DNA of 64,000 nt from Halorubrum sp. 2020YC2. Its GTDB lineage: Archaea; Halobacteriota; Halobacteria; Halobacteriales; Haloferacaceae. Shown here in pieces: positions 1-64,000 of the stretch. The position numbers and the translations under genes are program-made. A model generated the notes under the pieces. That model had not been told where the DNA came from and made no database searches. It saw only the letters and a list, made by a program, of their open reading frames with translations. The stretch is taken from NCBI RefSeq assembly GCF_018623055.1, contig NZ_CP076019.1:2852001-2916000 (forward strand), given 5' to 3'. The first letter of the stretch is position 1. Each line of letters opens with the position of its first letter.

Positions 1-37
1 CGACGCTTAAGTAGCTCCGTTCGGAAGTAGACGTACG

Positions 38-466
38 ATGGCGAACGGCAAGTACGCGGCCCGTAAGCTCAAAAAGGACCGGCAGAAGCGCCGCTGGTCC
101 GACTCCGAGTACGCTCGGCGCGAGCGCGGGCTCAAAAAGAAGTCCGACCCCCTGGAGGGTGCCCCGCAGGCGCGCGGCATCGTCCTCGAAAAGGTCGGCA
201 TCGAGGCAAAGCAGCCGAACTCGGCGATCCGAAAGTGCGTTCGGGTTCAGCTTATCAAAAACGGGAAGCAGGTCACCGCGTTCTGTCCCGGCGACGGCGC
301 GATCTCGTTCATCGACGAGCACGACGAGGTCACGATCGCCGGGATCGGCGGCGCGAAGGGTCGCGCGATGGGCGACCTCTCCGGCGTCAACTACAAGGTC
401 GAGAAGGTCAACGGCGTGTCGATGATCGAACTGGTTCGCGGTAACGCGGAGAAGCCGGTCAGATGA
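38..466 (+). CDS. rps12: 30S ribosomal protein S12
   Basis: This is the decoding-centre protein S12 of the small ribosomal subunit. The 142-residue product has the archaeal-length basic N-terminus, the PNSAIRKC segment near residue 66 and the PGDG loop near residue 90, all diagnostic of the family. The ATG at 38 is the natural start because it gives the expected archaeal length. The stop codon overlaps the rps7 start by four bases (ATGA), so the two are probably translationally coupled. It is the usual archaeal str-operon pair; upstream genes lie outside the window. Identification is certain from sequence. Confidence 0.98.
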
Positions 467-1116
467 GCGGCGAGGAGACCGAGGCGCCGTCCGAGGAGGA
501 CGTCGCCGCCGAAGAGCCGGATCCGGACGCGCCCGCGTCCAGCGAGGCCGCCAACGAGAACGCCAAGCTGTTCGACGTCTGGGACGTCACCGAGATCGCC
601 TACGAGGACCCCTCGACGAAGCGCTACATGACCGTGACGCCCATCGCGCACACGATGGGTCGCCACGCGTCTAAGCAGTTCAAGAAGTCCGAAATCTCGC
701 TGGTCGAGCGCCTCATCAACCGTCTGATGCAGACGGACGAGAACACGGGCAAGAAACAGCAGGCGACGCGGATCGTTCGCGACGCCTTCGACATCGTCCA
801 CGAGCGGACCGAAGAGAACCCGGCCCAGATCCTCGTGACGGCCGTCGAGAACGCCGCGCCCCGAGAGGAGACGGTCCGCCTGAAGTACGGCGGCATCTCC
901 GTCCCGAAGGCGGTCGATGTCGCGCCCCAGCGCCGCGTCGATCAGGCGCTGCTTTTCATCTCCGACGCCGTCGCCAGCGCGACGTACAAGTCGACGACCT
1001 CGGCCGCCGAGGCGCTCGCGAACGAGCTCACCACGGCCGCGGACTACGACGCCGAGCGCTCGTACTCCATCTCGCAGAAGGAGGAGCGCGAGCGCGTCGC
1101 CGCCGCGGCCCGTTAA
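463..1116 (+). CDS. rps7: 30S ribosomal protein S7
   Basis: Small-subunit head protein S7, 217 residues. The first 45 or so residues form an acidic extension rich in Glu, Asp and Ala, common in haloarchaeal S7. The conserved RNA-binding region ([18 protein letters not shown], then [14 protein letters not shown] and [20 protein letters not shown]) follows. Its ATG sits in the ATGA overlap with rps12. T-rich stretches about 30-50 bases after the stop may end the transcript. EF-2, which follows S7 directly in many archaea, is here about 44 kb away on the same strand. Confidence 0.98.
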
Positions 1117-1148
1117 CGCCGGTTCCGACGCCGGACCGACCGGACGCG

Positions 1149-1167
1149 TTTTCGCGGTTTTCCGTTT
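1149..1167 (+). terminator. T-rich tracts after rps7
   Basis: Several short T-runs (TTTTCGCGGTTTTCCGTTTT) begin about 30 bases past the rps7 stop. Archaeal intrinsic termination typically uses such U-rich tracts without a required hairpin. This is a plausible end of the rps12-rps7 transcript, with no direct proof. Confidence 0.35.
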
Positions 1168-1267
1168 TGACTCCACCCGCGCAGCGGTGGCGCTGTTTGG
1201 CGTTGAGGTGTGTGGATCGGCTTGGAGGACCCTCGATCGATACCGGGAGTATGTGTATCAATGCGAT

Positions 1268-1600
1268 TGATCGGTAGTTTATAACTGATTGAGTGGTGTC
1301 GCCGTCGGCTGTTTATACGTGATCAACGACGCGGTGAGGATCTCCAAAGCCCCAGCCGCGACGACTCGCGCGGCTTGCTGCGCTCCTCAGTCGCTCGTTC
1401 CACTCGCTCCCTGCGGTGCTTACTGCGCCGGGCTTCGTCTTCGCGGCTGCCCCTTTGAGTCCCACCCGACCACAGCCGCACAGCACCTCACGCCTCCCCA
1501 GCCTCGTCGCTCGCTTCGCTCGCGACTCCCTCGCACCGGCGGTTCGCGCCCTTCGGGCGCTCACCGGGGCGCGCCACCGCCTCATTCATTTATAAGCGAT
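1268..1600 (-). repeat. Structured intergenic repeat element, copy A
   Basis: This is the most diverged of four copies of a hairpin-rich element; strand is given for the orientation whose G-U pairing in copy B suggests transcription. Read on the plus strand it has TATA-like TTTATA motifs (about 1278 and 1311), the CTCCAAAGCCCCAGCC motif at 1341, a stem with arms 1355-1361 and 1441-1447, the conserved core (CCCCTTTGAGTCCCACCC at 1450, then CACCTCACGCCTCCCC at 1485), a second hairpin (GTCGC 1506-1510 with GCGAC 1522-1526), a 6-bp hairpin with loop TTC at 1546-1560, and a final TTTATAA at 1589. It fills the gap between convergent rps7 and aconitase. ORFs through it are Arg-rich and not convincing proteins. 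Confidence 0.8.
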
Positions 1601-1781
1601 TGTCGGCGTCGCTCATGGCTGTTTAAATACTGTACCGTTGCGACCGGTCTGTAACACCCACTCCCGCTCTCGTTCACACCGGAATCGACGACACTCCACC
1701 GATCCACACAACCGCCGCTGAAAGAGCGGACACGTCGAAAAATTCGGGAAGCGAATCGCTGAGTCTCGCGGAACAGCGCGC

Positions 1782-3767
1782 TCAGTCGTCGGCCGGCGCC
1801 GCGCCGGAGCCGTCGTCGGCGTGCTGCTGTTTGACCCACGAGAGCTTGCCGCCGGCCGCGAGGATGTCGCGCTCGCGCTCGGAGGCGTCGAGGTCGGCGG
1901 TGAACTCCCACTCGCCGTTGACGCTCACGGTGAACTCCTCCTGCCCGGAGCGGACGCCCGCGGGCACGTCGTCGACGATCTCGAGGTCGTCGCCCTGGTC
2001 GATCTCCTCGTACGTCTCCTCGTCGATCGCCAGCGGGACGATCCCGAAGTTGAAGAGGTTCGCCTTGTGGATGCGGGCGAAGCTCTGGGCGAACACGGCC
2101 TCGATGCCGAGGTACATCGGACAGAGCGCGGCGTGCTCGCGCGAGGAGCCCTGCCCGTAGTTCTCCCCGGCCACGAGGACGCCGCCGTCGGCGGCGAGCG
2201 CGCGCTCGGCGAACGTGTCGTCGACGCGCGAGAGCGTGAACTCGGAGAGCTTCTCGATGTTCGAGCGGAACTTCAGGATGTCCGCCGTCGCCGGGATGAT
2301 ATGGTCGGTGGTGATGTTGTCCTCCATCTTGAGGAGGGCCTCACCGCCGTCCACGTCGATGTCGTCTTTGAGCGGCACGTCACCGATGTTCGGGCCCTTG
2401 ACGAGGCCGTCGTCGATCGCCTCGTCGGGCGAGATGATGTCGGAGTCGTCCTCACCCATGCCGGGACCGTACTTCGTCCCCATCTCGAAGCCGGGCTCCT
2501 CGAGGTCGCCGAGGTCGTCCGCGAGGTCGCGCGGGTCGACAATCTCGCCGGTGATGGCCGCCGCGGTGGCGACCTCGGGCGAGCAGAGGAAGACGGAGTC
2601 GTCCTCGATGCCCGAGCGGCCCTCGAAGTTGCGGTTGAAGGTGCGCAGCGAGACGGAGTCGGAGGCGGGCACGTGGCCGATACCGATGCACGCGCCGCAG
2701 GTCGCCTCGGAGAAGTTGACGCCGGCCGCCATCATCTCCGCGGTCCAGCCCTCGCGGGCCAGCATCTCGGAGGCCTGCTTGGAGCCGGGCGCGACGATCA
2801 TCTCGGTGCCCTTCGACACCTCGCGGCCCTCCAGCATCTTCGCGCTGGGGAGGATGTCCTCGTAGGCGCCGTTGGTACAGGAGCCGATGATTACCTGCTC
2901 GACGTCGGTGCCCTCGTACTCGCTGACGGGAGCGACGTTGTCGGGCATCGACGGGGCGGCCACGAGCGGCTCGAGCTCGCCGAGGTCGACCTCGATCGTC
3001 TCCGCGTACTCCGCGTCGTCGTCGGGCTGGAGGTCGACGTACTCCTCCTCGCGGTCCTGGCGCGCGAGCCAGTCTTTCGTCTTCTCGTCGGTCGCGAAGA
3101 TCGAGGAGGTGGCGCCGAGCTCGGTGCCGAGGTTCGTGATCGTGGTGCGCTCGGGGATCGAGAGGTTCTCGGCGCCGGGGCCGGTGTACTCGAAGATCTT
3201 CCCGACACCGCCCTTGACGGTCAGCTCGCCGAGGAGGTGGAGCGCGATGTCCTTGGCGGTCGCCCACTCGGGGAGCTCCCCTTCGAGGTGGACGTTGACG
3301 ACTTCCGGCATCTCGACGTAGTAGGGGCCGCCGCCCATCGCGACGGCGATGTCGAGCCCGCCCGCGCCGATCGCGAGCTGACCGAGCCCGCCGGGGGTCG
3401 GCGTGTGCGAGTCGGAGCCGAGCAGCGTCTTGCCGGGCGCCGCGAAGTTCTCCTTGTGGACCTGGTGGCAGATGCCGTTCCCGGGCCGGGAGAAGTACGC
3501 GCCGTAGGTGCCCGCCGCGGAGCGGAGGAAGCGGTGGTCGTCGGTGTTCTTGAAGTCGAACTGGTACGTCTGGTGGTCGCAGTACTGCGCGGCCAGCTCC
3601 GTCTGGACCTCGTCTAAGTCCAGCGCCTCGAACTGGAGCCACACCATCGTTCCCGTCGTGTCCTGCGTCAGCACCTGGTCGATCTCGATGCCGATCTCCT
3701 CGCCGGGCGTCAGCTCGCCCTCGACGAGATGCTCATCGAGGATCTTCTCCGTAATCGTTTGTCCCAT
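1782..3767 (-). CDS. acn: Aconitate hydratase (aconitase)
   Basis: Aconitase interconverts citrate and isocitrate in the citric acid cycle using a [4Fe-4S] cluster. The 661-residue protein has the aconitase signature GSDSHTPTPGG at residues 117-127. The three cluster cysteines are C297 (GSCTNG), C357 and C360 (TCGACIG). The C-terminal swivel domain carries NYGQGSSREH near residue 540. Length fits the short archaeal/mitochondrial-like class rather than the roughly 890-residue bacterial AcnA. The start MGQTITEKIL lies about 25 bases downstream of a TATA-like box, consistent with a nearly leaderless mRNA. It stands alone, convergent with rps7. Confidence 0.97.
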   Translation of the reverse strand: MGQTITEKILDEHLVEGELTPGEEIGIEIDQVLTQDTTGTMVWLQFEALDLDEVQTELAAQYCDHQTYQFDFKNTDDHRFLRSAAGTYGAYFSRPGNGICHQVHKENFAAPGKTLLGSDSHTPTPGGLGQLAIGAGGLDIAVAMGGGPYYVEMPEVVNVHLEGELPEWATAKDIALHLLGELTVKGGVGKIFEYTGPGAENLSIPERTTITNLGTELGATSSIFATDEKTKDWLARQDREEEYVDLQPDDDAEYAETIEVDLGELEPLVAAPSMPDNVAPVSEYEGTDVEQVIIGSCTNGAYEDILPSAKMLEGREVSKGTEMIVAPGSKQASEMLAREGWTAEMMAAGVNFSEATCGACIGIGHVPASDSVSLRTFNRNFEGRSGIEDDSVFLCSPEVATAAAITGEIVDPRDLADDLGDLEEPGFEMGTKYGPGMGEDDSDIISPDEAIDDGLVKGPNIGDVPLKDDIDVDGGEALLKMEDNITTDHIIPATADILKFRSNIEKLSEFTLSRVDDTFAERALAADGGVLVAGENYGQGSSREHAALCPMYLGIEAVFAQSFARIHKANLFNFGIVPLAIDEETYEEIDQGDDLEIVDDVPAGVRSGQEEFTVSVNGEWEFTADLDASERERDILAAGGKLSWVKQQHADDGSGAAPADD

Positions 3768-3791
3768 ATCATCCGCAGATGGCTCTCCCGT

Positions 3792-3801
3792 GGATATAAA
3801 A
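3792..3801 (-). promoter_or_regulatory. TATA-like box upstream of aconitase
   Basis: On the minus strand the sequence reads TTTTATATCC about 25-34 bases before the aconitase start. This is the spacing expected of an archaeal TATA box driving a leaderless or near-leaderless transcript. No other regulatory palindrome was noticed in the 276-base gap to the next gene. Confidence 0.5.
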
Positions 3802-4043
3802 CCCGCGAGTTTCCCGAAACATCGACCGTGTTAGATCCCACAACGCGGCAACTTTCGCGGCAATCTCGCCGTGGTGCCACGAGCCGTGAAATACGTAGTC
3901 GTGCCGAGTGTTTTAGGATATTAAGGGCCTGAAACGGCCGTAAACGGACGATTCAGCGTTTACGGCGAGACCGACCGCTTTCCCCGCGACCGGCGCGAGG
4001 CGCGGGCGACACCGTTTAGGCTCGCCCGCGGTTCCGGACGGGC

Positions 4044-4517
4044 ATGTTCGACTCGGGAGCCGCGGTCGCGGCGGCGCTGGAGGCGGCCGGCGCCGACCTC
4101 GACGACGCGCAGCGACAGCCGAACGGCGTCGACCTCACCGTCGACGCGGTGTTCGCACAGACCGAACCCGGCCGGCTCGGGCGCGACGGGAAGCGCGTGG
4201 GCGAGCGGCGGGAGCTGGAGCCGCGGGGCGACTGCTATCGGCTCGAACGCGGGAGCTACGTCGTCCGATACGGCGAGCCGGTGCGGATCCCGGAGGGGCG
4301 GATCGGGTTCGTCCTCCCGCGGTCGACGCTGCTGCGGAACGCCTGTACCCTCGACACCGCGGTCTGGGACGCCGGCTACGAGGGCGTCGGGGAGGGACGG
4401 CTCGACGTGGGCCACCCGATCGAGATCGAGCCGGGCGCCCGCATCGCCCAGCTGGTGCTCGCCGAGGCCGACCACGACGGGACGTACGAGGGCGAGTATC
4501 AGGGCGAGCGGCTCTGA
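4044..4517 (+). CDS. dut: dUTP diphosphatase (dCTP deaminase/dUTPase family)
   Basis: A 157-residue protein of the trimeric dUTPase/dCTP deaminase fold, which keeps uracil out of DNA by hydrolysing dUTP to dUMP. Visible family motifs are QPNGVDLTVD near residue 34, RIGFVLPRSTLLRN near residue 90, DTAVWDAGYEG near residue 108 and the C-terminal GARIAQLVLAEAD. Haloarchaeal members of this size are annotated as dUTPase. A dCTP deaminase role cannot be excluded by eye because the two activities share the fold. It is convergent with the monooxygenase gene downstream. Confidence 0.88.
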   Translation: MFDSGAAVAAALEAAGADLDDAQRQPNGVDLTVDAVFAQTEPGRLGRDGKRVGERRELEPRGDCYRLERGSYVVRYGEPVRIPEGRIGFVLPRSTLLRNACTLDTAVWDAGYEGVGEGRLDVGHPIEIEPGARIAQLVLAEADHDGTYEGEYQGERL

Positions 4518-4624
4518 AAGCGGATCTCCGGCTACTCGGTCTCTCCTCGTCCGTCGCTCATCGACGAATGGTCACGTTTCGTGCGCGACGCGGCGACGCG
4601 ACGCTGCGCGGGCGAGTCGTCCAG

Positions 4625-4790
4625 TGTATGAGCGAGTCGCTCAGTAGGTAAAGGAACGAACGGCACGCCCGTGCCGGGAAAAGATGGCACGGGCGTGTCG
4701 TTCTGTAGGTCCCCGCTGACGCTTCGGCCCTCCAAGCGAAGCGTCACCTGAGATAAACGGTGGTAGACACTTAAGCGTGCCGGGGCCGGC
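4625..4790. ncRNA. Hairpin-rich intergenic segment, candidate structured RNA or bidirectional terminator
   Basis: The 374-base gap between two convergent genes holds at least three successive hairpins. One pairs GAGCGA with TCGCTC around 4630-4642. The second has arms 4660-4675 and 4686-4701, 16 bp with one G-U, around a 10-base loop. The third has arms TGACGCTTCG (4717-4726) and CGAAGCGTCA (4737-4746). A TTAAG stretch follows. No open frame of quality crosses it. It could be a non-coding RNA, a two-way terminator or the remnant end of a small transposon; nothing here decides between them. Confidence 0.45.
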
Positions 4791-4891
4791 AGCGCCGTCG
4801 TATTAGATACCGGAAATCCGTTCACAACAGCTCGATAACAGGATCGAAAACCGCCCGACGCCGACTTGACGGCCATCGGATCCGACTCCCC

Positions 4892-6256
4892 CTACTGCCG
4901 AGCGGGGTGGTCGGCGCGGAGCCGGGACTGCCCCTCGCCGAGGAGCCGTTCGCGAAGCGTCTCGCCCGGGGGTTCGGCGTCCGCCTCGGGGACCAGCCCG
5001 CGCTCGCGAAGCTCGGGGACGACGAGGTCGACGAAGTCGACGAGCGAGTCGGGGCGGACGACCTCCTTGACGTTGAACCCGTGGACGCCGACCTCCTCGT
5101 GCCAGCGCTGTAGCTCGCCGGCGACGTGTTCCGGCGTGCCGACGATTTTCGGGGAGGTGGTGCCGAGCCCGCAGAACTCCGCGACCTCGCGGACGGTCCA
5201 CTCGCGGTCGGGCTGGGCCTTCGTGAACGCGTTCATCGTCCCCTGGATCGCGTCCGTCTCGATGTGCTCGACCTTCTGGTCGGGGTCGAGCGCCGAGAGG
5301 TCCATGTCGAGGAAGCCGGACAGAAGCGCGAGCGTCGCCTCGACGTCGACGTGCCGCTTGTACTCCTCGTACTTCGCCTCCGCGAGCGCCTGCGTCTCCC
5401 CGACGACCGGCACCACCCCGATGAAGAACCTGAGGCTCTCCGGGTCGCGGCCGGCGTCGGCCGCGCGCGACTTCACGTCCTCCATGTACTCGACGACGCC
5501 GGCCTCGGTCGGCTGGCTGGCGAAGACTGCCTCGGCGTTGCGCGCGGCGAACGACCGCCCGTAGTCCGAGGAGCCGGCCTGATAGACGACCGGCGTGCGC
5601 TGGGGCGACGGCTCGCAGCCGTGCGGGCCGGGCACCGAGAAGTGTTCGCCCTCGTGGTCGATGGCGCGGACCTTCTCCGGGTCGCTGTAGCGGCCGGCCT
5701 CCCGGTCGACCTCGACCGCGTCGTCGTCCCACGACTCCTCCCACAGCTTGTAACAGACGTCGAGGAACTCGTCGGCGCGGTCGTACCGGGTCTCCTTGTC
5801 CATCCGCTCGTCGAGGCCGAGGTTCGCCGCGGCCGACTCCAGGTAGGAGGTGACCACGTTGATCGCGATCCGACCGTCGGTGAGGTGATCGAGCGTCGAG
5901 AACTCCCGGGCGAGCTGGTAGGGGTGGGTGTACGTCGTCGACCGCGTCACCGCGAAGCCGAGGTCGTCGGTGACCTCCGCCATCGCGGGGACGACGAGCT
6001 GCGGGTCGTTCGCGGGGGTCTGGACCGCCTTCTCGACTGCCGTCTCCCGGTCGTCGCCGTACACGTCGTAGATGCCGCGCACGTCCGCGAAGAACACGGC
6101 GTCGAAGCCGCCCCGCTCGGCGGTGCGCGCGACCTCGGTCCAGTACTCGCGGTCGGCGTAGTCCGCCGACCGGTCGCCGGGGTACCGCCACGACCCGGGC
6201 GAGACGTGCTCGACCGAGGACATGGTGAAGAGGTTGAGATGCAGGTGGTCGGACAC
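4892..6256 (-). CDS. LLM-class flavin-dependent monooxygenase (NtaA/SnaA/DszA type)
   Basis: A 454-residue TIM-barrel flavin monooxygenase of the bacterial-luciferase superfamily. These enzymes use reduced flavin from a partner reductase to oxygenate or desulfurise small organic substrates. Family signs are the N-terminal MSDHLHLNLFTM, the RTAERGGFDAVFFAD segment, DHLTDGRIAINVVTSYLESAAANLG near residue 130, the YDRADEF helix, and the AGSSDYGRSFAARNAEAVF strand-helix near residue 225. This matches the nitrilotriacetate/pristinamycin/dibenzothiophene monooxygenase branch. No flavin reductase gene lies beside it, so the substrate cannot be inferred. Confidence 0.9.
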   Translation of the reverse strand: MSDHLHLNLFTMSSVEHVSPGSWRYPGDRSADYADREYWTEVARTAERGGFDAVFFADVRGIYDVYGDDRETAVEKAVQTPANDPQLVVPAMAEVTDDLGFAVTRSTTYTHPYQLAREFSTLDHLTDGRIAINVVTSYLESAAANLGLDERMDKETRYDRADEFLDVCYKLWEESWDDDAVEVDREAGRYSDPEKVRAIDHEGEHFSVPGPHGCEPSPQRTPVVYQAGSSDYGRSFAARNAEAVFASQPTEAGVVEYMEDVKSRAADAGRDPESLRFFIGVVPVVGETQALAEAKYEEYKRHVDVEATLALLSGFLDMDLSALDPDQKVEHIETDAIQGTMNAFTKAQPDREWTVREVAEFCGLGTTSPKIVGTPEHVAGELQRWHEEVGVHGFNVKEVVRPDSLVDFVDLVVPELRERGLVPEADAEPPGETLRERLLGEGQSRLRADHPARQ

Positions 6257-6383
6257 GCGCTCCCGTACGCGTTCCGGGGTAATACGGACACAGAAAGTGG
6301 CGGCACTTGTCGCGGTCGCGGACGGTCGTGGCGACGCGGCGGCGGACCCCGCGGGCGCTCCCGACTCGGTCCGAGAGCGTGCG

Positions 6384-6794
6384 CTACGCCGAGACGGACT
6401 CGGGCGAGGAGACGTACGCCGCGAAGTCGGAGGTGGTGATGATGCCGATCGGTTCGCCGCCGTCGACGACCGGGACGTGGTGGAACCCGTGGTCGAGCAT
6501 CGTCGCGGCGACCGCAGCCACGTCGTCTTGCGCGCCCGCCGTGATCGGGTCGGCGGTCATGTACCGCTCGACGGTCGTCTCGGCTTTCGGCCGGCTCTTC
6601 GCGACGATGTCGACGAAGTCAGTCGAGGTTAAGATTCCGACGAGGCCGCCGTCGTCGCCGTCCACGACCAGCACCGAACTGATGTCGTTGTCCATCAGGA
6701 CCGCGGCCGCGTCCTCGACCAGCGTGTCCGGCGTCACCGTGTGGAGGTCCGTCGACATCAGCCGCGCCACGAACACGTCTTCGATCTCGTCCAT
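6384..6794 (-). CDS. CBS-domain pair protein
   Basis: A 136-residue protein made almost entirely of two CBS motifs, a Bateman module that usually binds adenosyl nucleotides and senses energy or redox state. The first runs from LMSTDLHTVTPDTLVEDAA to GILTSTDFV. The second runs from YMTADPITAGAQDD to GIITTSDFA. I chose MDEIEDVF at 6794 as the start. The longer reading to 6887 adds an implausible Arg-rich leader that overlaps the upstream gene's end. It lies just downstream of, and on the same strand as, the DUF5787-like gene. There is no attached effector domain, so its target is unknown. Confidence 0.9.
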   Translation of the reverse strand: MDEIEDVFVARLMSTDLHTVTPDTLVEDAAAVLMDNDISSVLVVDGDDGGLVGILTSTDFVDIVAKSRPKAETTVERYMTADPITAGAQDDVAAVAATMLDHGFHHVPVVDGGEPIGIITTSDFAAYVSSPESVSA

Positions 6795-6828
6795 ACCCGA
6801 GACACCCGCTCTCGCCGTATAAGCGTTC

Positions 6829-7785
6829 TCACAGATACCGTGAGAGGCCGGACTGCCGGCGCGGCCCGCCCCCGTTCGGGTCCGCAACCCACGCCGTCCG
6901 CTCGTCTCGGAGCCGGTCCCGGTCCGCGTCCGGCGGGTCCGCCGGCTCGAAGGCGGGACACCCGCTCCCGCACTCGCGACCGGGGTCGACCACGCGGTCG
7001 AACTGCGCGCACCGCGGCCGCCCGTCCGCGGTCACCTCCCCGTGTACGCACGCCGGCGGCTCGGGCCGCCACCCCTTCCCGTACGCCCGCTCGGCTATCC
7101 GGCGCCGCTTGCGGGCCTTCGCCTCGGGGCCGACGAGGGCGACGTCGGTGCGGGACGGGCGCTCCTCCGTGATCTCGACCCCCGGCGCGTCCGGGTCGAG
7201 CGGCGTCGGCTCGCGGACCACCTCGCGTTCCCCGGTCTCCGGGTCGAACCGCCAGACGCCGACCGCGTCCGGGATCCGGTTGAGGTGCGCGCGGGTGACG
7301 TAGGAGGCGGTCGCGAGGACGACGCGGTCGAACAGCCCGAGCGCGGCGTCGTAGCGCAGCTGCGCCTGCAGGTCGCCCGGCGTCCCGAGGTCGGGCTTGT
7401 TCTCGACGGCGACGAGGTCGCCGGCCCAGTCGTCCGGGTAGCGCGCGGTCGCGCGAACGACCGGCCGCCCGTTCCGGCGCTCGCGTTCGAGGTAGCCGAC
7501 CTCGACCGCGCGCTCGACCACCGCGGCGGCCCGGTCCGGCCGGAGGTCGAACGCGTCGCTGACCGGCACGGCCTCGCCCGGACCGACGGCGGCCTCGACG
7601 GCGGGGTCGGGAATGCGCTCGGCGCTGATCGCGGCGCGGGCGTCGAAGCCGGGGCCGGGCGAGAGCAGACAGACGTCGACGATGCGGCCCCCGGGCGCCT
7701 CCACGCCCGCGCCGAGCTGCCGGGCGACGACGCGATCGGGGGATTCGAGCGCGGCGCAAAGCGCCAGCTCGAATCGGTACTCCAT
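6829..7785 (-). CDS. Conserved haloarchaeal protein, DUF5787-like
   Basis: A 318-residue protein beginning MEYRFELALCAALE. It resembles the haloarchaeal family I know as DUF5787; the match is from memory and not searched. The middle holds a restriction-nuclease-like segment, DLVAVENKPDLGTPGDLQAQL (residues about 138-158), with an E-x-K, followed by a hydrophobic strand. The C-terminus has a Cys-rich cluster (ACVHG, RCAQF, RECGSGCP) that could bind zinc. I placed the start at 7785 because the longer frame to 8274 is antisense to the next gene. Function unknown. A nuclease-like or nucleic-acid-binding role is only an inference. Confidence 0.75.
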   Translation of the reverse strand: MEYRFELALCAALESPDRVVARQLGAGVEAPGGRIVDVCLLSPGPGFDARAAISAERIPDPAVEAAVGPGEAVPVSDAFDLRPDRAAAVVERAVEVGYLERERRNGRPVVRATARYPDDWAGDLVAVENKPDLGTPGDLQAQLRYDAALGLFDRVVLATASYVTRAHLNRIPDAVGVWRFDPETGEREVVREPTPLDPDAPGVEITEERPSRTDVALVGPEAKARKRRRIAERAYGKGWRPEPPACVHGEVTADGRPRCAQFDRVVDPGRECGSGCPAFEPADPPDADRDRLRDERTAWVADPNGGGPRRQSGLSRYL

Positions 7786-7911
7786 GCGGGAGGATGGGTC
7801 GCGGCGGGCTAAAGCGCGTCGGCGCCGCGGTCGGCCGCTCGCTCGTCTCCCTCCCGGCGAGACGCTCGCCCCTGTCGAAACCGGTATTCCCCGCCGGTCC
7901 CTATCAAGGCC

Positions 7912-8295
7912 ATGCGCCGGGTCACCCGGAACCTCTTCGTCGCCATCGCCTTGGTCGTCGTCGCGCTGCTCGCGCTCGGCGCGCTCCCGAGCTACCTCGG
8001 GAGCGGCGATCCCTACTACCTCACCGTCGAACCGATCGAGACGAACGGCACCGCCGCCGACGTGAACAACGTCTCCGACCGGCGGTACCCGTTCCTGATC
8101 GGCGCGATAGAGAGCGACGACGGGCGATCCGAGGGGTACCAGACCGGCCCCTACGGCATGAAGGAGTGGTTCACGCACACCCCGTTCGACGAGGTGGACG
8201 CGCTCACTCAGCAGGTGCCGAACGCCTCGACGGAGACCGGCGTGCGGGTGCGTCGCGACGGCGAGGTGTACCACGCGGAGGTGGTCCGCTCATGA
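7912..8295 (+). CDS. Membrane-anchored hypothetical protein
   Basis: A 127-residue protein with one N-terminal hydrophobic segment (LFVAIALVVVALLALGALPSYL, residues 8-29) preceded by basic residues, then a polar domain presumably outside the membrane. I do not recognise the family. Its stop overlaps the Nudix gene start by four bases (ATGA), so the two are likely co-transcribed and coupled. The domain contains no cysteine or evident catalytic motif. Codon usage matches neighbouring genes. Confidence 0.8.
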   Translation: MRRVTRNLFVAIALVVVALLALGALPSYLGSGDPYYLTVEPIETNGTAADVNNVSDRRYPFLIGAIESDDGRSEGYQTGPYGMKEWFTHTPFDEVDALTQQVPNASTETGVRVRRDGEVYHAEVVRS

Positions 8296-8939
8296 CGGGC
8301 GAACACGAGGGCGGTGACGCGCCGGACGAAGGGGCCGACCCCGACGCCCCGGGCGCCGACCTCCGCGACCTCCCCGCGTTCTCGGACGGTCGCAACCACT
8401 CGCTGCCGGGCGAGCCGGAGTGGCCGGTGAAGGAGGTCGTCGTCGAGTACGACGAGGGGTGGTTCGTCGGCGGCTACGACCGCGTCGAGCAGCCCGACGG
8501 GACGGAGAAGCAGTACTACTGGGCGGAGCTGTCGCCCGCGACCGTTGTCGTCGCGGTCGCGGACGGGCAGGTGCTGTTCGTCGAGCAGTACCGTCCCACC
8601 GTGCGGAACACGCAGCTGGAGCTTCCCGCGGGGATCGTCGAGTCGGGCGAGTCGTACACCGAGGCGGGCGCGCGCGAACTGGCGGAGGAGACCGGCTTCG
8701 AGCCGTCGTCGACGTCGCTGCTCCAGGAGGTGTGGTGTTCGACGGGCGTGTTGCGGCACACGCGCGGCTACGTGTTCGCGGAGGGACTGGAGCCGGTCGA
8801 CGTCGACCACGACAGCAACGAGTTCCTTGCTCCGCGGGCGGTCCCGGTCGACGAGGCGCTGGAAATCGCGCGCGAGCCGCCGACGAACGACGCGACGCTC
8901 GAAGGGCTCCTGCTCGCGGAGCGCGAAGGGCTGTTGTAG
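8292..8939 (+). CDS. Nudix hydrolase, ADP-sugar/NAD pyrophosphatase-like
   Basis: A 215-residue Nudix enzyme, cleaving a nucleoside diphosphate linked to another moiety. The full Nudix box G-x5-E-x7-REL-x-EE-x-GF runs from G114 to F136. The preceding QLELPAG and following VYCSTGVL-type region (here WCSTGVLRHTRGYVFAEGL) fit the ADP-ribose pyrophosphatase branch. The first 45 residues form an acidic extension. The start at 8292 is taken from the four-base overlap with the membrane protein upstream. The exact substrate is not deducible. Confidence 0.9.
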   Translation: MTGEHEGGDAPDEGADPDAPGADLRDLPAFSDGRNHSLPGEPEWPVKEVVVEYDEGWFVGGYDRVEQPDGTEKQYYWAELSPATVVVAVADGQVLFVEQYRPTVRNTQLELPAGIVESGESYTEAGARELAEETGFEPSSTSLLQEVWCSTGVLRHTRGYVFAEGLEPVDVDHDSNEFLAPRAVPVDEALEIAREPPTNDATLEGLLLAEREGLL

Positions 8940-9047
8940 CCGCTCGCGGTCCCCGTGACCCCTCTCAGGCCCCCGGAGAACCCGACGTACGTCCAGTTCT
9001 CCGCGCCGACGGGGAGGTATTAGTCGCCTCGGCCCCTACGTGTTATC

Positions 9048-9887
9048 ATGAGTCAGACCTCGGAGCAGTCGGTGTTGCTGTCGGACGACCCCCCGCTCGA
9101 CCTCCGCCTCTCGGACGAGGAGCTGGCGGCGACCCGCGAGCGCATCGTCTCGTTCGTCCGCGACGTGGTCGACGACGCGGGCGCGGAGGGCGCGGTGCTC
9201 GGCCTCTCGGGCGGTATCGACTCCACGCTCACCGCCCACCTCGCGGTCGAGGCGCTGGGCGAGGAGGGGCTTCACGGGCTCACGATGCCCTCGGCCGTCA
9301 ACGACGCGGACGTGATGAGCGACGCGGAGCGGGTCGCGCACGACCTCGGGGTCGAGTACGACGTGGTCGAGATCCAGCCGATCGCGGAGGCGTTCTTCGA
9401 CGCCTTCCCCGAGGCGGCCGACGACCGCACCGCCGCGGGCAACGTCTACGTCCGCACCCGCGCTGTCATGAACTACTTCGTCGCCAACGCCGAAAACCGG
9501 GTCGTCCTCGGCACCGGCAACCGCGCCGAGGCGATGACTGGCTACTACACGAAGTACGGCGACCAGGCGGTCGACTGCAACCCCATCGGCAACCTCTACA
9601 AACAGCAGGTGCGCCAGCTGGCCGCGCACGTCGGCGTCCCCCGCGAACTGGTGATGCAGGAGCCGACCGCGGGCATGTGGGAGGGCCAGACCGACGCGGA
9701 GGAGATGGGGCTGGACTACGACACCGTCGACGCGATTCTCGCCGTCCACGTCGACGGCGGCCTCTCGCGGGCCGCGACGGTCCGCGAACTCGACGTGCCC
9801 GCGGAAGCCGTCGACCGCGTGGTTGACCTCTACGAGCGCAGCGCGCACAAGCGGGCGATGCCGCCGGCGCCCGAGCGAGACCTATAA
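9048..9887 (+). CDS. nadE: NAD(+) synthetase, ammonia-dependent
   Basis: NadE makes NAD from deamido-NAD, ATP and ammonia. The 279-residue protein carries the PP-loop SGGIDS at residues 54-59, the NLQARxR-equivalent NVYVRTRAVMNYFVAN near residue 137, and GTGNRAEAMTGYYTKYGD near residue 158. It has no glutaminase domain, so it relies on free ammonia. The stop codon TAA lies inside a TATAAATA motif that begins the repeat element copy B, so the element abuts the last codon. Confidence 0.96.
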   Translation: MSQTSEQSVLLSDDPPLDLRLSDEELAATRERIVSFVRDVVDDAGAEGAVLGLSGGIDSTLTAHLAVEALGEEGLHGLTMPSAVNDADVMSDAERVAHDLGVEYDVVEIQPIAEAFFDAFPEAADDRTAAGNVYVRTRAVMNYFVANAENRVVLGTGNRAEAMTGYYTKYGDQAVDCNPIGNLYKQQVRQLAAHVGVPRELVMQEPTAGMWEGQTDAEEMGLDYDTVDAILAVHVDGGLSRAATVRELDVPAEAVDRVVDLYERSAHKRAMPPAPERDL

Positions 9888-10378
9888 ATAGCCGACCGCG
9901 CCTCGACGAATACTTATAAAGAACTGATGCGGTGGCGCGTGCCTGCGAGCGGGCCAGCGGCCTGCGAGCCAGCACGCGCGAGGGAGTCGGTCGCCCGGAG
10001 CGAAGCGACGGGCGACCGACGAGGCTGGGGAGGCGTGAGGTGCGGTTGCTGTGCGGGGTGGGACTCAAAGGGGCAGTCGCGAGGCGGACGCAGGCGACGT
10101 AAGGACCGCAGGAACGAACGAAGTGAGTGACGAGGACCGCAGCGAGCGTGCGTCCGCCTCGCGGCTGGGGCTTTGGAGGTGTTCACCGGAGAGTCATCGA
10201 TCATGTACCGCCTCGCGGCTGGGGCTTTGGAGGTGTTCACCGGAGAGTCATCGATCATGTACCGCCTCGCGGCTGGGGCTTTGGAGGTGTTCGCCACCGA
10301 TCTGCTATTATCTATTTATAAGCGAGCGGCCGAGAACTTTGGAGAAATTCGTCGCAGAGCCTTCGATTACTTATAAAC
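9888..10378 (+). repeat. Structured intergenic repeat element, copy B
   Basis: Second copy, plus-strand orientation. Order: TATAAATA at the nadE stop, TTATAAA at 9914, closing stem GCGCGTG (9935-9941) with CACGCGC (9973-9979), then hairpin 9986-9997/10009-10020 (12 bp perfect). Next comes the conserved core (GGCTGGGGAGGCGTGAGG at 10023; GGGTGGGACTCAAAGGGG at 10056). The long stem follows, 10076-10092 with 10149-10165: 17 bp including one G-U on this strand, which would be A-C on the other. It ends in tandem 54-bp units. The gap separates convergent genes. A Gly/Arg-rich ORF through the units has no protein-like features. Confidence 0.85.
10154..10378 (+). repeat. Tandem 54-bp units with degenerate outer unit
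   Basis: The unit starting CCGCCTCGCGGCTGGGGC occurs at 10154, 10208 and 10262. The first two 54-bp units are identical; the third diverges after 31 bases and runs into ATCTATTTATAAGCG. A fourth, degenerate unit (GGCCGAGAACTTTGGAG near 10328) is followed by ACTTATAAACA. Equivalent 57-bp units occur in copies C and D. Each complete unit in C and D carries TTATAA about 30-45 bases from the CTTTGG motif, so the units could be promoter repeats or remnants of nested insertion. Confidence 0.85.
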
Positions 10379-10432
10379 ACCCGACAGCAACACTGCTCGA
10401 TCGCAAACTGAATCCCGAGGACGCGACCGCTC

Positions 10433-11533
10433 TCAGAACGCCCGCATCGCTTCCAGCACCTCGTACGCGGAGCCGTCGTCGATGACCTCGCGGGCCGCGT
10501 CGAGGCCCTCTTCGATCGAGTCGACGTCCTCGCCCGCGTAGATCCGGAGCGCGGCGTTGACCGCGACCGCGTCCGCGAAGGCGCCGTCGCGCTCGCCGGC
10601 CAGCACCTCCTCGGTGATCTCCGCCGACTCGACCGCTACGTCGTCGACCGCGAGGTCGTCCTCCTCGAGGTCCATCCCGTACTCCGCGGTCTCGATCTCG
10701 AAGTCGTCGAAGGAGGCGCCCTCGCTGCCGGCGTCGCCGTCGCCGTCCGCGCCGCCCGCGTCCCACTCCGCGACCTTCGTGTAGCCGGGGCGCACGTCGT
10801 CGTACCCCTCCATGCCTTGGAACATCAGGACGCGGTCGAGGTCGTGGAACTCGCTTTCCACGAACGTGTCGACCACCTTCTTCGCGAACGCGAGGTGGTA
10901 GAAGGAGCCGAGGTGGACGGAGGCGCCGGCGGGGTTCGCCAGCGTCTCGACGGTGTTGACGAACGACCGGACGCCCATCTGGTCGCGCCGGTCGAACAGG
11001 TCGTCGATCGCGGGATTAAACGCGGGCTGGTAGTAGAAGCCGAACCCGGTCTCGTCGACCATGTCGGCCGAGTCCGCGGGCGTCAGTTCGGTGCGGACGC
11101 CGAGTTCGTCGAGGACGTGCTTGTACGCGTCCTGCTTCTGCGTGGGGACGCGGTCGCCGGAGTGGACGACGACGGGGGTCCCGGCCGCGGCCGCGACGGC
11201 GCCCGCCGCGACGCCGAGGATGGCGGTCCGGCCCTTCCCGTCGTAGTTGGCGCCGCAGTCGACGGGGTCGACGTCCGGTTCGGCGTACTCGACGCGCTCG
11301 CACATCACGTCGACGTACGCGCCCAACTCCTCGGGGACGTTCCGCTTCCAGCGGTTCGCGAGCCAGAACGCCCCGAGCGTCGTCGGGTCCGGCTCGCCCG
11401 CGAGGATGCGTTCGAACGCCTCGGTTGCCTGCGCGCGCGTCAGGTCGTCGGCCGACTTGTGGCCGGAGCCGCAGACCTCGGTCATCAGCCGCTTGAGGGG
11501 CCACTCGCCGAACTCCTGGGTCGCCTGAGCCAT
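10433..11533 (-). CDS. Anthranilate phosphoribosyltransferase-like protein (glycosyltransferase family 3)
   Basis: A 366-residue protein of the TrpD/nucleoside phosphorylase-II fold. The helical N-terminus (LTRAQATEAFERILAGEPDPTTLGAFWLANR) is typical. The catalytic glycine-rich loop is not the TrpD GTGGD but DCGANYDGKGRT at residues about 99-110, and the KHGNR motif is replaced by HSGDRVPTQKQD. It therefore belongs to the archaeal TrpD-like branch of unproven substrate; true anthranilate activity is doubtful. An acidic insertion (GGADGDGDAGSEGAS) lies near residue 267. I chose MAQATQEF at 11533 over a longer Arg-rich reading. It is convergent with nadE across repeat copy B. Confidence 0.85.
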   Translation of the reverse strand: MAQATQEFGEWPLKRLMTEVCGSGHKSADDLTRAQATEAFERILAGEPDPTTLGAFWLANRWKRNVPEELGAYVDVMCERVEYAEPDVDPVDCGANYDGKGRTAILGVAAGAVAAAAGTPVVVHSGDRVPTQKQDAYKHVLDELGVRTELTPADSADMVDETGFGFYYQPAFNPAIDDLFDRRDQMGVRSFVNTVETLANPAGASVHLGSFYHLAFAKKVVDTFVESEFHDLDRVLMFQGMEGYDDVRPGYTKVAEWDAGGADGDGDAGSEGASFDDFEIETAEYGMDLEEDDLAVDDVAVESAEITEEVLAGERDGAFADAVAVNAALRIYAGEDVDSIEEGLDAAREVIDDGSAYEVLEAMRAF

Positions 11534-11798
11534 ACGTTCCGTTCGGGTTCTCCGACGAAAAGTCCCCCGCTCGACTCCCGCCCGCTGGGAAGGGGACCGA
11601 CTCCCGCGCGCTCGGCGCGACGTCAAATCATCGACGCGCGCGAGCGCCGGCTCCCGCCGACGAGGCGGCTATCGTCTCGTCCGTGGTACTTGTTCGCAAA
11701 TAATAAAAACACGGATGTCTGGTTATGTCTATATCTATACCACGAACAGATGGTTCTGTCCTTTTCAAATTCTGTAACACGCCTCTGAAGGCGTTAGA
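11534..11798. other. Divergent promoter gap before the small HTH-like gene
   Basis: The roughly 300-base gap between divergent genes is GC-rich up to 11690 and then AT-rich, with CAAATAATAAAAACAC at 11695 and TATATCTATACC at 11727. A 6-bp hairpin ACGCCT/AGGCGT lies at 11778-11793. I see no gene here. The AT-rich half looks like promoter and possibly regulator-binding DNA. Confidence 0.4.
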
Positions 11799-11805
11799 GT
11801 TATAT
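11799..11805 (+). promoter_or_regulatory. TATA-like box
   Basis: GTTATAT lies about 31-37 bases before the ATG at 11836, placing a transcript start only a few bases before that codon. This supports the shorter start for the downstream small protein. Confidence 0.45.
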
Positions 11806-11835
11806 GTTCGTCCATCTAGTGAACGGTTGTTCCCG

Positions 11836-11994
11836 ATGACGTCCAAATCCGTCGCCACCGCGCTCACGCTGTACCGTTCCCGCACGCTGACGCTCGAACA
11901 GGCCGCGACCGTCGGCGGCTGCTCGACGGCGCAACTAGAGGAGAGCGCCCGGGCGTTCGCGCCGACGCCGGGCGAGGCCCCCGCGGACGACTGA
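11836..11994 (+). CDS. Small haloarchaeal HTH-like protein, DUF7317-like
   Basis: A 52-residue protein, MTSKSVATALTLYRSRTLTLEQAA followed by a short helix and an acidic-Pro tail. The ALTLYRxxTLTLEQAA motif with a following GCSTAQLEE turn looks like a minimal helix-turn-helix, as in a small haloarchaeal family I know as DUF7317 (from memory). A longer in-frame reading from 11725 exists, but its first 37 codons lie in promoter-like AT-rich DNA with the TATA-like box inside. A role in DNA binding is inferred. Confidence 0.6.
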   Translation: MTSKSVATALTLYRSRTLTLEQAATVGGCSTAQLEESARAFAPTPGEAPADD

Positions 11995-12140
11995 CGCGTC
12001 CGGCGCCCGCGGGTCGCCCCCCGCCGCCGCCGACCGACGCGTCCGGCGCCCACCCCCGCTGACGACCGGTCGGCCCGGATCCCCAATCCCACCTGACCGC
12101 CTCCGAAACCGGTACGTACGCCCGCCTCCTAATCCGCGTA

Positions 12141-13202
12141 ATGAGTTTGGACGCCGACTGGCGGGCCGACGTCGACGCGGTCGACGCGGCCCTCATCGAC
12201 GAGTACCAGAGCGGCTTCCCCGTCGAGGAGCGCCCCTTCGAACGGGTCGCCCGCGAGATAGCGGCCGAGACGGGGGCCGACGTCGACGCCGCCGGACTCC
12301 TCGACCGCGTCCGGGACCTCCGCGAGCGCGGCGTGTTCCGTCGGTTCGGGGCGGTGCTCAACCCGCCCGTGATCGGTTCCTCGACGCTCGCGGCGGTGCG
12401 CGCGCCAGAGGACCGGTTCGACGAGGTCGCGGAGGTGATCAACGGCTACCGACAGGTGAACCACAACTACCGGCGCGACCACGAGTGGAACCAGTGGTTC
12501 GTCGTCACCGCCGGCTCCCGGGAGCGGCGCGACGAGATCCTCGAAGAGATCGAGGAGCGAACCGGCCGCGAGGTGCTGGCGCTCCCGATGTTGACGGACT
12601 ACTACATCGACTTGGAGTTCCCGGTGGTGAACGGCGATCGGTTCGCGCGGGAATCTCTGGAATCGACCGACGTCTCCGCCACCCGCATCTCGGAGAACGC
12701 GCGTGGCGACCTCTCGCCCCTCGAAGCGGACCTCCTCTTAGCGATTCAGGACGGCTTCCCGCTGTCCGCGACCCCCTACGCCGACGTGGCGCGCGAGGTC
12801 GACGCCCCCGTCGACGACGTGCTGGCGGCGGTCGAGCGCCTGCTCGCGGACGGCTGTATCAAGCGGATCGGCTGCATCGTCAACCACGTCGTCACCGGGT
12901 TCACGAACAACTGTATGGTGGTCTGGGACGTGCCTGACGACGACCTCGACGCGCGCGGCGAGGCGGTCGGGAGCCTCCCGTACGTCACCCTCTGTTACCA
13001 CCGGCCGCGCCGCTCCGAGCAGGGCTGGGAGTACAACATGTTCACCATGATCCACGGCCGCGAGGCGGACGCGGTCGACGCGAAGATCGACGAACTGGCC
13101 GCCGACCACCTCCCGTTCGCCCACGAGCGGCTCTACTCGACGGAGACGCTGAAACAGACCGGCGCGCGCTACGAGGACCTCGTCGCGGACGACGCCGACT
13201 GA
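12141..13202 (+). CDS. ahbAB: Siroheme decarboxylase, AhbA-AhbB fusion
   Basis: Ahb converts siroheme to 12,18-didecarboxysiroheme in the alternative heme pathway used by archaea. The 353-residue protein contains two Lrp/AsnC-like halves, each a winged helix followed by an alpha-beta domain. The first (residues about 1-170) has the AhbA-type QVNHNYRRDHEWNQWFV. The second (about 195-350) has the AhbB-type VTLCYHRPRR and WEYNMFTMIHG. AhbA and AhbB are separate subunits in many archaea and bacteria but joined here. Such genes are often mis-called AsnC transcriptional regulators. A DNA-binding role is less likely given the conserved His/Arg/Tyr motifs. Confidence 0.9.
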   Translation: MSLDADWRADVDAVDAALIDEYQSGFPVEERPFERVAREIAAETGADVDAAGLLDRVRDLRERGVFRRFGAVLNPPVIGSSTLAAVRAPEDRFDEVAEVINGYRQVNHNYRRDHEWNQWFVVTAGSRERRDEILEEIEERTGREVLALPMLTDYYIDLEFPVVNGDRFARESLESTDVSATRISENARGDLSPLEADLLLAIQDGFPLSATPYADVAREVDAPVDDVLAAVERLLADGCIKRIGCIVNHVVTGFTNNCMVVWDVPDDDLDARGEAVGSLPYVTLCYHRPRRSEQGWEYNMFTMIHGREADAVDAKIDELAADHLPFAHERLYSTETLKQTGARYEDLVADDAD

Positions 13203-13271
13203 CCGCCGGGGTCCGCCGGGTCGCCCGCGCGAACGGGCGGATTTTTCCCGCGGCCGCCGAAACCGGTGGTC

Positions 13272-14078
13272 ATGACCGACGCGTTCGACCGACTCGGCTA
13301 CGGCACGTACGAACTGGCCGACGGCGAGGAGTGCGTTTCGGGCGTCGCACACGCGATCGAGACCGACTACCGCCACGTCGACACCGCGCAGGGGTACGAC
13401 AACGAGGCGTCGGTGTCGGCGGGGATCGACGACACCGACGTCGACCGCGAGGACCTGTTCGTCGCGACGAAGCTCTCGACGGACAACCTCTCGTACGACG
13501 ACGCGACCGCGACCGCGCGGGTGAGCCGCGACCGGCTCGGCGTCGACTCGATTGACCTGTTGTACGTCCACTGGCCGATTAACAGCTACGACCCGGCGGA
13601 GACGCTGCCCGCGCTCGACGACCTCGTCGATGACGGCGTAATAGACCGGATCGGGCTCTCGAACTTCCGCCCCGACCAGCTGGACGAGGCGATCGACCGC
13701 CTCGACCACGACGTGTTCGCCCACCAAGTGGAGTGTCACCCCCTGCTTCAACAGGAGCGGCTCCGCGAGCACGCGGTCGAGCACGACCACTGGCTCGTCG
13801 CCTACTCGCCTATCGCCCGCAACCGCGTCGCGGAGGTGGACGTACTTCGAGAGATCGCCGCGACCCACGACGCCACCCCGGCGCAGGTGAGCCTCGCGTG
13901 GCTGCTCTCGAAGGAGCGCGTCGCGCCGATCCCGAAGGCGGCCGACTTCGGGCACGTCGAGGAGAACTGGGCGGCCCGCGGGATCGACCTGACCGACGAC
14001 GAGATCGCTCGGATCGACGCCTTGGACCGCGGCGAGCGGATCGTCGACTTCGAGGAGGCGCCGTGGAATCAGGGCTGA
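13272..14078 (+). CDS. Aldo/keto reductase
   Basis: A 268-residue NADPH-dependent aldo/keto reductase fold. The catalytic tetrad is visible as D and Y in HVDTAQGYDNE, K in VATKLS, and H in LLYVHWPIN near residue 103. The NADPH-binding end is WLLSKERVAPIPKAADFGHVEEN. It is shorter than the 310-residue eukaryotic members but normal for prokaryotic xylose/2,5-diketogluconate-like enzymes. ATG at 13272 is preferred over a GTG two codons earlier. The TnpB element lies directly downstream. The substrate is unknown. Confidence 0.9.
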   Translation: MTDAFDRLGYGTYELADGEECVSGVAHAIETDYRHVDTAQGYDNEASVSAGIDDTDVDREDLFVATKLSTDNLSYDDATATARVSRDRLGVDSIDLLYVHWPINSYDPAETLPALDDLVDDGVIDRIGLSNFRPDQLDEAIDRLDHDVFAHQVECHPLLQQERLREHAVEHDHWLVAYSPIARNRVAEVDVLREIAATHDATPAQVSLAWLLSKERVAPIPKAADFGHVEENWAARGIDLTDDEIARIDALDRGERIVDFEEAPWNQG

Positions 14079-14152
14079 ACCGTCGCCGACCCGACGGAGA
14101 TATATAGCCCTACTGGGCCGCGTGCGGGGCTATCTTTCTACGAGGAGAGAAT

Positions 14153-14170
14153 CCCGGCGTTTACGCCGGG
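14153..14170 (+). repeat. Left-end hairpin of the TnpB element
   Basis: Seven-base perfect inverted repeat CCCGGCG-TTTA-CGCCGGG, about 100 bases before tnpB. Its flanks (GAGAGAATC and AGTGAATCC) resemble the flanks of the downstream hairpin, so it may be the left end or a remnant right end of an earlier element. Confidence 0.6.
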
Positions 14171-14269
14171 AGTGAATCCGACAACGGTGACACAGTCTCT
14201 CACCGATTACAGGCTGGATATTCCACGCTCATCCACACCGTTAAGTAGGATTATCTACATAGGCTATGT

Positions 14270-15520
14270 ATGGCAATTAAGGCCACTCGCACCTACGTTG
14301 GTTCCATCAAGAACCACCAACAGGTCTGCGATGGTCTTGATTCGCTCGGAGACTCCGCCTCGAAAATTTGGAACGTCGCACGATGGACAGCCGACCGTAT
14401 CTGGGACGCAACCGCCGAGATTCCGAACGGTAGTGTGCTGAAATCGTATATGAAGAACCAGTCGTGCTGGAAAGATTTGAACGCACAATCCAGTCAGAAA
14501 GTCATCGAAGAACTTTCTGACGCTTTCCAGTCATGGTTCGATCTGCGACACAACTCCAGTGAGGCGAATCCGCCCGGCTACCGCAAGCGCGGAGACACTC
14601 GACCACGTTCCACGGTCACGTTCAAAGAAGACGGGTTCAAACACGACCCTGAGAACAACCGCGTCCGACTCTCGAAAGGTTCGAATCTGAAAGAACACTT
14701 CTCAGACTTCCTGCTTTGCGAATACCAGACTCGCCCGGACGTTGATCTCTCGGAAGTCAACAGCGTACAGAACGTTCGGGCAGTCTGGAACGGCGATGAA
14801 TGGGAACTCCACTTCGTCTGTAACGTCGAGATCGAATCTGCCGACCCAGCAGGCGACGGCGTGGCAGGGATCGACCTCGGAATTACGAATATCGGCACGG
14901 TCGCGTTCCCGGACGAATACGTCCTGTACCCCGGCAACTCGCTCAAAGAAGACAAACACTACTTCACCAGAGCTGAGTACGACACCGAGGGAGAGAACGG
15001 CCCGTCAGAGCAGTCGAAGTGGGCGCGTCGGAAACTCTCCGAACGTGAGACACACTTCTACCACACGCTGACGGACGCCATAATCACGGAGTGTGTCGAA
15101 CGCGGTGTTGGCACGCTTGCGGTGAGTTGGCCTGAAGACGTGCGCGAATCAGATTGGGGCAAGACGGGCAACAAGAAACTCCACACATGGGCGTTCGACC
15201 GCATCTACCAGTACCTCGAATACAAAGGCGAGATGTGCGGTGTAGAGGTACTGAAAGAAAACGAATGGAACACCTCGAAAACATGTTCACGATGTGGAGA
15301 CGACACGAAATCGAATCGCGTCGAACGTGGACTGTACGTCTGCTCGTCGTGCGAGTTGGTAGCCAACGCGGATTGTAACGGAGCGGAGAATATACGCCAG
15401 AAGATAACTCCGAGTCCTCACGGCAAGGATAGGAGTAACGGCTGTGTGGCACAGCCATCGACACACTTGTTCGACCGCGAGAGCGGGATGTTTCACACGA
15501 GAGAACAGGTCGTGTCGTAG
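14270..15520 (+). CDS. tnpB: RNA-guided endonuclease TnpB
   Basis: A 416-residue TnpB, the transposon-encoded ancestor of Cas12 nucleases, guided by RNA from the element's right end. RuvC-like residues are D202 (GIDLGITN), E289 in the SWPEDV context typical of haloarchaeal members, and D368 (NADCNGAEN). The zinc ribbon C339-C342-C358-C361 is intact. The N-terminal helical and OB-like part (residues 1-190) is complete. No TnpA is present, so the element cannot mobilise itself unless helped in trans. Base composition is visibly less GC-rich than the flanks, suggesting transfer. Confidence 0.93.
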   Translation: MAIKATRTYVGSIKNHQQVCDGLDSLGDSASKIWNVARWTADRIWDATAEIPNGSVLKSYMKNQSCWKDLNAQSSQKVIEELSDAFQSWFDLRHNSSEANPPGYRKRGDTRPRSTVTFKEDGFKHDPENNRVRLSKGSNLKEHFSDFLLCEYQTRPDVDLSEVNSVQNVRAVWNGDEWELHFVCNVEIESADPAGDGVAGIDLGITNIGTVAFPDEYVLYPGNSLKEDKHYFTRAEYDTEGENGPSEQSKWARRKLSERETHFYHTLTDAIITECVERGVGTLAVSWPEDVRESDWGKTGNKKLHTWAFDRIYQYLEYKGEMCGVEVLKENEWNTSKTCSRCGDDTKSNRVERGLYVCSSCELVANADCNGAENIRQKITPSPHGKDRSNGCVAQPSTHLFDRESGMFHTREQVVS

Positions 15521-15580
15521 ACCAGCAAATATCCCACCTGCGGTACGGGAAGCCCCGTCGTTTACCACGGGGAGAATGTC
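15440..15580 (+). ncRNA. Predicted omega/re-RNA of the TnpB element
   Basis: The 3' end of tnpB and the right-end hairpin (about 15552-15571) correspond to where the scaffold of the guide RNA is encoded in studied IS200/IS605 elements. Sense transcripts from this region are known for haloarchaeal IS1341-type genes. The guide would be the DNA immediately to the right of the element end. The RNA ends are inferred. Confidence 0.45.
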
Positions 15581-15630
15581 ACATCCGCCTCATAGTCGAC
15601 TTTACATCGCACGGCGCGGATCGACCGGAC

Positions 15631-15786
15631 GTGACCGTATCCGACTCCGGCGACCGGCCGGCGCTGCTCGCCGCGACGCCGAGCGCGGACCGGGTGACCG
15701 AGTGGCTGTGGACGCTCGCGGCGCTCGGTGGGGTCTTGACGCTGCTCGTCGTCCTGTTCACCGTGGAGCTACTGCTCAGGCTGTGA
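15631..15786 (+). CDS. Small single-span membrane protein
   Basis: A GTG-started ORF of 51 residues (TVSDSGDRPALLAATPSADR, then a hydrophobic helix) ends in LLLRL. The C-terminal half, TLAALGGVLTLLVVLFTVELLL, is a clear membrane span. Codon use matches chromosomal genes, and it sits between the TnpB element and a divergent gene. I do not recognise the family, and its expression is unproven. Confidence 0.5.
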   Translation: MTVSDSGDRPALLAATPSADRVTEWLWTLAALGGVLTLLVVLFTVELLLRL

Positions 15787-15840
15787 CTCGGTCGAGGGCG
15801 ACGAAGCCGCGCGGCCCGTAAACCCGGCTCGCCTCGACGA

Positions 15841-16305
15841 TCACGGCTCGACCCGGGCCGAGAGGGTCCCGTCGGTCTCGACGATGACCGTCAGCGAGAC
15901 GCGTTCCGAGCCCCAGCCGCTCTCGGGGAGCCGGCCGACGATCGCGGCGTTCGAGAGGGTGAGGTCGGTCGCATCGGTCGCACTCCCGCCGCCGTCCGTC
16001 CGTCGCGCTCGAACTCCGTACGGCGACGGGTACTTGACGGAGGGGCCGCGGAGGACGGCCGACGCGTCCTCGGCGCCGGCCGGCGCGAGCGCGGCCTCGT
16101 GGACCGCCTCGTCGCGGTCGCCGGACTCGTCGACGACCGTGACCGCCACGTCGACCGGGTCGCTCGACTCGTTTTCCGCCGCCAGCGGCCGAAATCGAAG
16201 GTGGTCTCGGGTCGCGTACTGCTGGGCGGCGACGCCGCCGCCGACCGCCGCGGCGAGACCGCCGACCCCGCCGACGAGGAGCGTGCGTCTGTTAGCGGAG
16301 GGCAT
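15841..16305 (-). CDS. Hypothetical exported protein with twin-arginine-like N-terminus
   Basis: A 154-residue protein starting MPSANRRTLLVGGVGGLAAAVGGGVAA. It has an RR pair followed by a long small-residue hydrophobic stretch, consistent with a Tat signal or membrane anchor. The remainder looks like beta-rich extracytoplasmic sequence (HLRFRPLAAENESSDPVDVAVTVVDES), with no cysteines for a lipobox or cofactor. I placed the start at 16305; the longer frame is Arg/Pro-rich junk. Family not recognised. Confidence 0.75.
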   Translation of the reverse strand: MPSANRRTLLVGGVGGLAAAVGGGVAAQQYATRDHLRFRPLAAENESSDPVDVAVTVVDESGDRDEAVHEAALAPAGAEDASAVLRGPSVKYPSPYGVRARRTDGGGSATDATDLTLSNAAIVGRLPESGWGSERVSLTVIVETDGTLSARVEP

Positions 16306-16512
16306 ACGAGGCGGGGTAACGGGCGGACTACTGGTAAAAAGGGGTGCGGCCGAGCGAGCCGGACCGACACGGGGGTCGTCCGGATCCCGCCGGCCGTCAG
16401 AGCGGAACTGAACGCCCGCTCGCAACAGACGAGGGGATCACGCCGCGTGCCCCGCGGTTCCACTTCCGCTTTCGGGCGCGTTTTTAAAAGGTGCGGGCAC
16501 GACACTCCAGCC

Positions 16513-16917
16513 ATGAGCCAGTCCACGTTCGACGACGACGACCTGTTCGGGGAGGCGGCCGAGGAGACCCGCGCGGAGGTCGAGGAACACCTCGCGGCGG
16601 CGCGCGATCAGCTCCCGGACCCGGACGCGGTGTGGGAGACGGACGCGGACAACGTCCTCGGCGCGCTCAACGGGCTGAAGTCCGCGCTCGACGCCGGCGA
16701 CGCGGTCGACAGCGTGCGCTCGGCCAAGAAGGCGTACGTCCTCGGGGAGCGCGCCGACGCGTTCGAGGACGCCGAGGACCTGAAAGCTGACATCGAGGAC
16801 ATGGAATCGCTCGTCGGGGACATCGAGGACGCCGCCGAGGAGGTGGCCTCGCTCACCGGCACCGTCCCGGCGATCCGCGGGGCGCTTCAGGACGCGGCCG
16901 ACGGCGAGGACGAGTAG
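16513..16917 (+). CDS. Acidic haloarchaeal protein, DUF5790-like
   Basis: A 134-residue, strongly acidic, predicted all-helical protein. The start MSQSTFDDDDLFGEAAEE matches from memory the haloarchaeal DUF5790 family. Heptad-like segments (LKADIEDMESLVGDIEDAAEEVASL) suggest a coiled coil in residues 90-120. It has no signal peptide. Function unknown. The start follows a TTTTTAAAAG stretch about 30 bases upstream, which could be its TATA region. Confidence 0.8.
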   Translation: MSQSTFDDDDLFGEAAEETRAEVEEHLAAARDQLPDPDAVWETDADNVLGALNGLKSALDAGDAVDSVRSAKKAYVLGERADAFEDAEDLKADIEDMESLVGDIEDAAEEVASLTGTVPAIRGALQDAADGEDE

Positions 16918-16935
16918 CCGTCCCGCCCGCGCCGC

Positions 16936-17754
16936 TCAGCGCCCCTCCCGCTCGACGACCGCGGCGGCCAACTCCGCTAGTGCGTCGCTCGCCAGGTCGA
17001 GCAGGACCTCGCCCCGCGCCGCGTCGCCCTCCCGCGGGTCGCCCACGACCCCGTTGTCCGTGAACTCGTCCGAGTCGTGCGCGAGGTTCACGCCCGAGAC
17101 CCACTCTCCCCATCGGTCGGCGGCGCCCGCGCCCGCCTCGTCGACCCGCTCCTCGCGGACCAGGTCCGGGTTCGTCGCGCGCAGCAGCCCCGTCTCCAGC
17201 GGCCCGGCGTGCCCCATGTCGCCCGCGTGGTCGTCGACCGCGTCGAACCAGGTGAACGCGACGCCGTACCCCGCGTGGTCGGGGTCGCGCGAGAAGCGAC
17301 GGGCGACCTCCGCCAGCGCCTCGACGTTCCCTCCGTGACCGTTGACGAACACGACGCGGTCGACCCCGTGGGTGGCGAGCGACTCGGCGGACTCTCGGAC
17401 GTAGGCGCGGAACGTCTCCGGGGAGACCCACATCGTCCCGTCGAACGCGCGGTGCTCCTCGGCCACGCCGACCGGAATCGGCGGTGCCACCGCGACCTCG
17501 CCGCGGTCCGCTCCCGATTCGGCCTCCGCCGCCGACCCGGCCTCCGCCGCCGACCCGGCCTCCGCCGCCGACCTGGCCTCCGCCGCCGACCCCTCGTACG
17601 CGTCAGCCCCCGCCGCCGCGACCGCGACGGCGTTCAGGGTGTCGGTGCCGAGCGGTGCGTGCGGCCCGTGTTGCTCCGTACTCCCGACCGGGACGAACGC
17701 CACGTCGACCTCGGCGTCGCGGACGTCGGTCCAGGCGACTTCGCTGAGGCGCAT
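16936..17754 (-). CDS. Creatininase-family amidohydrolase (ArfB-like)
   Basis: A 272-residue metal-dependent amidohydrolase of the creatininase fold. Archaeal relatives include the formamide hydrolase ArfB of riboflavin and F420 biosynthesis. Metal and active-site motifs are VPVGSTEQHGPHAPLGTDT near residue 22, HRAFDGTMWVSPETF near residue 104, VFVNGHGGN near residue 136 and DMGHAGPLETGLLRA near residue 176. A low-complexity insertion of Ser-Ala-Ala-Glu-Ala units (residues about 55-80) is encoded by an 18-bp tandem repeat. The start at 17754 precedes MRLSEVAW. Substrate assignment is provisional. Confidence 0.88.
   Translation of the reverse strand: MRLSEVAWTDVRDAEVDVAFVPVGSTEQHGPHAPLGTDTLNAVAVAAAGADAYEGSAAEARSAAEAGSAAEAGSAAEAESGADRGEVAVAPPIPVGVAEEHRAFDGTMWVSPETFRAYVRESAESLATHGVDRVVFVNGHGGNVEALAEVARRFSRDPDHAGYGVAFTWFDAVDDHAGDMGHAGPLETGLLRATNPDLVREERVDEAGAGAADRWGEWVSGVNLAHDSDEFTDNGVVGDPREGDAARGEVLLDLASDALAELAAAVVEREGR
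17515..17590. repeat. 18-bp tandem repeat inside the creatininase-family gene
   Basis: About four copies of an 18-bp unit (GACCCGGCCTCCGCCGCC, with small changes) lie in tandem and in frame, encoding repeated Ala-Ala-Glu-Ala-Gly-Ser. The unit length keeps the reading frame, so copy-number change would only lengthen a surface loop. Confidence 0.85.
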
Positions 17755-17848
17755 ACCGACTCGTCGGCGGCCGGCGTCGTATAGGCGGCGGTCACCGTCG
17801 AGCGAACGCTCCCGAGGTATTATGTCCCTCCCCGCGGATCGCGGCCGT

Positions 17849-18157
17849 ATGAGTAGTGACAACGCGGATCACGATACTGCGGCGCACGATCCGGCCCCCG
17901 CCGTGACGTTCGGCCCGCTGAAGCGGGCGCTCCGCGAGCACTGCTATCCGGTGACGGCGGCGGAGCTGATAGAGCAGTACGGCGCCGCGAAACTGGAGAC
18001 CCCGACGGGGACGGCGCGGCTCGACGGTCTGCTCGAAGGGAGCGAAGAGACGCAGTTCCGCGACCCGTCGGAGGTCCGCGAGGCGGTCCTCGACGCGCTG
18101 GGCCGCGCCGACGCGTCCGCGGCGGCCGCCGGCGAGTGGACCGAACTCCCGCGGTGA
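17849..18157 (+). CDS. Conserved haloarchaeal protein, DUF5789-like
   Basis: A 102-residue protein beginning MSSDNADHD. The core reads LKRALREHCYPVTAAELIEQYGAAKLETPTGT, then EETQFRDPSEVREAVLDALG. This layout (YP-x-TAxEL-x2-xYG) resembles the haloarchaeal DUF5789 family, compared from memory. It is small, soluble and acidic, with no catalytic motif. It is divergent from the creatininase-family gene, sharing a short promoter region. Function unknown. Confidence 0.75.
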   Translation: MSSDNADHDTAAHDPAPAVTFGPLKRALREHCYPVTAAELIEQYGAAKLETPTGTARLDGLLEGSEETQFRDPSEVREAVLDALGRADASAAAAGEWTELPR

Positions 18158-18220
18158 CGCTCCGTTGGCCCGGCGCCACGCCGACCCGCACGCGGGTCGC
18201 TCGGTCGGCCGCGGTCCGAA

Positions 18221-20176
18221 TCAGTCGTCGTCGCCCTCGGCGTCCTCGACGATCCGGGCGGTGCGCTCCTGCGCGCGGTCGATGAACTCCTGCGGGAGCT
18301 CGTCGATCTCGCCCGCCTGAACGCCCCAGAGGTGCGCGTACAGCCCGTCGTTGTCGAGCAGTTCGTCGTGGGTGCCGCGCTCGGCTATCTCCCCGCCCTC
18401 CAACACGAGGATGGTGTCCGCGTCCTTGATCGTCGAGAGCCGGTGCGCGATGGCGAAGGTCGTCCGGTCCTCGGTGAGCCGGTCGAGCGAGCGCTGGATC
18501 AGCATCTCCGTCTCGGTGTCGACGTCGGAGGTCGCCTCGTCCAAGATGAGGATGTCAGGGTCTTTGAGAACGGCCCGGGCGATAGTGACGCGCTGGCGCT
18601 GGCCGCCGGAGAGCTTCACGCCGCGCTCGCCCACCATCGTGTCGTAGCCGTCGGGGAGGTTCTCGATGAAGTCGTGGGCCTCGGCGGCCTCCGCGGCCTC
18701 GCGGACCTCCTCGTCGGTCGCGTCGAAGGTCCCGTAGGTGATGTTCTCGCGGACGGTACCGTAGAACAGGTACGACGACTGCCCGACGTAGCCGATCGAC
18801 CGGCGGAGCGACTTGAGGGTCACGTCGCGGACGTTTTGGCCGTCGATCTCGATCGACCCCTCGTCGACGTCGTACATCCGGAGCAGCAGCTTGAGGACCG
18901 TCGACTTCCCGGCGCCGGTCGGGCCGACGAGGGCGAGGGTCTCTCCGCCCTCGACGGAGAAGTCGACGTCCTCGATGATCGTCTCGTCGTCGTAGCCGAA
19001 GGAGACGTCGTCGTACACCACGTCGCCGTCGTCGACGATCAGGTCCTCGGCGTCCGGCTCCTCCGCGAGCCGCGACGGCTCGTCCATCAGGCCGAAGATC
19101 CGCGCGGAGGAGGCGCGCGCGCGCTGGTACATGTTGATGATCTGTCCGAACTGCGCCATCGGCCAGATGAACCGCTGGGTGTAGAGGATGAAGACGACGA
19201 ACATCCCGACCGAGAGCTCGCCGGTGAACGGTCCCGGCGGGGTGTCTTGGAACACCCAGAGACCGCCGACGACGAACGTGAGGACGAAGCCGATACCGGC
19301 CAGCACGCGGAGGGCCGGGAAGAACTTGATCCGGGTCGTGATCGCGTCCCAGTTGGCGTCGAAGTAGTCCATCGAGACGTCGTCGACCCGGTCGGACTCG
19401 TACGGCTCCGTGTTCGACGACTTGATCACCTGAATGCCGCCGAGGTTGTTCTCCAGCCGGGAGTTCATCTTCCCGACGGACGAGCGAACCTCGGCGTACT
19501 TCGGCTGGATGATCCTGATGAACAGGTAGGTGAACCCGCCGATTATCGGGACCGGTAGCAGCGCGACCAAGGCGAGCTGCCAGTTGATCCAGAAGAGGAG
19601 GACGCCGATGCCGACGACCATCACCGACAGGCGGAACAGGGAGTTCATGCCGTCGTTGAGGAACCGTTCGAGCCGGTTCACGTCGTTCGAGAGGATGGAC
19701 ATCATCTCCCCGGTCTGCTTGTCGGAGAAGAACTCCATGTTGAGTCGCTGCATCTTGTCGTAGGTGTCGGTGCGGACGTCGTGCTGGATGTTCTGTGCGA
19801 AGGCGTTGAACCCCCAGTTTCGGATCCAGTGGAACCCGGCGCCGATCCCGAACGCGCCGCCGATGACGGCGATGGTGAACCAGAACTGTTCGATCTGTCC
19901 CGTGGGGAGCCACGCGTCGGGGAGGACCACGAGCGGGATCTGCTCGCTGAACAGGGCGTCCCCGTCCGGAGAGAACACCGTGTCGATGGCGATCCCCAGC
20001 ATTAGCGGCGGCAGGAGGTCTAAGAGCCGAGCGAAGACGCTCGCGAAGATCCCGACCGTCACCTGCGGGAAGTAGTCGCGGCCGTACTCGACGAACAGCC
20101 GCTTCATTGGATTCTCGATCTTGTCCCGCTGCTCCTCGAAGGGATCGTCTTCCTCCCAGTCGACGCCACTCATCAC
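18221..20176 (-). CDS. ABC transporter, fused permease and ATPase (exporter type)
   Basis: A 651-residue half-transporter of the MsbA/multidrug exporter class, expected to act as a dimer. The N-terminal 60 residues are cytoplasmic. About six membrane spans follow in residues 55-340. The ATPase has Walker A GPTGAGKST, Q-loop YVGQSSYLF, signature LSGGQRQR and Walker B ILILDEATSDVD, all intact. The start could be either of two adjacent Met codons (20176 or 20173). It has no partner gene beside it. The transported substrate, lipid or drug, cannot be read from sequence. Confidence 0.93.
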   Translation of the reverse strand: MMSGVDWEEDDPFEEQRDKIENPMKRLFVEYGRDYFPQVTVGIFASVFARLLDLLPPLMLGIAIDTVFSPDGDALFSEQIPLVVLPDAWLPTGQIEQFWFTIAVIGGAFGIGAGFHWIRNWGFNAFAQNIQHDVRTDTYDKMQRLNMEFFSDKQTGEMMSILSNDVNRLERFLNDGMNSLFRLSVMVVGIGVLLFWINWQLALVALLPVPIIGGFTYLFIRIIQPKYAEVRSSVGKMNSRLENNLGGIQVIKSSNTEPYESDRVDDVSMDYFDANWDAITTRIKFFPALRVLAGIGFVLTFVVGGLWVFQDTPPGPFTGELSVGMFVVFILYTQRFIWPMAQFGQIINMYQRARASSARIFGLMDEPSRLAEEPDAEDLIVDDGDVVYDDVSFGYDDETIIEDVDFSVEGGETLALVGPTGAGKSTVLKLLLRMYDVDEGSIEIDGQNVRDVTLKSLRRSIGYVGQSSYLFYGTVRENITYGTFDATDEEVREAAEAAEAHDFIENLPDGYDTMVGERGVKLSGGQRQRVTIARAVLKDPDILILDEATSDVDTETEMLIQRSLDRLTEDRTTFAIAHRLSTIKDADTILVLEGGEIAERGTHDELLDNDGLYAHLWGVQAGEIDELPQEFIDRAQERTARIVEDAEGDDD

Positions 20177-20400
20177 GCGTTCCTATCAGGTAGGCGGGCA
20201 AATAGGTTTCCTTCGAACCGAAATGCGTCGGCAGAAAACGCCGGTAACAGGCGTCCCCTCGGCGTATCTCGGCTCCGGCTCCGCCGCTGAGTGGCGACCC
20301 TCCCCCCGTTCGCCCGGTCCGCCGACCGGCGCGCACGTCGGCCGCGGACCCGACGGTCGCGCGGTCGAGCGGCCCGACCCCGAACCCGACGACTCCCGAC

Positions 20401-20679
20401 TCAGAGGTCGCGTCGCTCGACCGCGGGGTCGATCCCGGCCTCGTCGAGGTCCTCTCGGACGCGACGCCGGAGCGGATCCGGGACGCCGTCGCGCGGGACC
20501 GGCGCGGCCGTTCCGCCCTCGTCGTCGTCGGTCGGAACCGACCAGTAGAGCACGCGGTCCGTCCCGGCGTAGAACTCTATCGCGAACCGGTCGCGGCCGC
20601 CCTCGTAGTGGACGCGGGCGGCCGCGCCCTCCGCGCGCCACCCCTCCTGTCGGACCAAGGCGGCGATCGGGTCTCGCAT
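20401..20679 (-). CDS. Small conserved haloarchaeal protein
   Basis: A 92-residue protein, MRDPIAALVRQEGWRAEGAAARVHYEGG, with a beta-rich middle (RFAIEFYAGTDRVLYWSVP) and a basic-acidic C-terminal helix. Codon usage and composition are those of real genes, and the shadow frames opposite are Arg-rich. I do not know its function. It is divergent from RNase Z and probably transcribed from the same short intergenic region. Confidence 0.7.
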   Translation of the reverse strand: MRDPIAALVRQEGWRAEGAAARVHYEGGRDRFAIEFYAGTDRVLYWSVPTDDDEGGTAAPVPRDGVPDPLRRRVREDLDEAGIDPAVERRDL

Positions 20680-20819
20680 GGTCGCCCTCGGGCGGCCGGA
20701 CTCATGTGGGTGTCGACCGATCCTCCGCGTGGGTGTCTGCCGATCCTCAGCGGAGCCGCGCCGGCGCCTCCTTCCCCCGTATCGACACCGGTTTACTACC
20801 GCCGCCCCGACGACTCGCC

Positions 20820-21749
20820 ATGTCTCTTCGCGTCACGTTCCTCGGGACGGGCGGGGCCGTTCCGACCGTCGAGCGCGCGGCGAGCGCCGTCTTCGTCAAC
20901 CGCGAGGGCGACCGCTTCCTCTTCGACTGCGGCGAGGGCACCCAGCGCGAGATGATGCGCGCCGGCACCGGGTTCGCCGTCGACCGCGCGTTCGTCTCGC
21001 ACCTCCACGGCGACCACGTCCTCGGGCTCCCCGGCCTCGTTCAGACGCTCGGCTTCAACGACCGCACCGACCCGCTGACGATCCACTGTCCCCCGGGGAC
21101 CGCCGACCACCTCCGCGACCTGGTCCACGCCGTCGGCCACGACCCGGCGTTCCCGATCCGGATCGAACCGGTCGCGCCGGGCGAGGTCGCCCACGAGGCC
21201 GACGAGTACGTCGTGCGCGCGTTCGAGACGGAACACCGGACGAAGTCGCAGGGGTACGTCTTGGAGGAAGACGACCGCCCCGGCCGGTTCGACCGCCCGA
21301 AGGCGGAGGAACTCGGCGTCCCGGTCGGGCCGAAGTTCGGCCGCCTCCACGAGGGCGAGTCGGTCGAGGCCGAGGACGGCACGGTCGTCGAGCCCGAGCA
21401 GGTCGTCGGCCCGCCGCGCCCGGGTCGCAAACTGGCCTACACCGCGGACACGCGCCCGCGAGAGGCGACGGTCGAGGCCGCCGCGGACGCCGACCTGCTG
21501 ATCCACGACGCCACCTTCGCGGACGACATGGCGGACCGCGCCCGCGACACGGCGCACTCCACCGGCCGCGAGGCGGGGTCGATCGCGGCCCGCGCGAACG
21601 CGAAGCGGCTCGCCTTGGTCCACATCTCGTCGCGCTACGCGGCCGACGCGCGCCCGATCCGCCGGGACGCCCGCGAGGCGTTCGACGGCGAGTGTCTCCT
21701 CCCGGACGACGGCGACCTGATCGAGGTGCCGTTCCCCGACGCGGACTGA
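20820..21749 (+). CDS. rnz: Ribonuclease Z (tRNA 3'-end processing)
   Basis: RNase Z trims the 3' trailer of tRNA precursors. The 309-residue metallo-beta-lactamase fold protein has LGTGGAVPTVER at the start, the zinc motif SHLHGDH with H61, H63, D65 and H66, then the later ligands in YTADTRP and LVHISSRYA. The exosite region lies between residues 150 and 210. The ATG at 20820 is the only start giving this conserved N-terminus. Repeat copy C begins about 80 bases after the stop. Confidence 0.95.
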   Translation: MSLRVTFLGTGGAVPTVERAASAVFVNREGDRFLFDCGEGTQREMMRAGTGFAVDRAFVSHLHGDHVLGLPGLVQTLGFNDRTDPLTIHCPPGTADHLRDLVHAVGHDPAFPIRIEPVAPGEVAHEADEYVVRAFETEHRTKSQGYVLEEDDRPGRFDRPKAEELGVPVGPKFGRLHEGESVEAEDGTVVEPEQVVGPPRPGRKLAYTADTRPREATVEAAADADLLIHDATFADDMADRARDTAHSTGREAGSIAARANAKRLALVHISSRYAADARPIRRDAREAFDGECLLPDDGDLIEVPFPDAD

Positions 21750-21832
21750 GACGTTGACGGTTCGACCGGTCAGTACGACGCGGACGCCTTTGCGACCGAC
21801 ACGGAGACCGCCGCCAAACTCTCATCCGTTCG

Positions 21833-21990
21833 CTTATAAATAATCGACTGCTGATCGGCGGCGCACACCGCCAAGGCCCCAGCCGCTCGCTTATAAGTGG
21901 TTGATCATGAACCGACGGGCGACACCGCCAAAGCCCCAGCCGCTCCCTTATAAATAGTTGATCACGAACCGACGGGCGACACCGCCAAAG
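21833..21990 (-). repeat. Three tandem 57-bp units of copy C
   Basis: The motif CACCGCCAAAGCCCCAG recurs at 21866 (with one change), 21923 and 21980, exactly 57 bases apart. Each is preceded by a CTTATAAATAGTTGATC-type segment. The TATA-like block sits 30-45 bases before the motif. Confidence 0.85.
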
Positions 21991-22430
21991 CCCCAGTCGC
22001 GAGGACGGCGCACACTCGTTGTCGCCCGAAAATCTCCGATTTTCGGGATGACGAGAGAGCTTTGCTCTCTCAAACCACGCTCCTCGCTCGTTCGCTCCGC
22101 TCACTCGCTGCGGTGCTTATGTCGTCTGCGCCGTCCTCGCGACCGCCCCTTTAAGTCCCACCCCGCACCGCTCCGCACCACCGGAAGACGTTCCTGCTCG
22201 CTCACTCCGTTCGCTGCGCGGGCTGCGACTTCCGTACTCCCGCTTGCTCCCTCCGGTCGCTCGCGGGACAGCACCTCACGCCTCCCCAGCCTCGTCAGTC
22301 GCCGTCGCTTCGCTCCGGCGACTGACTCCACCGAGAATCGAAGATTCTCTGGCAGCCGGCGCTACGCGCCGGCGACCTCGCGCGTGCGACTCGCGGCCTG
22401 CGGCCGCTCGTCGGCACGCGCCACCGCTTC
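21833..22430 (-). repeat. Structured intergenic repeat element, copy C (largest)
   Basis: This third copy lies between the RNase Z and RPA genes. Plus-strand order is three 57-bp units, the 17-bp perfect stem 21996-22012 with 22127-22143, the core (CCCCTTTAAGTCCCACCC at 22146), then CACCTCACGCCTCCCC at 22272. Hairpin 22294-22304/22316-22326 (11 bp perfect) and the closing stem GCGCGTG (22380-22386) with CACGCGC (22415-22421) follow. Extra hairpins with 3-base loops decorate the variable loops: CCCGAAAATC/GATTTTCGGG near 22025, GAGAGAGC/GCTCTCTC near 22053, GAGAATC/GATTCTC near 22333 and GCCGGCGC/GCGCCGGC near 22355. The strand follows copy B's orientation logic. Confidence 0.85.
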
Positions 22431-22702
22431 GGTCCGCCGCTCTCGTCGGACCCTCGTTCCGTGCGGCTGCGATCCGTGTGATCGTTCCACTCGAAACGAA
22501 GCCCGCGCGTGGCTGACGAGCGTCTGACGCGCTCGACGGCACCGCGTCGTCGGATCTCCGCGGATCGAGAGAAAAGACCGTTTAGACGCCCTCAGGCGCC
22601 CGTTTCTGTTCACTTTCACCGCGGTCACCGTCGTTTTAATACGGTGAGGAACCAACCCTCGTACGCCTCCCACCGAAACAAGACCGGAGGCGGAGACACC
22701 CC

Positions 22703-23629
22703 ATGAGCGAACTGCGACAGGAAGCGGAAGCGATAGCGGAACAGTTCTCGGACCACACCGACGTCGACCCCGACGACGTCGAGGAGCGGCTAGAGACCCT
22801 CGTCGACGAGTACCGCGTGCCGCTCGACGAGGCCAGCCGGAGCGTCACCAACAGCTACCTCGAAGACGCCGGCATGGAGCGCGACGAGCTCGGCCGCGGC
22901 GGCAGCGAGGAGGTCCTCGTCAACGACATCGAGGAGGACGAGCAGTGGGTCGACTTACGCGTGAAGCTGGTCGACCTCTGGGAGCCGCGCAGCGACTCCA
23001 TCTCGCAGGTCGGCCTCCTCGGCGACGAGTCGGGCACGATCAAGTTCGTCGCCTTCGAGACCTCCGACCTCCCCGAGCTGACGGAGGGACAGGCGTACGA
23101 GCTCTCGAACGTCGTCACCGACGAGTACGAGGGTAGCTACTCGGTGAAGCTCAACCGGACGACCGGTATCACCGAGATAGACGAGACAATAGAGGTCGGC
23201 GACAACGCCGACACCGTCGCGGGCGCGCTGGTCGACATCCAGTCCGGTTCCGGACTGATCAAGCGCTGCCCCGAGGAGGACTGTACGCGCGTCCTCCAGA
23301 ACGGGCGCTGCTCCGAACACGGGCAGGTCGAAGGCGAGTTCGACCTCCGGATCAAGGGCGTCTTGGACGACGGCGAGACCGTCACCGAGGTCATCTTCGA
23401 CCGCGAGGCCACCGAGGACCTCACCGGCATGAGCCTCGAGGAAGCCAAGGACATGGCGATGGACGCGCTCGACACCACCGTCGTCGCGGAGGAGATGGGC
23501 GAGGACGTGCTCGGGCGGTACTACCGCGTCACCGGCCCCACCTTCGGCCGGTACGTCCTGGTCGACGAGATGGAGGACCCCGGCACCGTCGACGTTGAAA
23601 GTGCGCTGATCGAAGCGAGGTCGATTTAA
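22703..23629 (+). CDS. rpa3: Replication protein A, single-stranded DNA-binding protein
   Basis: A 308-residue archaeal RPA that coats single-stranded DNA in replication and repair. An N-terminal helical part (1-70) is followed by an OB fold (about 72-160, VDLRVKLVDLW to VKLNRTTGITEI). A zinc finger follows with C189, C194, C203 and H206, and then a second OB-like domain. The gene is followed after one base by the RPA-associated protein, the arrangement of the rpa3-rpap3 pair in Haloferax volcanii, so I assign that symbol. A TTTTAATAC box lies about 65 bases upstream. Confidence 0.9.
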   Translation: MSELRQEAEAIAEQFSDHTDVDPDDVEERLETLVDEYRVPLDEASRSVTNSYLEDAGMERDELGRGGSEEVLVNDIEEDEQWVDLRVKLVDLWEPRSDSISQVGLLGDESGTIKFVAFETSDLPELTEGQAYELSNVVTDEYEGSYSVKLNRTTGITEIDETIEVGDNADTVAGALVDIQSGSGLIKRCPEEDCTRVLQNGRCSEHGQVEGEFDLRIKGVLDDGETVTEVIFDREATEDLTGMSLEEAKDMAMDALDTTVVAEEMGEDVLGRYYRVTGPTFGRYVLVDEMEDPGTVDVESALIEARSI

Positions 23630-23630
23630 G

Positions 23631-24299
23631 ATGAGCCAATCTGCCCCCACCCGAGAGGTCGCCCGGCGCGTGTTCGCGAGCGAGTTCAACGACGCCGGCT
23701 TCACGTTCACCGAGTCCGACGACGAGCGCGCCCCCGTCTACGCGCTGTTGCCGACGGGCGAGTCCTCGAACCGCGTGTTCTTCGTCGGTACCCTCACCGA
23801 GAAGGAGGACGTCGGCGAGGACAGCGAGTACTGGCGCGGCCGCATCGTCGACCCGACGGGCACGTTCTTCGTGTACGCCGGTCAGTACCAGCCGGAAGCC
23901 GCTTCCAAACTCCGGGACTTAGAGCCCCCGGCCTACGTCGCAGTCGTGGGGAAGCCCCGGACCTACGAGACCGACGACGGCACGGTCCGGGTCTCGGTCC
24001 GCCCCGAGTCGATCACCGAGGTCGACGCCGCCACCCGCGACCGCTGGGTCGCGGAGACCGCCCGCCGCACCGTCGAGCGCGTCGCCGCGTTCGACGACGA
24101 GGGCAACGAGTACGCGCGGATGGCCCGCGAGGAGTACGACTACGACCCCGAGACGTACAAGGCCGCCGCGCTGTCGGCGCTCGAAGACCTCGACGAGAGC
24201 GGCGACGAACTCGCGGGCGACGAGTCCGCCGGGGACGACGCCGCCCTCGACGACGCCGCAGCCGACGAGACGGATCCGGCGGACGCGCCGGAGCCGTGA
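23631..24299 (+). CDS. rpap3: RPA-associated protein (Rpap, COG3390 type)
   Basis: A 222-residue OB-fold protein starting MSQSAPTREVARRVFASEFNDA. The core (ESSNRVFFVGTLTEKEDVGEDSEYWRGRIVDPTGTFFVYAGQYQPEAAS) is the expected nucleic-acid-binding barrel at residues 40-110. It then has a helical part and a very acidic tail (residues about 180-222). In Haloferax the associated protein binds its cognate RPA specifically. The one-base gap to the rpa gene indicates an operon. Confidence 0.9.
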   Translation: MSQSAPTREVARRVFASEFNDAGFTFTESDDERAPVYALLPTGESSNRVFFVGTLTEKEDVGEDSEYWRGRIVDPTGTFFVYAGQYQPEAASKLRDLEPPAYVAVVGKPRTYETDDGTVRVSVRPESITEVDAATRDRWVAETARRTVERVAAFDDEGNEYARMAREEYDYDPETYKAAALSALEDLDESGDELAGDESAGDDAALDDAAADETDPADAPEP

Positions 24300-24462
24300 G
24301 GCGGTCGGCGCGTCGCGGCGATCCGAAGTGATCGGCGCGTCGCGGCGCGGCGTGGCCGGCGCGCCCCAACGGCTCTGAGACGGCCGCTTCGACCGTCGAA
24401 CGCGGTTTTCTTGCCACCGTCTGACAAACGCTTAAGTGAGACGCGAGACGAACGATCCAGTA

Positions 24463-24867
24463 ATGGGCAACAAGAACAAGACGATATCGTTCCGCGTCAA
24501 CGAGGGGGCGTTCGATGCCCTCCGCGATATCGCCGAGGAGCGGGACATCTCGCTGTCGGCGGTCTTCCGGGACTACGTGGACACGCTCGTTGCCCACGAC
24601 GGCCAAGTTCGGGTCGTCCCGGAGGACGAACTGGAACGCGCGGGCGAGGGCGGGGAGTCGTTCCCCCCGAAGATCGAGGTGCCGAAGAGCTTCGTCCGCG
24701 AGCACGAGCGGCTGGAGCTGGAGGCCGAACACCTCCGCGAGCAGCTGGAAGAACACAAGCGCTACGTTAACCACCTCCGCGAGCAGCTGGACGACGGCGA
24801 CGACGAGGTGATCCAGCTGGAGGACCTCGACGGCGAGCCGGACGAACCCTCCTTCCGACTCGGGTAG
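24463..24867 (+). CDS. Ribbon-helix-helix protein with coiled coil
   Basis: A 134-residue protein. The N-terminal 45 residues (KTISFRVNEGAFDALRDIAEERDISLSAVFRDYVDTLVAHDG) look like a ribbon-helix-helix DNA-binding domain. Residues about 75-115 (HERLELEAEHLREQLEEHKRYVNHLREQL) form a strong coiled coil, so it is probably a dimeric regulator or chromosome-associated protein. The start at 24463 follows a CGCTTAAG segment; the longer reading adds nine unlikely residues. It stands between the rpa operon and the pdh operon. Target genes unknown. Confidence 0.8.
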   Translation: MGNKNKTISFRVNEGAFDALRDIAEERDISLSAVFRDYVDTLVAHDGQVRVVPEDELERAGEGGESFPPKIEVPKSFVREHERLELEAEHLREQLEEHKRYVNHLREQLDDGDDEVIQLEDLDGEPDEPSFRLG

Positions 24868-25184
24868 CGCCCCGTATCGCCTCTCATCGATTCTACTGTC
24901 CCCGTCTCCGACCGGTGAGCCGCGCCGCCGCGGATCGCGCACCCGCTTTCGGGGGTGACCGCTCTCGAAACCTTCCTGTTCGTCCGTTACTGACCCGCGA
25001 AACGCCCATGTTGGCGAAAATATTGCCGAACTACTCGTATTTTGTTCAGAAACGTCCGATTCTCTCCCCGTCTGATGGACGGTTTCTCAGCGCGAAGCCG
25101 CTATTTCTGAGTATACTAAATTATTTACGAAAACGATATTACCCGGGCGGTGGACGTATCGGGCATGCGAAGGTGGGTTCGACC
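24868..25184 (+). other. Upstream region of the 2-oxoacid dehydrogenase operon
   Basis: This gap of about 317 bases is GC-rich until 25000, then markedly AT-rich from 25000 to 25145 (GAAAATATTGCC, GTATACTAAATTATTTACG). The AT-rich block is promoter-like, with a possible TATA at 25113-25122. The E1alpha frame stays open through it, but the encoded residues do not resemble E1alpha, so I treat it as untranslated or regulatory. No further gene was seen. Confidence 0.5.
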
Positions 25185-26288
25185 GTGACCGTGTTCGACA
25201 GGGCGTACGACGATACGGTTCGCGTCCTCGACGAGGACGGCGAAGTCGTCGGGGACGTCCCCGACCTCGACGACGAGTCGCTCGTCGAGATGTACAGGCA
25301 CATGCGGCTGGCGCGTCACTTCGACGGCCGCGCGGTGAGCCTCCAGCGGCAGGGCCGGATGGGGACGTACCCCCCGCTCTCCGGGCAGGAGGGCGCCCAG
25401 ATCGGGTCGGCGTACGCGCTTGACGCGGACGACTGGATGATCCCGTCGTACCGCGAGCACGGCGCCGCCTTGGTCCACGGGCTCCCGCTGAAGCAGACGC
25501 TGCTGTACTGGATGGGCCACGAGGACGGCAACAACGCGCCGCCGGACGTCAACGTCTTCCCGGTCGCCGTCCCCATCGCGTCGCAGGTGCCCCACGCGAC
25601 GGGCGCCGCGTGGGCCTCGAAGCTCCGCGGCGAGGACGACGCGTTCATCTGCTACTTCGGAGACGGTGCGACCAGCGAGGGCGACTTCCACGAGGGGGTC
25701 AACTTCGCCGGCGTGTTCGACACGCCGACCGTCTTCTTCTGTAACAACAACCAGTGGGCGATATCCGTGCCCCGCGAGCGGCAGACCCGGAGCGCGACGC
25801 TGGCGCAGAAGGCGGAGGCGTACGGCATCGACGGCGTTCAGGTCGACGGGATGGACCCGCTCGCGGTGTACAGCGTCACGAAGGCGGCCTTGGAGAAGGC
25901 GCGCGACCCGGACGCGGACCGCCCGCGGCCGACGCTCATCGAGGCGGTCCAGTACCGCTTCGGCGCGCACACGACCGCCGATGACCCGACCGTCTACCGC
26001 GACGACGACGAGGTCGAAAGCTGGAAGGCGAAGGACCCGATCCCGCGGCTGGAGTCGTACCTCCGCGACGAGGGCGTCCTCGACGACGAGCGCGTCGCGG
26101 AGATCGAGTCGGCGGTCGAGGCGCGGGTCGCGGACGCCATCGACGAGGCGGAGTCGATGGCGCGTCCCGACCTGCGGGAGCTGTTCGAACACGCCTACGC
26201 GGAGCTCCCGCCCGAACTGGAGCGGCAGTACGAGGCGCTCGCCGCGCTGCGCGACGAGCGCGGCGACGCGGCGTTCCTGGAGGAGTAA
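25185..26288 (+). CDS. pdhA: 2-oxoacid dehydrogenase E1 component, alpha subunit
   Basis: The thiamine-diphosphate-binding alpha subunit of a branched-chain or pyruvate-type dehydrogenase. It has MYRHMRLARHFD near residue 45, the pocket motif GRMGTYPPLSGQEGAQIG, and the thiamine diphosphate motif starting GDGATSEGD at residue 159 and ending with CNNNQW near 187. The phosphorylation-loop-like segment is RFGAHTTADDP. I chose GTG at 25185 (VTVFDRAYDD), giving 367 residues, close to haloarchaeal relatives; GTG at 25173 is an alternative. First gene of a four-gene operon. Haloarchaea lack activity with pyruvate in tested cases, so the true substrate is uncertain. Confidence 0.92.
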   Translation: MTVFDRAYDDTVRVLDEDGEVVGDVPDLDDESLVEMYRHMRLARHFDGRAVSLQRQGRMGTYPPLSGQEGAQIGSAYALDADDWMIPSYREHGAALVHGLPLKQTLLYWMGHEDGNNAPPDVNVFPVAVPIASQVPHATGAAWASKLRGEDDAFICYFGDGATSEGDFHEGVNFAGVFDTPTVFFCNNNQWAISVPRERQTRSATLAQKAEAYGIDGVQVDGMDPLAVYSVTKAALEKARDPDADRPRPTLIEAVQYRFGAHTTADDPTVYRDDDEVESWKAKDPIPRLESYLRDEGVLDDERVAEIESAVEARVADAIDEAESMARPDLRELFEHAYAELPPELERQYEALAALRDERGDAAFLEE

Positions 26289-27275
26289 ATGACCGAGACA
26301 CAGAACCTCACGCTGGTACAGGCGGTACGGGACGGATTACACACCGAACTGCGCGAGGACGACGACGTCGTCGTGATGGGCCAAGACGTCGGGAAGAACG
26401 GCGGCGTCTTCCGCGCGACGGAGGGCCTCTTCGACGAGTTCGGCGGCGACCGGGTGATCGACACGCCGCTGGCCGAGTCGGGGATCGTCGGCACCGCGGT
26501 CGGGATGGCCGCGATGGGGATGCGACCGGTCCCGGAGATTCAGTTCTCCGGGTTCATGTACCCCGGCTTCGACCAGATCGTCTCGCACATGTCGCGGTTC
26601 CGGACCCGGAGCCGCGGGCGGTTCACGCTGCCGATGACGCTCCGGGCCCCCTACGGCGGCGGCATCCGCGCCCCGGAACACCACTCCGAGTCGAAGGAGG
26701 CGTTCTACGCGCACGAGGCCGGGCTGAAAGTGGTGATCCCCTCGACGCCCTACGACGCGAAGGGGCTGCTCGCGGCGTCGATCCGCGACCCGGACCCGGT
26801 GGTCTTCCTCGAACCGAAGCTGATCTACCGGGCGTTCCGCGAGGAGGTGCCCGACGAGCCGTACACCGTCCCGATCGGGGAGGCGGCCACCCGGCGCGAG
26901 GGCGACGACGTCGCCGTGTTCACCTACGGCGCGATGACCCGCCCCACGCTGGAGGCGGCGGAGACGCTGAGCGAGGAGGGGATCGAGTGCGAGGTGGTCG
27001 ACCTCCGGACGGTCTCGCCGCTCGACCGGGAGGCGATAGTCGAGGCGTTCGAGAAGACCGGCCGCGCGGTCGTCGTCCACGAGGCGCCCAAGACGGGCGG
27101 GCTCGGCGGCGAGATAACGGCGATCCTCCAGGAGGAGGCGCTCCTCTATCAGGAGGCACCGGTCGGCCGCGTCACCGGGTTCGACGTGCCGTATCCGCTC
27201 TACGCGCTGGAGGACTACTACCTCCCGTCCGCCGCGCGCGTCGAGGAGGGGATCTTGGAGGCGGTCGAATTTTAA
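26289..27275 (+). CDS. pdhB: 2-oxoacid dehydrogenase E1 component, beta subunit
   Basis: A 328-residue beta subunit that completes the E1 heterotetramer. Features are ALRTELREDDDVVVMGQDVG-like N-terminal sequence, FPVAESGIVGTAVGMAAMGMRPVPEIQ-type motif, APYGGGIRAPEHHSES near residue 118, and the transketolase C-terminal domain with VDLRTVSPLDREAI near residue 238. It begins immediately after the pdhA stop with no gap, so translation is coupled. It forms an active site together with the alpha subunit. Confidence 0.95.
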   Translation: MTETQNLTLVQAVRDGLHTELREDDDVVVMGQDVGKNGGVFRATEGLFDEFGGDRVIDTPLAESGIVGTAVGMAAMGMRPVPEIQFSGFMYPGFDQIVSHMSRFRTRSRGRFTLPMTLRAPYGGGIRAPEHHSESKEAFYAHEAGLKVVIPSTPYDAKGLLAASIRDPDPVVFLEPKLIYRAFREEVPDEPYTVPIGEAATRREGDDVAVFTYGAMTRPTLEAAETLSEEGIECEVVDLRTVSPLDREAIVEAFEKTGRAVVVHEAPKTGGLGGEITAILQEEALLYQEAPVGRVTGFDVPYPLYALEDYYLPSAARVEEGILEAVEF

Positions 27276-27276
27276 G

Positions 27277-27366
27277 ATGACCGCCGGAGATACACCCATG
27301 ACCGACCAGGACCGACGCGCGATCGACGGGAGTCGACGCGCGGCCGTCGAGGAGGCAGACGCATGA
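27277..27366 (+). CDS. 29-residue ORF between E1beta and E2 genes
   Basis: MTAGDTPMTDQDRRAIDGSR plus nine residues fits exactly between pdhB and pdhC. Its ATG begins one base after the pdhB stop, and its stop overlaps the pdhC ATG (ATGA). It is hydrophilic, with no recognised motif. It may be a coupling ORF that carries ribosomes across the gap, or a tiny protein. Evidence is positional only. Confidence 0.4.
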   Translation: MTAGDTPMTDQDRRAIDGSRRAAVEEADA

Positions 27367-29051
27367 CAGTCGAGGAGTTCAAGCTGCCGGACGTCGGTGA
27401 GGGCGTCGCGGAGGGCGAACTGGTCTCGTGGCTGGTCGCGCCCGGCGACCGCGTCGAGGAGGACCAGCCGGTGGCCGAGGTCGAGACGGACAAGGCGCTC
27501 GTCGAGGTGCCGTCGAGCTACGACGGCGTCGTCGAGGAGCTGTTCGCCGAGGAGGGGGAGATGGTCCCCGTCGGGGACGTGATCATCTCGTTCCGCGTCG
27601 ACGAGGACGACGAGGCGGCCGCCGGCGACGACGCCGGTACCGAGGCCGAACCGGCGTCCGGCTCGGCCGCGGGCAACGAACCGGAACCGGACGCGGCCGC
27701 CGACGAGCACGACGCGGAGTCCGCCGCGCCTGACTCGGCGCCCGCCGAGTCCGAAACCGAACCGGAAACGCCCTCCGGGCGCACCTTTGCGCCGCCGTCG
27801 GCCCGCCGGCTCGCCCGCGAACTCGGCGTCGACGTCGCGGCCGTCGACGGGAGCGGTCCCGGCGGCCGGATCACCGAGGCCGACGTGCGGGCACACGCCG
27901 AGGGCGATACCGGACCCACCGGTGCGGGCGACGCGGACGACGGTCCCGAGCCGCGACCCTCCCCGACGCCGACCGACACCGGATCCGAGGGGCGGAAGTC
28001 CGCGGTCAGCAAGCGCGGCTCCGACGGCTCCGCGGACTCCCCGGCGGCGAGCGCGTCCGGCGGGGGTCCCGAACCGGCGGGCCGCGAGACGACGCTCGCG
28101 ACGCCCGCGACGCGGAAGGTCGCGCGCGAGCGCGGCGTCGACCTCGACGACGTGCCGACGGACGAGACCCGCGACGGCGAGGCGTTCGTCACGGCTTTGG
28201 CCGTGAACGCGTACGCCGACGCGCTGGAGTCGGGGGCGGCGTCGACGGCGGCGGCCGAGACGACGCCCGACCCGGAGCCGGCGCCCGTCGACGCGAGCGC
28301 GGAGCCGGCCGGCGCGGACGCCGCCTCCGCGGGCTCGACCGCCGGCGACGAGACCGTCCCCTATCGCGGCGTCAGGCGGACCATCGGGAAGCAGATGGAG
28401 CGGTCGAAGTTCACCGCCCCGCACGTCACCCACCACGACACCGCCGCGGTCGACGCGCTCGTCGAGGCCCGCGAGGACCTGAAGCCGAAGGCCGAGGCGG
28501 CGGAGGTGAAGCTCACCTACATGCCGTTCGTGATGAAGGCCATCGTCGCGGGGCTGAAAGAGCACCCGTACCTCAACAGCGAGCTCCGCGAGGACGACGA
28601 GGAGATCGTGTTGAAAAGCGAGTACAACCTCGGGATCGCGGTCGCCACCGACGCGGGCCTCATGGTCCCCGTCGTCGAGGACGTCGACGAGAAGGGGCTC
28701 TTCGAGCTGGCCGACGAGGTGAACGACCTCGCCGCCCGCGCCCGCGAGCGCAAACTCAAACCCGCTGAGATGAACGGCGGCACCTTCACGATCACCAACT
28801 TCGGCGCCATCGGCGGCGAGTACGCCACGCCGATCATCAACTACCCCGAGACCGCGATCTTGGGGCTCGGCGCCATCGAGGAGCGCCCGGTCGTGCGCGA
28901 GCGCGACGGGGAAAGCGAGGTCGTCCCGGCGCCGACGCTGCCGCTGTCCCTGTCGATCGACCACCGGGTCGTCGACGGGGCGATCGCGGCCGAGTTCGCG
29001 AACACCGTCATGGAACACTTAGAAAACCCGCTGCTGCTACTCAACGAATAA
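27363..29051 (+). CDS. pdhC: 2-oxoacid dehydrogenase E2 component (dihydrolipoyl acyltransferase)
   Basis: The 562-residue E2 core carries acyl groups on a swinging lipoyl arm. The lipoyl domain (1-80) has the modified K44 in ETDKALVEVPS. An acidic Ala/Pro linker follows, with a peripheral-subunit-binding domain at about 140-180 (PSARRLARELGVDVAAVDGSG) and a second similar one at about 243-285 (TPATRKVARERGVDLDDVP). The catalytic domain (about 333-562) ends with the active-site DHRVVDG, H534. Two binding domains separated by low-complexity linkers is more than the usual one. Confidence 0.94.
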   Translation: MTVEEFKLPDVGEGVAEGELVSWLVAPGDRVEEDQPVAEVETDKALVEVPSSYDGVVEELFAEEGEMVPVGDVIISFRVDEDDEAAAGDDAGTEAEPASGSAAGNEPEPDAAADEHDAESAAPDSAPAESETEPETPSGRTFAPPSARRLARELGVDVAAVDGSGPGGRITEADVRAHAEGDTGPTGAGDADDGPEPRPSPTPTDTGSEGRKSAVSKRGSDGSADSPAASASGGGPEPAGRETTLATPATRKVARERGVDLDDVPTDETRDGEAFVTALAVNAYADALESGAASTAAAETTPDPEPAPVDASAEPAGADAASAGSTAGDETVPYRGVRRTIGKQMERSKFTAPHVTHHDTAAVDALVEAREDLKPKAEAAEVKLTYMPFVMKAIVAGLKEHPYLNSELREDDEEIVLKSEYNLGIAVATDAGLMVPVVEDVDEKGLFELADEVNDLAARARERKLKPAEMNGGTFTITNFGAIGGEYATPIINYPETAILGLGAIEERPVVRERDGESEVVPAPTLPLSLSIDHRVVDGAIAAEFANTVMEHLENPLLLLNE

Positions 29052-30478
29052 TGGTCGTCGGAGACGTCACCACGGGAACGGAGGTACTGGTCATCGGCGC
29101 GGGACCGGGCGGCTACGTCGCCGCCATCCGCGCCGCACAGGAGGGGCTCGACACGACCTTAGTCGAGAAGGACGCCTACGGGGGCGCCTGTCTCAACCGC
29201 GGCTGTATCCCCTCGAAGGCGCTGATCACCGGCAGCGGGCTGGCCCACGAGGCGGGCAACGCGGAGTTCATGGGCGTCCACGCGGACCCCGCCGTCGACA
29301 TGGGGAAGATGATCGAGTGGAAAGACGGCGTGGTCGACCGGCTGACGAGCGGCGTCGAGAAGCTCTGCAAGGCCAACGGCGTGAATCTGGTCGCAGGGAC
29401 CGCCTCGTTCACCGGCGAGAACACCGTCCGCGTCGCGCACGGCGGCGACGGACAGGGCTCCGAGACCCTCTCGTTCGAGCACGCGATCGTCGCCACCGGT
29501 TCGCGCCCGATCCAGATCCCCGGCTTCGATTTTTCCGAGGACCACGTCTGGAGCTCAGCCGAGGCGCTCGACGCGGACACGGTCCCCGACCGGCTCGGGA
29601 TCGTCGGCGGCGGCTACATCGGGATGGAGCTGGCGACGACGTACGCGAAGCTCGGCGCCGACGTGACGGTCGTCGAGATGCTCGACGACATCCTCGACCC
29701 CTACGAGGACGACGTGAAGCGGATCGTCCGCAAGCGCGCCGAGGAGCTGGGCGTCGAGTTCCACTTCGGTGAGGGCGCAAGCGAGTGGTCGGAGGCGCCC
29801 GACGGCGGCTACCTGCTCCACACGGAGACGGAGGAGGGCGAGGAGTCGACGTACGGCGTCGACAAGGTCCTCGTCGCGGTCGGTCGCCAGCCGGTCACGG
29901 ACGGGCTGGACTTAGACGAGGCCGGGATAGAGACCGACGAGCGCGGGTTCATCGAGACGGACGACCGCACCCGCACCGCGGTCGAACACGTTCACGCGGT
30001 GGGCGACGTGGCGGGCGATCCGATGCTCGCGCACGCGGCCTCGAAGGAGGGGATCGTCGCCGCGGAGGTGATCGCGGGCGAGCCGGCCGCGCTGGACCAG
30101 CAGGCAGTCCCGGCGGCCGTCTTCACCGACCCCGAGATCGGGACGGTCGGGATGACGGAGGCGGCGGCCGAGGAGGCCGGGTTCGACCCCGCGGTCGGCC
30201 AGATGCCGTTCAACGCCTCCGGGCGGGCGATGACGACCGGCCACACCGAGGGGTTCGTCCGGATCGTCGCCGACGACGAGACCGGCTTCGTGCTCGGCGC
30301 GCAGATCGTCGGTCCCGAGGCGTCGGAGCTGATCGCGGAGGTCGCGCTCGCGATCGAGATGGGCGCGACCCTCGAAGACGTGGCGGCCACGGTCCACACC
30401 CACCCGACGCTCGCGGAGGCGGTGATGGAGGCCGCGGAGAACGCGCGCGGACAGGCGATCCACACGCTGAACCGCTGA
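29051..30478 (+). CDS. lpdA: Dihydrolipoamide dehydrogenase (E3)
   Basis: A 475-residue FAD disulfide oxidoreductase that reoxidises dihydrolipoamide with NAD. It has the FAD motif VLVIGAGPGGYVAA (12-25), the redox-active C47 and C52 in GGACLNRGCIPSK, the NAD motif GIVGGGYIGMELA near residue 185, and the C-terminal dimer-interface HTHPTLAE at 449-456 with the catalytic His. Its ATG overlaps the E2 stop by one base. Last gene of the pdh operon. Confidence 0.96.
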   Translation: MVVGDVTTGTEVLVIGAGPGGYVAAIRAAQEGLDTTLVEKDAYGGACLNRGCIPSKALITGSGLAHEAGNAEFMGVHADPAVDMGKMIEWKDGVVDRLTSGVEKLCKANGVNLVAGTASFTGENTVRVAHGGDGQGSETLSFEHAIVATGSRPIQIPGFDFSEDHVWSSAEALDADTVPDRLGIVGGGYIGMELATTYAKLGADVTVVEMLDDILDPYEDDVKRIVRKRAEELGVEFHFGEGASEWSEAPDGGYLLHTETEEGEESTYGVDKVLVAVGRQPVTDGLDLDEAGIETDERGFIETDDRTRTAVEHVHAVGDVAGDPMLAHAASKEGIVAAEVIAGEPAALDQQAVPAAVFTDPEIGTVGMTEAAAEEAGFDPAVGQMPFNASGRAMTTGHTEGFVRIVADDETGFVLGAQIVGPEASELIAEVALAIEMGATLEDVAATVHTHPTLAEAVMEAAENARGQAIHTLNR

Positions 30479-30636
30479 GTGCGTTCCGGCCGTCGAGCGC
30501 GTCCCGAACGGACCCCTCCGGCCGGTACTACCGACTCGTTCCATGGGTCCGTACAGCCGTCTCTCCGACCGATAGCCGGTACCCGACACAGTAAAGACTC
30601 GCAGACGGGCGATACTACGTCAATCGTCGACGCCGG

Positions 30637-30678
30637 TGAGTGGTATATGTTCGGCCGTGGTAGCAAATTTACCACTCA
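30637..30678 (+). promoter_or_regulatory. Inverted repeat upstream of katG
   Basis: TGAGTGGTA at 30637-30645 is repeated inverted as TACCACTCA at 30670-30678, with 24 bases between. It lies about 100-140 bases before katG, upstream of an AT-rich block (TTTTTATTGTAATG at 30708) that could be the promoter. Candidate operator for an oxidative-stress or metal regulator; the protein is unknown. Confidence 0.4.
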
Positions 30679-30773
30679 TCGAGATATATTTGTCTCGGCT
30701 CTGTGACTTTTTATTGTAATGAGAAACTCTGCCAAACAACTGTTATTAGGCGGAAGCAGATATGTAGGGGTAG

Positions 30774-32936
<2,163 letters not shown>

Positions 32937-33164
32937 CGCCGTTCCGTCGCGGTCGGCGTTCCCTCTCGTTCGAGCCGATTTGAACGCGCCTCGACCCGCT
33001 CGACGGCCGGCTCGGTCTCACTTCTCTCTCCGTTCGCGTCCGAGATTTGCTGAGAGAAGGTCGATCCGAGGCGTCGATTCGCGTGTCTGTGGCGCCGTCG
33101 TCGATACCGTCGCGTCGACGTGTCCCCCTACTCGCTCAGCGACTCGGCAACTGACATCCCGGTT

Positions 33165-33560
33165 TCATAGCGACCGCGACCCGTCGAGCGCCACGAGGAC
33201 GGCGTTCGCGCGCGGCGTGGCGCGATACATCCGCCACTTCCCCTCCTTCCGGCGCGTGACGAGGCCGGCGTCGGTGAGCTGCGAGAGGGCGTGGCTGATC
33301 GCGCTGTCGCTCACGTCTAAGAGCGGTGAGAGCTCGCAGACGCACAGCTCCTCGTCGTCCGCCGCGTGAAGCATCCGGACGATCTTGTACCGCGTCTCGC
33401 TGCCGAGCGCCGACAGTAGCTCGATATCGGTCTCCAGGTCCGACCCGCCGACGCTCTCGTTCAGGTCCTCCAGCTCCGCCAACCGGTCGGCGAGGGCTTC
33501 GTCCGTACAGGAGCCGCACTCGTCGGCGACGTACCGCTGTAGCCGCTCGGTCGATGACAT
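33165..33560 (-). CDS. arsR: ArsR-family metal(loid)-responsive repressor
   Basis: A 131-residue winged-helix regulator. The core is LLSALGSETRYKIVRMLH, then the metal-binding helix ELCVCELSPLL with two Cys near residues 73 and 75 as in arsenite-sensing ArsR. The recognition helix SDSAISHALSQLTDAGLV and wing RRKEGKWRMYRA follow. Two more cysteines lie near the N-terminus (DECGSCTD). It is divergent from the arsD-arsA operon, so it probably represses that operon and itself. Confidence 0.9.
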   Translation of the reverse strand: MSSTERLQRYVADECGSCTDEALADRLAELEDLNESVGGSDLETDIELLSALGSETRYKIVRMLHAADDEELCVCELSPLLDVSDSAISHALSQLTDAGLVTRRKEGKWRMYRATPRANAVLVALDGSRSL

Positions 33561-33877
33561 ACGGACAATTGAACCGATGTGTGATTAAGCGTTATGGCCG
33601 GCGCGTCTCCATCGTCAGCAAGCGCCGAATAATTCACTATCTATTCAACCAGAGTGCGCTCGTATCTCCTCGTCTAAGCGTGGTTAGCGAGCCGATACCT
33701 GCGCTTTTCCCCGACTAACGCGCACGAGCCTCTACCTCACATATGGTCACCGATTGTCTCCATCGAAGGATTTATAATTATATGAGAAATCGTTCAAATG
33801 TATCGATCGCTGGAGGACTCGACGTAGCCTCTGTCGCGAACGATAGCTCAAACGTACGACCGCGATCCGACCCACCT
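33561..33877. promoter_or_regulatory. Divergent arsR / arsD-arsA regulatory region
   Basis: The 317-base gap between the divergent ars genes holds AT-rich DNA in several blocks, such as GAATAATTCACTATC at 33627 and GGATTTATAATTATATG at 33769. The last looks like a TATA box about 95 bases before arsD, giving a long leader. Short inverted or direct TTCAA/TTGAA half-sites occur near 33572, 33645 and 33793 and could bind the repressor. No gene was found here. Confidence 0.5.
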
Positions 33878-34207
33878 ATGACCGAACTCACCCTGTACGA
33901 AGAAGCGATGTGTTGCTCCACCGGCGTCTGCGGTCCCGACCCCGACGACGAACTCGTCGAGGTCAGCGCGGCGCTCGACCAGCTCGAAGCCGCGTTCGAC
34001 GACCTCGAAGTCACCCGAGCGAACATGCAACACAACATCGACCAGTTCCTCGAAACGCAGCGGATATACGACCGCGTCCAGGAGGACGGTCCGTCGATCC
34101 TCCCGATCACGGTCGTCGACGACGAGATCGTCGCCGAGGGCGAGTACCTCTCGTACGACGAACTGACCGCGGCCATCGACGGCAACGCCGCGCCACAGGA
34201 GGCCTAA
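33878..34207 (+). CDS. arsD: ArsD arsenite metallochaperone
   Basis: ArsD hands arsenite to the ArsA ATPase. The 109-residue protein begins MTELTLYEEAMCCSTGVCG, with the C12-C13-C18 arsenite site conserved in the family. A thioredoxin-like fold follows, ending in LPITVVDDEIVAEGEYLS. It lacks the extra C-terminal Cys pairs of plasmid ArsD. The chosen ATG gives normal length; an in-frame extension reaches 33743 but covers promoter-like DNA. The gene is followed after three bases by arsA. Confidence 0.93.
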   Translation: MTELTLYEEAMCCSTGVCGPDPDDELVEVSAALDQLEAAFDDLEVTRANMQHNIDQFLETQRIYDRVQEDGPSILPITVVDDEIVAEGEYLSYDELTAAIDGNAAPQEA

Positions 34208-34210
34208 TAA

Positions 34211-36151
34211 ATGGCACAATCACAGCCGACGGCGACGAGCGCGCGTGACGTCGTCGAACCGAGCGGCGACGAAACGGAGTTCGTTTTCTTCAGCGGGAAG
34301 GGCGGCGTCGGCAAGAGCACCGTGAGCTGTGCGACCGCGACGTGGCTCGCCGACAACGACTACGAGACGCTGCTGGTGACCACCGACCCTGCCCCGAACC
34401 TCTCGGACATCTTCGGGGAGTCGATCGGTCACGAGGTCACCGCGATCGACGGGATCGAGAACCTCTCGGCGATCGAGATCGACCCGGACACCGCCGCCGA
34501 GGAGTACCGACAGGAGACGATCGAGCCGATGCGCGAACTGCTCGGGGAGGAGGAGATCCGGACGGTCGAAGAGCAGCTCAACAGTCCCTGCGTCGAGGAG
34601 ATAGCCGCCTTCGACAACTTCGTCGACTTCATGGACAGCCCGGAGTACGACGTCGTCGTCTTCGACACGGCGCCGACGGGCCACACCATCCGGCTGATGG
34701 AGCTCCCCTCCGACTGGAACGCCGAACTCGAGAAGGGCGGCTCGACCTGTATCGGGCCGGCCGCCTCGATGGAGGACAAAAAACAGGACTACGAGCGCGC
34801 GATCGACACGCTCCAGGACGACGAGCGTACCTCGTTCGCGTTCGTCGGTAAGCCGGAGGACTCCTCGATCGACGAGATCGAACGCAGCGCGAGCGACCTC
34901 GGCGACCTCGGGATCGAGTCGCAGCTGTTGATCCTCAACGGCTACCTCCCAGAGTCGGTGTGCGAGGACCCCTTCTTCGAGGGGAAGCGCGCGGACGAGC
35001 AGGCCGTCATCGAGCACGCCCGCGAGGAGTTCGACGCCGACGCGACGGCGACGTACCCGCTCCAGCCGGGCGAGATCGCCGGCCTCGACCTGCTCGCGGA
35101 CGTGGGTGGTGTCCTCTACGACGGCACGGAGGCGACCGTCGACGTCGGAACCGCGACCGACGTGGACGCTGACGACGCGGCTGAGTTCGATTCAATGGCG
35201 GACGCCGAGGCGGTCGTCGATCAACTGACGCCGAGCGACGAGACGCAGTACCTCTTTTTCACCGGGAAAGGCGGTGTCGGCAAGAGTACCATCGCCTCGA
35301 CGGCGGGGACGAAACTCGCTGAGGCGGGCCACGAGACGCTCGTCGTCACAACTGACCCGGCCGCGCACTTAGCGGACATCTTCGGTGAGCCCGTGGGCCA
35401 CGAACCCACTTCGGTCGGCCAGGAGAACCTCGACGCGGCGCGGATCGACCAAGAAAAAGCGCTTGCGGAGTACCGCGAGCAGGTCCTCGACCACGTCACC
35501 GAGATGTACGAGAACAAAGAGGACACCCAGATCGACGTCGACGCCGCGATCGCGAACGTCGAAGAGGAGTTGGAGTCGCCCTGTGCCGAGGAGATGGCGG
35601 CCTTAGAGAAGTTCGTGAGCTACTTCGACGAGGACGGCTACGACGTCGTCGTCTTTGACACGGCCCCCACGGGCCACACGCTCCGACTGCTCGAACTCCC
35701 CTCCGACTGGAAGGGGTTCATGGACCTCGGCTCGCTGACGAAGGGCGCTGCGCCCGCCAAGGGTGACCAGTACGACGAAGTCATCGAGACGATGAAAGAC
35801 CCCGAACGGAGCACGTTCGCGTTCGTGATGTACCCCGAGTACACCCCGATGATGGAGGCGTACCGGGCTGCCGCCGACCTCAAAGATCAGGTCGGCATCG
35901 AGACCTCGCTGGTCGTCGCCAACTACCTCCTCCCCGAGGAGTACGGCGACAACGCCTTCTTCGCGAACCGGCGCGCCCAGCAGGCACAGTATCTCGAAGA
36001 GATTCGAGACCGGTTCGACGCGCCGTTGATGTTGGCGCCGCTCCGGCAGGACGAACCGATCGGGCTCGACGAACTCAGCGCCTTCGGTGAGGAGATTACC
36101 GGACTCGCAGACGTTGTCGAAGCGGACGCACCAGAGGTGACGCCCTCGTGA
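34211..36151 (+). CDS. arsA: ArsA arsenite-stimulated ATPase (duplicated)
   Basis: A 646-residue ATPase of two homologous halves. P-loops GKGGVGKST lie at residues 29-37 and 352-360. DTAPTGHT signatures follow in both halves, and TTDPAPN/TTDPAAH switch motifs are present. Candidate arsenite ligands are C127 (SPCVEE), C251 (ESVCEDP) and C458 (SPCAEE), a set resembling the three in E. coli ArsA. It normally energises an ArsB membrane pump, but no arsB or acr3 gene lies in this window. Its stop overlaps the next gene by four bases (GTGA). Confidence 0.94.
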   Translation: MAQSQPTATSARDVVEPSGDETEFVFFSGKGGVGKSTVSCATATWLADNDYETLLVTTDPAPNLSDIFGESIGHEVTAIDGIENLSAIEIDPDTAAEEYRQETIEPMRELLGEEEIRTVEEQLNSPCVEEIAAFDNFVDFMDSPEYDVVVFDTAPTGHTIRLMELPSDWNAELEKGGSTCIGPAASMEDKKQDYERAIDTLQDDERTSFAFVGKPEDSSIDEIERSASDLGDLGIESQLLILNGYLPESVCEDPFFEGKRADEQAVIEHAREEFDADATATYPLQPGEIAGLDLLADVGGVLYDGTEATVDVGTATDVDADDAAEFDSMADAEAVVDQLTPSDETQYLFFTGKGGVGKSTIASTAGTKLAEAGHETLVVTTDPAAHLADIFGEPVGHEPTSVGQENLDAARIDQEKALAEYREQVLDHVTEMYENKEDTQIDVDAAIANVEEELESPCAEEMAALEKFVSYFDEDGYDVVVFDTAPTGHTLRLLELPSDWKGFMDLGSLTKGAAPAKGDQYDEVIETMKDPERSTFAFVMYPEYTPMMEAYRAAADLKDQVGIETSLVVANYLLPEEYGDNAFFANRRAQQAQYLEEIRDRFDAPLMLAPLRQDEPIGLDELSAFGEEITGLADVVEADAPEVTPS

Positions 36152-36564
36152 GCGACGCAGGCGAGGTGGAGGATGCGGCCGAAGGAAGCCCGGGCGGACC
36201 CGATGTAGAAAGCGTGGAAGCCGACGTTGAGGCGGCGCTCCACGAGTTCCTCGACACGCTCGACGAGTCTGAGACGTATCAGCGGTTCGTCGCGGCCGAC
36301 GAGGCGTTACAGGACGACGACGAGGCGACGGCGCTGCTCCGCGAATACCAGCGAAAGCAACAGCAGATGCAACGCGGCGGTTTCGACGAGTCGGTGATGG
36401 CCGAGCTGAAGCAGCTCCAGACCGAAATGTCGAACAACGAGACGATCCAGCGTCAGCAGGCCGCACAGGCCGATCTGATAGAACTGCTCAAGCGAACGAA
36501 CGACGCCATTAGCGACGAAATCGGCGAGGAGTTCGCGCGGTCCACCGGAGGTGGGTGCTGTTGA
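36148..36564 (+). CDS. YlbF/YmcA-like helical protein with C-terminal Cys-Cys
   Basis: A 138-residue protein started by GTG in the overlap with arsA. The acidic N-terminus is followed by a helical YlbF/DUF964-like domain (ALHEFLDTLDESETYQRFVAADEALQDDDEATALLREYQRK, then QTEMSNNETIQRQQAAQADLIELLK), seen in small adaptor proteins. It ends STGGGCC, adding a vicinal cysteine pair not usual in this family. Position next to ArsA and ArsD suggests it binds arsenite or docks with them. This is inference. Confidence 0.8.
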   Translation: MSDAGEVEDAAEGSPGGPDVESVEADVEAALHEFLDTLDESETYQRFVAADEALQDDDEATALLREYQRKQQQMQRGGFDESVMAELKQLQTEMSNNETIQRQQAAQADLIELLKRTNDAISDEIGEEFARSTGGGCC

Positions 36565-36776
36565 GCGCTTCCGGTCAGGACGCCAGCGACGACGGAATCA
36601 CCGACGACGAGGTCGTCGCGGCCGCCGAGTCGCTCGGCGAAGAGCTTGCGGCGGCGAAAGAGTCCTCCTCGGAGTTCGCGTTCACCACTATGGTGATGCA
36701 GTGTAACGAAGCGATCGGCGACGAGACCGGAATCGACTACGGCAGCGTCTGCGCCGACGACGACGGCTGCTGTTAG
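36561..36776 (+). CDS. Small acidic protein ending in Cys-Cys, ars operon
   Basis: A 71-residue acidic protein starting with TTG in a TTGA overlap with the preceding stop; GTG at 36555 is an alternative. It contains a helix ESLGEELAAAKESSSEFAFTT, then MVMQCNEAIGDETGIDYGSVCADDDGCC. It therefore has four cysteines, including a terminal pair like that of its neighbour. I do not recognise the family. Tight coupling to arsD-arsA argues that it belongs to arsenic handling. Confidence 0.7.
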   Translation: MSASGQDASDDGITDDEVVAAAESLGEELAAAKESSSEFAFTTMVMQCNEAIGDETGIDYGSVCADDDGCC

Positions 36777-37117
36777 CCGCCGTCGTTGAGCCCTCGTCGC
36801 CGCCGATCCCGCGAATTACGTCACACGGACGTCGCTCCGACGAGCGCTCTCGACTTCTTCCCGCCAAGTAGCTCGCGAATCCTCCGAACTCACGCGAGAC
36901 GGGTATCGAGACAGCACAGGTCCTCTCGAACTGACGAGACATCAGACCTCTCGCTCCGGGGTATTACGAGCTCCACAGATTCTATATCGCGGTATTCAAT
37001 TTATAGGACGGCCACGCTCGGATCGCTCGTCCGACCACGCGCCGCGTTCTTTCCGTCCGTTCCGGCGTCTCGGCGGCGATCGACCGGCTTTTTTCCCGCC
37101 GGGCCCTGACTCGCGAC
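36777..37117 (+). other. Gap after the ars operon
   Basis: This 341-base gap separates the ars operon from a small conserved gene. It has an AT-rich block (CTATATCGCGGTATTCAATTTATAGG) at 36980-37010 and a T-run at 37090, just before the next start. I see no gene, repeat or palindrome of note. Confidence 0.4.
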
Positions 37118-37447
37118 ATGGCCGACCAGTTCGACCCGGAGAAGTTCGAGGACAAGTACGCAAACTACTTCAACGAGCTCCAGCGGGCGTACAAGAACGC
37201 GTTCAACCAGATGAACGACCGGTACGACTCGGAGCTGATCCACGGCATCGACCAGACCGTGCTCAACGAGTCGGAGCCGTTCTACGAGGACGGCGAGTTC
37301 CGCGTCGAACTCCCGGAGAACCCCCGCGAGCGCATCAGCGGCGCCGTCGCGGTCGACGACGAGACGTTCGAGGAGACGCTAGCGGAGTACGTCGAGCGGA
37401 TCGAGTCCGAGCTGTACCGGACCCTCGGCGTCGATCGCCCGGAGTGA
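37118..37447 (+). CDS. Conserved haloarchaeal protein, DUF5783-like
   Basis: A 109-residue acidic protein, MADQFDPEKFEDKYANYFNE. It resembles the haloarchaeal DUF5783 family as I remember it (not searched). The first half is helical with aromatic heptads (YFNELQRAYKNAFNQMNDRYDSELIHGIDQ). The second is a beta hairpin and a helix (FEETLAEYVERIESELYRTLGV). Soluble, no catalytic motif. Function unknown. Confidence 0.8.
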   Translation: MADQFDPEKFEDKYANYFNELQRAYKNAFNQMNDRYDSELIHGIDQTVLNESEPFYEDGEFRVELPENPRERISGAVAVDDETFEETLAEYVERIESELYRTLGVDRPE

Positions 37448-37526
37448 CGAGGCGGGGGGGCGCGGCGACGCCGCCCGGATCCGTCCGAACCAAAGGCATA
37501 AGCCCGCCGCCCGCCAACTCGCGGGC

Positions 37527-37916
37527 ATGAGTACGGACACGACTGACGCGGCTGACGCGGACAACGAACTCCGCGAGCGGATCACGAACTTCCTGCGGCG
37601 CAACTTCCCGCAGATCCAGATGCACGGCGGGAGCGCCGCCATCGCCCACCTCGACCGCGAGAAGGGCGAGGTGACGGTCCAGCTCGGCGGCGCCTGCTCC
37701 GGCTGCGGTATCTCCCCGATGACGATCCAGGCGATCAAGTCCCGGATGGTCAAGGAGATCCCCGAGATCGAGACGGTCCACGCCGACACCGGCGCGTCGG
37801 CCGGCGCCGACGGCGACCTCGGCGGCACCAGCAGCGGCGACGGGATGTCCCCCTCCTTCCCCGGCGAGACGACCGACGACGGCGGCGACGACGAAGGCCC
37901 GCAGGCGCCGTTCTGA
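37527..37916 (+). CDS. NifU-like iron-sulfur cluster scaffold/carrier
   Basis: A 129-residue protein whose residues about 14-80 are a NifU C-terminal domain. FPQIQMHGGSAAIAHL is followed by the cluster-binding GACSGCG with C57 and C60, then MTIQAIKSRMVKEIPEI. These proteins assemble or deliver Fe-S clusters. The C-terminal 45 residues are low-complexity Gly/Asp/Ser. The preceding small gene is 80 bases upstream, so co-transcription is possible. Confidence 0.92.
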   Translation: MSTDTTDAADADNELRERITNFLRRNFPQIQMHGGSAAIAHLDREKGEVTVQLGGACSGCGISPMTIQAIKSRMVKEIPEIETVHADTGASAGADGDLGGTSSGDGMSPSFPGETTDDGGDDEGPQAPF

Positions 37917-38149
37917 GTCGCCCCGGCTCGCGAACCCTTCCTTCTCTTTCCGTTCCGTGAGTCGCATCGCCGTTCCCGATAGTCGACCGTTCTCGTAGGG
38001 CTGCGGCATCGTAACGGCACTTCCGTCGTTTCTTCTGTGTCTCTCCACCGACGCAAGTTAAATCGTATATCGCTATATCGAATCTACTCTGACGGTATCG
38101 TTCGGTCCGACTGAAGCCTTTTTCTCCCCGGCCGCCGTGGGACATCGCT

Positions 38150-38569
38150 ATGTACCATCGCGAGGTCGAACCCACGGCGGAGTACGTCGCGCGGTTCGAG
38201 ACGGGCGCCGACTGGCGCGAGGAGATAGAGAGTCTCGCCCGCGAGGAGGACGTCGAGGCCGGTTGGTTCACGGCGCTCGGCGCGGTCCAGGACGCGGACG
38301 TCTGGTTCTACGACCAAGAGGAGACCGAGTACCGCTCGGTCACGTTCGACGAGCCGCTAGAAGTAGCCGCCTGCGTGGGCAACGTCTCGCTGTTGGAAGG
38401 GGACGTGTTCGCGCACACCCACGTCGTGCTCTCGCGGCCGAGCGGGCAGGCGCTCGCGGGCCACCTCGACTCGGGGACGGTCTGGGCCGGCGAGTGCCAC
38501 CTGCGCGCGTTCGCGGAGCCGCTGGAGCGCTCGCACGACGAGGCGACGGATCTCGACCTGTGGCTGTGA
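38150..38569 (+). CDS. PPC-domain (DUF296) protein
   Basis: A 139-residue protein formed by one plant-and-prokaryote conserved domain. The core reads SLAREEDVEAGWFTALGAVQDADVWFYD, then VGNVSLLEGDVFAHTHVVLSRPSGQALAGHL with three His that may bind metal. In plants the domain oligomerises next to an AT-hook, but prokaryotic stand-alone versions have no proven role. It lies 40 bases before polC on the same strand. A TATA-like AAATCGTATATCG block lies about 85 bases upstream. Confidence 0.85.
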   Translation: MYHREVEPTAEYVARFETGADWREEIESLAREEDVEAGWFTALGAVQDADVWFYDQEETEYRSVTFDEPLEVAACVGNVSLLEGDVFAHTHVVLSRPSGQALAGHLDSGTVWAGECHLRAFAEPLERSHDEATDLDLWL

Positions 38570-38609
38570 CCCGCCGAACGCGCCGCGCGGTCCCCGCCGG
38601 CGAGGCCCG

Positions 38610-41600
38610 ATGAGACCGGACGACGAGCGCTACTTCGCGCGGATCGAGGAGCGGCTCGACGAGGCGTGGGACGTCGCGGAGACGGCCAAAAAGCAGGGCC
38701 ACGACCCGGAGCCGGAGATCGAGATCCCGGTCGCCCGCGACATGGCCGACCGCGTCGAGAACATCCTCGGCATCGACGGCGTCGCGGAGCGCGTCCGCGA
38801 CCTAGAAGGAGAGATGTCCCGCGAGGAGGCGGCCCTGGAACTGGTCACCGACTTCGTCGACGGCAACGTCGGGGACTACGACTCCCGTGAGGGGAAGATC
38901 GAGGGCGCGGTCCGGACCGCGGTCGCGCTGCTGACCGAGGGGGTCGTCGCCGCGCCGATCGAGGGGATCGACCGCGTGGAGCTGTTAGAGAACGACGACG
39001 GCACCGAGTTCGTCAACGTCTACTACGCCGGCCCGATCCGCTCTGCGGGCGGGACCGCGCAGGCGCTGTCGGTGCTCGTCGCGGACTACGCCCGGTCGCT
39101 GCTCGACGTCGACGAGTACAAGCCACGCGACGTCGAGGTCGAGCGCTACGCCGAGGAGATCGCCCTCTACGACAAGGAGACCGGCCTCCAGTACACCCCG
39201 AAGGACAAGGAGTCGAAGTTCATCGCCAAGCACATCCCCGTCATGCTCGACGGGGAGGCGACGAGCGACGAGGAGGTCTCGGGGTTCCGCGATCTGGAAC
39301 GCGTCGACACGAACTCCGCGCGCGGCGGGATGTGCCTCGTCGCCGCCGAGGGGATCGCGCTGAAGGCCCCGAAGATCCAGCGGTACACCCGCGACCTCGA
39401 CGAGGTCGACTGGCCGTGGCTCCAGGACCTGATCGACGGGACGATCGGCAAGGACGGCGCGGGCGACGGGGACGCCGCGGACGACGGGGACGCCGACGAC
39501 GGCGCCGAGGGCGGCGACGGAGACAAGAGCGACGCCGACGCGGCGGACGGCGAGGCCCCCGCCGACGACGGCCCGACCGGCGACGACGCGGACGGACCGC
39601 TCCGCGCCGACCCCTCCCAGAAGTTCCTCCGAGACCTCATTGCGGGCCGGCCCGTCTTCACCCACCCGAGCGAAGCCGGCGGGTTCCGGCTCCGCTACGG
39701 TCGCGCGCGCAACCACGGCTTCGCGACCGGCGGCGTCCACCCCGCGACGATGCACATCGTCGACGACTTCCTCGCGGCCGGGACGCAGATCAAGACGGAG
39801 CGGCCGGGGAAGGCGCACGGCGTCGTCCCCGTCGACTCCATCGAGGGGCCGACGGTCCGGCTCGCGAACGGGGAGGTCCGGCGGATCGACGACCCCGAGG
39901 AGGCGAAGGAGGTCCGCAACGGGATCGAGAAGGTGCTCGACTTGGGCGAGTACCTCGTCAACTACGGGGAGTTCGTCGAGAACAACCACCCGCTCGCGCC
40001 CGCGTCGTACGCCCCCGAGTGGTGGGTTCAGGAGTTCGAGGCGGCCGGCGCCGACGTTCAGGCCATGGGCGACGATCCCCACGTTGACCTCGAACACCCC
40101 GACGTCGACGAGGCGCTTGCGTGGGCGCGCGAGTACGACTGCCCGCTCCACCCCGAGTACACCTACCTCTGGCACGACGTGTCGGTCGAGGCGTTCGAGG
40201 CGCTGGCCGACGCGGCCGCCGCGGGCGAGGTCGTCGAGGGCGTCCTCGCGGTTGAGCACACCGACGCGGTTCGGGACGCGCTGGAGTCGCTTTTGATCGA
40301 ACACGCCGCGACCCCGGACGCGCTCCGGATCCCGACGTGGCGCCCGCTCGCGCGGTCGGTCGGCGTCGACGACGGACTCCGGAAGGGGTGGGGCTCGGAC
40401 GACCTCTCGACGGCGGCCCGCGAGTACGCCGACGGCGAGAACGCGATCCGCGCGGTCAACGAGGTCGCCCCCTTCGAGGTGCGCGAGCGCGCGCCGACCC
40501 GGATCGGCAACCGGATGGGCCGCCCCGAGAAGTCGGAGAGCCGCGATCTCTCCCCCGCGGTCCACACCCTCTTCCCGATCAACGAGGCGGGCGGCCCCCA
40601 GCGCGACGTGGCCGAGGCCGCGAACGAGATGGACGACACCGGGCACCGGGGCCGACACGAACTGGAGGTCTCCGATCGGGTCTGCCCCGACTGCGGCGAG
40701 CACACCTACGCCGCGCGCTGCCCCGACTGCGAGACGCACACGGAGCCGCACTACGAGTGTAACGACTGCGGCACCGTCTGCGAGCCGGACGAGGCCGGCC
40801 GCGTCGAGTGCCCGAACTGCGAGTGGGAGGTGACCGCGGCGAGCTACCAAGAGGTCGACGTCAACGACGCGTACCGCTCCGCGCTGGAGGCGGTCGGCGA
40901 GCGCGAGTCCGCCTTCGAGATCCTCAAGGGGGTCCAGGGGCTCACCTCGCGGAATAAGACCCCGGAACCGATCGAGAAGGGCGTCCTCCGCGCGAAGAAC
41001 GGCGTCACGTCGTTCAAGGACGGGACGGTCCGGTACGACATGACCGACCTCCCGGTCACCGCGGTCAAACCCGAGGAGCTCGACGTCACCGCCGACCACT
41101 TCCGCGAGCTGGGGTACGAGACCGATATCGACGGCGAGCCGCTGCGCCACGACGATCAGGTGATCGAACTCCGCGTTCAGGACATCGTCCTCTCGGACGG
41201 GGCGGCCGAGCACATGCTCAAGACCGCGGACTTCGTCGACGACCTCCTCGAACAGTTCTACGGGTTGGACCGCTTCTACGAGGTGAACGAGCGCGACGAC
41301 CTCGTCGGCGAGCTCGTCTTCGGGATGGCGCCGCACACGAGCGCGGCAACTGTCGGGAGAGTAGTAGGTTTCACCTCGGCCGCGGTGGGATACGCTCATC
41401 CGTACTTTCACGCCGCCAAGCGGCGGAACTGCTTCCATCCGGAGACGAAGATCTGGTACGAGGACGAGACCGGCAGTTTACGATACGACGAGATCGACGA
41501 CTTCGTCGAGACGTACCTCGATCAGTCCGACGTCGAGTTCGACGACTTCGGGACCGCAATCGGCGAGTTAGAGGGAGTCGACGGAGAGCTGTCCGTTCCA

Positions 41601-43724
41601 TCGTTGACAGCGGACGGGGAACAGGTTTCTCGGCCGATCGAGGCAGTCAGCAAACATCCTGCTCCCGATCACATGGTGGAGATCCAGACTCGATCTGGTC
41701 GCTCGCTCACCATTACCCCAGATCACGAGGTTCACATCTATAATTCTGAACAGGACGAGCTAGTTACAAAAGCAGCGCGGGAGTTGTCTGACACGGATCG
41801 GCTTGTAACTCCTCATTCAATTGAGGCCAATGTACAATACGAGACGAAGCAGTTTGATCTTCTTAAAGAGTTCATTTCGGTTGATGAAGTGCCGAACGAC
41901 CGCCTGATGGTAAAAGGCTTACAGAAAGAACGCCTCTACGATCTGTTTGAGAGCACCTTTGCTGACGCGTGGGACGGCCCATTTTATCCGCTTCAGAGTA
42001 TGACTAAAATATTTGAGACGAACAAGAAGACGCTAAGCAATTATCTCTATCGGGAAAGCTTCCCGGTTGCGTACCTTCAGCAGTGCTTCGACTCGGTCGA
42101 TGGTCTCCTTGAGTTCGTACCCGACGATGCTTCTCTCGGAATCAAACGCGACCGAACGGAGATTGATCGGTTCCTCAAAATAAACGAATCAGTTGCCACT
42201 CTACTCGGGTACTACGCGGCAGAGGGATTCACCCGTGAGCAACAGACTCCAAAGGGAATAATCCACCAAACGACAATCTGTGGAACCGAGACAGAAGCTC
42301 GTCAGTTCTTCCTCGATACGCTTGTTGAGGAGTTCGGTGTGGATCCCTACGAAGAAAATCACGCCAAAGTCACCGTTTCCGGTCGACTAATCCGGATCCT
42401 CTTTGACACGGTACTTGACGCTGGGATCTCTGCCGACACAAAACGAGTTCCGAGCCCCATATTCGACGCATCCGACGAGATCACCTCCGCATATCTCTCA
42501 GGGTATTTCAGTGGCGATGGATCTGTTGAATCCAACGGTATTGGAGTACGTGCGACAACAATTAGTACGGAACTCAAAACGGATCTAATAGCATTACTAA
42601 CACGAATCGGAATCAAAGCGAGGGTGAGAGAACCAGACAGAACGCTGCTACGCGATAGATTCCCAGAGTTCTACGATGATGACGATGAGACGCTAATGGC
42701 TCAATCCTACGAGATTACTGTTTCGTCTGTAGACGCCGTTCGATTTTCTGAACAGGTCGACATCCATCTAACTCGCAAGCAGACACAACTCGAAAATAGT
42801 ATTTCAAATTATAACACTCAGGGATCCCGTGTGTTCGATGGTGGATCCGATGTATTCCATCTTGACGAAATCTCACAAATCGAATTAATTGAATCTGAAT
42901 GCCAGCATGTCTACTGTCTTTCTGTGGAGGGAACCCATTCATTGATCTCAAATGATATATCATCTAAGCAATGTGACGGCGACGAGGACTGTGTGATGCT
43001 CCTCATGGACGGACTTCTCAACTTCTCGAAAGAATTCCTGCCGGACCAGCGCGGCGGGCGAATGGACGCGCCGCTGGTGATGTCCTCGCGGATCGACCCC
43101 TCGGAGATCGACGACGAGGCGCACAACGTCGACATCGTGCGGGAGTACCCGCTGGAGCTGTACGAGGCGTCGCGCGAGCTGGCCGACCCGGAGGAAGTCG
43201 AGGACTTGATCCAGATCGGCGAGGACACCCTCGGGACCGACGGCGAGTACCACGGGTTCGACCACACCCACGACACGACGGACATCGCGATGGGGCCGGA
43301 TCTGTCGGCGTACAAGACGCTGGGCGACATGATGGAGAAGATGGACGCACAGCTGGAGCTGGCCCGGAAGCTCCGCGCGGTCGACGAGACGGACGTGGCC
43401 GAGCGCGTGATCGAATACCACTTCCTGCCGGACATCATCGGGAACCTCCGGGCGTTCTCGCGACAGGAGACGCGCTGTCTCGACTGCGGCGAGAAGTACC
43501 GCCGGATGCCGCTAACGGGCGAGTGCCGCGAGTGCGGCGGCCGCGTGAACCTCACGGTCCACGAGGGGTCGGTGAGCAAGTACGTCGACACCGCCATCGA
43601 GGTGGCCGAGCGGTTCGACTGCCGGCCCTACACGAAACAGCGGTTGAAGGTGTTAGAACAGTCGCTGGAGTCTATCTTCGAGGACGACACGAACAAGCAG
43701 TCCGGCATCGCGGACTTCATGTGA
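38610..43724 (+). CDS. polC: DNA polymerase D large subunit (DP2) with intein
   Basis: The catalytic large subunit of the archaeal replicative PolD. The 1704-residue precursor contains a 514-residue intein (residues 941-1454) splitting the active-site stretch AAKRRN-CDGDED, leaving a mature protein of 1190 residues. N-terminal KH-like and double-psi barrel regions are present (EFVNVYYAGPIRSAGGTAQALSVL near residue 134). Zinc-ribbon Cys clusters lie near 691-735 and 1626-1645. An Asp/Ala/Gly low-complexity insert lies at about 283-335, typical of haloarchaea. Small subunit DP1 is not in the window. Confidence 0.95.
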   Translation: MRPDDERYFARIEERLDEAWDVAETAKKQGHDPEPEIEIPVARDMADRVENILGIDGVAERVRDLEGEMSREEAALELVTDFVDGNVGDYDSREGKIEGAVRTAVALLTEGVVAAPIEGIDRVELLENDDGTEFVNVYYAGPIRSAGGTAQALSVLVADYARSLLDVDEYKPRDVEVERYAEEIALYDKETGLQYTPKDKESKFIAKHIPVMLDGEATSDEEVSGFRDLERVDTNSARGGMCLVAAEGIALKAPKIQRYTRDLDEVDWPWLQDLIDGTIGKDGAGDGDAADDGDADDGAEGGDGDKSDADAADGEAPADDGPTGDDADGPLRADPSQKFLRDLIAGRPVFTHPSEAGGFRLRYGRARNHGFATGGVHPATMHIVDDFLAAGTQIKTERPGKAHGVVPVDSIEGPTVRLANGEVRRIDDPEEAKEVRNGIEKVLDLGEYLVNYGEFVENNHPLAPASYAPEWWVQEFEAAGADVQAMGDDPHVDLEHPDVDEALAWAREYDCPLHPEYTYLWHDVSVEAFEALADAAAAGEVVEGVLAVEHTDAVRDALESLLIEHAATPDALRIPTWRPLARSVGVDDGLRKGWGSDDLSTAAREYADGENAIRAVNEVAPFEVRERAPTRIGNRMGRPEKSESRDLSPAVHTLFPINEAGGPQRDVAEAANEMDDTGHRGRHELEVSDRVCPDCGEHTYAARCPDCETHTEPHYECNDCGTVCEPDEAGRVECPNCEWEVTAASYQEVDVNDAYRSALEAVGERESAFEILKGVQGLTSRNKTPEPIEKGVLRAKNGVTSFKDGTVRYDMTDLPVTAVKPEELDVTADHFRELGYETDIDGEPLRHDDQVIELRVQDIVLSDGAAEHMLKTADFVDDLLEQFYGLDRFYEVNERDDLVGELVFGMAPHTSAATVGRVVGFTSAAVGYAHPYFHAAKRRNCFHPETKIWYEDETGSLRYDEIDDFVETYLDQSDVEFDDFGTAIGELEGVDGELSVPSLTADGEQVSRPIEAVSKHPAPDHMVEIQTRSGRSLTITPDHEVHIYNSEQDELVTKAARELSDTDRLVTPHSIEANVQYETKQFDLLKEFISVDEVPNDRLMVKGLQKERLYDLFESTFADAWDGPFYPLQSMTKIFETNKKTLSNYLYRESFPVAYLQQCFDSVDGLLEFVPDDASLGIKRDRTEIDRFLKINESVATLLGYYAAEGFTREQQTPKGIIHQTTICGTETEARQFFLDTLVEEFGVDPYEENHAKVTVSGRLIRILFDTVLDAGISADTKRVPSPIFDASDEITSAYLSGYFSGDGSVESNGIGVRATTISTELKTDLIALLTRIGIKARVREPDRTLLRDRFPEFYDDDDETLMAQSYEITVSSVDAVRFSEQVDIHLTRKQTQLENSISNYNTQGSRVFDGGSDVFHLDEISQIELIESECQHVYCLSVEGTHSLISNDISSKQCDGDEDCVMLLMDGLLNFSKEFLPDQRGGRMDAPLVMSSRIDPSEIDDEAHNVDIVREYPLELYEASRELADPEEVEDLIQIGEDTLGTDGEYHGFDHTHDTTDIAMGPDLSAYKTLGDMMEKMDAQLELARKLRAVDETDVAERVIEYHFLPDIIGNLRAFSRQETRCLDCGEKYRRMPLTGECRECGGRVNLTVHEGSVSKYVDTAIEVAERFDCRPYTKQRLKVLEQSLESIFEDDTNKQSGIADFM
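41430..42971 (+). other. Intein in polC with LAGLIDADG homing endonuclease
   Basis: The intein starts at C941 (CFHPETKIW, Hint N-terminal block) and ends at Q1454 before C1455. Its C-terminal block reads VEGTHSLISNDISSKQ, so the last residue is Gln rather than the usual Asn. TPDHEVHIY is the block with the conserved His. Two endonuclease motifs, LLGYYAAEGF and LSGYFSGDGS, mark a likely active LAGLIDADG enzyme. The DNA is visibly AT-richer than the exteins, as expected for a horizontally spread element. The site is the PolD active-site position known to host inteins. Confidence 0.92.
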
Positions 43725-43932
43725 GGGTCGCGGGACGACCCCGTGCCGCCGCGGCCTGTCCCGCGGCGACGGAGTCGGCCTCCCGGTCGGGGGAGGTCAC
43801 GGCGAGCAGTGGTTGGGTGCGATAGCGTTCGGTGACTTCCAGAGTGTGCCTCTCGTCGATGGACTGGAAGCCGGTTGCGTGTTGGGTCTCCGCGTTCTTG
43901 TATGTGTGGTACGGTTCACCAAGCCAGTACAA
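43717..43932 (-). CDS. Possible small ORF downstream of polC
   Basis: A 71-residue reading, MYWLGEPYHTYKNAETQHAT and on, overlaps the polC 3' end by eight bases on the opposite strand. The first 45 residues look protein-like, with ordinary codons and composition; the rest is Ala/Arg-rich. It could be a short unknown protein or the remnant of a larger gene. I do not recognise it. Confidence 0.3.
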   Translation of the reverse strand: MYWLGEPYHTYKNAETQHATGFQSIDERHTLEVTERYRTQPLLAVTSPDREADSVAAGQAAAARGRPATLT

Positions 43933-43978
43933 AGCATAGCCGGCACAGCGCCGTCAGCCGCCGTCTCGGTCGCCGCGC

Positions 43979-44623
43979 TCAGCCGTCCGCCCGCGCCTCC
44001 TCGACGACCCGCGTGAACTCGCGGGCGGTCTCGGTGATGACCTCGTAGTCGCCGCGCTCGGCGGCGTCGTAGTCGACGAGCGCGCCGCCGGCGCCGACCG
44101 CGAACGCGCCCGCGTCGACGTAGTCAGCGGCGTTGTCGGGGCTGACGCCGCCGGTCGGCATCATCGGGATCTGCCCGAGCGGGCCCTTCATGGCCCCGAG
44201 GTGGTCCGCGCCAACGGTCTCGGCGGGGAACACCTTCACGAAGTCGGCGCCGGCCTCGTAGCCGCGCACCGCCTCGGTCGGGGTCATCACGCCCGGCGCG
44301 CTGACGGCGCCGTAGCGGTTGCACGTCTCGATGACGTCCTCGTGGAGGCTCGGGGAAACGACGAACTCCGCGCCCGCCATCAGCGTGGTCCGCGCCGTCT
44401 CGCTGTCGAGGACCGTCCCCGTGCCGACGACGACCTCGTCGTCGAACGAGCCGGCGACCTCGTCGATGAGGTCCGCGACGTTCGGGGTGTCGGCGGTGAT
44501 CTCGACGGCGGTGACGCCGCCCTCGCGCAGCGCCTCCGCTATCTCGATGAGCCGGTCGGCGGGCACCCCGCGCAGCACCGCGACGACGCCGCTGTCGACG
44601 AGCCGTGAGAGCGTCTCGTTCAT
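43979..44623 (-). CDS. 2-dehydro-3-deoxyphosphogluconate aldolase / 4-hydroxy-2-oxoglutarate aldolase
   Basis: A 214-residue class I aldolase of the KDPG/KHG family, splitting 2-keto-3-deoxy-6-phosphogluconate in the haloarchaeal semi-phosphorylative Entner-Doudoroff pathway. The phosphate and active-site motifs are VVAVLRGVPAD, GVTAVEITADTPN, GTGTVLD and the Schiff-base lysine in DFVKVFPAE near residue 134, followed by MPTGGVSPDN. Length is normal. It is divergent from EF-2. Confidence 0.92.
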   Translation of the reverse strand: MNETLSRLVDSGVVAVLRGVPADRLIEIAEALREGGVTAVEITADTPNVADLIDEVAGSFDDEVVVGTGTVLDSETARTTLMAGAEFVVSPSLHEDVIETCNRYGAVSAPGVMTPTEAVRGYEAGADFVKVFPAETVGADHLGAMKGPLGQIPMMPTGGVSPDNAADYVDAGAFAVGAGGALVDYDAAERGDYEVITETAREFTRVVEEARADG

Positions 44624-44854
44624 GCCTCCCGTTTCCCGAGTCCGAACTTAAAACCGCGCGGATGCTCGCGAGTGCCGCAGACCGCGGGCGGGGTCGACGG
44701 CCGCGGGTACCGGCGACCGCGGCATCGACCGCTCGGCCCGCCGTTCCGTGACACGGATCGACACGAAACCGGCGGGGATCGGGGGTGATCCTCGGCGAAA
44801 CGGCCGCGACGAAACACTACCCTTTTGACCCTCCTTTCGGTAACACTCGGTATA

Positions 44855-47044
44855 ATGGGCCGACGCAAGAAGATCGTTCAGGAATGTGAACGGCTGATGG
44901 ACTCCCCGGAGAACATCCGGAACATCGCCATCGCCGCCCACGTCGACCACGGGAAGACGACGCTCTCCGACAACCTACTGGCGGGCGCCGGCATGATCTC
45001 CGAGGACACCGCGGGCGAGCAGCTCGCGATGGACACGAAGGAGGACGAGCAGGAGCGCGGGATCACCATCGACGCGGCGAACGTCTCGATGACCCACGAG
45101 TACGAGGACACCAACCACCTCGTCAACCTCATCGACACCCCGGGCCACGTGGACTTCGGTGGCGACGTCACCCGCGCGATGCGCGCGGTCGACGGCGCGC
45201 TGGTGGTCGTCGACGCCGTCGAGGGCGCCATGCCCCAGACGGAGACGGTGCTCCGGCAGGCGCTCCGCGAGGGCGTGAAGCCGACGTTGTTCATCAACAA
45301 GGTCGACCGCCTCATCTCGGAGCTTCAGGAGGGGCCCCAGGAGATGCAGGAACGGCTGATGTCCGTCATCGCGGACGTCAACGAGCTCATCCGCGGGATG
45401 GCCGAGAACATGGACGACATCCCCGAGGACTGGACCGTCTCCGTCGAGGACGGCACGGTCGGGTTCGGCTCCGCGCTGTACAAGTGGGGCGTCTCGATGC
45501 CGTCGATGCAGCGGACCGGCATGGACTTCGGCGACATCATGGAGCTGGAACAGAACGACAAGCGGCAGGAGCTCCACGAGCGGACGCCGCTTTCGGACGT
45601 CGTGCTCGACATGGTCTGCGAGCACTTCCCGAACCCGGTCGACGCCCAGCCCCGCCGCGTTCCGCGCATCTGGCGCGGCGACCCCGAGTCCGAGCTGGCC
45701 GACACGATGCGGCTGGTCGACGAGGACGGCGAGGTCGTCTTCATGGTCACCGACATCTCCATGGACCCGCACGCGGGCGAGATCGCGACGGGCCGCGTCT
45801 TCTCCGGAACCTTAGAGAAGGGGCAGGAGCTGTACGTCTCCGGGACCGCCGGCAAGAACAGAATTCAGAGCGTCGGGCTGTTCATGGGGTCCGAGCGCGA
45901 GGAGGTGGACCGCGTCCCGGCGGGGAACATCGCGTCGGTCACCGGCCTGCGTGACGCCATCGCCGGCTCGACCGTCTCCTCCGTGGAGATGACGCCGTTC
46001 GAGTCGATCGAGCACATCTCCGAGCCGGTCATCACGAAGTCCGTCGAGGCCCAGAACATGGACGACCTGCCGAAGCTCATCGAGACGCTCCAGCAGGTCG
46101 CCAAGGAGGACCCGACGATCCAGATCGAGATCAACGAGGACACCGGCGAGCACCTCATCAGCGGGCAGGGCGAGCTTCACCTCGAAGTGATCACCCAGCG
46201 GATCCGCGACAACCAGGGCATCCCGGTCATCACCGGCGAACCGATCGTCGTGTTCCGCGAGCAGCCTCAGGAGTCGTCCCGCGAGGTCGAGGGGCAGTCG
46301 CCCAACCGGCACAACAAGTTCTACATCACCGTCGAGCCGATGGATCAGGAGATCGTCGACGCCATCCAGCTCGGCGAGGTCTCGATGGACATGCCCGAAC
46401 TGGAGCGCCGCGAGGCGCTGCAGGAGGCCGGCATGGACAAAGACACCTCCCAGAACGTCGAGGACATCCACCGGACCAACATCCTCATCGACGACACGAA
46501 GGGTATCCAGCACCTCAACGAGACGATGGAGCTGGTCCTCGAAGGGCTTCAGGAGGCGCTCGACGACGGCCCGCTGGCCGCCGAGCCCGTTCAGGGGTCG
46601 CTGTTCCGACTCCACGACGCGAAGCTCCACGAGGACACCATCCACCGCGGGCCCGCGCAGGTCATCCCGGCGGTCCGCGACGCGGTCCACCGCTCGCTGA
46701 TCGACGGCGAGGTCCGCCTGCTGGAGCCGATTCAGGACGTCCGGATCGACGTCCCCTCGGAGCACATGGGCGCCGCGTCCGGCGAGATTCAGGGCCGTCG
46801 CGGCCGCGTCGACGACATGTACCAGGAAGGCGACCTCATGGTCGTCGAGGGCATCGCGCCCGTCGAGGAGATGATCGGGTTCTCCTCCGATATCCGCTCG
46901 GCCACCGAGGGCCGCGCCTCGTGGAACACCGAGAACGCGGGCTTCCGCGTGCTCGTCGACAACCTCCAGCGCGAGAAGATCATGGAGATCCGCGAGCGCA
47001 AGGGGATGAAGCTGGAACTGCCGCAGTCGATCGACTACTTCTAA
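44855..47044 (+). CDS. fusA: Translation elongation factor EF-2
   Basis: The translocase GTPase of archaeal ribosomes, 729 residues. G1 [16 protein letters not shown]3 [12 protein letters not shown] and G4 NKVD are intact. The diphthamide-modified His is H597 ([11 protein letters not shown]). Domains IV-V are complete to the C-terminus. I chose [12 protein letters not shown] at 44855, which follows GGTATA closely; the earlier Met at 44825 is not conserved sequence. It is separated from rps7 by about 44 kb. Confidence 0.97.
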
Positions 47045-47232
47045 GTCGACGGCGCGGTCCGCGGTCTGCGGCTTTCTCTGTCTCTCCGTCTTCGCCGTTC
47101 TCTCCCCGACAGAGGCGTGTTCGCCCGCTTTCGAGTCGCATCGATACCGTGTGCCGCGTTGGCAGACGGGAAAGCGAGGCAACGCCTGCCCCCGCCGAAG
47201 GCTTATACCGGATCGTCCGACTCCGTTCGGGT

Positions 47233-47352
47233 ATGCAGACGGGCACGACTCCCCCCCGACGCACCGCGACGGAGCCACCGAGCGACCGCTCCACGGCGGG
47301 GACAGAGACGTGTCCGCGGACGCTCGACCGCGGGGCGGAGGTGGCGGCGTGA
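47233..47352 (+). CDS. Thr-rich upstream ORF before the ACT-hom operon
   Basis: A 39-residue ORF, starting MQTGTTPPRRTATEPPSDRS, contains nine threonines. It is followed by a four-base GTGA overlap with the ACT-protein start. A TTATACCGG segment about 35 bases upstream of its ATG may be the promoter, which would make it leaderless. Thr enrichment upstream of threonine-pathway genes recalls leader peptides, but attenuation is not established in haloarchaea. It may just be a coupling ORF. Confidence 0.4.
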   Translation: MQTGTTPPRRTATEPPSDRSTAGTETCPRTLDRGAEVAA

Positions 47353-47939
47353 GCGACCGTCGAGACGGGGCGCCCGAGGGCGTCGTCGACGGACCCGGGT
47401 CGGCCGACGGCGGCCACGCGGCGACCGCCCCCTCGACGCACACGGTTCGGCTGGAGCTCGTCGACGAGCCGGGCCAGCTGCTCGCCGCGCTCCACCCGAT
47501 CGCGGACAACGGCGGGAACCTCCTGTCTATCTACCACGAGCGCGGGAACAAGACGCCGCGCGGTCGGATCCCGGTCGAGGTGGACTTCGAGGCGACCCCC
47601 GACCGGTTCGAGGAGATAGTCGACGCGCTCCGCAGCGAGGGCGTGAACGTGATGCAGGCGGGGACGGAGCGGTACGCGGAGGAGGTGACGCTGCTCATGT
47701 TCGGCCACCTCGTCGACACCGACCTCTCCGACACGCTTTCGCGGATCGAGTCCTGCGAGTCGGCCTCGGTGGCCGACGTGTCGCTCGCGGCCCCGCAGGG
47801 CACCGAGGAGGTGTCGAGCGCGCGGCTTCGCCTCGAAGCCCGCGCGGGCGAGACGGGCGCGGCGCTGGCGGCGGTCCGCGACATCGCGGCCGAGAAGGAG
47901 CTCCGCGTCGTCGAGCCGCTCACGGGGGTGGACGCGTGA
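47349..47939 (+). CDS. ACT-domain regulatory protein
   Basis: A 196-residue protein with GTG start and two ACT-like regions. The first (HTVRLELVDEPGQLLAALHPIADNGGNLLSIYHERG) is near residues 31-66, and a second partial unit (RLRLEARAGETGAALAAVRDIAAEKELRVVEPL) is at the C-terminus. ACT domains bind amino acids and control amino-acid enzymes. Its stop overlaps the homoserine dehydrogenase gene (GTGA), so it likely provides allosteric control of that enzyme by threonine or similar. The N-terminal 25 residues are low complexity. Confidence 0.82.
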   Translation: MSDRRDGAPEGVVDGPGSADGGHAATAPSTHTVRLELVDEPGQLLAALHPIADNGGNLLSIYHERGNKTPRGRIPVEVDFEATPDRFEEIVDALRSEGVNVMQAGTERYAEEVTLLMFGHLVDTDLSDTLSRIESCESASVADVSLAAPQGTEEVSSARLRLEARAGETGAALAAVRDIAAEKELRVVEPLTGVDA

Positions 47940-48922
47940 GGCTCGCCGTGATGGGCGCGGGCGCGGTCGGGCGCTCCGTCGTCGAGTTGGCCCGGGAGTA
48001 CGGCCACGAGGTCGTCGCGGTCGCGGACTCGTCGAGCGCGGCCGTCGCGGACGGGACGGGCGGCGCGACCGTCGGCGTCGACCCGGACGCGGTCGTCGCC
48101 CGGAAGGCGGAGCGGGGGATCGTCGGGGACGGCGATCCCGCCGACGCCCTCGCGGCCGACTACGACGCCCTCGTGGAGGCGACGCCGACGACGCTCGATG
48201 ACGCCGAGCCGGGCTTCTCGCACGTGACGACCGCCCTGGAGCGCGACCGCCACGCCGTCCTCGCGAACAAGGGACCGGTCGCGGAGCGGTTCGGTGACCT
48301 GCGGGCCGCCGTCGACGACAGCGACGGCGAGATCCGGTTCGAGGCGACCGTCGGCGGCGCGATCCCGGCGGTATCGACCGTCGAGGATGTCGAACCCGGG
48401 CACGTCACCGCGGTCCGCGGCGTGCTCAACGGGACGGCGAACTTCATCCTGACGCGGATGGCCGCCGAGGGTCTCGACTACGAGCACGTGCTCGCGGAGG
48501 CGCAGGACCTCGGGGTCGCGGAGGCGGACCCCTCCTTCGACGTGGACGGCACCGACGCGGCGCTGAAGTGCGTCATCCTCGCGAACGTCCTCTCCTTCGG
48601 CGCGGCCGACGACCCGGCCGACGCGCGGGAGTTCACGCTCGACGACGCCGACGTGTCGGGCATCCGTGACGTGCCCGGCTCCGCGCTGCGGCTCGCGGCC
48701 GAGGACGGACGGACGGTGCGGCTGATCGGGGAGGCGACCGGCGAGACCGTCCGAGTCGCGCCGCGGCTCGTCCCCGAAAACGGGACGCTCGCGGTCTCCG
48801 GCACGCAGAACATCGTCCAGATCGAGACCTCTCATGCCGGCCGGCTCAACATCTCCGGCCGGGGCGCGGGCGGTCCCGAGACCGCGAGTGCGGTCCTCGG
48901 AGACGTGGGGCGGTTGGAGTAG
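47936..48922 (+). CDS. hom: Homoserine dehydrogenase
   Basis: This enzyme reduces aspartate semialdehyde to homoserine on the way to threonine and methionine. The 328-residue protein has the NAD(P) motif GAGAVG at residues 7-12, then LANKGP near residue 107, [13 protein letters not shown] near 137 and the signature [16 protein letters not shown] near 158, followed by [19 protein letters not shown]. It has no attached ACT domain, which is instead supplied by the preceding gene. GTG start in the four-base overlap. Confidence 0.94.
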
Positions 48923-49107
48923 TCGGCGTCGCGGGGCGCACGCGCTCGGTGACTGCCTGCCTCACCCGCCCCGTGAGGGGGCGTGACGTGCCCCGCCTTG
49001 TCGAGAATCGCCGGACCGCGGCGCGACGCTCTGTGTCCCGTATCGAAACCGTTTTAGTGGAATCACCCGAAACTTACTCACAGAGCGCCTTAGCGCGTGA
49101 TTACCCC

Positions 49108-50373
49108 ATGAGTGACAAACCGCACCAGAATCTGGCCATCATCGGCCACGTCGACCACGGCAAGAGTACGCTCGTGGGTCGCCTCCTCTTCGAGACGGGG
49201 AGCGTCCCCGAGCACGTAATCGAGCAGCACCGCGAGGAAGCCGAAGAGAAGGGCAAGGGCGGCTTCGAGTTCGCCTACGTGATGGACAACCTCGCCGAGG
49301 AGCGCGAGCGCGGCGTCACGATCGATATCGCCCACCAGGAGTTCGACACGGACAACTACTACTTCACCATCGTCGACTGCCCGGGCCACCGTGACTTCGT
49401 GAAGAACATGATCACGGGCGCCTCGCAGGCCGACAACGCGGTGCTCGTCGTCGCGGCCGACGACGGCGTCGCGCCCCAGACCCGAGAGCACGTGTTCCTG
49501 GCCCGCACGCTGGGTATCAACGAGCTCATCATCGGCGTCAACAAGATGGACCTGGTCGACTACCAGGAGTCCACCTACAAGGAGGTCATCGGCGAGGTCG
49601 AGGACCTGCTCAACCAGGTCCGCTTCGCGACCGACGACACGACGTTCGTGCCGATCTCGGCGTTCGAGGGCGACAACGTCTCCGAGGAGTCCGAGAACAC
49701 GCCGTGGTACGACGGCGACACCCTGCTGGAGTCGCTCAACGACCTGCCGGAGTCCGAGCCGCCGACGGACGCGCCGCTCCGACTCCCGATCCAGGACGTT
49801 TACACCATCTCCGGCATCGGGACCGTCCCCGTGGGACGCGTCGAGACCGGGATTCTCAACACCGGCGACAACGTCTCCTTCCAGCCGTCCGACGTGGGCG
49901 GCGAGGTGAAGACGGTCGAGATGCACCACGAAGAGGTGCCCAAGGCCGAGCCCGGCGACAACGTCGGGTTCAACGTCCGCGGCATCGGCAAGGACGACAT
50001 CCGCCGCGGCGACGTCTGTGGCCCGGCCGACGACCCGCCGAGCGTCGCGGAGACGTTCAAGGCGCAGGTCGTCGTCATGCAGCACCCGTCGGTCATCACG
50101 GCCGGCTACACCCCGGTCTTCCACGCCCACACGGCGCAGGTCGCCTGTACGATCGAGTCCATCGATCAGAAGATCGACCCCTCGTCCGGTGAGGTCGCCG
50201 AGGAGAACCCGGACTTCATCAAGTCCGGCGACGCCGCGGTCGTCACCGTGCGCCCCCAGAAGCCGCTCAGCATCGAGCCGTCCGGCGAGATTCCGGAACT
50301 CGGCAGCTTCGCCATCCGCGACATGGGTCAGACCATCGCGGCCGGCAAGGTGCTCGAAGTCAACGAGCGATAA
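49108..50373 (+). CDS. tef1a: Translation elongation factor EF-1 alpha
   Basis: The aminoacyl-tRNA-delivering GTPase, 421 residues. G1 GHVDHGKST at 13-21, [12 protein letters not shown] near 91, and NKMDLVDY near 147 are intact; domains II and III follow. ATG at 49108 is chosen because the conserved [15 protein letters not shown] begins there. An earlier Met in frame gives unrelated sequence. It is followed after three bases by rps10, the standard archaeal pair. Confidence 0.97.
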
Positions 50374-50376
50374 TCG

Positions 50377-50685
50377 ATGCAGCAGGCACGCGTCCGCCTC
50401 GCCGGCACGAGCCCCGAGGACCTCGACGACATCTGCGACGACGTCCGCGAGATCGCGGACTCGACGGGGGTCGCCCTGTCGGGCCCGATCCCGCTGCCGA
50501 CGAAGACGCTCGAGATCCCGTCGCGAAAGTCCCCGGACGGTGAGGGGACGGCGACGTGGGAGCACTGGGAGATGCGCGTCCACAAGCGGCTTATCGACAT
50601 CGACGCCGACGAACGCGCGCTCCGCCAGCTCATGCGCGTCCAAGTGCCGAACGACGTCAGCATCGAGATCGTTCTCGAAGACTGA
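50377..50685 (+). CDS. rps10: 30S ribosomal protein S10
   Basis: Small-subunit protein S10, 102 residues. The archaeal form is recognised from [57 protein letters not shown], then [40 protein letters not shown]. Coupled to EF-1alpha with a three-base gap. A T6 run about 30 bases past the stop may end the transcript. Confidence 0.97.
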
Positions 50686-50716
50686 GCGCTAGGGCGTTTC
50701 TCTTTCACCCCTTTCG

Positions 50717-50722
50717 TTTTTT
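50717..50722 (+). terminator. T-run after rps10
   Basis: Six consecutive T's about 32 bases after the rps10 stop, preceded by CTTTC stretches, are a typical archaeal termination signal for the EF-1alpha-S10 transcript. The opposing rhomboid gene ends 60 bases further on. Confidence 0.45.
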
Positions 50723-50780
50723 GACCCGTCCAGCGACGGCGTCGTCCATCTCGCTTCGTCCGGTGCGGTCAGCCGCCCGC

Positions 50781-51341
50781 TTACCGCGCGTCGAGCAGAC
50801 CCGTGCGGCCCGCGACGAGGCCGCAGAACGCCCCGGTCGCGTGCGCGATCAGCGCGACGCCGGGCGCGGCCGTCGTCGCGGTGAGGACGACGGCGACGAG
50901 GCCGAACAAGGCGAGTTGGACCCGCGGCGAGAGGCGCAGGCGGTCGAACAGCGTCTCGCTCACGACGTTGCCCGCGAGCAGGTAGCCGCCGAGCGCGAAG
51001 ACGGCGCCGCTGATCCCCAACACGGCGGCCGGGGGGCCGAGCAGGCCCCCGAGCGTCACCTGCGCGACGCCGGCGAGCGCGCCGGTGGTCACGACGAACG
51101 CGTGGAACCGGGCGCGGGTCGTCCGGCGCTCGACGAGGGGGCCGACGAAAAGCAGCGCGAGGGCGTTCGCCAGCAGGTGGCCGACGGAGCCGTGCGCGTA
51201 CACGCTCGTGACGAGCGTCCACGGGGCGACGGCGACGGGCGTCGACAGCGCGAACAGGCCGGCGAGGCCGACGACGCCGAGCGCGGCCTGCGCGGCGCCG
51301 ACGAGGAGGGTGATTCCGAGCGTTTCGAGGGTGGCACGCAT
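50781..51341 (-). CDS. Rhomboid-family intramembrane serine protease
   Basis: A 186-residue, six-span membrane protein. The catalytic Ser is S111 in GISGAVFALGG, and the His is H167 in AHATGAFCGL. The upstream HxxxN motif is H55/N59 in GHLLANALALLFVG. All are placed as in rhomboids, though the GxSG motif has an Ile/Gly context. It contains essentially only the membrane core. Substrates, likely exported single-span proteins, are unknown. It is convergent with rps10. Confidence 0.88.
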   Translation of the reverse strand: MRATLETLGITLLVGAAQAALGVVGLAGLFALSTPVAVAPWTLVTSVYAHGSVGHLLANALALLFVGPLVERRTTRARFHAFVVTTGALAGVAQVTLGGLLGPPAAVLGISGAVFALGGYLLAGNVVSETLFDRLRLSPRVQLALFGLVAVVLTATTAAPGVALIAHATGAFCGLVAGRTGLLDAR

Positions 51342-51415
51342 TGAGCGAGCGTTGGGACCGCGCGGTGAAAAGGCTGTGTCGGTCCGACTCCGCTCGCGGT
51401 CTCGCCGCTCGCGAC

Positions 51416-51718
51416 TCAGATCACGTCGTCGGGGTCGTGCGCGTCCGCCATCCGCGTCGCCTCGGCGGCGTACCGCTCGCGGTCGACGGGGTCGTCGACG
51501 GTCCCGACGTTCGACGGCGCCGCGTCGACGGCGGCCGTGGTGTCGCGCACGTCCGTAAAGGAGGTGAGCGCGCGCTCCTTCCGGAAGTAGCGCTCGCCGT
51601 CCGGCGTCGCGTACGTGAGGATCACCATGTTCTGCTCGTCGTCAGAGTAGGTGCGCTCGACGAGCCACATCCGCACGCCGTCGGCCGCGGAGCCGGAGGA
51701 CGCCTCGTTCGCGTTCAT
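51416..51718 (-). CDS. Small conserved haloarchaeal protein of unknown function
   Basis: A 100-residue acidic protein, MNANEASSGSAADGVRMWLVERTYSDDEQN. Its middle (NMVILTYATPDGERYFRKERALTSF) predicts a beta sheet followed by helix. The start at 51718 is preferred to one nine codons earlier, which would fall closer to the divergent gene's promoter. No known motif. Confidence 0.7.
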   Translation of the reverse strand: MNANEASSGSAADGVRMWLVERTYSDDEQNMVILTYATPDGERYFRKERALTSFTDVRDTTAAVDAAPSNVGTVDDPVDRERYAAEATRMADAHDPDDVI

Positions 51719-51805
51719 GTGCGGTATTTCGGTTCCCACGAACAAACGTGTTGCCCCGGGCTGAGCCCCTTCGTTTCGCCTCCGCGAACCGCCAGCGTTT
51801 TATTC

Positions 51806-51821
51806 TTTAGGCCGACCTAAA
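51806..51821 (+). promoter_or_regulatory. Iron-box palindrome 1 (TTTAGG-N4-CCTAAA)
   Basis: Perfect 16-base palindrome half-sites TTTAGG and CCTAAA separated by CCGA. It lies 7 bases before the flippase-like gene's ATG, between a TTTTATTC TATA-like element and the likely transcript start. This is the position of a repressor operator. The sequence matches the DtxR/IdeR/SirR operator type. Confidence 0.75.
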
Positions 51822-51828
51822 CGGATAG

Positions 51829-52962
51829 ATGAATCCCCGCGTCGCCGCCGCTCGGCTCCGCGAGCGCCTCGTCCGGTTCTGCGAGCGTCTCCCTCGGGGG
51901 TCGCTCGCGGTCGCGGGGACGGTCCTCGTCCTCGCGGTCGGCGGCGCGGTGCTGGCGCGTACCCTCGACGTTGAGGCCGTCGTCTCGGCGGCGACCGCCG
52001 CGGACCCGGCCCCGATCATCGCGGCGGTCGGCGTCTACGTCGCCTCGTGGCCGGTCCGCGGCCGGCGGTACGGCGACGTGCTCGCGCCGATGGGCCACCG
52101 GTGTCGCACGGCGTTCCTCACGGCGGCGGTGTTCGCGAGCCAGACCGCGAACCTGATCGTCCCCGCGCGGGCCGGCGACGGGGTGCGCGCGTACCTGCTG
52201 AACGACCGACGCGGCGTCCCGTACCCGACGGGGGTCGCGTCGCTGGCGGTCGAGCGCGCCTTCGACCTGGTCGCGCTGGGCGCGCTCGGCGGCGCCGCGC
52301 TCGCGGCCCTGCTCGTCGACGGGCGGGCCGTGGCGCCGGACGGGTCGGGACCGGCGGTCGTGGCCGCCACGGGAACCGCGCTCGCGGCCGCGCTGTTCTC
52401 CGCGGGCGTCGTCGCGGTCGCGCGGAGCGACCGTCGGTTCGGCCCGGCCCTCCGCGACCGCGCCGAGGGGTCCCGGCTCTCGCGGGTCGTCGACGCTGCG
52501 GTCCGCTTCGGCGCCGCGGTCCGCGTCGTCGCCGCGGACGGGGGCGCCGTCGCCCGGGTGTTCCTCGCGAGCGGCGTCGTGTGGGGGGTAGACGTTTTGA
52601 CCGCCGTCCTCGTCCTCGCGGCGCTCGTGGGCGGGTTCGGCGGGAGCGTCGCCCCCCCGACGCTCCTCGTCGTCGGCACCCTCGCCGTCTCGGCCGGGAA
52701 CCTCGCGAAGGTGTTGCCGCTCTCGCAGGGCGGGATCGGGCTGTACGAGGCGGCGTTCACCGGCATCGTCGTCGCGACCACCCCGATCCCCGCCGAGACC
52801 GCGCTCGCCGCGGCGGCGCTCGACCACGCGCTGAAAAACGCCGTCACGCTCGCGGGCGGCGGCCTCGTCGCGGGCGCCTTCGACCTCTCCGTGACGGGCG
52901 TGCCCGACGAGTCGGAGCGGGAACGAGACACGGGGGCGACGCGGCCGACGGCGGACCGCTAA
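51829..52962 (+). CDS. Flippase-like membrane protein (UPF0104/LPG synthase membrane region)
   Basis: A 377-residue multi-span protein of the lysylphosphatidylglycerol-synthase transmembrane/UPF0104 family, often found with polyprenyl-linked glycan genes. Signature segments are ASQTANLIVPARAGDGVRAYLLN near residue 103 and VLPLSQGGIGLYEAAFTGIV near residue 296. It has about eight spans. Its start is preceded by iron box 1. The next gene is 30 bases on and has its own box. Function in lipid or glycan translocation or modification is inferred. Confidence 0.85.
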   Translation: MNPRVAAARLRERLVRFCERLPRGSLAVAGTVLVLAVGGAVLARTLDVEAVVSAATAADPAPIIAAVGVYVASWPVRGRRYGDVLAPMGHRCRTAFLTAAVFASQTANLIVPARAGDGVRAYLLNDRRGVPYPTGVASLAVERAFDLVALGALGGAALAALLVDGRAVAPDGSGPAVVAATGTALAAALFSAGVVAVARSDRRFGPALRDRAEGSRLSRVVDAAVRFGAAVRVVAADGGAVARVFLASGVVWGVDVLTAVLVLAALVGGFGGSVAPPTLLVVGTLAVSAGNLAKVLPLSQGGIGLYEAAFTGIVVATTPIPAETALAAAALDHALKNAVTLAGGGLVAGAFDLSVTGVPDESERERDTGATRPTADR

Positions 52963-52965
52963 TCT

Positions 52966-52981
52966 TTTAGGTTGGCCTAAA
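52966..52981 (+). promoter_or_regulatory. Iron-box palindrome 2
   Basis: TTTAGG-TTGG-CCTAAA lies 11 bases before the GT75-like gene's ATG and three bases after the stop of the preceding gene. It is identical in half-sites to the other four boxes, so the gene can be controlled independently of its upstream neighbour. Confidence 0.75.
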
Positions 52982-52992
52982 AACAAGGAGGT

Positions 52993-54228
52993 ATGAACGC
53001 GACCGACTCGGACCGCGACGGTCCGGACGTCTGCGTGATCGTCCCGACGATACGGGAGTACGACTGCGTCCGCGCGTACGTCGAGAACGCCCGCGAACAC
53101 GGCTTCGACGTCTCGCGGCTTCACTTCCTCTTAGTCACCGAGGACTTCTGTGACGTCTCGGAGATGCGCGCCATGCTCGACGACCTCGGCGTCTCCGGCG
53201 AGGTGTTCGACGGCGGCCGCCGCGAGGAGTGGTATGAGGCCAACGGCGTCGCGGAGTACGGCCACGTCGTCCCGGCCGCGAGCCACGCCGAGACGAGCTT
53301 CGGGCTGCTGTACATGTGGGCCGACGACTCCTTCGACTGCGGCCTCTTCATCGACGACGACACGCTCCCCCACGACGGCGCCGACTACTTCGGTCGCCAC
53401 ATGGAGAACCTCGCGTTCGAGGGCTCGGTCGAACGGGTCAGTTCGGACGAGGACTGGGTGAACGTCCTCTACGACAACGCCGACGAACACGGTCTCTACC
53501 CGCGCGGCTACCCCTACGCCGCGATGGACGAGACGGTCGAGACGGATTCCGTCGACATCGAGTCCGGCGAGGTGGTCGCCTCGCAGGGGCTGTGGACGAA
53601 CGTCCCCGACCTCGACGCGGTCCGAATCTTAATGGACGGCGACTTAGAGGGGCAGGCGCAGACCCGCACGAGCGCGGACGACTTCGGGGACGACTTCGTC
53701 GCCGCGCGCGGCAACTACCTCACCGTCTGCTCGATGAACCTCGCGTTCCGCCGCGAGGTGATCCCCGCGTTCTACCAGCTGCCGATGGACGACAACGAGT
53801 GGGACGTGGGCCGGTTCGACGACATTTGGTCGGGCCTGTTCTTAAAGCGCGCCTGCGACGTGCTGGGCAAGCGGATCTACAACGGCGACCCGCTGTGTGA
53901 ACACAACAAGGCCCCGCGCTCGACGTTCGACGACCTCGCGAACGAGGTGGCGGGACTGGAGCTGAACGAGCACGTCTGGGAGGTGATAGACAGCGTGGAA
54001 TCTCCGGTTCCACGGGCCGCTCAGACGGCGGAGCCGTCTGAGGACGAGGCGGGCGACGACGCCGACTCGTTCGCGGCGGTCTTCGATGGGATGGCCGACG
54101 CGCTCGCGGAAGGCGACTTCGAGGAGTGGAACAACGGCGCGTTCCTCAACTACTGCGGCGAGTACATGCGCGACTGGCTCGACTGCCTCGACGCGATCCG
54201 CCGGACGCCGGCGGTCGCGGACGACTGA
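52993..54228 (+). CDS. GT75-like protein (alpha-1,4-glucan-protein synthase / reversibly glycosylated polypeptide family)
   Basis: A 411-residue protein related to plant UDP-arabinopyranose mutase/RGP proteins. N-terminal DVCVIVPTIREYDCVRAYVENAREHGF is followed by the acidic CGLFIDDDTLPHDGADYF near residue 113 and a C-terminal half with FDDIWSGLFLKRACDVLG near residue 275. A low-complexity insert near residues 336-362 contains a 10-bp hairpin in the DNA. It may act on a nucleotide sugar or self-glucosylate. Preceded by iron box 2. Confidence 0.82.
   Translation: MNATDSDRDGPDVCVIVPTIREYDCVRAYVENAREHGFDVSRLHFLLVTEDFCDVSEMRAMLDDLGVSGEVFDGGRREEWYEANGVAEYGHVVPAASHAETSFGLLYMWADDSFDCGLFIDDDTLPHDGADYFGRHMENLAFEGSVERVSSDEDWVNVLYDNADEHGLYPRGYPYAAMDETVETDSVDIESGEVVASQGLWTNVPDLDAVRILMDGDLEGQAQTRTSADDFGDDFVAARGNYLTVCSMNLAFRREVIPAFYQLPMDDNEWDVGRFDDIWSGLFLKRACDVLGKRIYNGDPLCEHNKAPRSTFDDLANEVAGLELNEHVWEVIDSVESPVPRAAQTAEPSEDEAGDDADSFAAVFDGMADALAEGDFEEWNNGAFLNYCGEYMRDWLDCLDAIRRTPAVADD
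54020..54042 (+). repeat. Perfect short hairpin within the GT75-like gene
   Basis: CTCAGACGGC (54020-54029) pairs with GCCGTCTGAG (54033-54042) around a 3-base loop. It is of the same form as the 3-base-loop hairpins within repeat copy C, and lies in codons of a low-complexity linker. It could be a small inserted palindrome. Confidence 0.6.
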
Positions 54229-54247
54229 ACCGACACGACTAAAACCA

Positions 54248-54263
54248 TTTAGGCAAGCCTAAA
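54248..54263 (+). promoter_or_regulatory. Iron-box palindrome 3
   Basis: TTTAGG-CAAG-CCTAAA ends 4 bases before the ATG of the solute-binding protein, overlapping the probable transcription start. Repression of an iron-uptake component by an iron-loaded DtxR-type protein is the expected logic. Confidence 0.8.
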
Positions 54264-54267
54264 ACAC

Positions 54268-55395
54268 ATGACGAACCACGATCACACGGAGACGGGAGTG
54301 GACCGGAGACGGTTCATCGCGAGCGCCGCCGCGGTCGGCGCGGTCGGGCTCGCGGGCTGTACGGGCGGGGAAACGGACGGCGGCGGCGCGGAGTCGTCGA
54401 TCGGACAGATCGGCTCCGGCCGCGAGGGGCGCGGGCTGCCGGGCGGCACGCCGGTCTCCGAGATGCCCGACCTCTCGGGCGAACTGACGGTGTACTCCGG
54501 CCGCAACGAGTTCCTCGTGGGACCGCTCGTCGAGTACATCGACGAGCAGTACCCCGACCTCGACCTGACGGTTCGGTACAACAGCTCCACCGACCACGTC
54601 AACTCGATACTCAACGAGGGCAACGGGTCGCCGGCGGACGTGTTCTACTCGGTGAACGCGGGGTCGCTCGGTGCCCTCGCGAGCGAGGGGCGCACGCAGG
54701 CGATCCCCGACGACGTGGCCGACCTGGTCCGCGAGGAGTTCCGGACCGACCAGTGGATCGGCACCTCTGGCCGCGCCCGGACGGTCCCGTACGACAGCGA
54801 CGAGTACGACGACGCGGACGTGCCCAGCGACATCATGGCGTTCCCAGAGGAGTTCGACGGCGACCTCGCGTGGGCGCCCTCCTACGGCTCCTGCCAGGCG
54901 TTCGTCACCGCGATGCGGAACCTCGAAGGCGACGAGGCCACCCGCGAGTGGCTCGAGGCCGTCGTCGACTCGGGGGCCACCGCGTACAACAACGAGTTCC
55001 GCGTCTGCGAGGAGATCGCGGACGGGAACGTCGACGCCGGCTTCACGAACCACTACTACATCCAGCGCGTCCTCGACGGGAGCCCGGACGCGGCCATCGA
55101 CACCGCCTTCACCGAGGGGGACGCAGGCGCGGTGTTCAACGTCGCGGGCGCCGCGATCGTCGACACCGCCTCGGACGTCGAACTCGCCGGGAACTTCGTC
55201 CGCCACCTGCTGTCGGCCGAGGCGCAGGACTACTTCGCGCGCTCGACGTTCGAGTACCCGCTCATCCCCGACGTGGAGCCGATAGGCGACCTCCCGACGA
55301 TCGACGAGTTGGACGTGCCGGACCTCGACCTGACGGAGCTGTCCGACCTGGAGGCGACCGTCGACCTGATGCGCGAGGCCGGCGTCGACATCTGA
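54268..55395 (+). CDS. Iron(III)-type ABC transporter solute-binding lipoprotein
   Basis: A 375-residue binding protein. Tat motif RRRF at 13-16, a hydrophobic stretch and lipobox LAGC with C31 indicate Tat export and lipid anchoring. The mature part (ELTVYSGRNEFLVGPLVEYIDEQYPDLDLTVRYNSSTDHVNSILNEGN) is like FutA/FbpA ferric-binding proteins. It lies 6 kb from the iron-type permease and shares its operator. The following GT39-like gene begins 13 bases after the stop, so both are likely one transcript. The ligand, ferric ion or chelate, is inferred. Confidence 0.88.
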   Translation: MTNHDHTETGVDRRRFIASAAAVGAVGLAGCTGGETDGGGAESSIGQIGSGREGRGLPGGTPVSEMPDLSGELTVYSGRNEFLVGPLVEYIDEQYPDLDLTVRYNSSTDHVNSILNEGNGSPADVFYSVNAGSLGALASEGRTQAIPDDVADLVREEFRTDQWIGTSGRARTVPYDSDEYDDADVPSDIMAFPEEFDGDLAWAPSYGSCQAFVTAMRNLEGDEATREWLEAVVDSGATAYNNEFRVCEEIADGNVDAGFTNHYYIQRVLDGSPDAAIDTAFTEGDAGAVFNVAGAAIVDTASDVELAGNFVRHLLSAEAQDYFARSTFEYPLIPDVEPIGDLPTIDELDVPDLDLTELSDLEATVDLMREAGVDI

Positions 55396-55408
55396 CGCCT
55401 CTCGCCCC

Positions 55409-57664
55409 GTGTCGTCCCGCTTCGACTCGTCGCTTCCCGTGCGGCTCGCGGCCCGGTCCCGGCAGCGACTCGCCCGCGCCGATCGGGTGACCGCGGCCGC
55501 GGTCTGCGTCTCGCTGGCCGCCGGGCTCCTGACGTTTACCGTCGCCGCGACGCTGTTCTCGCACCACTCCGCGAACCACGACGAGGGCGTCTACCTCACG
55601 CAGGCCGCGCTCCTCTTAGGCGGCCAACTGGAGTTCCACGCCGGCGCGCTCGCGGACGCCGTCCACCCGTGGTTCTTCGTCGAGGACGGCGGCCGGCTCT
55701 ACCCGAAGTACAGCCCCGTCCCGGCGGCGACGTACGCGATATCGATGGCCCTCTTCGACGAGCCGCGGGTGACGCTCGCGGCGATCGCCGCGGGCAACGC
55801 CGCGCTCGTCTACCTGCTCGGCGCGACGACCGCCGGCCGGCGGGCGGGTCTCGCGGCGGCCGTCCTGTTCGCGGCGTCACCGATGGCGATCCTGACGGGC
55901 GCCGCGTTCCTCCCGTACGCGCCCACGACGTTCTTCAACCTCCTGTTCGCGGTCGCGTACCTCCGGAGCGTCCGCGACGGGTCGACGGCGGCCGCCGGGG
56001 TCGCGGGCGTCGCCGTCGGGGTCGCCTTCTTCGCGCGCCCGTTCACCGCGGTGCTGTTCGCGCTCCCGTTCATCTGTCACGCGCTGTGGCGGGTGGGGTC
56101 GGCGGTCGCGGCCGAGGGGCTGGGGAGCCTGAAGCGCTCGTCGCTCCCCGGTCCCGTCCGGAGACACGGACTGACGGCGCTTTTCGGAACCCTCTTCGTC
56201 GGCGTGACGCTCGCGTACAACCTCCGGATCACGGGGTCGCCGCTCACCTTCCCGTATCAGGCGTTCGCGCCCATGGACGGGCCGGGCTTCGGTCAGCGCC
56301 GCATCCTCGGCCACTCGGTCGAGTACACGCCCGCGCTGGCGCTGGAATCGAACGGTTACGCGCTGCGGGAGCTGGCGACGCGGTGGGTCGCGGGCGGGCC
56401 GCTCGGGACGCTGCTCGCGCTCGTCGGCGGCGCGCTCGCGGTCCGGCGGTGGCGCGCGCGCGCCGACCTCGCGGGCGGGTCTTCCGAGGCCGCTCCCGGC
56501 GGTTCTCCGTCGCTCCGGCGGCTCGCTGCGCTGCTCCTCGCCGGCGTCGTCGTCGCGGTCGTCGTCGGGAACCTGTTCTTCTGGGGGACGCACAACGCGC
56601 TCGCCGACCTCTCGGACCCGACCGACGGGCTGGCGTCGCTGTTCGGTCCCTTCTACCACTTCGACCTGCTCGTCCCGCTGTCGGTGTTCGGGGGAATCGC
56701 CGTCGCGGCCGCCGCCCGGGCGCTGCCGCGGCTTCGCGCCGCCCTCGCCGCGCGGACCGGCTCCGAGCGGAGCGCGCGGGTCGCGGTCGCCGTCCTCGTC
56801 GCCGTCGCCCTCGTCGCCGCGTCCGGCGCCGCGGTCGCGGCCGCGAGCGACCCGGTCGAGCGCAACGCGGCGGTCGACGCCAAACACGAGGCCGCGTACG
56901 CGCCGTTCGACGAGACGGAGTTCACCGACGCGCTGGTGTTCGTCCCCACCCCGTACGGCGAGTGGATCGCGCACCCGTTCCAGGGGCTCCGGAACGGGCC
57001 CGGACTCGACGGCGACGCGGTGTACGCGCTCGACCGCGACCCGGAGGAGGACTTCGCGGTCCTCGACGCCTACCCGAACCGGACGCTCTATCGGTACGGC
57101 TACCGCGGCGCGTGGACCGCGGACCCCGCGGACCGCGTCACGCCGAAGCTGGAGCCGATCGAGGTGCGCGACGGCTCGCGGGTGGACGCCGAGACGACGG
57201 TCGGGGTCCCGGAGCGCGTCGACAGCGCGCGGGTCCGCGTCGAGACGCGCCGCGGAGAGGGGCGCGCGGGGTACACCGTGACCGACCCCGAGGCCGGCGA
57301 GCCGCTCGCGGTCGAGTGGTCGGTCGGGAGCGACGGGGTTCGCCTGGCCGGCGCGCCGAACGGGTCGGCGTCGGTCGACCCCGCGGGCGACGTGGCGGTC
57401 CTCACCGTGACGCTGTTCGCGCCCGACGGCTCGACGTTCACCTACCGGCAGGAGGCGACGGTTCGGACCGACGACGACGAGGCGGTGGGAGGCGAGGCGG
57501 TAGGGAACGGGAGTACGGCGAACGTCGAGGTCGTCTGGCCCCCGGAGCGGTCGGTGTGTCGGCTCGTCACCGACTGCGGGAGCGAGGGAACGTACCTCTC
57601 CGACCAACCCGACGAACACGCCGAGTGGGTCGTCTTCGAAACGCGGGCCGAGGCGAGCGACTGA
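55409..57664 (+). CDS. GT39-like multi-span membrane glycosyltransferase
   Basis: A 751-residue protein with GTG start. About ten spans fill residues 25-480, and a soluble extracytoplasmic tail fills the remainder. An acidic NHDEGVYLTQAALLLGGQLEF motif near residue 57, just after the first span, resembles the catalytic Asp-Glu of GT-C enzymes such as GT39/ArnT. These use polyprenyl-phosphate sugars at the outer surface. It is probably co-transcribed with the binding protein under iron box 3. Its activity is inferred from fold only. Confidence 0.72.
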   Translation: MSSRFDSSLPVRLAARSRQRLARADRVTAAAVCVSLAAGLLTFTVAATLFSHHSANHDEGVYLTQAALLLGGQLEFHAGALADAVHPWFFVEDGGRLYPKYSPVPAATYAISMALFDEPRVTLAAIAAGNAALVYLLGATTAGRRAGLAAAVLFAASPMAILTGAAFLPYAPTTFFNLLFAVAYLRSVRDGSTAAAGVAGVAVGVAFFARPFTAVLFALPFICHALWRVGSAVAAEGLGSLKRSSLPGPVRRHGLTALFGTLFVGVTLAYNLRITGSPLTFPYQAFAPMDGPGFGQRRILGHSVEYTPALALESNGYALRELATRWVAGGPLGTLLALVGGALAVRRWRARADLAGGSSEAAPGGSPSLRRLAALLLAGVVVAVVVGNLFFWGTHNALADLSDPTDGLASLFGPFYHFDLLVPLSVFGGIAVAAAARALPRLRAALAARTGSERSARVAVAVLVAVALVAASGAAVAAASDPVERNAAVDAKHEAAYAPFDETEFTDALVFVPTPYGEWIAHPFQGLRNGPGLDGDAVYALDRDPEEDFAVLDAYPNRTLYRYGYRGAWTADPADRVTPKLEPIEVRDGSRVDAETTVGVPERVDSARVRVETRRGEGRAGYTVTDPEAGEPLAVEWSVGSDGVRLAGAPNGSASVDPAGDVAVLTVTLFAPDGSTFTYRQEATVRTDDDEAVGGEAVGNGSTANVEVVWPPERSVCRLVTDCGSEGTYLSDQPDEHAEWVVFETRAEASD

Positions 57665-57674
57665 TACGACGACC

Positions 57675-58045
57675 GCTTATAAATGACTGCCAGTAGATCG
57701 GCGGTCAACACCTCCAAAGCCCCAGCCGCTCGGTTATAACTAACTGACCGTGGATCGGCGGTCAACACCTCCAAAGCCCCAGCCGCGAGGCGGGCGCACG
57801 TTCGCTGCGCTCCTCGTCGCTCGTTTCACTCGCTCCTGCGGTGCTTACATCACCTGCGCCCGCCTCGCGGCTGCCCCTTTGAGTCCCACCCCGCACCGCA
57901 CAGCACCGCACCTCACGCCTCCCCAGCCTCGTCGGCCGCCCGTCGCTCCGCTCCGGGCGCCCGACTCCCTCGCGCGTGATCCTCGCGGCCGCCTCCGGCG
58001 GCCGCTCGCAGGCACGCGCCACCGCTGCGTTTATTTATAAATAGT
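57675..58045 (-). repeat. Structured intergenic repeat element, copy D
   Basis: This fourth copy lies between two convergent genes. Plus-strand order is two tandem 57-bp units (CACCTCCAAAGCCCCAGCC at 57709 and 57766), the 17-bp perfect stem 57782-57798 with 57855-57871, the core (CCCCTTTGAGTCCCACCC at 57874; CACCTCACGCCTCCCC near 57910), and hairpin 57931-57942/57954-57965 (11 of 12 pairs). The closing stem GCGCGTG (57972-57978) with CACGCGC (58013-58019) encloses GCGGCCGCC/GGCGGCCGC. TTTATAAATAG ends the element near 58040. Strand as inferred from copy B. Confidence 0.85.
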
Positions 58046-58151
58046 CGGCGCCGTCGCTCACGAGTGTACAAACGTCGCCGGCGGCGGTCTACTGTGCCCA
58101 CAGTATCTGTCCGGACCGCCGTCCGACGACTGTGTCGAGGGGGAAGCGCCC

Positions 58152-58958
58152 TCAGAAGCGCCGCAGCCGCTCTTCGAGGCAGACGGTGACGATCGACTTC
58201 GCGATGGCGGCGCCGCCGCCGATCGGGTCGAGTTTCGTCTCCCCGAGGCGCTCGGCGTACCGGATCGGGCGCTCGCGCACGTCGTAGCCGCGCATCAGCG
58301 GGCGGATCAGGAGTTCGGCGGAGAGACCGGTGTTCTCCGTCCAGCCGATCTCCTCGACCACGTCGCGGCGGTACGCCCGCATCCCGGTGGTAGTGTCGTG
58401 GACGCGCTCGCCCATCAGGAGGGAGGCGAGCGCCGCGAACGCGTGGTTGCCGAACCGGTTGAGCGCCGGCATCGCCTCGGCGCCGTGGTAGAGGCGGTCG
58501 CCGCTCACCACGTCCGCGCCGTCGTTGATCGCTTCGAGGAACTCCGGTAACGCCTCCATCGGGTAGGTGTCGTCGCAGTCGGTCGTGACGACGACCGGGC
58601 GGTCGGGCGTCAGGATCGCCTCGCGGACGGCGACGCCGTACCCCTGTGGCTCCTGTTCGATGACCCGCGCGCCGTGCTCGCGGGCGATCTCCGGCGTACG
58701 GTCCGAGGAGCCGTCGACGCAGACGACCTCGGCTCTCCCGTCGGTCACCTCGTCGATGTCCTCAAGCACCGTCGCGATGGCCTCCGCCTCGTTGTACGTC
58801 CCCATCACGACGCTGAGGTCGTCGAAGGTGTACGGTGCCGAGCCGTCGGCGGTCGCGTCCGCCTCGTCCGTCGCGTCGATTTCGTCCGTTGCGGCCGCCT
58901 CGCTGCCGTCCTCGACCGCGGCCGCCGAGCCGTTCGTCGCGTGCGCTGAGTCGCTCAT
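58152..58958 (-). CDS. GT2-family glycosyltransferase, dolichyl-phosphate sugar synthase-like
   Basis: A 268-residue cytoplasmic glycosyltransferase. The GT-A fold shows LSVVMGTYNEAEAIATVLEDI, VVCVDGSSDRTPEI, the TTDCDDTYPMEALPEFLEAI metal-binding acidic motif and SGDRLYHG. It would make polyprenyl-phosphate glucose or mannose, the donor for a GT39-like enzyme. Alternative ATGs at 58967 and 58979 exist; I chose MSDSAHAT. An acidic Ala/Asp extension of about 45 residues is present. Iron box 4 lies 33-48 bases upstream. Confidence 0.88.
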   Translation of the reverse strand: MSDSAHATNGSAAAVEDGSEAAATDEIDATDEADATADGSAPYTFDDLSVVMGTYNEAEAIATVLEDIDEVTDGRAEVVCVDGSSDRTPEIAREHGARVIEQEPQGYGVAVREAILTPDRPVVVTTDCDDTYPMEALPEFLEAINDGADVVSGDRLYHGAEAMPALNRFGNHAFAALASLLMGERVHDTTTGMRAYRRDVVEEIGWTENTGLSAELLIRPLMRGYDVRERPIRYAERLGETKLDPIGGGAAIAKSIVTVCLEERLRRF

Positions 58959-58990
58959 TACCCGCATCTCCGTTCGCACCCACTTGAGTT

Positions 58991-59006
58991 TTTAGGTTTA
59001 CCTAAA
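58991..59006 (-). promoter_or_regulatory. Iron-box palindrome 4
   Basis: TTTAGG-TTTA-CCTAAA (plus-strand reading) lies 33-48 bases upstream of the GT2 start on the minus strand, in the 65-base gap after the GMC gene's stop. It serves the GT2 gene. It is nearer the TATA position than the others, which lie 4-11 bases from their start codons. Confidence 0.72.
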
Positions 59007-59023
59007 ATAATGGTGGCCGGCCG

Positions 59024-60679
59024 TCAGGACTCGTCGTCGAGCCAGTCGGCCACGTCGTCCCCGACGCGCAGGGCGAGCGCGGCGATGGTGAGCGTCGGGT
59101 TCATCGCGCCGCTCGTCGGGAAGACGGAGCTGGAGGCGATCCAGCAGTTGCCGAGGTCGTGGGTCCGGCAGTCGGCGTCGACGACGCCCGCCTCGGGGTC
59201 GTCGCTCATCCGCGTCGTCCCCATGTGGTGGTAGGCGGGACCGGTGGCGTCCGGGCCGGCGACCCACTCCACGTCGGCGCCGAGCTCCTCTAAGACCTCG
59301 ACCTGAATCTCGTTGGCGCGTTCGATCGTGTCGAGCGCGCGGTCTCCGACGGTCCACTCGATCCGCGGGACCGGGTTCCCGCGGTCGTCGGTGCGGTCGT
59401 CCGCGAGCGTCACGCGGCTGTCGGCGTCGGGGAGCTGCTCGACGAGGCCGCCCATCGCGACGTGGTTGCCGTACTCGTCGCGCAGTCGGTCGCGGAGCGG
59501 GTCGCCCCAGTCGTCGCCGGTGAGGGCCGACTCCACCGGCGAGGGCCCGGCGTAGTTGAAGAACTCCAGCTTGAACGGGGCCTGCTCCTCGTCGGCCTCG
59601 TCGTAGAACTGGTCGCAGGCGCTGGTGTAGAAGCCGACGTGGTTCTGTCTCGTCTCCTCGTCGAGCGTGCCGCCCGCGCCCGCGAACAGGTGGTCCATGA
59701 AGAACTCCCCGACGTGGCCGCTCCCGTTCGCGAGGCCGTCCGGGTAGCGGTCCGACGCCGAGAGGAGCAGGAGCCGCGGCGTCTCCACGCCCCCCGCGGC
59801 GACGACGAACGCGTCCGCCTCCTGCCGGTGCCGCTCCCCGTCCGGCGTCGCGTAGACGGCCGCGGTCACCCGGTCGTCGCCGTCGTGTTCGAGGCGCTCG
59901 ACCGGCGCGCGGTCGATGACCGTCGCGCCCGCCGCCTCCGCGCGCTCGACGTGGACCGTCGCGTCGTACTTCGCCCCGCTCGGGCAGACGGGCTGGCAGG
60001 TCCCGTAGCCGACGCAGGGCGACCGGTCGTCGTACGGCTCGGAGTTGCGCGCGTTCGGCACCGAGTGCATGTCGATCCCCAGCGACTCGCAGGCCTCCGC
60101 GAAAAGCGAGTCGCTGTAGGAGGGCTCGAACGCCGGCATCGGGTGCGGCTCCTCGCGGGGCGGCGCGTAGGGGTTGTCCGAGGCGCCGGCGACGCCCAAC
60201 TCGCGCTCGGCCTCGGCGTAGTAGGGCCGGAGGTCCGCGTAGCCGACGGGCCAGTCGGCGCCGACGCCGCGCTCGCTCGCGGAGTCGAAGTCGTCCTCGT
60301 GGAGCCGCATCACCATCCCCTGCCAGTGCAGCGTCGACCCGCCGACGCCCTTCACGCGGGCGTGGTTGAGGGGGTACGAGCGGTCGCCGGCGTTCTCGTG
60401 GGCGTCGCGCGCGCCGCCCACGTCCCAGACGTCCGGGCGGTCGTAGGCGGGCCGGATCGCCCGCTCCTGCCTGGCGAGCCGGTCGGCGGGGTCGAACCGC
60501 GGCCCGGCGTCGAGGACCACCACGTCGCGGTCGCCGGCAAGCCGGTCCGCGACGAGCGCCCCCGCGGGACCCGCGCCGACGACGCAGACGTCGACGTCGG
60601 GGACCGGCGTCCGGTCGACGCCGCGCGTCCCGTCGCCGGCGGCCGAGCGCCCGTCGCCTACGCTCTCGGCGCCGCTCAT
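59024..60679 (-). CDS. GMC-family FAD oxidoreductase
   Basis: A 551-residue flavoprotein of the glucose-methanol-choline family, oxidising an alcohol or sugar hydroxyl. FAD motif DVCVVGAGPAGALVADRLAG lies near residue 31. The Cys-rich GYGTCQPVCPSGAKYDA near residue 220 and the C-terminal GPAYHHMGTTRM and NPTLTIAALALR are visible, the latter with the active-site His-Asn pair. Such subunits pair with a gluconate-2-dehydrogenase gamma-type Tat protein, encoded here in an ATGA overlap upstream. The electron acceptor gene is absent. Confidence 0.9.
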   Translation of the reverse strand: MSGAESVGDGRSAAGDGTRGVDRTPVPDVDVCVVGAGPAGALVADRLAGDRDVVVLDAGPRFDPADRLARQERAIRPAYDRPDVWDVGGARDAHENAGDRSYPLNHARVKGVGGSTLHWQGMVMRLHEDDFDSASERGVGADWPVGYADLRPYYAEAERELGVAGASDNPYAPPREEPHPMPAFEPSYSDSLFAEACESLGIDMHSVPNARNSEPYDDRSPCVGYGTCQPVCPSGAKYDATVHVERAEAAGATVIDRAPVERLEHDGDDRVTAAVYATPDGERHRQEADAFVVAAGGVETPRLLLLSASDRYPDGLANGSGHVGEFFMDHLFAGAGGTLDEETRQNHVGFYTSACDQFYDEADEEQAPFKLEFFNYAGPSPVESALTGDDWGDPLRDRLRDEYGNHVAMGGLVEQLPDADSRVTLADDRTDDRGNPVPRIEWTVGDRALDTIERANEIQVEVLEELGADVEWVAGPDATGPAYHHMGTTRMSDDPEAGVVDADCRTHDLGNCWIASSSVFPTSGAMNPTLTIAALALRVGDDVADWLDDES

Positions 60680-61242
60680 CGCGGCCCCCGCCGATAGCTC
60701 TCGGCGCCGCCCGGGTGCCCCTGCGGGTTCTCGATACCCACCAACTCCCCGCCGGTCGGGGAGGCGTACAGCGCCAGCAGCAGTTCGTTGACGACGTAGT
60801 AGCGGACCCGCTCGGCGGTCGTCCCGTCGGGGTCCTCGTCGGCCTCGTCGGCGCCGACCTCCCGGAGGAGCCGGTCACGGTCGGCGGGGTCGAGGTCGAC
60901 GACGGGCGCGCCGTGCCACGAGTTCGCGAGGTGGTTCAGCTCCGCGACCGCCTCGCGGAGCCCGGTCGCGTGCGCCGAGCCGTCGAGCCGTCCCGCGAGG
61001 AACCCCTCGACGAACTCGTCGACGCCCGTGACGTCGGACGGGTAGACGACCGACGCGACGGCGGTCAGGGTCTCGCGGACCGTCTCGTCGCCGGTCGACG
61101 GCTCGTCCGCGGTCCCGTCCGCCCCGAGTTCCTCGTCGCCCTCGCGGCCGCGGTCCGCGGCGAACCGCGCGCCGAGCGCGACCCCGCCGCTCGCGCCGAG
61201 CGCGGCCAGCGCCGCCGCCGCGTCGCGCCGCGTCAGTTCCAT
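60676..61242 (-). CDS. Gluconate 2-dehydrogenase subunit 3 family protein (Tat-exported)
   Basis: A 188-residue protein beginning MELTRRDAAAALAALGASGGV, a Tat-like signal. Residues about 55-180 form the gamma-subunit fold that helps export of the FAD subunit (TAVASVVYPSDVTGVDEFVEGFLAGRL, then YYVVNELLLALYASPTGGELVGIENPQGHPGG). Its stop overlaps the GMC gene start, so both are coupled. The GMC protein lacks a signal and likely travels with this one across the membrane. Iron box 5 lies just upstream. Confidence 0.86.
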   Translation of the reverse strand: MELTRRDAAAALAALGASGGVALGARFAADRGREGDEELGADGTADEPSTGDETVRETLTAVASVVYPSDVTGVDEFVEGFLAGRLDGSAHATGLREAVAELNHLANSWHGAPVVDLDPADRDRLLREVGADEADEDPDGTTAERVRYYVVNELLLALYASPTGGELVGIENPQGHPGGAESYRRGPR

Positions 61243-61248
61243 GCGTTT

Positions 61249-61264
61249 TTTAGGCAACCCTAAA
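61249..61264. promoter_or_regulatory. Iron-box palindrome 5, divergent
   Basis: TTTAGG-CAAC-CCTAAA is 6 bases upstream of the minus-strand gamma-subunit start and followed by ACTAATATATCC, a TATA region readable for both directions. It could control the oxidoreductase pair and, about 128 bases away, the iron-type permease on the plus strand. Confidence 0.75.
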
Positions 61265-61391
61265 CTAATATATCCGTCGGAGCGCGGTCGGGGGCGCACG
61301 GGAGAGCGGCGACGACGCGCCGCCGCGACCGGATCGGAACCCCTAACGGCGGTTGCGTCCACCTTCCGACCGAGCGACCGCTTCCCGGACC

Positions 61392-63002
61392 ATGAGCCCG
61401 ATAACCCGGATCCGCGACCGGCTGACCGACGGGGAGGACCGACTACCGCTGGGGCTGACGCTGCTTTGCGCCGCCATCGCGGCGACGCTCGTCTTCCCGC
61501 TCGCGTGGCTCCTGATCGAGGCGGTCACCGTCGACCCCGTGCGCGCCGCGGACCTCACGCTCAGCGTCCGCACCGCGGAGACGGTCCTCAACAGCCTGCT
61601 GTTGATGATCGGCGTCACGACGCTGTCGATCGCGATCGGCGTCCCCCTCGCGTACCTCACCGCCCGGACGGACCTCCCCTTCCGTCGGTTCTGGGCGGTC
61701 GCGGCCGCGCTTCCGCTTGTCGTCCCGAGCTACGTCGGCGCCTTCTCGTTCGTCTCCGCGTTCGGGCCGCAGGGCGAGTTCCACGAGGTCCTCGCGCCCC
61801 TCGGGATCGAGCGGGTCCCGGAGATATACGGCCTCTCCGGGTCGATACTCGTTATCACGCTGTACACGTACCCGTACGTCTACCTGACGACGCGGGCCGC
61901 GCTGCTGTCGTTCGACACCACCCTGCTGGAGGCGGCGCGGACGCTGAACCACGGGCGGCTGGCGTCGTTCCGCCGGGTGACGCTGCCCGCGATCCGACCC
62001 GCCGTCGCCGCCGGCTCGCTGCTCGCGGCGCTGTACGCGGTCTCGGACTTCGGGACCCCCTCGATCATGCGGCTGTCGGTGTTCACCCGCCAGATCTACG
62101 TCGAGTACAACTCCTTCGGGAGCGACTACGCGGCGCTGCTCTCCTTGCAGCTGCTCGTCGTCGTCCTGTTCGTGCTCGCCTTGGAGTGGCTCGTCCGCTC
62201 GGACGCCTCCTCGCACGGCGACGACGCGGGCCGCACCGACGACCGGGTGTCGCTGGGGCGGCTGCGGTGGCCGGCGACGCTTTTGCCCGCCGGCGTCTCC
62301 GCCGTCGCGCTGCTCGTGCCGCTGTGGATCCTCGGGCTGTGGCTGGTCCGGTCGGAGTCGGGCCGCCGGCCCTCGATGGCCTTCGAGCCCGTTCAGGTGC
62401 TCAACTCCGTCTCCGTCTCCGCGGCCGCGGCGCTCGTCGCCGCGCTGGCGGCCATCCCCATCGCGTACTTCGCGGCCAACCACGACTCCCGGCTCGCGAC
62501 GCTGTTCGAGCGCTCGACGTACGTCGGCTTCGCGGTGCCCGGCATCGTGCTCGCCTTGGCGCTCGTCTACTTCGGCTCCGGCTACGCGCCGTGGCTCTAC
62601 CAGACGCTGCCCCTCCTTGTGTTCGCGTACGTCGTGCGGTTCCTCCCGCAGGCGGTCGGGTCGAGCCGGACCTCGATCCTTCAGGTGGACCCGCGGCTCG
62701 TGGAGGCGGGTCGGACGCTCGGGGAGTCCTCGATGGGGACGTTCAAGCGCGTGACGCTCCCGCTCACGCGCTCCGGTATCGTCGCGGGCGCCGCGCTGGT
62801 GTTCCTCACGACGATGAAGGAACTGCCCGTCACGCTGATCCTCCGTCCCTCCGGGTTCGAGACGATCGTCACCCAGATCTGGCGCGCGCAGGAGTCGGCC
62901 CTGTACCAGTACGCCGTGGTGCCGACGCTCATCCTCCTTTTCATCTCCGGGCTCTCGATGGTCGTCCTCCTCGCGCAGGAGGGCGGGCAAGAGGGGCTGT
63001 GA
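61392..63002 (+). CDS. Iron(III)-type ABC transporter permease (fused double domain)
   Basis: A 536-residue permease of the FbpB/SfuB type, two homologous six-span domains in one chain. EAA loops that dock the ATPase are EAARTLNHGRLASFRRVTLP near residue 180 and EAGRTLGESSMGTFKRVTLP near residue 437. The start at 61392 skips 13 unlikely residues. The matching ATPase gene is not present in this window. It would move ferric iron or a chelate delivered by the lipoprotein encoded at 54.3 kb. Confidence 0.9.
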   Translation: MSPITRIRDRLTDGEDRLPLGLTLLCAAIAATLVFPLAWLLIEAVTVDPVRAADLTLSVRTAETVLNSLLLMIGVTTLSIAIGVPLAYLTARTDLPFRRFWAVAAALPLVVPSYVGAFSFVSAFGPQGEFHEVLAPLGIERVPEIYGLSGSILVITLYTYPYVYLTTRAALLSFDTTLLEAARTLNHGRLASFRRVTLPAIRPAVAAGSLLAALYAVSDFGTPSIMRLSVFTRQIYVEYNSFGSDYAALLSLQLLVVVLFVLALEWLVRSDASSHGDDAGRTDDRVSLGRLRWPATLLPAGVSAVALLVPLWILGLWLVRSESGRRPSMAFEPVQVLNSVSVSAAAALVAALAAIPIAYFAANHDSRLATLFERSTYVGFAVPGIVLALALVYFGSGYAPWLYQTLPLLVFAYVVRFLPQAVGSSRTSILQVDPRLVEAGRTLGESSMGTFKRVTLPLTRSGIVAGAALVFLTTMKELPVTLILRPSGFETIVTQIWRAQESALYQYAVVPTLILLFISGLSMVVLLAQEGGQEGL

Positions 63003-63154
63003 GGGTCGGAGACGGCGGCACCGCGCCGCCACCCCGCGCTGCCACCCCACCGCGCTGCGTCGGCGGCCCGCGGCAGACTGACCACTCTCGGCTGTCAACT
63101 GTTCTGAACGGCGCACACGAGATCGCGATCGCGGGACCGACGGCGGAACGCGGG

Positions 63155-64000
63155 TCAGTCCGCGGCGGACGTCTGCCGTTGCCGCGTCACGCGGAGCGAG
63201 GTGACCGTCGTGTACAGGACCGCGAACGCGACGACGACCGCCGCCCCGATGACGAGCACCAGTCCGATCAGTTCCAGCGTCGGGTTCCCGAGGTAGGAGC
63301 CGACCTCGCCGATGCCGACGGCGACGGCGCCGATCAGTAACATTCCGCCGAAGTACACCTTGATGTCGTCGGCGTCGACGACGGCGGTCGCCGCGGAGCC
63401 GACGCGCGCGCCGAGGGCGCTCCCGAACAGGAGCGGGACGACGATGCCGAGGTTCACGCCGCCGCCCTGACCGTAGAGGTAGCTCCCGAGTCCGCCGGAG
63501 AAGACGATCTCGAAGAGGTCCGTCCCGACCGCGACGGGCACCGGGACGCCGATCGCGTAGATCATCGCGGGCATCCGGATGAAGCCGCCGCCGACGCCGA
63601 GGAACCCGGACAGGACGCCGGTCGCGAAGGCGACGGCCGTGATGACCCACGCGGAGACGCGGACGTCGCCGCGGAGCGTCACCATCGGCGGGATCCGAAC
63701 CGTCCGCTGGATCGTCTTCGCGATCTCGGGTATCTCGTACTCGTCGAGGTCCTTATCGGCCGCCTCGTGGTCGATCCCGCCGCCGCCGTCGCCTTTCAGC
63801 GCGTCGCGGGTGACCATCGCCCCGACGCCGCCGAGCAGGACGACGTAGGCGACGCTGATGACGCCGCCGGCGAGCCCCATCGACTCGAGGTAGTAGACGC
63901 TGGCGCGGCCGACCTCGATGCCGATCGTCGTCCCCGTGATCATGATCACGCCGAGCTTGTAGTCGACCTGCCCGAGGTCGTGGTGTTTCAGCGTCGCGAT
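63155..64000 (-). CDS. TauE/SafE-family membrane permease, partial at 5' end
   Basis: A multi-span membrane protein of the TauE/SafE/YfcA family, usually handling sulfite, sulfonates or other organic anions. The frame stays open to the window edge, with IATLKHHDLGQVDYKLG before the first internal start codon at 63949, so its N-terminus lies outside. The second half repeat AFATGVLSGFLGVGGGFIRMPAMIYAIGVPVPVAVGTDLFEIVFSG is diagnostic, and a cytoplasmic acidic loop (DALKGDGGGGIDHEAADKDLDE) splits the halves. Substrate unknown. Confidence 0.88.
   Translation of the reverse strand: MATLKHHDLGQVDYKLGVIMITGTTIGIEVGRASVYYLESMGLAGGVISVAYVVLLGGVGAMVTRDALKGDGGGGIDHEAADKDLDEYEIPEIAKTIQRTVRIPPMVTLRGDVRVSAWVITAVAFATGVLSGFLGVGGGFIRMPAMIYAIGVPVPVAVGTDLFEIVFSGGLGSYLYGQGGGVNLGIVVPLLFGSALGARVGSAATAVVDADDIKVYFGGMLLIGAVAVGIGEVGSYLGNPTLELIGLVLVIGAAVVVAFAVLYTTVTSLRVTRQRQTSAAD

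Follow-up and report, generated by a model that had tools for sequence, protein, structure and literature searches.

A pair that reads as a G-U wobble on one strand and as an A-C mismatch on the other raises the question of which strand of a repeated element is the one that folds, and whether the molecule that acts is RNA. The case considered here is copy B, one of four copies (A to D) of an element in the window, the whole stretch of 64,000 nucleotides of Halorubrum sp. 2020YC2 that was analysed, in which the core word has a chance expectation of 0.53. From one pair in its stem I, T10077 with G10164, the original prediction had deduced that the functional RNA reads along the plus strand. Copy B is a member of a dispersed family of structured, strand-oriented elements that occurs across haloarchaea and, judging from the sequence evidence, the acting molecule is probably RNA (at a rough probability of 0.55). 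The features concerned, in window coordinates, are these:

9914 to 9920, no strand assigned: TATA-like word TTATAAA, ahead of copy B
9929 to 10190, plus strand: copy B in full, starting at the sharp 5' edge GCGGTGG and ending with the first conserved 3' block
9935 to 9979, plus strand: 5' hairpin H1, outer arms 9935-9942 and 9972-9979
9986 to 10020, plus strand: hairpin H2, an inverted repeat with arms 9986-9997 and 10009-10020
10021 to 10040, plus strand: conserved unpaired linker GAGGCTGGGGAGGCGTGAGG, from the conservation profile
10055 to 10074, plus strand: conserved core GGGGTGGGACTCAAAGGGGC, which contains three of the four G-tracts and has invariant alignment columns
10066 to 10070, plus strand: 5' arm of the closing stem, CAAAG, with its partner at 10171-10175
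10075 to 10092, plus strand: 5' arm of stem I, containing the wobble base T10077
10149 to 10166, plus strand: 3' arm of stem I, with G10164 opposite T10077
10167 to 10190, plus strand: conserved 3' block GGGGCTTTGGAGGTGTTCACCG, with the fourth G-tract and the 3' arm of the closing stem
10154 to 10320, plus strand: tandem tail of copy B, 54-nt units repeating the 3' arm of stem I
1344 to 1580, minus strand: copy A, covariance model match at 1343-1467
21985 to 22427, minus strand: copy C, model match at 22041-22163, with two inserted double-hairpin modules
57771 to 58025, minus strand: copy D, model match at 57770-57891

Read directly, stem I of copy B pairs 10076-10092 (GTCGCGAGGCGGACGCA) with 10149-10165 (TGCGTCCGCCTCGCGGC) at 17 of 17 positions without a break, just as had been described, and it is lengthened by A10075-T10166 and C10074-G10167. 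T10077-G10164 is indeed the sole wobble among the 17 pairs, and the equivalent pair is Watson-Crick in both copy C (T-A) and copy D (C-G). The closing stem of copy B joins CAAAG at 10066-10070 to CTTTG at 10171-10175; among 30 cores from other genera, 29 have GAAAG and CTTTC instead. The inverted repeat of stem I recurs in the 122 parsed copies of this genome and, in a structural alignment of 41 of 55 candidate rows from this and other genera, 96.1% of the 777 cells of a 20-pair structure are paired, against 71.8% (sd 1.1) after shuffling; the repeat is therefore not due to chance. The same alignment contains 164 double changes (55.9 when shuffled) and gives a covariation score of 0.533, compared with 0.140 for shuffled alignments and at most 0.107 for slid structures. 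The 3' core is a long hairpin, made of the closing stem, stem I and an inner helix, in which pairing is kept while the sequence changes, and conserved unpaired G-rich blocks lie around it. The same helices were recovered unguided by RNAalifold. A further RNAalifold helix, pairing GGGACT with the GGTGTT tail and obtained from an input that leaves out copies lacking the 5' motif or carrying inserts, was rejected, as it consists mostly of G-T pairs that do not vary and does not appear when the minus strand is folded.

The wobble of copy B alone is of little weight. One such pair proves nothing, and wobbles and mismatches were therefore counted over many copies, on which the weight rests. A search of the genome with the core word at up to three mismatches gave 158 matches, against 12 for the reversed control; most of them were examined, some 19 weaker places being left out. 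Parsing with a 3' partner yielded 122 copies (seven core matches without a partner were dropped), and the wobble count, for which the partner was picked by the conserved end word alone, ignoring the arms, to avoid favouring wobbles, comprised 124 copies (nine without a partner were dropped). At the pair first singled out, the third of stem I, this count, which the original prediction had called for, came out on its side: C-G in 67 copies, T-A in 30, T-G in 24, C-A in none and other combinations in three. T stands opposite A in all 30 A-bearing copies, and the 24 T-G copies represent 18 distinct 14-mer arm pairs. Over the first 12 pairs of stem I (1488 cells, from copies that are not independent of each other within one genome), 1362 cells are Watson-Crick, 58 G-U and eight A-C. 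In this genome, the intermediates of stem I thus pass from C-G through T-G to T-A and never through C-A, as expected for plus-strand folding.

The same lean towards G-U is found in all six samples, this genome included. G-U exceeds A-C by 13 to 5 in 22 copies from other species of the genus (five rows dropped), by 12 to 1 in 31 same-genus copies (one dropped), by 15 to 3 in 30 copies from other genera (seven dropped), by 6 to 2 in 39 copies from other families (one dropped) and by 40 to 16 in 91 copies from named genomes (28 dropped). These samples may overlap slightly, L266 of the 31-copy set being a copy of the present genome. At the third pair, other species of the genus show T-G in six of 22 copies and C-A in two.

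Outside stem I the signal is weaker or missing. In H1 (105 copies), 824 of 840 cells are Watson-Crick, nine G-U and two A-C. H2 (89 copies) shows strong covariation, with many compensatory changes and almost no wobble: 778 of 890 cells are Watson-Crick, eight G-U and six A-C, that is, 14 weak cells in 890. A symmetric helix scan, which requires four perfect pairs on each side and is blind to helix-end pairs such as the third of stem I, gave 33 G-U and 36 A-C over whole elements, one and nine in the 5' domain, and 18 and 12 on shuffled sequence. With H2 and the whole-element scan both unbiased, the signal belongs specifically to stem I. The predicted plus direction thus stands for stem I (58 against 8) and finds no backing in H2 (8 against 6) or in the whole-element scan (33 against 36); the strand claim that survives is supported for stem I, with mild support from H1.

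Beyond its 3' core, the element has a defined anatomy. Conservation sets in abruptly at GCGGTGG and proceeds through H1, H2, the linker, the core, stem I and GGGGCTTTGGAGGTGTTC, in a profile of 115-122 copies that, like the H1 and H2 counts, excludes those that lack the 5' motif or carry inserts. As had been foreseen, the tandem units are found on the 3' side of the plus strand. The 3' word of the tail is spaced mostly at 57 nt (122 copies); at least two such words occur in 80 of the 122 copies, and a TATA-like word stands at offset 42 in 64. The tail of copy B holds two additional perfect 3' arms of stem I (10208-10229 and 10262-10283); since the 54-nt units duplicate this arm, three alternative partners are available to the 5' arm. 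The relative L157 has at least one such tail unit in common with copy B. Upstream, 79 of 115 copies have a TATA-like hexamer that starts between -40 and -8 relative to the 5' edge, with a peak at -15 to -13. The archaeal spacing from TATA box to start would place the start within H1, that is, inside the element and not at its 5' edge. For this reason the word, although common, is not taken as a proven promoter, and a promoter of the element's own at a fixed distance was rejected as an explanation.

The range of the element was defined with a covariance model of the 3' core (125 positions), which finds 131 copies in this genome, 63 on the plus and 68 on the minus strand. At an E-value of 1e-4, matches occur in 242 of the 292 class genomes (about two dozen of them weak, by reading of the table) and in 65 of 77 genera. 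In a phylum-wide sample, 29 of 33 genomes of the order matched, and none of 163 outside it (147 of these not itemised). In other families, thirty genomes selected because they matched strongly contain from 2 to 89 copies each, and a pattern scan of named genomes returned, among the matches listed, only haloarchaea or uncultured relatives, by title. Four plasmids also match, with copies under no annotated feature; that of a Halorubrum salinarum plasmid lies between annotated genes with no feature beneath it. Phage records gave no match to the copy B query, which, as in the plasmid searches, began at 9937, eight bases inside the 5' edge. A viral origin was rejected, as none of 31 viral stretches with a 15-base word contains the element and three loosely match the end word only. 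Rfam 15 returned nothing in the window at the gathering threshold and nothing up to an E-value of 5 for 9900-10400; for loci of six relatives it gave two weak matches, both outside the element. No description of the element was found in the literature searched, motif letters included, a coverage that excludes most subscription journals. The element is thus present in most haloarchaeal genomes examined, in some of them in dozens to more than 100 copies, and yet has no Rfam match.

The nature of the acting molecule is a separate matter, as a folded single strand of DNA would yield the same stem I bias as RNA. For the 3' domain, plus has a better folding energy than minus in 121 of 122 copies when RNA parameters are applied and in 118 of 122 when DNA parameters are; for the 5' domain, the corresponding figures are 113 and 107 of 114. 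Energy thus picks the strand and not the molecule; copy B itself, folded from 9937 onwards, has z-scores of -5.5 (plus) and -3.8 (minus). Two features lead us to regard RNA as the probable molecule, at the estimate given above. The G-U share of stem I, 3.9% (58/1488), is near the 4.3% seen in the acceptor stems of tRNAs encoded by this DNA (7/161 cells from 23 tRNAs, a rough comparison in which 26 of the 161 cells are unpaired), and the unpaired blocks persist across the order. The RNA would be read from the plus strand, with a core of about 125 nt and some 250 nt in this genus, and would be produced by read-through or from a promoter of its own. Its tail units may be spare 3' ends left by recombination.

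Several observations weigh against RNA, and most of them suit the alternative that survives best, which we nevertheless hold to be somewhat unlikely: that of a non-autonomous, palindrome-associated mobile DNA element whose plus strand folds as single-stranded DNA and depends on an HUH-type transposase in trans, with no role for RNA. The hairpin loops are mostly C(GAA)G, a DNA-stable loop, and not UUCG or GNRA. The change of H2 without wobble intermediates is easier to reconcile with whole hairpins being exchanged as DNA than with an RNA evolving step by step. In other genera, the cores often form head-to-head inverted pairs across a spacer of 32-35 bp, starting with ACCC and ending with GGGT, and 35 of 91 cores in named genomes have a head-to-head neighbour within 120 bp, an arrangement that leaves little space for two promoters. 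Such pairs were seen in L289, L290, L296, L299, L301, L302, L305 and L312 and, among the loci of named genomes, in L323 and L327, for example. The excess of C/T change in conserved linkers and the unbiased whole-element scan also count against RNA. The genome has three matches to Y1 transposases, one of them with internal stops.

The turnover of the element points in the same direction. Copies sit between ordinary genes, and their presence differs between related genomes. At the nadE locus, 30 genomes comprise five with an intact core and stem I, one that has lost the stem I hairpin, two with truncated copies, one with a reversed copy (L166) and 21 with none; internal deletions are seen in L167-L169. 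The interiors of the elements also change faster than their flanks: in L206, the 60 bp upstream are 0.90 identical and the element 0.60, a value to be set beside the mean of 0.615 for random paralogues, the best paralogues of copy D reaching 0.86-0.88. This, together with the variable presence, suggests that copies have been exchanged or re-inserted. Against free mobility stands locus D: of the 26 genomes of the genus that resolved there, the present one included, 18 carry the element at an unchanged position and in the same orientation (30 loci were surveyed and four did not resolve). At the empty sites L205 and L210, which carry no element, flanking TTATAA words blur the junction. Also hard to accommodate are the conserved unpaired core blocks, which are the same across haloarchaea.

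Known haloarchaeal elements offer a precedent for a mobile DNA. Haloquadratum walsbyi carries palindrome-associated transposable elements (PATEs) and small mobile repeats (SMR-A), which, in the portion of their description available, are likewise non-coding and multicopy with hairpins near the ends, and undergo core deletions, occur in opposite orientation at one site and have other hairpin elements inserted within them, events of switch and deletion like those at nadE (PMC3119063). The present element does have hairpins near its ends and no room for a transposase, as a PATE should. As far as that description goes, it is set apart from PATEs by a core of about 125 nt with a covarying stem conserved throughout the order, by a 5' edge followed by two hairpins, by the 3' tandem tail and by the lack of a link to IS605/TnpB ends. 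A BLAST comparison of 122 copies with 12 TnpA/TnpB stretches (11 loci and the tnpB stretch of the window) revealed no ends shared with IS605-type transposons; strong matches to L216 and L224 were read as separate copies of the element, and the others, mostly short, as nested hairpin modules. Moreover, TnpA/TnpB-like sequence lies near just two of 123 loci in this genome and none of 88 elsewhere, which tells against this mobile-DNA reading and, as the element does not adjoin the 3' end of a tnpB gene, led us to reject a TnpB guide RNA as well.

HEARO, a multicopy structured RNA of intergenic DNA, accompanies an IscB gene; no such constant protein partner was seen for the present element, the neighbours being varied in the loci of 12 relatives, with no constant neighbouring gene among them. 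The omega RNAs of IS200/IS605 elements (Rfam RF02656 and RF02657) are also structured RNAs tied to repeats in haloarchaea (PMC12558985). Compared with what the consulted part of that source describes, this element has no Rfam match, is not located at a tnpB 3' end and numbers about 130 copies in a genome with 15 TnpB domain matches. The TnpB-like gene of the window (14270-15520, plus strand, with a domain match at 2867194-2867394 in genome coordinates) has no adjoining copy.

It is quite unlikely that the element acts as double-stranded DNA, that is, as a REP/BIME-like intergenic palindrome for protein binding, chromosome organisation or transcription end, with no folded strand. Perfect palindromes such as H2 and the intergenic position of the copies speak for this reading (among the 112 copies whose neighbours are called on both sides, 42 are flanked by convergent genes and 16 by divergent ones). 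A cruciform, however, treats both strands alike, and would leave unexplained both the bias in stem I and that of the purine loops, whose words favour one strand (for instance, GCGAAGC at 71 against 11 and 62 against 11). The REP/BIME and GTAG/CGTC palindrome families of bacteria, in the available part of their description, share the intergenic, dispersed and hairpin-forming character and are palindromes of 20-40 bp (PMC3733652). That size is not matched here, where the core model has 125 positions and the element some 250 nt or more (120-450 nt overall), with conserved unpaired blocks and a strand preference.

The mutational background bears on a last alternative. In the tail, which is less constrained, T/(C+T) is 313/1462 (0.214) and A/(A+G) is 310/1428 (0.217), so that mutation has no strand bias there. 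In conserved linkers, on the other hand, C/T change reaches 60/480 and G/A change 6/1215 (52/457 and 9/1844 in a second linker set). This excess (0.11-0.13 against 0.005) comes mostly from two variable sites; the mutation control is accordingly not clean everywhere, and part of the asymmetry may not need pairing. That the asymmetry arose merely as a side effect, whether of mutation biased by strand or of the shared descent of a few copies, is most improbable, for although the linkers lean this way and copies of one genome are related and recombine, the tail is symmetric, the 24 T-G copies have their many distinct arm pairs, every A-bearing copy has its T, and other families show the same lean.

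For an RNA, the G-rich blocks suggest a more specific, and more doubtful, picture. G-tracts occupy invariant unpaired positions, GGG-N-GGG-N7-GGGG before stem I and GGGG after it, and all four (runs of at least three G on one strand) occur together in 93 of 101, 22 of 24, 28 of 32 and 71 of 73 cores, counts from loci gathered mostly with patterns or a model that include some of the tracts. The fourth tract, which was in no DNA search pattern, is nonetheless present in 101/101, 24/24, 32/32 and 73/73. A putative hairpin-anchored G-quadruplex, with stem I as one of its loops, is thus possible. The element might then be a scaffold in which these tracts would form either a potassium-stabilised quadruplex or a protein-binding site. 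Haloarchaeal cells are rich in potassium, at molar concentrations. That the element is a haloarchaea-specific structured RNA of up to about 130 copies per genome, whose covarying hairpin serves as the loop of a quadruplex stabilised by this potassium, we consider unlikely as a whole; if true, it would explain both the restriction to the order and the selection on the plus, G-rich strand.

Should the RNA reading hold, the element would rank with the most abundant structured RNAs in haloarchaea; should it be single-stranded DNA, it would represent an order-wide mobile system without an identified transposase. The strand test makes the choice between RNA, folded single-stranded DNA and double-stranded DNA testable for such repeats in culturable haloarchaea.

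Some further observations concern individual copies. In this genome, of ten neighbouring copies separated by less than 4 kb, eight are arranged tail to tail with an ordinary gene between them (for example, at contig coordinates 275141/276593, 596775/597620 and 2638431/2639560). A composite transposon between facing copies was rejected, as the genes inside five such pairs, presumably metabolic, look ordinary by eye. In L036, L041, L058 and L167, most or all of the stem I hairpin is lost and little remains beyond the core and end words, losses that resemble palindrome deletion. The double-hairpin modules of copy C, apparently inserted at 22376-22327 and 22078-22017, have similar counterparts in many other copies and near TnpB genes, and are reminiscent in habit of the SMR-A repeats of Haloquadratum. 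Finally, a hairpin followed by a short T-run (58120-58080), terminator-like in look, separates copy D from the gene upstream of it and is seen again at the same position in several species.
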